A stretch of DNA of 23,039 bases, taken from positions 1 to 23,039 of IMG/VR virus record IMGVR_UViG_3300008262_000319; one strand, written 5' to 3'. Position 1 is the stretch's first letter, and every line of letters begins with the position of its first letter. Position numbers and translations under genes: made by a program. A model generated the notes under the pieces. The model saw only the letters and a list, made by a program, of their open reading frames with translations, did not search any database and was not told the DNA's origin. Below, in pieces: positions 1 to 23,039 of this stretch. The DNA is from a virus.

Positions 1-61
1 TGTTGCGCCAGTTACCGAGGCAACTCCAAGCGTTGAATCAAATATCGACGTCCCAGTTTAG
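1..61 (+). CDS. C-terminal end of an upstream portal-like protein (5' partial)
   Basis: The frame starting at base 2 is open from the window edge and ends at TAG 59-61. The visible residues (VAPVTEATPSVESNIDVPV) are a Pro/Val/Thr/Ser-rich linker, as found before the last helical segment of portal proteins. The next gene begins three bases later in the same frame and continues the same linker style (DVPATDVAQ). The two may therefore be one protein interrupted by an amber codon, through readthrough, mutation or sequencing error, or two adjacent genes. Function is inferred only from that continuity. Confidence 0.5.
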   Translation, partial: VAPVTEATPSVESNIDVPV

Positions 62-64
62 GAT

Positions 65-937
65 GTGCCCGCAACCGACGTCGCACAAACCGCGATGAAT
101 GGAGCACAAATCTCATCAATGCTTGAAATCATCATTCAGTCGGCAACTGGTGTGCTCCCCGTGTCAACTGCAAAGGCGGTGATGGGTGCGTCGTTCCCAA
201 TGCTTACAACCGCTCAAATCGAGGATATCTTCTCAGGAATTAAAGAAGGTTCGGTTGACCCGAATGCGGTGGCAATGCAAGCGATACAACGCACAATGCA
301 TCATCTAAGCGGTAAGGTTCGTGACATCGATATGAGTGACGAGGATGAAAAGTATTGGATTGAGGTGATGACTGAGCGAGGTGAATACATCGACTTGAAT
401 GAATGGCAACTTGTGAGTGAGGAGGACGCTTGTCACACACACGACGAGGAGGTCGATGCAATCAACAAGATTCAATCGCTCGAACTGGCCTCATACGACT
501 CATATGCCAACGGCGACCAAAAATCGAAGTGGGGTGACGCGGGAATGTATAAGTTGAGGTATGCGTACACGACGAACATCAGTAAAAAATCGCGCGAGTT
601 TTGTCGAGCAATGGTCTCGATGTCTAAAAACGGAAAAGTGTTCCGATATGAGGACATTCAAAATATGAGTGACAATGGTGTGAATGGTCAGTTTGCGCCC
701 TCAGGTTCAAGTAGTTACGACATTTTCACCTTTAAGGGGGGGTGCTTTTGCAGGCACGCTTTCAAGCGTCTCATTTTTATGCGCAAGCGGGATGAAAAGG
801 GACGCATCATGCCGAACAATGGACTTGAGAACGAAAAGAGGGTCGGCAATGTTCCCTATGTACCGCAAAAAGGAATCGAGGGTCAAACACCCTATTCAAT
901 GCCGAATCATGCATCACTAAAATACACCTACGAATAA
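65..937 (+). CDS. Portal C-terminal region / minor capsid (Mu gpF-like) protein
   Basis: This is a 290-residue structural head protein. Residues about 11-65 (MNGAQISSMLEIII, then SATGVLPVSTAKAV and ASFPMLTTAQIEDIF) look like the C-terminal helical tail of siphophage portal proteins. Residues about 175-245 carry SREFCRAMV, YDIFTFKGGCFCRH and a Pro/Asn-rich end, which resemble the Cys/His-containing Mu gpF-type head-morphogenesis domain that is fused to portals in many Bacteroidetes phages. The GTG start at 65 is the first start after the in-frame TAG at 59-61; no good ribosome-binding site is visible, which favours its being part of a longer protein. Its TAA overlaps the ATG of the following connector gene (TAATG). 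The assignment rests on sequence style remembered for the family and is moderate. Confidence 0.62.
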   Translation: MPATDVAQTAMNGAQISSMLEIIIQSATGVLPVSTAKAVMGASFPMLTTAQIEDIFSGIKEGSVDPNAVAMQAIQRTMHHLSGKVRDIDMSDEDEKYWIEVMTERGEYIDLNEWQLVSEEDACHTHDEEVDAINKIQSLELASYDSYANGDQKSKWGDAGMYKLRYAYTTNISKKSREFCRAMVSMSKNGKVFRYEDIQNMSDNGVNGQFAPSGSSSYDIFTFKGGCFCRHAFKRLIFMRKRDEKGRIMPNNGLENEKRVGNVPYVPQKGIEGQTPYSMPNHASLKYTYE

Positions 938-1503
938 TGGCCGAGATACTATTCATCAATGATGTGTATGTGAAAAAATACACAACCATCAATGGAGCGG
1001 TTGACCCGAACCTTTTATACCCTGCGATTTATCTTGCTCAAGACAAGTATTTGAGTGCTTATCTAGGCACATCGCTATACACCAAGTTGCGAGATGATAT
1101 TGCTGACAACACTCTATCGGGCGACTATCAAACACTTGTCGATGATTATGCTCGTCGTGTTGTATTATGGTGGACGATGGTTGAAGCATTACCGTCACTT
1201 ACATACAAGGTTGACAATGGCACTCTTGTGCAACGAACATCGGAGGACTCATCACCAGTGAGTGACGTTGTGTTCAAAGATATGCTCAATCGTGCTCGTG
1301 CAAACGCCGAATACTATACTGCATTGATGGTCGATTATCTATGCGCGAACTCATCATTGTTCCCTGAATACTCAAATAATGTATGGCCTCAACGTCCGCC
1401 ATTGCAAATGCGTAAAGGTAGCGGGTCGTATATTTTTAGTAGCGGGAACACGGCGACTAGTCACGATGTTTATGACTATCGACTTTCACAATTGCCATTA
1501 TGA
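937..1503 (+). CDS. Head-tail connector/adaptor-like protein (DUF6712-like)
   Basis: The 188-residue product has a helical N-terminal half (FINDVYVKKYTTINGAVDPN, then YLAQDKYLSAYLGTSLYTKL, then a helix rich in Trp and Arg, ARRVVLWWTMVEALPSLTYK). This is the pattern of the gp6-like or DUF6712-like connector proteins that follow the portal/capsid genes in Bacteroidetes siphophages and sit under the portal ring. The C-terminal third is Pro/Ser/Asn-rich (WPQRPPLQMRKGSGSYIF). The ATG overlaps the previous stop (TAATG) and its own TGA overlaps the next start (ATGA), so it is translationally coupled on both sides. The role comes from position and fold style; no catalytic motif is expected. Confidence 0.6.
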   Translation: MAEILFINDVYVKKYTTINGAVDPNLLYPAIYLAQDKYLSAYLGTSLYTKLRDDIADNTLSGDYQTLVDDYARRVVLWWTMVEALPSLTYKVDNGTLVQRTSEDSSPVSDVVFKDMLNRARANAEYYTALMVDYLCANSSLFPEYSNNVWPQRPPLQMRKGSGSYIFSSGNTATSHDVYDYRLSQLPL

Positions 1504-1622
1504 AAAAAGAGGAATGCGCCGTTAATAAACGAAAAGAGTTGCTCGTGAAGTTGAAAGCATATGAGCAACGATTACTTGCACAAGTAAAAAGACCTAAAGA
1601 TGCAACACAATTGGGTAGATGA
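1500..1622 (+). CDS. Small coiled-coil protein, 40 aa
   Basis: A short frame starts at ATG 1500, overlapping the previous TGA (ATGA), and ends at TGA 1620-1622, inside the next gene. The product begins MKKEECAVNKRKELLVKLKA and is almost entirely charged and helical, with 9 Lys and 5 Glu in 40 residues, so it would form an amphipathic helix or short coiled coil. It fills the 96 bases between the connector and the first holin-like gene, which otherwise would be a gap in a tightly packed operon. The function is unknown; a lysis-cassette accessory is possible. Confidence 0.45.
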   Translation: MKKEECAVNKRKELLVKLKAYEQRLLAQVKRPKDATQLGR

Positions 1623-1932
1623 ATTGATTGCGTATTCAACCGAACAAAAAACATACGTCATTGGAATGAGTATCGGATTGCTTGGCAAAATATCATACGA
1701 GGTCTATAAAAAACGCACATTGTCGGTGATTCAATGGTTGGCCGTCGTTGGAATGAGTGTGTTTTCGGGTTATATGGTGAGCATCTATTGTAATGCTAAA
1801 GGGATGCAGTCGTCCGCTCAATTCTTGGTGCCAATTAGCACGCTCCTCGGCGAGAAGATGTTTATATATTTGTTTGCGAATTACAAATCAATTCTCAGTG
1901 GGATATTCAACCTCATAATCAAACCAAAATGA
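1600..1932 (+). CDS. Phage holin-like inner-membrane protein
   Basis: The 110-residue protein has hydrophobic segments at about 19-31 (VIGMSIGLLGKIS), 43-63 (VIQWLAVVGMSVFSGYMVSI) and 74-106, separated by short charged loops (YEVYKKRT), with a Lys-rich end (IIKPK). Size, segment number and position directly before a second holin-like gene and an endolysin fit a class I or II holin, which would form lesions in the inner membrane and release the endolysin at lysis. It overlaps the 40-aa gene upstream by 23 bases and the next ATG by 4. The family is judged from topology and context, not from a signature motif. Confidence 0.62.
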   Translation: MQHNWVDELIAYSTEQKTYVIGMSIGLLGKISYEVYKKRTLSVIQWLAVVGMSVFSGYMVSIYCNAKGMQSSAQFLVPISTLLGEKMFIYLFANYKSILSGIFNLIIKPK

Positions 1933-2504
1933 GTGATAAAAAACCCCTTGGAAAACGTATCAGTGAGTCAAAGTTCGGCGTGTTTATGCGTGACAAGGTC
2001 AAACCTGTCGCGGGTGATGTGCTCAAGGTCGTGGGTGATATTACTGGCGTCGAGGCAATCGAGCGAGTTGGTGAGTATTTGAATGCTAACAAAGAAAAGA
2101 GCGAGGCACATCGTGACCTAGCACTTGAGTTTGAACGCTATCGACTAGAATGGCAACTTGAGATGCATCGCATTGATGTGCAAAATGAACTTGAATCATA
2201 CAAAGCGGAGGTTGAAGATAGGACGTCGGCACGATTAAGAGAAGCCGAGTATACCAAAACAACAGGCGGTCGCGACTGGTTAATGGCGTCAGTGGTCATC
2301 ACAGGTCTTGTGCTTCTCATCACAACCATCATCACCCTAACATTCATAGTAATTCCGCAAGAAAATCAACGCCTCGCCGATATGTGCTTCGGAGCGATTA
2401 TGAGCATCGGAGCAAGCATCTTCTCATACTATGTCGGTTCATCAAAATCGAGTGCCTTAAAAGACACGACAATCCATAAATTAAGCAACAATGCCGAGTC
2501 GTAA
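1929..2504 (+). CDS. 3TM-type holin with long coiled-coil N-terminus
   Basis: The 191-residue protein has a soluble first half, with a charged helix or coiled coil at residues about 55-110 (LEFERYRLEWQLEMHRID). Two membrane segments follow at about 118-142 and 150-170, and then the sequence YYVGSSKSSALKDTTI. That last motif (Gly-Ser-Ser, small residues, Lys-Asp, right after the final membrane helix) is typical of the Holin_3TM family (PF11351). It lies between another holin-like gene and the endolysin, overlapping both by a few bases. It may act with, or regulate (as an antiholin), the 110-residue protein upstream. Family recognition is good; which of the two triggers lysis cannot be told from the sequence. 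Confidence 0.72.
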   Translation: MSDKKPLGKRISESKFGVFMRDKVKPVAGDVLKVVGDITGVEAIERVGEYLNANKEKSEAHRDLALEFERYRLEWQLEMHRIDVQNELESYKAEVEDRTSARLREAEYTKTTGGRDWLMASVVITGLVLLITTIITLTFIVIPQENQRLADMCFGAIMSIGASIFSYYVGSSKSSALKDTTIHKLSNNAES

Positions 2505-2874
2505 CATTGACGATTGTGTGCCAGTGCTTCGCAAGTGTTGGCGTGATGGTTCTAAAGCATTTGGGGTGCTCAATCCTGAGTTGCCTCAACCATTTATCAC
2601 TTGCACATATCGAACACCTCAGGAACAACTAGACCTATACGCCCAAGGACGAACCAAGGCGGGTGCCATTGTCACTCAAATCAAACGAGGAGGCAAGCAT
2701 AACAGTTACCCATCAAAAGCGTTTGACATTGCGTTCAAGACTCGTGAAGGAAAACTTGACTGGTCGCCTGCTCTATTCGCCAAGTTCGCCCATATCGTCG
2801 CCATTCAATACCCTGAGGTCGAATGGGGCGGGAATTGGAAATCATTCAAAGATATGCCCCATTTTCAAGTATGA
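2491..2874 (+). CDS. Endolysin: M15-type L-alanyl-D-glutamate/D,D-peptidase
   Basis: A 127-residue single-domain peptidase that would cut peptidoglycan cross-bridges or stem peptides at lysis. It shows the M15/VanY hallmarks: CTYRTPQEQLDLYAQGRT at about 38-55, then GKHNSYPSKAFDIAF at 68-82, giving zinc ligands His70 and Asp79, and KDMPHFQV at the C-terminus, giving the catalytic/ligand His124. The length is usual for phage M15 enzymes without a cell-wall-binding domain. There is no signal peptide, so release through the holin is expected. It overlaps the 3TM holin gene by 14 bases, and its TGA overlaps the ATG of the next membrane protein (ATGA). Confidence 0.86.
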   Translation: MPSRNIDDCVPVLRKCWRDGSKAFGVLNPELPQPFITCTYRTPQEQLDLYAQGRTKAGAIVTQIKRGGKHNSYPSKAFDIAFKTREGKLDWSPALFAKFAHIVAIQYPEVEWGGNWKSFKDMPHFQV

Positions 2875-3095
2875 TTGAACCTGATAAAATACAACACCTC
2901 ATTGCGGGTCTTGTTATATATGTGCTTGCAACCATCTTCATTGGTGCACTGGGGTCTTTCATTATATGTGCACTATTTGGATTCGCAAAAGAGTTCATCG
3001 ACTCATCACAGGGTCGTCGATTTAACATGGAGGACTTTCTTTTCACGATGGTCGGAGGCACCCTCGGATTGATTATCGACTTGCTTTTTTTCTAA
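2871..3095 (+). CDS. Small membrane protein, YfiM/DUF2279-like, end of lysis cassette
   Basis: The start chosen is ATG 2871, which overlaps the endolysin stop (ATGA); a longer frame from 2823 would run deep into the endolysin gene. The 74-residue product begins MIEPDKIQHLIAGLVIY. It has a membrane helix at about 9-37, a polar stretch KEFIDSSQGRRFNMEDF, and a second helix at 55-73. The DKxxHxxAG start and the KExxDSxxG...xxxxD loop recall the YfiM/DUF2279 proteins found near phage lysis genes. An outer-membrane or spanin-like role is possible but not shown. The last codons lie on a T8 run (3084-3091), and the TAA overlaps the stop of the opposing gene. See also the related protein at 3325-3561. 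Confidence 0.62.
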   Translation: MIEPDKIQHLIAGLVIYVLATIFIGALGSFIICALFGFAKEFIDSSQGRRFNMEDFLFTMVGGTLGLIIDLLFF

Positions 3096-3325
3096 AAATC
3101 GTCATCGTATAGATTCGCACGCCATTCGTTAAATATAGAACGCATTGCCTTGGCACTTGAGCGAGTCTCGTCATCGAAGTCACTAGCGTCAACATAGTCA
3201 GCAAAGAGATGCGCCATTGATTCGGCAAGGTTTTTACCAATGGTCACGAATCCATTGTCTAGAATATATTCCTGCTCACATATTCGTAGCACTTGTTCGT
3301 TTTCGTTATAGTCAAGCCGAACCAT
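3092..3325 (-). CDS. Hypothetical acidic protein, 77 aa
   Basis: The start chosen is ATG 3325, giving MVRLDYNENEQVLRICEQEY; it shares one base with the upstream TAA (TAATG). A longer form to 3400 would overlap most of the membrane-protein gene and add a Cys-rich tail with no coding logic. The product is acidic, soluble and helical in its second half (LAESMAHLFADYVDASDFDD). I do not recognise the family. It is the last gene of the leftward block and ends at TAG 3092-3094, tail to tail with the plus-strand lysis cassette. TAG is a real stop here, since readthrough would run antisense through the opposing gene. Confidence 0.6.
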   Translation of the reverse strand: MVRLDYNENEQVLRICEQEYILDNGFVTIGKNLAESMAHLFADYVDASDFDDETRSSAKAMRSIFNEWRANLYDDDF

Positions 3326-3561
3326 TATATCAATGAAATTAGATAGGCACCGACGGCACCGAGTAAAGTGAACACTATATCCAGTGAATTGAACATCCAT
3401 GTTCTTTTTTGAATGGCCGATATCATCTCATTCAAGAAAGCGACACCTATCATCGCAATTATAGCGGGTTTAAGGTCAAGCACAAGCATCAAAAGGGCGA
3501 ACGTAACAAGTCCGACAATGAATTGCTTTGACTGATTATCGACGATGCTCTTGAGGTTCAT
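3325..3561 (-). CDS. Small two-helix membrane protein, related to the one at 2871-3095
   Basis: A 78-residue protein with a short polar N-terminus (MNLKSIVDNQSKQFI), membrane helices at about 13-45 and 58-77, and the polar loop NEMISAIQKRTWMFNSLD between them. It aligns without gaps over the first 37 aligned residues with the lysis-cassette protein on the other strand: both have xxGLV in helix 1, an (A/K)xxE motif after it, IxxxQxR in the loop and FTxxGxxG in helix 2, with roughly one residue in four identical. The function is unknown; a membrane partner or a diverged duplicate is plausible. It overlaps the nuclease gene upstream by 26 bases and the next gene by one base. Confidence 0.65.
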   Translation of the reverse strand: MNLKSIVDNQSKQFIVGLVTFALLMLVLDLKPAIIAMIGVAFLNEMISAIQKRTWMFNSLDIVFTLLGAVGAYLISLI

Positions 3562-4024
3562 AGATTTTTTTGAATAGAAACGGCGTGAATGCGGTTTTTT
3601 CTTCCCATCGACTCACCTCATCATACTTAATGACCCACATCTTTGCATAGTTAGGAGGTGCTAGTCGCACAAATGCATAGTGCGTGACGTCGTTCTTTTT
3701 TTGATGTGCCTTGGTGTTTACTCGGAATTCGTCACCGCTTATCCATTTGACATCGATTCGCGTGTCGCCGATGATGACATCAGGTTCGGGTACTGGTTTA
3801 CCGCCTAGCAAGACACCCATTTTGTATTGTTTACCCTCTTTTTGTAGGTAGTATGCAAATACCATCTCACAAAGGACACCGAATCGACTGATTTTGTCCT
3901 CTTGTGTTCCTCGTGAAAATTCGGGGAACAAAGAACGCAACTCTTCATTTGATTCGCTTCGCATCCGACCGATGACATCAGCGACCTCGTTGAGGTATTC
4001 GGGATATGTGAACGACGCAATCAT
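3536..4024 (-). CDS. Probable PD-(D/E)XK nuclease
   Basis: The 162-residue protein has the ordered elements of a PD-(D/E)XK nuclease core. There is a helix with Glu53 (RFGVLCEMVFAYYLQKEG), then a strand with PEPDVIIG (Asp82), then DTRIDVKW (Asp91, Lys93). A further polar strand/helix follows, with many Lys and His (TKAHQKKNDVTHYAFVRL). Such small nucleases serve in phage recombination, DNA processing or host-DNA attack. It overlaps the upstream 53-aa gene by ATGA. The motif match is by eye; the exact family (Holliday-junction resolvase, restriction-like or VRR-like) cannot be decided. NinG lies two genes upstream, so this could be a second recombination nuclease. Confidence 0.58.
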   Translation of the reverse strand: MIASFTYPEYLNEVADVIGRMRSESNEELRSLFPEFSRGTQEDKISRFGVLCEMVFAYYLQKEGKQYKMGVLLGGKPVPEPDVIIGDTRIDVKWISGDEFRVNTKAHQKKNDVTHYAFVRLAPPNYAKMWVIKYDEVSRWEEKTAFTPFLFKKIYEPQEHRR

Positions 4025-4182
4025 AGGTATTGTCTTTTGCCAGTTAGTAGATACAATTCGTTGTTGACGTTATTGAGTTGCGTTCGCAGTTGAGACTCGC
4101 TGATTGAGTTACTGTCACCCAAGAGTGACCATCGCTTGTGACGTAGTTCGGTAATGCGAATGATTTGTTTTTCGGTATACAT
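4021..4182 (-). CDS. Hypothetical protein, 53 aa, helical
   Basis: The ATG at 4182 shares a base with the NinG-like gene's TAA (TAATG), and the TGA at 4021-4023 overlaps the next ATG (ATGA), so this small gene exactly fills the space between two others. The product begins MYTEKQIIRITELRHKRW and ends with LLTGKRQYL. It looks like two amphipathic helices with a polar turn (LGDSNSISESQ), as in small helical-hairpin phage proteins. No motif is recognised. The perfect coupling on both sides is the main support for its being real. Confidence 0.65.
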   Translation of the reverse strand: MYTEKQIIRITELRHKRWSLLGDSNSISESQLRTQLNNVNNELYLLTGKRQYL

Positions 4183-4706
4183 TATTGAATTGATTTAAGA
4201 AGATTTCGATAGTATTTGATTTTCGTTTTTATCTCGTCAAGTGAAAGTCGGAGGGGTTCATTTTTGATTTGATGCAATGCGTTGTATTCGGTGACACCTA
4301 TTCGGTCAGGCAATCTTAATGAGTACTCGATGAGATTGCCGTGTTTATGTTGGTTGCACTCGACACACTGGCCGTGACAATTATGCTCGTGAAATCTCAA
4401 GTTCGGATAAGAACCCACCGAGTAGAAGTGACCTGCATCATATTTGCCGACGAGTGGTCGGTCACAACTGATGCATGGTCGATGCTTATCTCTTGCCCTG
4501 ATATATGCGTTGAATGCTTGTTGCAAGTCTCGTCGCCAGTGACTGACTGACTTGACTCGTTCGCGCATCGCTTTGATTTCGCGTTTGCTTTTTTTCTCTT
4601 CGACTCTTTTTGCATATGAGATGATGCATTGAGGTTTCGTGCAAGTTGGTTGCAATGATGAATAAGTCGGTTCAAAGAATTCTCGACATATCTTGCATTT
4701 TTTCAT
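4182..4706 (-). CDS. ninG: NinG/Rap-like recombination endonuclease
   Basis: The 174-residue protein matches the lambda NinG (Rap) family (PF05766), which cleaves branched recombination intermediates such as Holliday junctions and D-loops. It has an N-terminal zinc knuckle (Cys4, Cys7, Cys22, Cys27: CKIC, then CTKPQC), a basic helix (EEKKSKREIKAMRERVK), an HNH-like core with CISCDRPLVGKYDAGHFYS (Cys78, Cys81, His93), and then HEHNCHGQCVECNQHKHGN (Cys110, Cys114, Cys117). In phages that encode an exonuclease plus annealing protein, as this one does, NinG completes the recombination set. The length is close to that of the family. It overlaps the 75-aa gene upstream by 35 bases. Confidence 0.86.
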   Translation of the reverse strand: MKKCKICREFFEPTYSSLQPTCTKPQCIISYAKRVEEKKSKREIKAMRERVKSVSHWRRDLQQAFNAYIRARDKHRPCISCDRPLVGKYDAGHFYSVGSYPNLRFHEHNCHGQCVECNQHKHGNLIEYSLRLPDRIGVTEYNALHQIKNEPLRLSLDEIKTKIKYYRNLLKSIQ

Positions 4707-4899
4707 TGATAGTCGCGTTTGTTAATACTAACAAATATCGTGAATATCTAGCGGGAATGCGTTTGATTGCACGCGAGTGATGTTGCCATTTATGACTGAC
4801 GCGACCGATGACGCGAATGCAATCATTGTGCAAGTGAAATAATACTCCATTGTCATTGACGACATCAAATGACTGGTCTTTGTTTCGATAGATTTTCAT
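4672..4899 (-). CDS. Hypothetical basic protein, 75 aa
   Basis: The product starts MKIYRNKDQSFDVVNDNGVL and is basic, with a His-rich, strand-like middle (LFHLHNDCIRVIGRVSHKWQ) and an Arg-rich tail (RIPARYSRYLL). It starts inside the last 35 bases of the methyltransferase gene and ends inside the NinG-like gene, so all three are coupled. I recognise no family. The fold looks like a small beta barrel or a nucleic-acid-binding protein, but this is only an impression from composition. The start at ATG 4899 is the only one that gives a full-length product. Confidence 0.6.
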   Translation of the reverse strand: MKIYRNKDQSFDVVNDNGVLFHLHNDCIRVIGRVSHKWQHHSRAIKRIPARYSRYLLVLTNATINEKMQDMSRIL

Positions 4900-6118
4900 A
4901 TTCTTGAATTGATTTAAAGATTTGATACACTACTTGTGGCACAATTGCGTTGCCATATGCCTTTATGCTTTCGGTTCGCCATTTAGAAATGGTAATTCCG
5001 TCCAATTCGGCGGGAATCCCATCATTTCGGCCACAAATCGGGGATTGAGTTGGGAAATCTTGCCAGTTTGTTCGTGCGAAATATCGGCTGCAATTTGCTT
5101 CAGGGCGTATTGAAGATTGACCCCCTTTTCTTGGTGTCTCTTTTTTCTCGCTAGATACGTTTGCGGTTTCATTCCATTCTTGCAATCGAATGCGCTCGGT
5201 GTCGGCAACATTCCTTGCCATTCGATTGATTCTTGGTGTGTCATTTTCGTGTCTAATTCCAACGGCACAGGATAGTGAGTCTTGATTGCTTCCCAATCCT
5301 GTATAGATGGGTGACTGAATCCTACCTTGTCCGTTCGATACCAGTGCTCCACTGTTGTCAATTTGAGGTTCAATGTCGTCGCTAATTCCTTTTTTGTTCC
5401 CAATGTTTTTATCCATTCGACAAATTCCTCTTGAGTCGGTAGTTTTGTCCTTTTCACAAATTGTTTTGACGCCAATTCTAGCGCAAGAGCAGGGTTCGTC
5501 TTGAGCACCTCCATTTGTACCGCATCCGATAGCGTCCTTTGTATTTGTTGCCCCGAACTCCTCATTGTTGCACCCATTAACATTTTTGCCGAACCTGTCA
5601 TGTCGCCTGTCTTGACACCATCTATCACGGTCGGAGTAGGCAATAAACCAAACTCGCTCTCGTTGGTGCACGGCATTGACCGAGCACGCAGGAATAATAA
5701 AGGGCGCGACTTGATACCCAAGATTTTCCAAGTCAGCACACACCTCGTCGAATACCATTCCCCCGTTCCAATTAGTAATCCCGCGAACATTTTCGCCCAC
5801 GACGTAACGCGGGGCAATCTCTCGTATTGCTCTAAGCATTTCAGGCCATAGATGGCGTTCGTCTTCTTTGCCGAGTCGCTTTCCACTTGCTGAATAGGGT
5901 TGACAAGGGAATCCACCTGAAATAAGGTCAATTGTTCCATAGTATTTTGTAAAATTTGTTTTTGTTATATCGTCGAATAATTCGGCATTAGGCCAGTAGT
6001 GTTGAAGCACTCGTTGTCCGAAGGGATTCCATTCGCAATGAAATACATTTTCCCACCCCATCCATTCGGATGCGAGGTCAAAACCTCCAATTCCTGAAAA
6101 TAGTGAACCGTGTCTCAT
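4865..6118 (-). CDS. dcm: DNA (cytosine-5) methyltransferase
   Basis: The 417-residue enzyme transfers a methyl group from S-adenosylmethionine to C5 of cytosine in double-stranded DNA, probably protecting phage DNA from host restriction. Motifs in order: I SLFSGIGGF (5-13), IV GGFPCQPYSASGK (68-80, catalytic Cys72), VI ENVRG (109-113), VIII QRERVW (152-157) and X GNAIVPQVVYQIF (389-401). Residues about 160-370 form a long, polar, Asn/Asp/Gly-rich low-complexity target-recognition region. That region is unusual because a second open frame runs across residues about 60-386 (4963-5940). There is no cognate restriction endonuclease beside it, so it is an orphan. The ATG follows the DnaB stop directly (TAA then ATG). 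Confidence 0.93.
   Translation of the reverse strand: MRHGSLFSGIGGFDLASEWMGWENVFHCEWNPFGQRVLQHYWPNAELFDDITKTNFTKYYGTIDLISGGFPCQPYSASGKRLGKEDERHLWPEMLRAIREIAPRYVVGENVRGITNWNGGMVFDEVCADLENLGYQVAPFIIPACSVNAVHQRERVWFIAYSDRDRWCQDRRHDRFGKNVNGCNNEEFGATNTKDAIGCGTNGGAQDEPCSCARIGVKTICEKDKTTDSRGICRMDKNIGNKKGISDDIEPQIDNSGALVSNGQGRIQSPIYTGLGSNQDSLSCAVGIRHENDTPRINRMARNVADTERIRLQEWNETANVSSEKKETPRKGGQSSIRPEANCSRYFARTNWQDFPTQSPICGRNDGIPAELDGITISKWRTESIKAYGNAIVPQVVYQIFKSIQEYENLSKQRPVI
4963..5940 (-). CDS. Nested overlapping gene inside dcm: methyltransferase-associated protein with HTH-like segment
   Basis: A 325-codon frame with ATG 5940, shifted by one base from the methyltransferase frame and lying wholly within it. 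Its product is not like random shadow sequence. It has two LPTP boxes (GLLPTPTVIDGVKTG at about 98-112 and GMLPTPSAFDCKNG at 243-256) and an HTH-like segment at about 165-220 (TKKELATTLNLKLTTVEHWY, then FSHPSIQDWEAIK). Its end is KISQLNPRFVAEMMGFPPNW (294-313) followed by TELPF. From memory, LPTPxAxD and LNPxFVexxMGFPxxWT are conserved features of the C-terminal parts of phage-encoded cytosine methyltransferases and companion proteins. It could help target recognition. No ribosome-binding site is obvious, so expression might depend on coupling or frameshifting. The protein's function is inferred. Confidence 0.6.
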   Translation of the reverse strand: MEQLTLFQVDSLVNPIQQVESDSAKKTNAIYGLKCLEQYERLPRVTSWAKMFAGLLIGTGEWYSTRCVLTWKILGIKSRPLLFLRARSMPCTNESEFGLLPTPTVIDGVKTGDMTGSAKMLMGATMRSSGQQIQRTLSDAVQMEVLKTNPALALELASKQFVKRTKLPTQEEFVEWIKTLGTKKELATTLNLKLTTVEHWYRTDKVGFSHPSIQDWEAIKTHYPVPLELDTKMTHQESIEWQGMLPTPSAFDCKNGMKPQTYLARKKRHQEKGVNLQYALKQIAADISHEQTGKISQLNPRFVAEMMGFPPNWTELPFLNGEPKA

Positions 6119-7444
6119 TTAAAAAGGGTTTTCGGTGTAATCAGTATATTTCATAATTGACGGATGGAATCGCATTTGTGCAATGCCGATGCTCCCGTTT
6201 CGTTGTTTGGCGACGATATACTCACCCAGTCCCTCGGTTGAATTGCCTTGTTCGTCGCGCATCATGTCATAGTATTCAGGTCGGAATAAAAATGATACAA
6301 TATCGGCATCTTGCTCAAGCGAACCTGATTCACGCAAGTCGCTCAACAATGGTCGCTTTTCGCTTCTCGACTCAACTCCTCGTGACAATTGAGCAAGCAC
6401 AATCATCGGAATGTTGCATTCCTTTGCAATCAACTTAAGATTGCGACTGATGTGACTCAATTCTTGTTCACGGCTGACGCCCTTGGCCTTTGTTCCACTG
6501 GTCATTAATTGGACGTAGTCAACAAACACGACCTCGACTTGGTGTTTGTGTTGCAATCTCTTGACTTTTGCCCTTAGGTCGATGACTGATAATGCAGGGG
6601 TATCGTCAATATAGATGGGGAGTGAATTCAATCGGTCTAGATTCCGATAATATGTTTTGAGGGTCTCATCATCGAGTCGATATTTCATCAGCGTTGACCC
6701 ATCGATACCACTGAGCATGGACATCAGGCGGTAAGTGATTTGTTGAGACGACATCTCAAGTGAGAAAAACGCTACTGGTATACCTTTTTTTGCAAGTTCA
6801 AGCACCTCGGTCAATGCCATTGCAGTCTTGCCCATTGCGGGTCGCCCTGCCATATACATCAAATCGGACTTTTGGTGTCCTCCAATGAGGTTGTCAACGC
6901 TTTTGATACTACTCGAATACCCGCTCACCTCACTAGCGGAGTTCATTCGTGTGATGATGCTCTTGGTCACCTCGTTTGACAATTGACTGATATGCTTAAC
7001 GTCGCTTTTGATATTAGACGCAAGAATCGACTCAAGTTTTGAAATTACCTCAGCATATAGGTCAAAGGCGTCGGATTCATCTATCGTCGTCTTATCGGCA
7101 ATTTCGAGGCATATGTTCCGCATTTGCCTCATCAGGTGAAATTCATAGAGCAACTTGCACCAAGTGTCTAGGTTGACAGTGGATGCGATGCGATTTGTTA
7201 GTTGTGATAGGTATGACGCTCCGACTGATTCGATGTCACCAGTCTTGCGGAGTATTCGATTCACTGTTAACAGGTCGACAGGTTGATTTTGATTTGTCAA
7301 TTCAACGATTGCTGAATGAATCGTTTGATGTCTTGGGTGAAAATACATCTCGGTCGTAACTTGTGAAATGACACTTGCAACGCTTGAGGGTTCAAGCAAC
7401 ATCGCGCCGAGAATACATTGTTCGATTTCGATATCATAGTTCAT
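6119..7444 (-). CDS. dnaB: Replicative DNA helicase, DnaB type
   Basis: The 441-residue hexameric helicase unwinds DNA 5' to 3' at the phage fork. The N-terminal DnaB domain spans about 1-110 (IEQCILGAMLLEPSSVASV; YFHPRHQTIHSAI). It is followed by a linker and the RecA-like C-terminal domain, with Walker A GRPAMGKT (200-207), FFSLEMSSQQITYR (227-239), Walker B VEVVFVDYVQLM (303-314), and the DnaB signatures LIAKECNIPMIVLAQLSRG and LRESGSLEQDADIV. Length and domain order match bacterial and phage DnaB. The ATG overlaps the stop of the DUF6291-like gene (ATGA), which fits a replication-initiator and helicase pair. No separate helicase loader is seen. Confidence 0.97.
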   Translation of the reverse strand: MNYDIEIEQCILGAMLLEPSSVASVISQVTTEMYFHPRHQTIHSAIVELTNQNQPVDLLTVNRILRKTGDIESVGASYLSQLTNRIASTVNLDTWCKLLYEFHLMRQMRNICLEIADKTTIDESDAFDLYAEVISKLESILASNIKSDVKHISQLSNEVTKSIITRMNSASEVSGYSSSIKSVDNLIGGHQKSDLMYMAGRPAMGKTAMALTEVLELAKKGIPVAFFSLEMSSQQITYRLMSMLSGIDGSTLMKYRLDDETLKTYYRNLDRLNSLPIYIDDTPALSVIDLRAKVKRLQHKHQVEVVFVDYVQLMTSGTKAKGVSREQELSHISRNLKLIAKECNIPMIVLAQLSRGVESRSEKRPLLSDLRESGSLEQDADIVSFLFRPEYYDMMRDEQGNSTEGLGEYIVAKQRNGSIGIAQMRFHPSIMKYTDYTENPF

Positions 7445-8055
7445 ACTGGTCGATATTTAGTTGATGATTGATAGGTTGATTGATTGAGTTGTTTGGCCTT
7501 GTGTTCGTCCTTGAACCAAACACCTCTCATTTTTTGCTTCCAATTAATGACCGCCTTGCCTCGTGAATCACGCCAACCCGCCGAGTCATAGTACCTGAAG
7601 GCGTTTGATGCTATATCGGAGCGGTAGCCGTTTGATGTAAAGAACTCGATGACCTCTTGTTCGCTAGGTGCTTTTGTTTTTTGAATGCGTCTCTTATCTA
7701 CGTTAGTAGATACACTATCACTATCACTATCACTATCACTATCGGTCACCATTGGGTTCAATTGGGTGCCATTGGTACCCATTGGGTTCGATTGGGTTCT
7801 TTTCTCAGCGTGCAATAACTTGCTATTTTTCAAGCCGTTCGCACGATTTCGCTCAACTATCATCATGTATTTGTCATTGTCACGCTTAAATTGTTGAATG
7901 AATGGAGCAAGTGCGATAGTGATAAATGGGTCAACATCACAATCAATTTCCAATTGCAAGCATCGAATCGCTTTGAATAGTTGCCCCGCTTGTTCGTCCG
8001 ATAAGACATTGAGCACCTCAAGTGAATCGAGGTAAAGTAAAAATGATTTTTTCAT
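7441..8055 (-). CDS. DUF6291-like replication-associated protein
   Basis: The start chosen is ATG 8055, giving MKKSFLLYLDSLEVLNVLSD, which matches the usual beginning of DUF6291 proteins; a longer frame to 8214 adds about 53 unrelated residues. The 204-residue product has a helical N-terminal domain with SDEQAGQLFKAI and IERNRANGLKNS-like features, a repetitive linker (GTQLNPM repeats and five Asp-Ser pairs encoded by a hexanucleotide repeat), and a C-terminal domain with APSEQEVIEFFTSNGY and WKQKMRGVWFKDE. That C-terminal pattern is shared with phage replication initiator/replisome-organiser proteins. It lies directly before dnaB (ATGA overlap), so it may recruit the helicase to the origin. 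The role is inferred from context and domain style. Confidence 0.7.
   Translation of the reverse strand: MKKSFLLYLDSLEVLNVLSDEQAGQLFKAIRCLQLEIDCDVDPFITIALAPFIQQFKRDNDKYMMIVERNRANGLKNSKLLHAEKRTQSNPMGTNGTQLNPMVTDSDSDSDSDSVSTNVDKRRIQKTKAPSEQEVIEFFTSNGYRSDIASNAFRYYDSAGWRDSRGKAVINWKQKMRGVWFKDEHKAKQLNQSTYQSSTKYRPV
7714..7743 (-). repeat. Hexanucleotide repeat (GATAGT)5 coding for Asp-Ser x5
   Basis: Five perfect tandem copies of ACTATC on the plus strand (GATAGT on the coding strand) encode the acidic linker of the DUF6291-like protein. Right beside it, 7749-7800 holds a two-copy, diverged repeat (CCATTGGGTTC followed by a-or-g ATTGGGT) that encodes TQSNPM and TQLNPM. A change in copy number by slippage would keep the frame and only lengthen or shorten the linker. 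Confidence 0.85.
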
Positions 8056-8171
8056 TTGAAAAATACTACCGCCACACGCAAAGGCGACCCAGTGCACGAG
8101 AATGCTATGGCAATGCGGTGACGGTAAGTATTTGATTTTTTCATCTGAGTCGCAGTACAATAGTACACCAT
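8052..8171 (-). CDS. Possible mini-protein, 39 aa
   Basis: A frame in the 140 bases between the exonuclease stop and the DUF6291-like start: ATG 8171 to TGA 8052-8054. The product begins MVYYCTATQMKKSNTYRHRI and ends RVAVVFFK, basic and strand-like. Its TGA overlaps the ATG of the DUF6291-like gene (ATGA), the same coupling used throughout this operon, which is the main argument for it. The alternative is an upstream extension of the DUF6291-like gene in another frame. The family is unknown. Confidence 0.4.
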   Translation of the reverse strand: MVYYCTATQMKKSNTYRHRIAIAFSCTGSPLRVAVVFFK

Positions 8172-8198
8172 TAAATGAATTGAGTGATTGTAATTTGT

Positions 8199-8900
8199 TT
8201 ACAATGCATTCCATTTTTGAACAATCTCGCGTCGGTATGCGTCAGCACGTTCAATGCGCTCTAGTAATTGACCTACACGCTCGGAATCAAACTCAATCAA
8301 TGACAAGTGCAACATTCGATGTTCGGGTTGACGAGGGTCATACGACGCGAACACCCAATGTGTACGATTAAAGGTCAACATATTTAATTGAACCTGATAA
8401 AAGTAGTCCTCGTTGACATCGTAAAGTGAAGCACCGTCGACAACACGCGAATGCATATAATGGTTGACCGAGTTGAATGGGCACTTGACCTCAACACCTA
8501 CCTCTATACCCATTGCCGAATGATACATCAACGCATCAGGCGAACAACCAGTGTAGTCATTGAATAATTTAAATGATGGTTTGATATCGGTTCGGTCGGC
8601 GGGTGAATTGAGGGCGATGCGCACTTGCTCAATGGCGTGCTCTTCCCATTCGTTACCCCATTCGATTGCACGACCAAACGCATCGTCATTCGATTGACCT
8701 GTGATGACCTCCATTGCTTTGCCAATGATATACTTTTCGGCGGTTTGTGACCATTTGCCTGCATCCTTGTCGGCCTTGGTGCGAGGGTCAGTCATCAACG
8801 CACTGATTCCGCTACCTGTGAACTTGCCGAGGCGAATCTTGTCCCAAGCGATTGAATTTTGTGCGATGTGCATCATCGCGTCTTGAATATACTGGTTCAT
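8199..8900 (-). CDS. YqaJ-type (lambda exonuclease-like) alkaline exonuclease
   Basis: The 233-residue nuclease resects double-stranded DNA ends to give single strands for the annealing protein. The family signature is complete: WDKIRLGKFTGSGISALM near 19-36, WGNEWEEHAI (81-90), GCSPDALM (118-125, metal ligand Asp122), GVEVKCPFN (135-143, Glu137 and Lys139 of the PD-(D/E)XK core) and YFYQVQLNM (166-174, the QVQ element). Length is normal. It is two genes downstream of the Rad52-like protein, with a 58-aa membrane/coiled-coil gene between them, forming a phage recombination pair like lambda Exo/Bet. The ATG overlaps the upstream stop (ATGA). Confidence 0.93.
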   Translation of the reverse strand: MNQYIQDAMMHIAQNSIAWDKIRLGKFTGSGISALMTDPRTKADKDAGKWSQTAEKYIIGKAMEVITGQSNDDAFGRAIEWGNEWEEHAIEQVRIALNSPADRTDIKPSFKLFNDYTGCSPDALMYHSAMGIEVGVEVKCPFNSVNHYMHSRVVDGASLYDVNEDYFYQVQLNMLTFNRTHWVFASYDPRQPEHRMLHLSLIEFDSERVGQLLERIERADAYRREIVQKWNAL

Positions 8901-9073
8901 TCGTTTTCTTGTGTTAATTGATTTAATTCGTTTTCTTGCTCATCGAGTAACTTTTTTACGTCTTCGATTTGCTTGGTCAATTCGCGGTCGGTTTTCCACA
9001 CTAGATAAAATGGGAAAATCAAAGTTGTTATGAACAAAATCATAAAAACCAAGGAACTAATTTTTTCAATCAT
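8897..9073 (-). CDS. Small membrane-anchored coiled-coil protein, 58 aa
   Basis: A small gene that exactly fills the space between the annealing-protein and exonuclease genes: ATG 9073 overlaps the upstream TGA and TGA 8897-8899 overlaps the exonuclease ATG (both ATGA). The product has one N-terminal membrane helix (MIEKISSLVFMILFITTLIF, then PFYLVW) followed by a charged helix with a leucine-heptad look (TKQIEDVKKLLDEQENELNQ). This is a one-TM, coiled-coil design like phage i-spanins or exclusion proteins, although its place within a recombination operon is odd. No family is recognised. Confidence 0.72.
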   Translation of the reverse strand: MIEKISSLVFMILFITTLIFPFYLVWKTDRELTKQIEDVKKLLDEQENELNQLTQENE

Positions 9074-9732
9074 TGTCTTTCTTGAATTAGTTGGTTTAAT
9101 CGGTTTTTTTGGTCATCGCTCATCAGTTCGGCGAGGGCATCCATTGCACTGCGAATCTCGAATTCGTCCGCACCTGTTTTGATTCCTTGCTCAAGTCTTA
9201 TCATCGTGCTCTCAGGCAACTGGGTTACTGACTTTTGCAACTTAAATGGGCGATATGTGTCGGCATTCTTGCGATTCAAGTCGCGACCGAATATCTTGCC
9301 TAGCGACTGAGCCGCATTTTTAAGGCACTCCGCTTTCAATTTTGGGAATGCCATATCTAGCGCATTCGGTTTTTTGTTAGATGGTGACAATGCCCACTGA
9401 TTTCGTGCTTGCGGGTCATTTTTAAGGGCGTCAGGCACTCGGTCGACCATTATGATGACCGAAGCACAACCAGTGCGCTTAATCTTCTCGCCTGTGATTG
9501 GGTGAGTGACCACAAGTTCAAGACACCCTTGCACCTCATTAGCAATTGCCGACCATTGGAACGACTCAGTTGACCACTGGCCGAAAAACAATTCGTCGAG
9601 CGTCATTTCGATGTGACTGATGACAAGCGTTCGCGCCTTACCATCGGGAGTTGACTCAACCCCCTCATCGGAGGGTTGAGAGTTCAATCGTTGATTGAAT
9701 TTTTGCAATGCATCAATTGTCGAGGTGTCCAT
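9070..9732 (-). CDS. Rad52-like single-strand annealing recombinase
   Basis: The start chosen is ATG 9732 (MDTSTIDALQKFNQRLN); the longer frame to 9867 only overlaps the preceding gene. The 220-residue product contains TLDELFFGQWSTESFQWSAI and GCLELVVTHPITGEKIKRTG, then MAFPKLKAECLKNAAQSLGK and IFGRDLNR. These are the order and residues of the Rad52/Sak-type DNA-annealing domain (beta hairpins, then an alanine-rich helix ending GKxFGRDLNRK). It would anneal complementary strands made by the YqaJ exonuclease encoded nearby. The C-terminal helix (LAELMSDDQKNRLNQLIQER) is like the short tails of such proteins. The subfamily (Rad52/Sak versus Erf) is not certain. Confidence 0.76.
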   Translation of the reverse strand: MDTSTIDALQKFNQRLNSQPSDEGVESTPDGKARTLVISHIEMTLDELFFGQWSTESFQWSAIANEVQGCLELVVTHPITGEKIKRTGCASVIIMVDRVPDALKNDPQARNQWALSPSNKKPNALDMAFPKLKAECLKNAAQSLGKIFGRDLNRKNADTYRPFKLQKSVTQLPESTMIRLEQGIKTGADEFEIRSAMDALAELMSDDQKNRLNQLIQERQ

Positions 9733-10024
9733 CGTATGGGAGTAGTTTAGTGAATGAATCATTGACTTTTGCGTATGATTGAATGAACTCCTCGCGTGAG
9801 CAGGGTTCAAGTGATGGGTCATTGAGCAATTTCGTGACGTCGTCACTGGTGCTAATGAACCCCCCACTTTGCGTGACTAGTAAGTTGAGGACTTTGTCGT
9901 CGTCAACGATACAATGATACAAATAGTTGCCCACCTTGTTGCGACAGTAGTACGGCAATTCGATGGTGATGCTATCGACCGCCATTGGGCGATGAATAAC
10001 GTGAGTGATTGTCTTTTTTGACAT
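9713..10024 (-). CDS. Hypothetical protein, 103 aa
   Basis: A soluble protein starting MSKKTITHVIHRPMAVDSIT, with a strand-rich first half (IELPYYCRNKVGNYLYHCIV), then a helical acidic half (LLNDPSLEPCSREEFIQSYA). It ends 20 bases inside the annealing-protein gene, so the two are coupled. I do not recognise the family. It may be an accessory of the recombination module, or simply one of the small early proteins that phages place at the start of this operon. Confidence 0.65.
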   Translation of the reverse strand: MSKKTITHVIHRPMAVDSITIELPYYCRNKVGNYLYHCIVDDDKVLNLLVTQSGGFISTSDDVTKLLNDPSLEPCSREEFIQSYAKVNDSFTKLLPYDGHLDN

Positions 10025-10035
10025 ATAAATTGAAT

Positions 10036-10248
10036 TTAGAAATTGCTAATTAGTTCAAGTTCAAAGTCGCGACCGATACCGCCTGCGATAAAATTGCCGT
10101 TATTGTCCTCACGATATTCGAGGTCGAGAGAATCACATCGCTCGATGAACGAGTTGAGTGCTTCTCTAATGTTACGAAATTCGATGATTTGCGACGTGCG
10201 GTTTGGCAAGTCGTTGATGATAAGTGTGTAAGATGCTTGGATTGTCAT
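10036..10248 (-). CDS. Hypothetical protein, 70 aa
   Basis: A small acidic protein (begins MTIQASYTLIINDLPNRTSQ) with a beta-alpha-beta look: a strand, the helix NIREALNSFIERCDSL, and then strands (GNFIAGGIGRDFELELI). It sits between two other small early genes, 11 bases before the next ATG. No known motif is seen; the name is left open. Confidence 0.6.
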   Translation of the reverse strand: MTIQASYTLIINDLPNRTSQIIEFRNIREALNSFIERCDSLDLEYREDNNGNFIAGGIGRDFELELISNF

Positions 10249-10273
10249 AAAATTGATTTTTTATAATTGTTAA

Positions 10274-10459
10274 TTACAAATTGATTTCAAGGGTTGTGTT
10301 ATTAAGCGTGTTTTTTGCATCCAAATAACCCGCAATAGCAATGCTTTTCAAAGCACTTTTAATTCGCTCAACCTCTCTCTTGTTAAGGTTTTCAAACAAG
10401 TTGTAAGAGTCCATCAATTCGATTGTGGATTCGATTGCGATTGTTGATTGATTTTCCAT
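10274..10459 (-). CDS. Hypothetical protein, 61 aa, first gene after promoter P2
   Basis: A short soluble helical protein starting MENQSTIAIESTIELMDSYN, with a charged middle (FENLNKREVERIKSALKSIA) and an Asn/Thr-rich end. It is the promoter-proximal gene of the leftward unit that runs on to 3092: the promoter core at 10510-10542 lies about 50 bases upstream of the ATG. Early phage genes in this place are often host-takeover proteins, but nothing in this sequence proves that. Confidence 0.6.
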   Translation of the reverse strand: MENQSTIAIESTIELMDSYNLFENLNKREVERIKSALKSIAIAGYLDAKNTLNNTTLEINL

Positions 10460-10509
10460 ATCGTTAATTTTAAAAGTTGTTTTTTGAGTTGTTATCGTTA
10501 TTAATGGGG

Positions 10510-10542
10510 CAAATATATGTTGCTTTTTTGCTACATTCCAAA
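10510..10542 (-). promoter_or_regulatory. Leftward promoter P2, Bacteroidetes type
   Basis: On the minus strand, TTTG (10542-10539) is followed after 21 bases by TATATTTG (10517-10510), which matches the Bacteroidetes primary-sigma consensus TTTG / TAnnTTTG with its usual spacing. The spacer starts GAATGTAGC, which is shared with promoter P1. It would start a transcript at about 10503, upstream of the gene at 10459. The core from AATGTAGC to the end is 24 of 30 bases identical to P1. Confidence 0.65.
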
Positions 10543-10555
10543 TTCGTGACGAATT
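10541..10555. promoter_or_regulatory. 15-bp palindrome over the P2 upstream element
   Basis: AATTCGTGACGAATT is a perfect 7+1+7 inverted repeat. It overlaps the TTTG box of P2 and extends upstream of it, the place for an operator or activator site. No second copy was noticed, so it may also be a chance or structural element. The remainder of 10460-10628 contains no gene. Confidence 0.4.
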
Positions 10556-10591
10556 ATTTTTATCGCTCTATGTTAATAACTGCAACAAACT

Positions 10592-10617
10592 CAATACTGA
10601 CAAGACTTTCAGTGTTG
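10592..10617 (-). terminator. Possible weak hairpin terminator after terL
   Basis: Nine-base arms (10592-10600 and 10609-10617) flank an 8-base loop 12 bases beyond the large-terminase stop. In the minus-strand RNA one pair is a C-A mismatch, and only a loose T-rich stretch follows (GAGTTTGTTG). In the plus-strand RNA the stem is complete with a U-G wobble, followed 8 bases later by TTTTT. It may end the leftward P1 transcript or block antisense readthrough; the evidence is weak. Confidence 0.3.
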
Positions 10618-10628
10618 AAAACTACTTT

Positions 10629-11927
10629 TTAGACATATGAATATCGCCCATAATTCGGGAACAATTCAAAGAACATACGCATCATAATCATATCAGCGTA
10701 GTCAGGTGATAGGCCATGCATTCGTTGAATCTCGTCTTTACTAGTCACTGTCAACTTGCTATCGCCCTCAGGGTTTTTGCGTCGTATCATATCCAACTCG
10801 CGAACGATAGTGTCTTTAAACTCGGATGGGAACACCACACGACCAAATTCGATAAACTCCGCTAGTTTAAAATAACACTCGGCCTTGAGATTGACGAATC
10901 GTTCGGGATGCGATGCTTTCGACCCATTGCGAAAACCTCGCGTGCCCTTTACGATATCGCACACGCCCCCTCCGACACCGTCTTCATCAATGATGATGTT
11001 GCCAAGTTTTACATACTTTAGGTTTGCAAGGTTCTTAATGGCGTCGGCGACCTCAGTCACACGCTTTCGGCGTAACTCAATCACTTGGATGAGCGATAAA
11101 CCTCGCCACAATCCGATGACTGACCTATCCTTACCCAGTCGAGCAATGTCGGCGGTGATAAACAACTCGCCCGATTCCTCGGCTGACCGAAAGCATCGGA
11201 GTACATCATCGGTCACAAACAATGCATCATTGGAGTCATCAAAATTCCAATCACCGTCGAGAAGACGTTTGCGGTCAACCTCAGGCAATTTAGACAACGT
11301 CTCGATGTATGATGGTGGCAAGTGCGGGTTATCAATCGCCCTCGCTTGAATAAAGGCCATATATGGGGGCAACTCACCAGTAGTCCAAGGTGCATAGAAT
11401 TCATTATACAACCAACCTTTTGACGGATTGCAAGTAAGTAACCCTTTTGGTGCTAGGTTGTACTCATTCAATTTGAACCTGACGCGACTCCGCACAATAT
11501 CGACCGCTTTCTTACTCACTTGAGAGCACTCGTCAATATAGTAGTCGGTGATTTCGAGCGACCCTAAACTGTCGAAATTCGCATCCGACGGATATGCGAA
11601 CAAGTCCTTTAGCAGAATCTCGCTCCCGTTTGCGAACTGGATGACATTGGATTGAGCATTGAATTGATAGTGTTTGTTGGCAACAAGGCCGAACATTCCC
11701 GCCACCTCAAAAAACGTCTTTAAAGTGGTCTTTTTTAGCGTGTCAAGTTTAGAACGACCAATAAGACCCCTCGTCCCTTTATATTTCAAGCGACGTTGTA
11801 TTTGCCAAGCGCAACCGATGAACGATTTCGACCCCCCTGCTCCTCCTCCGAAGAGCACGAGTTCAAAGGGCGAGTCGGTCGCCAGTGCTTTGAGACACTC
11901 AAGTTGTTTGGGCAAGAATTCAATCAT
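10629..11927 (-). CDS. terL: Terminase large subunit (packaging ATPase and nuclease)
   Basis: The start chosen is ATG 11927 (MIEFLPKQLECLKAL), overlapping the upstream TGA (ATGA). The 432-residue motor pumps DNA into the prohead and cuts concatemers. ATPase: P-loop LFGGGAGGSKSF (25-36; a Gly/Ala-rich variant with Lys34) and Walker B DYYIDE (128-133), followed by the coupling segment LLTCNPSKGWLYNEFYAPW. Nuclease (RNase H fold): FITADIARLGKDRSVIGLW (Asp260), NIIIDEDGVGGGVCD (Asp314) and SPDYADMIMM near the end. The length is normal for phage terminases. It is on the minus strand with early genes, away from the portal (plus strand, left end) and from the small-terminase-like gene at 15150, which is an unusual split. 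Confidence 0.94.
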   Translation of the reverse strand: MIEFLPKQLECLKALATDSPFELVLFGGGAGGSKSFIGCAWQIQRRLKYKGTRGLIGRSKLDTLKKTTLKTFFEVAGMFGLVANKHYQFNAQSNVIQFANGSEILLKDLFAYPSDANFDSLGSLEITDYYIDECSQVSKKAVDIVRSRVRFKLNEYNLAPKGLLTCNPSKGWLYNEFYAPWTTGELPPYMAFIQARAIDNPHLPPSYIETLSKLPEVDRKRLLDGDWNFDDSNDALFVTDDVLRCFRSAEESGELFITADIARLGKDRSVIGLWRGLSLIQVIELRRKRVTEVADAIKNLANLKYVKLGNIIIDEDGVGGGVCDIVKGTRGFRNGSKASHPERFVNLKAECYFKLAEFIEFGRVVFPSEFKDTIVRELDMIRRKNPEGDSKLTVTSKDEIQRMHGLSPDYADMIMMRMFFELFPNYGRYSYV

Positions 11928-12244
11928 CGTATGAACCAAGGGTTCTCGTGCAACTGGTTCAGTCGTTCCATATACTTATTGTGTGGCACCTTAATGATGA
12001 ATGAGATGTGACTTGCAATGTTCACACCCTCCGAATGCAGTCTCATCAATTCATGAGTTGCCTTATCGACCGAGATACCTCGCTTCAATGCATAGGTCTC
12101 AAGTCGTTCGTGATGCAATTCTTGAATCATCGAGGCATAGTTGCGATGTTCCTTTGCTGATATCTTGGGGGAATCGAGTTCAATCAATTCGCGATGTATC
12201 AATGAATCGTCACTGACGTTGACTAGTTTGTCGATTTTAGGCAT
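11924..12244 (-). CDS. Hypothetical protein upstream of terL, 106 aa
   Basis: A helical protein starting MPKIDKLVNVSDDSLIHREL, with a His/Glu-rich helix (EHRNYASMIQELHHERLETY) and ALKRGISVDKATHELMRLHS, which could be a short HTH-like unit. Its TGA overlaps the terL ATG, and its start lies inside the DnaA-IV-like gene (22-base overlap). Position next to terL makes a packaging-accessory or small-terminase role possible, but a clearer small-terminase candidate lies at 15150-15488. I do not recognise the family. Confidence 0.62.
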   Translation of the reverse strand: MPKIDKLVNVSDDSLIHRELIELDSPKISAKEHRNYASMIQELHHERLETYALKRGISVDKATHELMRLHSEGVNIASHISFIIKVPHNKYMERLNQLHENPWFIR

Positions 12245-12711
12245 ACCTTAGTATAGATTAATCCATTTTGATATAAGCAATCCGATATGTTGTCCATATT
12301 TTCACGCAACAACTTGTCGGTGATGTATAGGTCAGCAATGCTCTTGCGACAATGTATGATGAGAGCGTGATTGTATTTGTTCTTAAAATACTTGCCGACT
12401 TGCATCAGGGTGAGTTTTTTAGTGCCAACTAGTTCGGCACATACGCAATATATTACCATTTGCCTTGCCATAACCTCACGCCTCTTGCGACTGATGGTAT
12501 TTGGGATATCATCGACACCAGTGAACATCGACACGCAATGACTAATGTGCTCAAATGTCGAATCGATGGTTTGCTCTTGCTTGGCAAATTGAGCGATTCT
12601 CAACTCAACCTGTTGTCTTGCATCAGGCATCAACATCGATTGCAATGACATGAGTGCTCGTTTATGGTCACGGGGGTTAATAAGCGACAAGAGGGTCTCA
12701 ATGGTATTCAT
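12223..12711 (-). CDS. DnaA domain IV-like DNA-binding protein
   Basis: The 162-residue protein has residues about 74-132 that follow the DnaA C-terminal (Bac_DnaA_C) pattern: SRKRREVMARQMVIYCVCAE, then LTLMQVGKYFKNKYNHALII, then HCRKSIADLYITD. In DnaA this is the DnaA-box-binding HTH, with the signature helix RDHSTVxHA; here that place reads KYNHALIIHC, so specificity should differ. No ATPase domain is present. The N-terminal 70 residues are helical and unknown. It may bind a phage origin or act as a regulator in the P1 operon. It has one of the few clear ribosome-binding sites (GAGGTG 8-13 bases before the ATG). The gene ends with TAG. Confidence 0.7.
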   Translation of the reverse strand: MNTIETLLSLINPRDHKRALMSLQSMLMPDARQQVELRIAQFAKQEQTIDSTFEHISHCVSMFTGVDDIPNTISRKRREVMARQMVIYCVCAELVGTKKLTLMQVGKYFKNKYNHALIIHCRKSIADLYITDKLLRENMDNISDCLYQNGLIYTKVCLKSTN

Positions 12712-12722
12712 TTGTCACCTCG

Positions 12723-12890
12723 TTATTTAATTTTTTCATAAGTAATCATACATAGCGGATGCCAATCAGTCGGAGCATTCCCCTCGTGAACATAGCACTT
12801 GCAACAAAGATGCATTTCTTTAGGATTTTCCCACCACTTATATATCATATGATTTGCGGTGCGTTCCTCACATATGGTACAAAGATTCAT
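12723..12890 (-). CDS. Mini zinc-finger protein, 55 aa
   Basis: The start chosen is ATG 12890 (MNLCTICEERTANHMIYKWW), which overlaps the stop of the upstream 52-aa gene (ATGA); a longer form to 12938 would overlap that gene out of frame. Two Cys pairs (Cys4/Cys7 and Cys29-30/Cys32 in HLCCKCYVHEG), with His35 and His44 nearby, suggest one zinc-binding ribbon. The rest is Trp-rich and polar. Small treble-clef or ribbon proteins of this kind are common in early phage operons; the role is unknown. Confidence 0.66.
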   Translation of the reverse strand: MNLCTICEERTANHMIYKWWENPKEMHLCCKCYVHEGNAPTDWHPLCMITYEKIK

Positions 12891-13045
12891 TCGATTGTGT
12901 ATAAAGATTCCCAAATAAATCGCCCACAAACCGAGCACTTGAGTTGCTTTTCACCCTTATCGACCCGCTCGATAGCGTCATCAATAAAATCACGATAACT
13001 CAAGTCCTCAGGTTCACGATGCGGACAATTAGAACGGTAGGTCAT
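12887..13045 (-). CDS. Mini zinc-binding protein, 52 aa
   Basis: A previously easy-to-miss gene: ATG 13045 lies 17 bases inside the end of the SSB-tailed gene, and TGA 12887-12889 overlaps the next ATG. The product begins MTYRSNCPHREPEDLSYRDF, has an acidic helix (IDDAIERVDKGEKQ) and ends with LKCSVCGRFIWESLYTIE. CPH at 7-9 and CxxC at 38-41 make a likely zinc site, as in zinc-ribbon proteins. It precedes another small zinc protein, so the two may work together. Confidence 0.66.
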   Translation of the reverse strand: MTYRSNCPHREPEDLSYRDFIDDAIERVDKGEKQLKCSVCGRFIWESLYTIE

Positions 13046-13271
13046 TACTTTCATTTTCCTCACTCTTCACTGGTTTACGCTCGGTCATATCTTGCGACTC
13101 AACTTTCATAGATAAAAACTTGCCATTCTTGCCGTCTTTAACCCAAGCAACTAGGACAAAGTTTTCGCCCTTGACTTGAATGTTGCCTCGATAGTCGGGT
13201 TGCTTCTCTTCGGTCTTTTTGGTGTTGCGGAATAATGCTCCGAATCCCTCTTTTGGTGTGAAATTGCTCAT
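13029..13271 (-). CDS. Small early protein with SSB-like acidic tail, 80 aa
   Basis: The protein starts MSNFTPKEGFGALFRNTKKT, which is a common opening of short Bacteroidetes phage and mobile-element proteins. It has a strand-rich middle (YRGNIQVKGENFVLVAWVKD, then GKFLSMKVESQD) and ends ENESNDLPF. The last residues are like the acidic, hydrophobic-ended tail of bacterial SSB (DDIPF type), through which SSB recruits repair and replication proteins. It could be a small single-strand-binding protein, or a mimic or ligand of SSB partners. The core fold (OB-like or not) is not settled. Confidence 0.64.
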   Translation of the reverse strand: MSNFTPKEGFGALFRNTKKTEEKQPDYRGNIQVKGENFVLVAWVKDGKNGKFLSMKVESQDMTERKPVKSEENESNDLPF

Positions 13272-13275
13272 TGTA

Positions 13276-13482
13276 TCAATTGTTTATGTGATTGCTTACT
13301 ATATGACAAAGGTCTTTGTTTGTGACCTCACTCAATCGCTTGAGATGTTTATATTGAATCGCCTCAGGCCGGTCTATCCATCGGTATATCGTCCAACGAG
13401 ACACCTTAAGACGCTTGGCACATAGGTCGCGAGTGCCGAATTCATCTAGAATGAACTGTTCCAATTTACTTATTTTTGCCAT
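13276..13482 (-). CDS. Cro/excise-like HTH DNA-binding protein, possible repressor
   Basis: The start chosen is ATG 13482 (MAKISKLEQFILDEFGTRDL), six bases inside a TTG-started frame. The 68-residue protein carries a helix-turn-helix at about 18-40 (RDLCAKRLKVSRWTIYRWID), the layout of YdaS/Cro-like or MerR-like small repressors. It is the first gene of the leftward P1 unit, and an inverted repeat (13502-13516) lies just upstream in its leader, so self-regulation is plausible. It may decide between leftward transcription and rightward sigma-like gene transcription. No integrase was found, so a lysogeny role is not assured. Confidence 0.72.
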   Translation of the reverse strand: MAKISKLEQFILDEFGTRDLCAKRLKVSRWTIYRWIDRPEAIQYKHLKRLSEVTNKDLCHIVSNHINN

Positions 13483-13501
13483 TGTCAATTAAATTGATGC
13501 A

Positions 13502-13516
13502 CACGAACTACTCGTG
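13502..13516. promoter_or_regulatory. Inverted repeat CACGA-N5-TCGTG in P1 leader
   Basis: CACGA (13502-13506) and TCGTG (13512-13516) are exact inverted arms around 5 bases. They lie between the P1 -7 box and the start of the HTH gene, and 50 bases before the sigma-like gene. This is a candidate operator for the HTH protein, or a leader hairpin. Short arms make chance possible. Confidence 0.35.
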
Positions 13517-13530
13517 CTTGTTACATTTGG

Positions 13531-13564
13531 CAAAGATATGTCATTTATTCGCTACATTGACAAA
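13531..13564 (-). promoter_or_regulatory. Leftward promoter P1, Bacteroidetes type
   Basis: On the minus strand, TTTG (13564-13561) is followed after 22 bases by TATCTTTG (13538-13531). The spacer contains AATGTAGC and ACA just as in P2; from AATGTAGC to GCC the two promoters share 24 of 30 bases. It would drive the HTH, SSB-tailed, zinc, DnaA-IV-like and terL genes. A plus-strand TACATTTG at 13522-13529 could be the -7 box of a weak divergent promoter, but its upstream TTG (13494) is 25 bases away, which is too far. Confidence 0.65.
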
Positions 13565-13566
13565 AG

Positions 13567-14082
13567 TTGAAAAGTTGCGACATCAATATCGAATTGAAAA
13601 GGCACCTACCCATATGGCAACGCTTTGCGACTGGTCTAATGCGTGACCGAGTCAAAGGCGATGACCTATTGTCCGAGACAATGCTCAAGATACTCGAAAA
13701 TCAATCGGACAAGTTGTGTCAACTCGCCAGTGATGGGGGTCTCTTCGCCTATGTCAACCGCTCACTTTATTTAATGGCGATAGACAAATCAAGCCGTTAT
13801 GGAACAAAATATCGCTCATTCGAGTCTCGATGGTTGAGCGAATCAACGGCATACGAAAAGGAACGCGACGCCCCTTGGTTGGGGAGTCGCCTAGACAACG
13901 AATATCTAGACGCATACATCTCGATGATGCCTGAAATCGACGCGACAATGCTTCGACTATATATGATGACCGATTTCAGTTATCAAAAATGCTCCGATGA
14001 GACAGGCATCGAGGTCAAGACACTCTATAAATTAGTAGAAAACGCAATCAATAAAATCAAACGCAATGCTCATCAACTTTAA
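13567..14082 (+). CDS. Sigma-70-like (region 2/region 4) regulator
   Basis: The 171-residue protein has a region 2-like helix set (RVKGDDLLSETMLKILEN at about 28-45, FAYVNRSLYLMAIDKSSRYG at 60-79) and a region 4-like end (MPEIDATMLRLYMMTDFSYQ, then KCSDETGIEVKTLYKLVENA). This is the plan of short ECF-type sigma factors: promoter melting and -10 reading, then an HTH for -35. It opens the rightward late block, so it probably redirects host RNA polymerase to late genes. A stop at 13558 in this frame leaves TTG 13567 or TTG 13591 as starts; no ATG is available before residue 25. The family is judged by pattern only. Confidence 0.68.
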   Translation: MKSCDINIELKRHLPIWQRFATGLMRDRVKGDDLLSETMLKILENQSDKLCQLASDGGLFAYVNRSLYLMAIDKSSRYGTKYRSFESRWLSESTAYEKERDAPWLGSRLDNEYLDAYISMMPEIDATMLRLYMMTDFSYQKCSDETGIEVKTLYKLVENAINKIKRNAHQL

Positions 14083-14527
14083 TGTCCCTGCTAATGTCCG
14101 CAAGGAACGATTCGAGACCTGTCGAGGGTGCAAGTACTACAAAGAACAAACGCACTCTTGTGGCACCAAATTCATTGGCAACAAGATTAAGGACGAGGAG
14201 TCCGAAGACGAAAACACTGTCACATACTATCGTCGCAAGGCAAGATTGTGCGGGTGCGATATGAGACTCAAAACATGGTTGAGACTTGCCGAATGCCCAG
14301 TCGGAAAATGGGGCAAGTATAAGTTGACCGATGAGGACGTCGAGCAACTCAAATTGTTTCTTGACACGCTCCCCAAGACAGGTAGTATAAACGACCCTAA
14401 GGTCATCACCGAAATCACCAAATGGTTTAATAAGATGAGCGACCAACGTATCTCATGTACCGCTTGCAATGCCATGACCATACTCAAAGAACTCAAAAGG
14501 CATCTAAATAAAACCGAAAATGAATAA
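14066..14527 (+). CDS. Zinc-ribbon protein, 153 aa
   Basis: The protein has two Cys-rich units: CRGCKYYKEQTHSCGTK (about 19-35) and CGCDMRLKTWLRLAECPVGK (about 62-81). This is the pattern of the small Bacteroidetes phage proteins in which two CxxC/CxC-type knuckles bind zinc and end with KCPxxKW-like sequence. The C-terminal 70 residues are helical (LTDEDVEQLKLFLDTLPKTG), with another CTAC pair (131-134). It overlaps the sigma-like gene by 17 bases and the HAD-like gene by 8. It may bind nucleic acid or partner with the sigma-like protein; the function is unknown. Confidence 0.7.
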   Translation: MLINFNVPANVRKERFETCRGCKYYKEQTHSCGTKFIGNKIKDEESEDENTVTYYRRKARLCGCDMRLKTWLRLAECPVGKWGKYKLTDEDVEQLKLFLDTLPKTGSINDPKVITEITKWFNKMSDQRISCTACNAMTILKELKRHLNKTENE

Positions 14528-14864
14528 GTATCTCGCAAAAACAAGGGTCTCATTCGACTATGATGGTGTCCTATCAACACCACAAGGCAAGAGACTAGCA
14601 AAAAACGCCCTCGCCGATGGTCTTGAGGTCTTAATACTGACCGCAAGACGAAAATCGGAGGGTCAATCCGTTTTTAATGTAGCCGACCGCATTGGTATCA
14701 GTCGGGCAAATGTGATTTTCACCGAAGGCAAGGACAAGTACACTTTCGTCATGAAGCATCACATCGGCCTGCATTATGACAATAACCAAGAGCAAGTCGA
14801 CAAGATAAACGCAAGAGCACCGCATCACAAAGCAATACTATTCAAGCAAGATGATTATATATAG
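14520..14864 (+). CDS. HAD-like phosphatase/nucleotidase
   Basis: The 114-residue protein has the HAD motif I VSFDYDGVLS (Asp13, Asp15), then motif II in the LEVLILTARR segment (Thr at about 41), and a late motif with GLHYDNNQEQVDKIN (acid Asp, about 87). This is the short, capless HAD form found in many phages, which may act on a nucleotide or polynucleotide 3'-phosphate. The expected motif III Lys could be Lys70 or Lys72 (GKDKYTF). It ends at TAG 14862-14864, overlapping the next small frame. The substrate cannot be read from the sequence. Confidence 0.72.
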   Translation: MNKYLAKTRVSFDYDGVLSTPQGKRLAKNALADGLEVLILTARRKSEGQSVFNVADRIGISRANVIFTEGKDKYTFVMKHHIGLHYDNNQEQVDKINARAPHHKAILFKQDDYI

Positions 14865-14937
14865 CATCATAATGACTGGTATCATTGTTTGGGCGATAGC
14901 AGGCGTTGTCGACCTTATTAAACAAACAACAAACCGA
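14851..14937 (+). CDS. Possible membrane micropeptide, 29 aa
   Basis: ATG 14851 to TAG 14935-14937 encodes MIIYSIIMTGIIVWAIAGVV followed by DLIKQTTNR, which is one strongly hydrophobic helix with a basic end. It overlaps the end of the HAD-like gene by 14 bases and stops six bases before the next ATG, so it fills the space neatly. There is no family knowledge; it may be chance in AT-rich DNA. Confidence 0.36.
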
Positions 14938-14943
14938 TAGGAT

Positions 14944-15087
14944 ATGCCACTACCCAACCCAAACGCAAACGAGGACAAGAGCGAGTTCATCGGTCGTTGT
15001 ATGGCCGAGAGCAAGATGATTGCCGAGTATAAAGACGCAAAGCAACGATATGCGGTTTGTCAAATGCAATGGAAAGAACGCAAGTAA
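14944..15087 (+). CDS. Small conserved-type phage protein, 47 aa
   Basis: The gene, ATG 14944 to TAA 15085-15087, encodes MPLPNPNANEDKSEFIGRCM, then AESKMIAEYKDAKQRYAVCQ and MQWKERK. The pattern MPLPxPxxxExxxxFxxRCM ... KQRxAxCxxQW is one I know from short proteins, and from the N-terminal parts of larger ones, near packaging and head genes of Bacteroidetes and Firmicutes phages. The two Cys (residues 19 and 39) are conserved in it. The function is unknown; a packaging or capsid-linked role is suggested by context. A gap of 62 bases follows. Confidence 0.66.
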   Translation: MPLPNPNANEDKSEFIGRCMAESKMIAEYKDAKQRYAVCQMQWKERK

Positions 15088-15149
15088 GTGCGATTTCGCC
15101 ACCGATGAAACACCAATGTTTAAGGGAAAAACGTAGTTATTGACATTAT
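15088..15149. other. 62-base non-coding gap before the small-terminase-like gene
   Basis: This is the largest plus-strand gap in the right half. I see no TAnnTTTG promoter box. A short possible hairpin (AAACA-CCAA-TGTTT near 15109) is followed by AAGGGAAAAACG. It might hold a late promoter used by the sigma-like protein, but no second copy of a motif was found. Confidence 0.3.
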
Positions 15150-15488
15150 ATGAATCACCAAAATTCAACATTAAAAAAAGCGATGGTCGAAGCGATGCGA
15201 AAGTCACTCGGCATCGTATCGACTGCGTGCCGTGAGGTCGGCATCGATAGGGGTACCCATTACAATTGGATGCGCGATGATGAGGACTATAAGCAAGCGA
15301 TTGAGCATATCAGTGAGGAGGTACTCGATTTCGCTGAGTCGAAGTTGCACACACTTATCGATGGGGGTGATGTCGCCTCAACTATCTTCTACCTTAAGAC
15401 CAAGGGCAAAAAGAGAGGGTTCGTGGAACGCACCGAGTTAACAGGCAATGAGGGTCAACCGATTATTCACATTGCTAGCAACTTATGA
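15150..15488 (+). CDS. terS: Small terminase-like HTH protein
   Basis: The 112-residue protein starts MNHQNSTLKKAMVEAMRKSL, has an HTH (GIVSTACREVGIDRGTHYNW, residues 21-40), then an acidic-basic helix (EEVLDFAESKLHTLIDGGDV) and ends TIFYLKTKGKKRGFVERTE plus a tail. This is the typical small terminase/phBC6A51-type HTH of Bacteroidetes phages: DNA recognition first, then an oligomerisation helix and a ring-forming end. It would recognise the packaging site for the large subunit encoded on the other strand at 10629-11927. It overlaps the next ATG (ATGA). The name is by similarity of pattern. Confidence 0.72.
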   Translation: MNHQNSTLKKAMVEAMRKSLGIVSTACREVGIDRGTHYNWMRDDEDYKQAIEHISEEVLDFAESKLHTLIDGGDVASTIFYLKTKGKKRGFVERTELTGNEGQPIIHIASNL

Positions 15489-16069
15489 AAATCAGTGTAC
15501 CTCAATCATACGATGCTATCTTGCTTGGCGATTTCGTTAGGTATCATTCGCTCAAGTCCGACGTTGAGAGGGTGATGCTTATCACTGGTATGACCCGCAA
15601 GACAGTCGAGTCATGGCAGGCGTCAACCATTGACACCATTGTCAACGAATTCACTGAGGCACTCGACAAGGGCACGCCTCGTCTTGACTATATCGTCAAA
15701 GGTGATGTCGACCTTGGGTTCGTTCCTGACATTGACGCGATATCCTTGCGCGAACACATCGACCTAGACACATTCGCCCAAGCGATATGGAAAAACAAAG
15801 AGCAACTCGATTACACGCACTTGCCTCAGTTAATGGCAATCCTATACCGACCTATAAAGAGTCGATTCGGTAAGTGGTATGAGATAGACCAGTACGACGT
15901 CGACAGAGTCAAGTACTATCTAGATGCGGTCAACAAGATGACTATGTCGCAAGTTCATGGCGTGATGGTTTTTTTTTCGACTATTCTAAACGAATTGGTT
16001 CAAAATTCAGTGCCCTATTTGGAGGCGACGACGAAAGCGATGACGTCCCAATTGGAGGCAATGACTTAA
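15485..16069 (+). CDS. Tail assembly chaperone-like protein (frame 0, G-like)
   Basis: The 194-residue protein begins MKISVPQSYDAILLGDFVRY, has the patterned middle AISLREHIDLDTFAQAIWKN and LPQLMAILYRPIKSRFGKWY, and a helical region (YDVDRVKYYLDAVNKMTMSQ). This style fits the tail assembly chaperones of Bacteroidetes siphophages. A run of nine T (15969-15977) carries the heptamer T_TTT_TTT. Ribosomes that slip -1 there would leave the frame after residue 164 and make a 250-residue fusion with the frame at 15976-16236, like lambda G/GT. Without slipping, 30 more residues follow and translation ends at TAA 16067-16069. Confidence 0.66.
   Translation: MKISVPQSYDAILLGDFVRYHSLKSDVERVMLITGMTRKTVESWQASTIDTIVNEFTEALDKGTPRLDYIVKGDVDLGFVPDIDAISLREHIDLDTFAQAIWKNKEQLDYTHLPQLMAILYRPIKSRFGKWYEIDQYDVDRVKYYLDAVNKMTMSQVHGVMVFFSTILNELVQNSVPYLEATTKAMTSQLEAMT
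15970..15976 (+). promoter_or_regulatory. -1 ribosomal frameshift site T_TTT_TTT
   Basis: In the zero frame the codons read GTT TTT TTT TCG. The heptamer T TTT TTT lets both tRNAs re-pair after a one-base back slip, giving TTC GAC TAT in the -1 frame, which stays open for 86 codons to TAA 16234. It is placed at the end of a tail-chaperone-like gene, as in many siphophages. A sequencing error in the T9 run is the alternative explanation. Confidence 0.6.
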
Positions 16070-16236
16070 GTCGATGGGGTTGGATGCACATCGTCGAGAC
16101 ATTGAGTGACCACGACATCACGAAATTCGATGCAGTGCTTGACCGACCAGTGTATGAGGTAATGACACACCTGTCGTATATGCGCGATTATAACGAGTCA
16201 CAACGGCAAAAAATAAAAATGCAGTATGCTAAATAA
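15976..16236 (+). CDS. -1 frame extension of the tail chaperone (GT-like)
   Basis: This frame has no start codon of its own near the slip site and is open from 15976 to TAA 16234-16236. It encodes FDYSKRIGSKFSALFGGDDE, an acidic Gly linker, then the helical unit LSRWGWMHIVETLSDHDITK and ending EVMTHLSYMRDYNESQRQKI plus KMQYAK. This is what one expects of the T part of a G-T fusion: a short acidic linker and a compact helical domain, overlapping the next gene by 11 bases. The fusion would have 250 residues and would help the tape measure assemble the tail tube. Confidence 0.58.
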   Translation, partial: FDYSKRIGSKFSALFGGDDESDDVPIGGNDLSRWGWMHIVETLSDHDITKFDAVLDRPVYEVMTHLSYMRDYNESQRQKIKMQYAK

Positions 16237-18673
16237 GACATCATACAACATAGTCATCGAGCGGTTTAAGGCGTTTGCCGAGGGTCACTATCTCATTCGC
16301 CGATTCTCACACGGTCAGGTTGATGTGACCGACATCGTGCAAGACAACCAATATCCTTGGATGCACATCGTCCCAGTGTCGATGACCCCATCGGACGGCG
16401 CAATCTCATACGAGTTCGATGTGATATTCGCCGACCTACCTCGTGACAAAGAGACCCCGACCGAATACCAACGTGAGTCATTGAGTGATTGCATCAGGTT
16501 AGCGGAGGACTTAATCAGTGAGATTAAGAATGGGGGCGTGATATTCGGCACCGATGTAACGCTTGAGACAGGCACCACAATCGAACCATTTATTGAGGAG
16601 TATACACACACACTCACAGGTGTGAATTGCAAATTGTCAATGCAATTCCCGAACAATTGGTCGGCATGTGATATCCCTGCCGATTGGAGTACGGGCGGTT
16701 CGGGTTCGGGCGGTTCGGGAGGCGGTGGCACTAGTCTAGTGTTAAAGGTTAACGGAACAAACAACGCCGTTCAAACGCTTCTCGATTTAGTTGATGGTGA
16801 TAACACGACGATTCAAGACTTGGGTGATGGGCGTGTTCAAATCAATTCAAGTGGCGGTGGCGGTTCGGGAACGCTTTCGAGCACCGAGTATGACGTCAAT
16901 CACAACTCATCGTTCGGCAATCAGTATGTCGTCGGTGACTTGGTGTGGTATAATGGCAACATATATAGATGTATCGCAAGCAACGACGCAATCATACCAA
17001 CAAACGCATCGTATTGGGTATTGGTCGGAGCGGGGTATCGTCAACGTCAAACGCCTGCCGATTGGAATGCAACAACAGGTGATAGTCAAATACTGAATAA
17101 ACCTAGCATCCCAACGGCGACAAGTGATTTGACCAATGATAGTGGGTTCATAACAAGTGAGGACATACCGCCTATACCAACACTAACAAGCGAACTCACC
17201 AATGATAGTGGATTCATCACGCTTGGTGATGTTCCTGCTCAGGTCAACTCGGATTGGAACGCAACCAGTGGGGTTGAAGAGATACTCAACAAGCCGACCA
17301 TACCGACCGAGTTGCGTGATTTGAATGATGTTGATATCATCACGCCTCTTCAAAACGACACCCTACTATTCAACTCCGCAACCAATGAGTTCATCAATGG
17401 GCAACTTGGTGCGGTTGCTTACTCGAATGATTATAATGACCTCGACAATTTGCCGTCTATCCCCCCAACAATCGGCGATATGCTCAAGAGCACATACGAC
17501 ACCGACAACGATGGGATTGTTGATTTTGCTGAGGCACTTAAGACTGAGGTTCGCAACTCGACAGGTGCAACCTTATACAAGGGGTACATCGTTTATTTAA
17601 GCGGTAGCACTGGCAACTTGCCGAATGCAGTACTCGCCCAAGCAAACAACGACGCCAATAGTGCCCAAACATTCGGGGTTGTATACGCTGACATCCCCAA
17701 TAATAGCGACGGATATGTCATCACATTGGGTCAAATCAATACCCTTGACACACGAGCGGTTGCTCCTAATGCATTCACTAGCGATACCCTGCTCGATGGT
17801 GATGTCGTATATCTATCACCAACAACGGCGGGTCACATCACTCGCGTCAAACCAAGCGCACCGCAACACATCGTCTATGTTGGAATGGTCGTGCGTACAT
17901 CACCGACGAATGGCACCATTCAATATCGCATTCAAAATGGATATGAATTAGATGAGATTCATGACGTCGTGGCGACATCGCCTGTTGACAACGATTATAT
18001 GTACTATGATGCATCGACATCATTGTATCGCTTGCGTCAATTGACCGCATCGCGCATTACTGACTCGACAACGGTGGGTCAAAATCTTGTCAAGTTGACG
18101 AATCCGAACGCCATATCTTATTTGCGGGTTAATGCCGACAATACCATCACCGCTAGGACACCCGCTCAATTAGTGAGTGATTTAGGTATTTCGTCAAGTA
18201 TTATTTTGGGTCGTGACTTCACAGGTGTTACCGTGTCGAATACCACAACCAACACCATTGCGTTTAGTACGGAAATCCCCGCAAACACTTTGCAGGCCAA
18301 TGACTTTATTGAGTTTGTCAGTCAATTAAACACCAATACTCCGAACGGAACCTCGACAACTTATCGCGTATATGTGAATACCTCGCTATCACTCACAGGA
18401 GCGACTCAAATTGCTACTTTCAACAATACAGTTGGAACAGGAAACACAGGTTTTCAACGCAACATATTCATCACTACTATTGGTGCGAGCGGTAACTTGC
18501 GCATATCACCGACCGCAAATAATAACGCGACCTCATATGTCAATAGTTCGGTGAACGCATCAAACATAACCATCAACACGACCGCAAGCATATTTGTCAT
18601 TCTCGCGATTCAAATGGGTAACGCGACAAGCACTGCATCAACGGCGGGAACAATTGTAAGATTAACACGATAA
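16226..18673 (+). CDS. Tail protein: N-terminal tail-completion-like domain fused to fibre region
   Basis: An 815-residue protein. Residues about 1-155 (MLNKTSYNIVIERFKAFAEG; WMHIVPVSMTPSDGAISYEF; IFADLPRDKETPTEY) resemble a domain that is a separate tail-terminator/completion-like protein in related phages. Then come a Gly/Ser linker (GGSGSGGSGGGG, 157-168), a small domain, a second Gly linker (210-215), a region with SxLTNDSGFIT repeats and ILNKPxIPT units, and a beta-rich end full of Thr/Asn/Ser (from about 650). Repeats and composition are fibre-like: they would extend the tip and bind the host. The ATG overlaps the -1 frame extension. The fusion is unusual, but the frame is unbroken. Confidence 0.66.
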   Translation: MLNKTSYNIVIERFKAFAEGHYLIRRFSHGQVDVTDIVQDNQYPWMHIVPVSMTPSDGAISYEFDVIFADLPRDKETPTEYQRESLSDCIRLAEDLISEIKNGGVIFGTDVTLETGTTIEPFIEEYTHTLTGVNCKLSMQFPNNWSACDIPADWSTGGSGSGGSGGGGTSLVLKVNGTNNAVQTLLDLVDGDNTTIQDLGDGRVQINSSGGGGSGTLSSTEYDVNHNSSFGNQYVVGDLVWYNGNIYRCIASNDAIIPTNASYWVLVGAGYRQRQTPADWNATTGDSQILNKPSIPTATSDLTNDSGFITSEDIPPIPTLTSELTNDSGFITLGDVPAQVNSDWNATSGVEEILNKPTIPTELRDLNDVDIITPLQNDTLLFNSATNEFINGQLGAVAYSNDYNDLDNLPSIPPTIGDMLKSTYDTDNDGIVDFAEALKTEVRNSTGATLYKGYIVYLSGSTGNLPNAVLAQANNDANSAQTFGVVYADIPNNSDGYVITLGQINTLDTRAVAPNAFTSDTLLDGDVVYLSPTTAGHITRVKPSAPQHIVYVGMVVRTSPTNGTIQYRIQNGYELDEIHDVVATSPVDNDYMYYDASTSLYRLRQLTASRITDSTTVGQNLVKLTNPNAISYLRVNADNTITARTPAQLVSDLGISSSIILGRDFTGVTVSNTTTNTIAFSTEIPANTLQANDFIEFVSQLNTNTPNGTSTTYRVYVNTSLSLTGATQIATFNNTVGTGNTGFQRNIFITTIGASGNLRISPTANNNATSYVNSSVNASNITINTTASIFVILAIQMGNATSTASTAGTIVRLTR
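16694..16870 (+). repeat. Two Gly/Ser linkers in the tail-fibre gene
   Basis: 12 codons at 16694-16729 (GGSGSGGSGGGG) and 6 codons at 16853-16870 (GGGGSG) use the same codons (GGC, GGT, TCG, GGA) in near-repeat order and bracket a module of about 41 residues. They mark domain boundaries and may be recombination points for swapping fibre modules. Confidence 0.7.
17123..17221 (+). repeat. SxLTNDSGFIT repeat in the fibre region
   Basis: Two 11-codon units (17123-17155 and 17189-17221), S(D/E)LTNDSGFIT, are joined by a proline-rich spacer. Flanking these are two ILNKP(S/T)IPT units. Such repeats are known from collagen-like or beta-helical phage fibre shafts and would allow length change by recombination. 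Confidence 0.8.
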
Positions 18674-18674
18674 C

Positions 18675-18935
18675 ATGAAAAATATACAACCTCTTGACAT
18701 TTGGAGTGACGGCATGACCAAAACTGCGGTATGCCTTAAATTATACATCAGTTATGATGACCTCGAAACTCGCGCATCGTTACAATACGCACTATGTGAT
18801 ATTGATGGTGTAACCATATATGAGGGACAAGTTCAAATCACTGGCGATGACTATCTCAATTGGGGTGCGAATAGCGACTCGAATGCCGAGGCGTACACCA
18901 TAACCGCAACACAACTTAACCTCATACTCGTGTAA
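18675..18935 (+). CDS. Hypothetical tail-region protein, 86 aa
   Basis: The small beta-rich protein begins MKNIQPLDIWSDGMTKTAVC and has SLQYALCDIDGVTIYEGQVQ, followed by ITGDDYLNWGANSDSNAEAY. It looks like a single beta-sandwich or clip domain, as in small tail or baseplate accessory proteins. It starts two bases after the fibre gene stop and its TAA shares a base with the next ATG. No family is recognised. Confidence 0.6.
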   Translation: MKNIQPLDIWSDGMTKTAVCLKLYISYDDLETRASLQYALCDIDGVTIYEGQVQITGDDYLNWGANSDSNAEAYTITATQLNLILV

Positions 18936-19483
18936 TGGCAAAAGACGAGGTCACAATCGACATACTCAATGTATTTGGTGAGGCGGTTGTTCGTCGTGCG
19001 ATGAGCAATCTCAAGGTGATGCGTTCGATTCGAGGCAAGAGTCGAAATCGTGTCGCCACTAGCAACCTAATGGAGTCGCTGACATATAAGTTGAAAGTTC
19101 GCAACAACAAGTACACAATGGATTTCACGACGAAATCAAACCTGACTAAACGATATGCCGACATCATCGAGTATGGTCGCAAGCCGAATAGTAAGGCACC
19201 CCCATCGGACGCGATATACGACTGGTTGAAAATTCGCAAGATACGATTGCGCAATAAACAAGGTCAATTCATTAAGACAACCGAGTCACGTTTGCGGTCA
19301 GCATCTTGGAACATCGCGCAAAGCATTGGTCGAAAAGGTATCGTCGGAATCAATTATTTCAACGAGGCCATTGTCGAAGAGATTGATTCGCGGGGCGATG
19401 ATTTCTTTGACTTGCTGAAAAACGAACTCGAAAAACGCTTGTTATTAAACACCCGCACTAATACGGCAAAAGGAATAAAATAA
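18935..19483 (+). CDS. HK97 gp10-like tail completion/connector protein
   Basis: The 182-residue basic protein has the gp10-like plan: helical start (IDILNVFGEAVVRRAMSNLK), a strand pair (MESLTYKLKVRNNKYTMDFT), then the loop ADIIEYGRKPNSKAPPSDAI followed by the helix YDWLKIRKIRLRNKQGQFI, and a helix with RSASWNIAQSIGRKGI. Homologues sit at the head-tail joint or tail tip and complete the tail. The last 40 residues (EEIDSRGDDFFDLLKNELEK) are acidic and helical. It is coupled to its neighbours by TAATG overlaps. Family confidence is moderate. Confidence 0.6.
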   Translation: MAKDEVTIDILNVFGEAVVRRAMSNLKVMRSIRGKSRNRVATSNLMESLTYKLKVRNNKYTMDFTTKSNLTKRYADIIEYGRKPNSKAPPSDAIYDWLKIRKIRLRNKQGQFIKTTESRLRSASWNIAQSIGRKGIVGINYFNEAIVEEIDSRGDDFFDLLKNELEKRLLLNTRTNTAKGIK

Positions 19484-20790
19484 TGGCAATCACTATCACA
19501 TCACAACCCTATTCGTTCACACCGCGAGGTCAACGGCTGATGTTCATCGCAACATCGGATAACACGGCGAACACACAATTCAAGTATGGCGTCAGGGTGT
19601 TAGCGTATAGCACAGGTCAAGTCTTGCAATTCTTGGTCACGCCTGACATCGATGGCAACCTCGTGTTTGACTTGCAAAGCGTCGTCAAGTTACGCAATGA
19701 AGACTCGCTTGCAAATTGGCACTCGTCGTCATTCACTAGTTATCAAATCGAACCCCTAGGCAAGGCATATGAGGAGTATGATGTTCAATTGCAAGAGTGG
19801 TGGTTGGTTACGCCAGTAGGCGGAGCACCGACAATGACCGAGAATGAATCGGCGCGAGAAGATGTGAACCTTGTTGTGTTCAATGCGTCATTACAACCAT
19901 CATTCGGATATTTGCCGAACGTAGACTCGACTGATGAACCTTGGTCGTTTGCAATGGGGACAACGACCGCTCAAGTGTTGACCGATAGAATTGCAAATAC
20001 TCACGATTGGTGGAAATCATACTCGTTCCCAATTAGCGGTGTTGACGCCGTATATATTCCTGTTTTGAGTTCTGACTATGGTCTTTTGTCCATAACACCG
20101 ACAAATCGATATACCCTCAATTCGCCCTCATATCGTGCTAGATATATAATGTATAATGAGACAGGAGCGACATACTCGTACACTGTTGACACAGGTGAGA
20201 TTGATGGTATTGTTCACGTTCCTTGTTACCCTCAAAACTTAAACGATGAACCCGCATTGTCAAGCAAACCATCAAATACTACCAATTGGCGGTATTACAC
20301 AATTCAGTTGCTAGATAGCGGGGGCAATCTTTCGTCTATTCGATATTGTTTCTATAATGCCGAGATATGGGGTCAACACGATTGTCGTTTTGACAACGTC
20401 CGACTCGGTTGGGTAAACTCGCGAGGCGGTTGGGACTATTTCAATTTCATAAAGAAAAACGAATACAATAATCAAATCGAGCGTAAGCAATACCGCCGAG
20501 TATTATATCGCAACTCAACTGAGGTATTCCGACCCGCCGACAGGCAACTCCATGACCGAGAGAACATTGTGACTCGCAACCTGACCATCACAAGCGATTG
20601 GGTGCAAGAGGGTGAGTTTGTTTTTTTAAAGAATCTACTCTTCTCGAATCAGGTTCAAATCATCAACGCCGACGGAACGGCAACACCAGTGTCAATCAAT
20701 GACACATCATTCAACGAGAAAAAAGAGCGAAGCGGTAAAAAGTACAACGTGACTCTCACTGTCACCCTATCCCAAGACTACTGGTTATGA
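19483..20790 (+). CDS. Large tail/baseplate structural protein, 435 aa
   Basis: A soluble beta-rich protein beginning MAITITSQPYSFTPRGQRLM, with two parts. The first, about 1-280, is Ser/Thr/Asn-rich (fibre- or distal-tail-like). The second, about 300-435, has CRFDNVRLGWVNSRGGWDYF, then FIKKNEYNNQIERKQYRRVL, and ends VTLTVTLSQDYWL, which are features I associate with Bacteroidetes phage tail-tip proteins. Several Trp-rich patches would suit carbohydrate or protein contacts. The stop overlaps the next ATG (ATGA). The exact part (distal tail, baseplate or receptor binding) cannot be told. Confidence 0.58.
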   Translation: MAITITSQPYSFTPRGQRLMFIATSDNTANTQFKYGVRVLAYSTGQVLQFLVTPDIDGNLVFDLQSVVKLRNEDSLANWHSSSFTSYQIEPLGKAYEEYDVQLQEWWLVTPVGGAPTMTENESAREDVNLVVFNASLQPSFGYLPNVDSTDEPWSFAMGTTTAQVLTDRIANTHDWWKSYSFPISGVDAVYIPVLSSDYGLLSITPTNRYTLNSPSYRARYIMYNETGATYSYTVDTGEIDGIVHVPCYPQNLNDEPALSSKPSNTTNWRYYTIQLLDSGGNLSSIRYCFYNAEIWGQHDCRFDNVRLGWVNSRGGWDYFNFIKKNEYNNQIERKQYRRVLYRNSTEVFRPADRQLHDRENIVTRNLTITSDWVQEGEFVFLKNLLFSNQVQIINADGTATPVSINDTSFNEKKERSGKKYNVTLTVTLSQDYWL

Positions 20791-23039
20791 TAAACGAGGT
20801 ACAACTTGTCGTCGTCAAGAACGACTCAACGACATATACGAGCGTGATGTATTCGCTCAATGAAACGCTACAAAAAATGTATGTAAGCGAGTTGGTAGGT
20901 ATGTTGCCCTGTTCGGTCTATCAACAATTGATTGATGAGCAAGGGTTCGTTGATGTATATGACAACGGCGTATTCCTTGACACTGTTCAAATCGTTGGTG
21001 GGTCATTAAGTTGTTCGCTAGTTCCTTATTCAGGCACCCTTGAATATGTCCCATCAATACCATTCTCAATCACAGGTGCTGACTCATTCACGTTCACGCT
21101 TGGCAACAATGAGCAATTTTATGTCGACCTATATGAGAATGAGTCAATATCGCAAAACTGGTCATTCAATGACATCAGCGAATTCAAGGCGGTGGGTAGT
21201 TATTCGCGAGAGTTCCGCATCCCATTGACTGAGCGCAATCAACAAGTGTTCGGGGCAATTGCTAACGTCAACTATTTAAGTGCTGATACAACCGACACAC
21301 TATTCAACACAAAGATTCCCGCCGAGATTCTAGTGAATACCTTGCCCATCATTCGAGGTCACTTGCGTTTGATGAAAGTGTTCAAGCAACTCGATAGGCA
21401 CGTCGATTTGCAGGTCGCATTTTATGCCGAGACGCCTGACTTGTTTCGTGCAATTGGTGAAAAAAAGTTGAGTGATATCGTTGCCCTTAATGACTTGAAT
21501 GAGGTCGTTAATTATGCGAATGTAACGACTGAAAACGCTGACCGAATATGGACGCTATGTGATAGGGCGCAACTATGGAGCAATGGAGTTGAGGCGGATT
21601 CGCGCCCAATAAGGAACGCAAGCAACCCAGTATATCCTGCCGACCTGACGCCTGCCGTTAGTTGGTGGTTTTTACTCAAGAATATCATCGCTGAAGCGGG
21701 ATTCGAGTTAGTCGCTACATCGCTTGAGAACATCATTGAAGACTATTGGATGCCATTCACTAATACTCCTCAACTCATCAATCAGGGTGGAAGCAATCAG
21801 TATTTTTTTCGGGCATATCCAACAACATCGTTTGCGATAGATGATGGGTTCAATGATAACTCAAGTTATGTGAATATGACTGAGATGTTTGACAACAACA
21901 ACGACTTTGACCCTGTGACAGGTGTATATACGGCCTCGGCAACTGGCACTTTTACTTTTCATGTATTTCAAAACTTTGCCACTGTTTGGGTTTATCCGAC
22001 GAACTATATAGTAATGCGCCTCAAGGTATTTAAGAATGGGTCAGTAGTCGACAATATATATAGCAACTTTGCCTTGACACAAAGTGGGGCAATTACATCA
22101 ATCGGCACATTTGACCAAACTTTCACCCTTGACCTAGATTTTGGTGACGAGGTATTTTTTGAATTTCAAAGCAATCAGGCAATCGCCGTGGGAAGTCAGG
22201 CAAACTCTTGGACGCCTGTTGATTTGTTTGAATATGGAGTTGTCGATGTGTATGGCGTTTTTGGAACAGGGTCGTTCACGTCATCATACATCGAACTCAA
22301 CGCCGTTGATGTGACCATTGGTCAAACGATTGACTACAAACAAAACGCACCCGATATGCGTCAAATTGATTTGGTCAACGATATCATTAAAATGCACAAT
22401 TGTGCAATCGTTCCAAGTCGCATCGTGCCGAATCAAATCGCAATCATACCGCAAAACAACTACTTGGGTACTGGCGATGCAATTGATTGGACGGATAAAC
22501 TCGATATCTCAAAAGACATCTCAATCACTAGCACAGTCGACATTCAAAAGGCGAAATTCCAATTCACTTATTCGGCGGGTGAGGACGCATATTCCAAGGT
22601 CTATAAAAACTTGAATCGCGTATATGGTGACTATCAGGTTGAGGGGTACACGGTCAACCCATCAACACCGCCTAGCGATTTTGCAAAGGGGAATCAACAA
22701 ATTCAACTTGTGACGCGAAGCACACCATCGGCATTAATTCCAAACTATGGGACACCAATTCCATGCTTTTACAATGATTCGCTTGAATATGTTGCCCCCG
22801 GTCCAAGGGTCTTATTTAACGCAGGGCAAATCAGCATCAATCTATTTAATGAGGTCAGTGGTAGCGCAACAACATCGACCAATGTACCTGTTTTGAATCA
22901 TTATAGTAATACTTATCCTAATGTGTCCGATTTTGATTTGAATTGGGCACCTGAAATCCCACCCCATTCATCGACAATCCAAGGCAACCCAGTAAACAAT
23001 TTATTCAATTTGTATTGGCGCGATTATATGAACGACTTG
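20787..23039 (+). CDS. Large tail protein, 3' partial (751+ aa)
   Basis: The frame starts at ATG 20787 (overlapping the previous TGA) and is open without a stop, in frame, to the window end: 751 residues so far. The beginning MINEVQLVVVKNDSTTYTSV is followed by a segment with EQFYVDLYENESISQNWSFN and KAVGSYSREFRIPLTERNQQ, then VFKQLDRHVDLQVAFYAETP. This resembles the large central tail-tip/baseplate proteins of Bacteroidetes phages (receptor-contact or hub). Later parts are beta-rich with Asn/Thr/Ser repeats. Domains cannot be ordered further. No tape measure protein is seen in the window, so it must lie farther downstream, or upstream of 1. Confidence 0.62.
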   Translation, partial: MINEVQLVVVKNDSTTYTSVMYSLNETLQKMYVSELVGMLPCSVYQQLIDEQGFVDVYDNGVFLDTVQIVGGSLSCSLVPYSGTLEYVPSIPFSITGADSFTFTLGNNEQFYVDLYENESISQNWSFNDISEFKAVGSYSREFRIPLTERNQQVFGAIANVNYLSADTTDTLFNTKIPAEILVNTLPIIRGHLRLMKVFKQLDRHVDLQVAFYAETPDLFRAIGEKKLSDIVALNDLNEVVNYANVTTENADRIWTLCDRAQLWSNGVEADSRPIRNASNPVYPADLTPAVSWWFLLKNIIAEAGFELVATSLENIIEDYWMPFTNTPQLINQGGSNQYFFRAYPTTSFAIDDGFNDNSSYVNMTEMFDNNNDFDPVTGVYTASATGTFTFHVFQNFATVWVYPTNYIVMRLKVFKNGSVVDNIYSNFALTQSGAITSIGTFDQTFTLDLDFGDEVFFEFQSNQAIAVGSQANSWTPVDLFEYGVVDVYGVFGTGSFTSSYIELNAVDVTIGQTIDYKQNAPDMRQIDLVNDIIKMHNCAIVPSRIVPNQIAIIPQNNYLGTGDAIDWTDKLDISKDISITSTVDIQKAKFQFTYSAGEDAYSKVYKNLNRVYGDYQVEGYTVNPSTPPSDFAKGNQQIQLVTRSTPSALIPNYGTPIPCFYNDSLEYVAPGPRVLFNAGQISINLFNEVSGSATTSTNVPVLNHYSNTYPNVSDFDLNWAPEIPPHSSTIQGNPVNNLFNLYWRDYMNDL

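Follow-up and report, generated by a model that had tools for sequence, protein, structure and literature searches.

A nested +1-frame gene within a viral C5-cytosine DNA methyltransferase gene: probable two-subunit enzyme of the M.EcoHK31I kind

The locus and its two reading frames

The window, i.e. the whole stretch of DNA analyzed here, is a virus record of 23,039 bases. ORF listing and translation gave two overlapping genes on its minus strand: ORF A (4865..6118, 417 aa), coding for a C5-cytosine DNA methyltransferase chain, and ORF B (4963..5940, 325 aa), which begins with an ATG at 5940, lies entirely within ORF A and is read +1 relative to it. Products of the neighbouring genes are a NinG-like protein, DnaB helicase, a YqaJ-like recombinase and terminase. 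The initial annotation had pointed to a 325-codon ORF nested in the methyltransferase gene; exactly this ORF was recovered, and the features quoted for its product, LPTPTVID, LPTPSAFD, TTVEHWY...FSHPSIQDW and the LNPRFVAEMMGFPPNWTELP block, were all found in B.

ORF A matched the Pfam family DNA_methylase (PF00145) with E 3e-42 and 145.6 bits (cut-off 22), over a catalytic domain with the PCQ motif; it also matched PHROG 363 (E 5e-73), and in structure comparison its fold matched M.HhaI and M.HaeIII. The protein-family search with the 325-residue translation, proposed along with the initial annotation, led to the phrog_1008 profile (E 6e-23), labelled DNA methyltransferase; this profile was matched by 57 of the 57 aligned relatives of B. 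Searches of Pfam and NCBIfam with B gave no family above cut-off; a weak YdaS_toxin match covered the helix-turn-helix (HTH) segment only. Features of both chains are listed in Table 1.

Table 1. Coordinates (in the window) of features of chains A and B
Feature	Position	Strand	Basis
A motif I, SLFSGIGG (A 5-12)	6083..6106	-	sequence; (nearly) invariant in 42 relatives
B start codon ATG, formed with the tyrosine codon TAT of A	5938..5940	-	TAT in 49/49 relatives
A motif IV, GGFPCQPYS with catalytic Cys (A 68-76)	5891..5917	-	sequence and alignment of relatives
A motif VI, ENVRG (A 109-113)	5780..5794	-	sequence and alignment of relatives
B Trp62, invariant	5755..5757	-	alignment of relatives and A codon test
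A motif VIII, QRERVWFIA (A 152-160)	5639..5665	-	sequence and alignment of relatives
B first LPTP box, LLPTPTVID (B 99-107)	5620..5646	-	sequence and alignment of relatives
Predicted disordered linker of A, between motifs VIII and X	5057..5635	-	pLDDT <50 along most of its length; substitution phases those of the B frame
B HTH module (about B 165-222)	5275..5448	-	pLDDT about 90-98; shared with ten other B loci among those listed
B second LPTP box, MLPTPSAFD (B 244-252)	5185..5211	-	sequence and alignment of relatives
B motif IX-like block, LNPRFVAEMMGFP (B 298-310)	5011..5049	-	profile match to M.HhaI; conservation
A motif X, KAYGNAIVPQV (A 386-396), just past B	4931..4963	-	sequence and alignment of relatives

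Division of motifs between the two chains

The sequence of A and the alignment of 42 relatives showed motifs I, IV, VI, VIII and X, and no motif IX. In the AlphaFold2 model residues 1-170 of A fold, as does, at lower confidence, the C-terminal helix; residues 178-349 have pLDDT <50 almost throughout, thus the model of A shows no target-recognition domain, and the stretch where this domain would be expected is predicted to be a disordered linker. Upstream of the motif IX block this linker carries no A-frame constraint, as judged from substitution phases.

The C-terminus of B is LNPRFVAEMMGFPPNW, followed by a short tail. Conservation in B is highest in the motif IX-like block, where almost all columns are invariant across 57 relatives. 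When a profile of the B C-terminus was compared with PDB sequences, the top 11 places were all taken by M.HhaI 267-293 (motif IX), at a weak E of 0.35; this C-terminal profile was the informative one, as the whole-B profile gave one meaningless hit against PDB and Foldseek with the B model returned nothing significant (best E 0.38). Thus, the C-terminal block of B resembles the C5-methyltransferase motif IX that is absent from A. Of 130 matches, 114 had IX (in B) and X (in A) 95 nt apart, equal to 31.7 codons; in two single-chain phage enzymes taken as controls the distance was 33 codons. In both of these controls IX was in frame, and no long +1 frame ran across it.

Modelled alone, most of the B chain was poorly predicted; the HTH stretch reached pLDDT about 90-98. 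The HTH module lies between the two LPTP boxes; it was also seen in ten other B loci among those listed, and the majority of B relatives do not have it. Some B relatives weakly matched HTH and repressor families. The HTH stretch of B has 44% identity (E 6e-12) to a DNA methyltransferase of Staphylococcus phage Alsa_4 that is encoded with no overlapping gene; there the module sits between the SPPY and DPF motifs, a location suggesting that the HTH may have a role in recognition. In the Alsa_4 locus (L156, 913-2055) the gene for this HTH-bearing SPPY/DPF methyltransferase adjoins a Mom-like DNA modification gene.

Relatives and their distribution

Viral contigs were scanned for relatives of B; of the 482 stretches found to encode them, the best 80 were taken as loci. 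Both frames were open in nearly all of the 80, and wherever the two were identified B was read +1 relative to A. A scan of genomes gave 67 loci, mostly from Bacteroidota, with both frames open in most of them. All in all, both frames were open in nearly all of about 150 related loci, from Bacteroidota, Firmicutes and Enterobacteriaceae. The nested arrangement was also seen in phages of Paenibacillus, Lactobacillus, Bacteroides, Erwinia and E. coli, as well as in enterobacterial chromosomes and plasmids.

In some phage records the nested gene is annotated: gp35 of K1G and gp63 of Lily (‘g62 internal gene’), whose products matched phrog_1008 with E-values of 1e-55 and 6e-44, respectively. Among the records examined, those of E. 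coli RefSeq and of PLSDB plasmids list only A; the gene table of PLSDB is known to be incomplete. None of the papers searched was devoted to nested phage methyltransferases or to the annotated K1G (gp34/gp35) and Lily (gp62/gp63) pairs.

Stops within the N-terminal part of the B frame occurred in L008 and in L069 and L070. The latter two, contigs from different metagenomes, have an identical stop just before the LLPT box, with B intact on either side. Four loci from Bacteroides genomes (L145, L146, L148 and L149) have an in-frame stop in A and no motif X, with B open at full length; these are probably decaying prophage copies. In a human faecal phage (L085, 1501-3735; MT835926.1) an intein-like insert apparently splits A at the catalytic PC|Q; the nested B frame begins after this insert, and A there has no motif X.

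Selection in both frames

As B is read +1 relative to A, third positions of A codons are second positions of B codons, and first positions of A codons are third positions of B codons (A1–A3 and B1–B3 below). Substitution phases were counted in 29 disjoint pairs of relatives. In the N-terminal part coding for A only, the rates at A1/A2/A3 were 0.126/0.059/0.375, the usual pattern of coding in frame A. Where B overlaps A ahead of the LPTP box, the A3 rate dropped from 0.375 to 0.183 (p 5e-37), indicating that in the N-terminal overlap B is constrained too. Between the LPTP box and motif IX the pattern was reversed, B3 0.206 vs B2 0.041 (p 5e-30), this mid-part count being limited to windows of at least 60% nucleotide identity; beyond the end of B, A3 was again the fastest position (0.423). 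An enterobacterial set, analyzed separately with pairs that were not disjoint and mid-part windows of at least 55% identity, showed the same phase inversion. The identity filter lowers the rate and should favour no phase; the unfiltered count gave the same order of positions with a smaller gap.

The resulting map of constraint is as follows: selection acts on A over motifs I–VIII and X, on B between the LPTP box and motif IX, and on both frames over the N-terminal part of B.

Two codons in the overlap are kept beyond the requirements of A. The tyrosine codon of A that makes the ATG of B is TAT in 49 of 49 relatives, vs 65 TAT to 43 TAC (60% TAT) in the A-only part; the A codon under Trp62 of B ends with G in 50 of 50 matched relatives, though the A residue may be Met, Leu or Val (relatives in both counts are not independent, and the counts should not be read as probabilities). 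With the A protein fixed and synonymous codons resampled from A-only usage, B remained open in either half in 0 of 400 runs; with the B protein fixed, the A frame over the 226-residue mid part was open in 0 of 500 runs (0.001, the floor). The phase analysis and resampling rule out an origin of the B frame by chance or composition.

These data bear on what had been proposed from the sequence. An overprinted gene or a two-part enzyme is supported by both frames being open in homologues and by selection on both; the possibilities that no homologue would have both frames open and that selection would act on the methyltransferase frame only both proved false, with nearly all relatives keeping the two frames and the phases showing B selected as well. 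The methyltransferase frame had been described as low-complexity outside its motifs in the overlap, and it is where A is low-complexity, and predicted disordered, that B is selected; the suggestion that the main frame lacks target recognition agrees with the absence of a folded recognition domain from the AlphaFold2 model of A. The C-terminal block of B had been associated, along with other parts of B, with the C-terminal regions of phage cytosine methyltransferases and their companions; it is motif IX-like instead of a generic C-terminal region.

Proposed explanation and its alternatives

We consider it very probable that the locus codes for a C5 methyltransferase of the M.EcoHK31I kind, split between two frames into two subunits, with B supplying recognition and motif IX. 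What we saw fits this explanation: there is selection in both frames, motifs are divided between them with collinear spacing, and the start of B is conserved. One C5-cytosine DNA methyltransferase would thus be delivered as two polypeptides from overlapping frames of one locus. Chain A would provide cofactor binding and catalysis (motifs I–VIII) along with motif X; the part of A that links VIII to X would be a disordered passenger for which the main requirement may be to stay open. Chain B, presumably translated from its own ATG within A, would carry motif IX and a variable region (LPTP boxes and, here, the HTH module) that may recognize the target, and would assemble with A into an active enzyme, by analogy with M.EcoHK31I. 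The collinear order of motifs suggests that the pair descends from a single-chain enzyme, in which the segment with recognition region and motif IX probably shifted to the +1 frame, a step that would leave the A linker and the N-terminal part of B as overprinted sequence.

The same collinear order, I–VIII in A, IX in B and X in A, is what a single chain made by programmed frameshifting would require: ribosomes translating A would change to the B frame past motif VIII and might return ahead of motif X, with no separate B made. The stop just before the LLPT box in L069 and L070, in otherwise intact surroundings, could also be read this way. However, the ATG of B is conserved beyond the needs of A, and the N-terminal part of B is constrained, yet it would be absent from any frameshift product; since the start and the N-terminal part of B are themselves conserved, frameshifting becomes less likely. 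Inclusion of motif X would, moreover, take two slips in opposite directions, and the known enzyme of similar design consists of two polypeptides. We regard frameshifting as improbable.

Slightly less probable still is that B is a genuine protein with a function of its own, e.g. as a DNA-binding regulator, and forms no enzyme with A. The HTH module and the weak matches of some B relatives to HTH or repressor families speak for such a role; nevertheless, the module is missing from most B relatives, in which the IX-like block is the most conserved part, A is left with neither motif IX nor a folded recognition domain, and the HTH occurs within another DNA methyltransferase too. That the second frame is no gene, just a by-product of composition or of conservation of A, can be practically dismissed: two single-chain controls do have the N-terminal +1 frame open for 165–174 codons, so openness there proves little alone, but the substitution phases between the LPTP box and motif IX argue strongly against it, synonymous resampling almost always closes B, and the match of the HTH module is to the product of a non-overlapping gene.

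Within the two-subunit explanation one could speculate further that B is a modular specificity subunit, with LPTP segments and HTH being interchangeable recognition cassettes common to other classes of DNA methyltransferases; we offer this idea tentatively, as it may well be wrong. If it holds, a separate frame lets phages change specificity while A need only stay open.

The layout was already known from one studied enzyme, M.EcoHK31I; it turns out to be widespread and, in the records examined, mostly unannotated. The evidence for its breadth, for dual-frame selection and for a modular B is new here. A curiosity of one enzyme thus becomes a design found across phages and prophages from several phyla, with the two halves of an enzyme very likely encoded by a single stretch of DNA. 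As only the catalytic half is listed in the E. coli RefSeq and PLSDB records examined, ‘DNA cytosine methyltransferases’ of this type that have been cloned or predicted could be inactive or mis-assigned in specificity. Loci of this type also present a clean natural case of dual-frame selection.

Comparison with known systems

The small subunit of M.EcoHK31I is encoded in another frame within the gene of the large subunit. Traits of the M.EcoHK31I type seen in the locus described here are a large chain with motifs I–VIII and X and no IX, an IX-like block on the second chain (E 0.35), and nesting of the second chain in another frame. M.EcoHK31I (alpha/beta, YGGCCR; Lee, Kam and Shaw 1995) is described as having motif IX only on the small subunit and a recognition domain predicted in the large one (PMC3404938). 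The likeness, drawn from the motif layout as described there, is that of a large chain with I–VIII and X and a small second chain with IX; the differences from that description are that recognition is placed in B here, by selection and predicted disorder, and that B has an HTH module in addition.

M.AquI is likewise one C5 methyltransferase made from two polypeptides (PMC3404938); IX and X are both on its small subunit, whereas X stays on A here, so that the split differs from the M.AquI type. The single-chain enzymes M.HhaI, M.HaeIII and that of Streptococcus phage IPP55 share with our pair the catalytic fold, the order of motifs and a similar spacing from IX to X, but have the recognition region and IX in frame with the rest. 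The gp34/gp35 pair of K1G and the gp62/gp63 pair of Lily, though diverged in sequence and with a shorter B that has no HTH, are nested in the same manner and belong to the identical two PHROG families, 363 and 1008.
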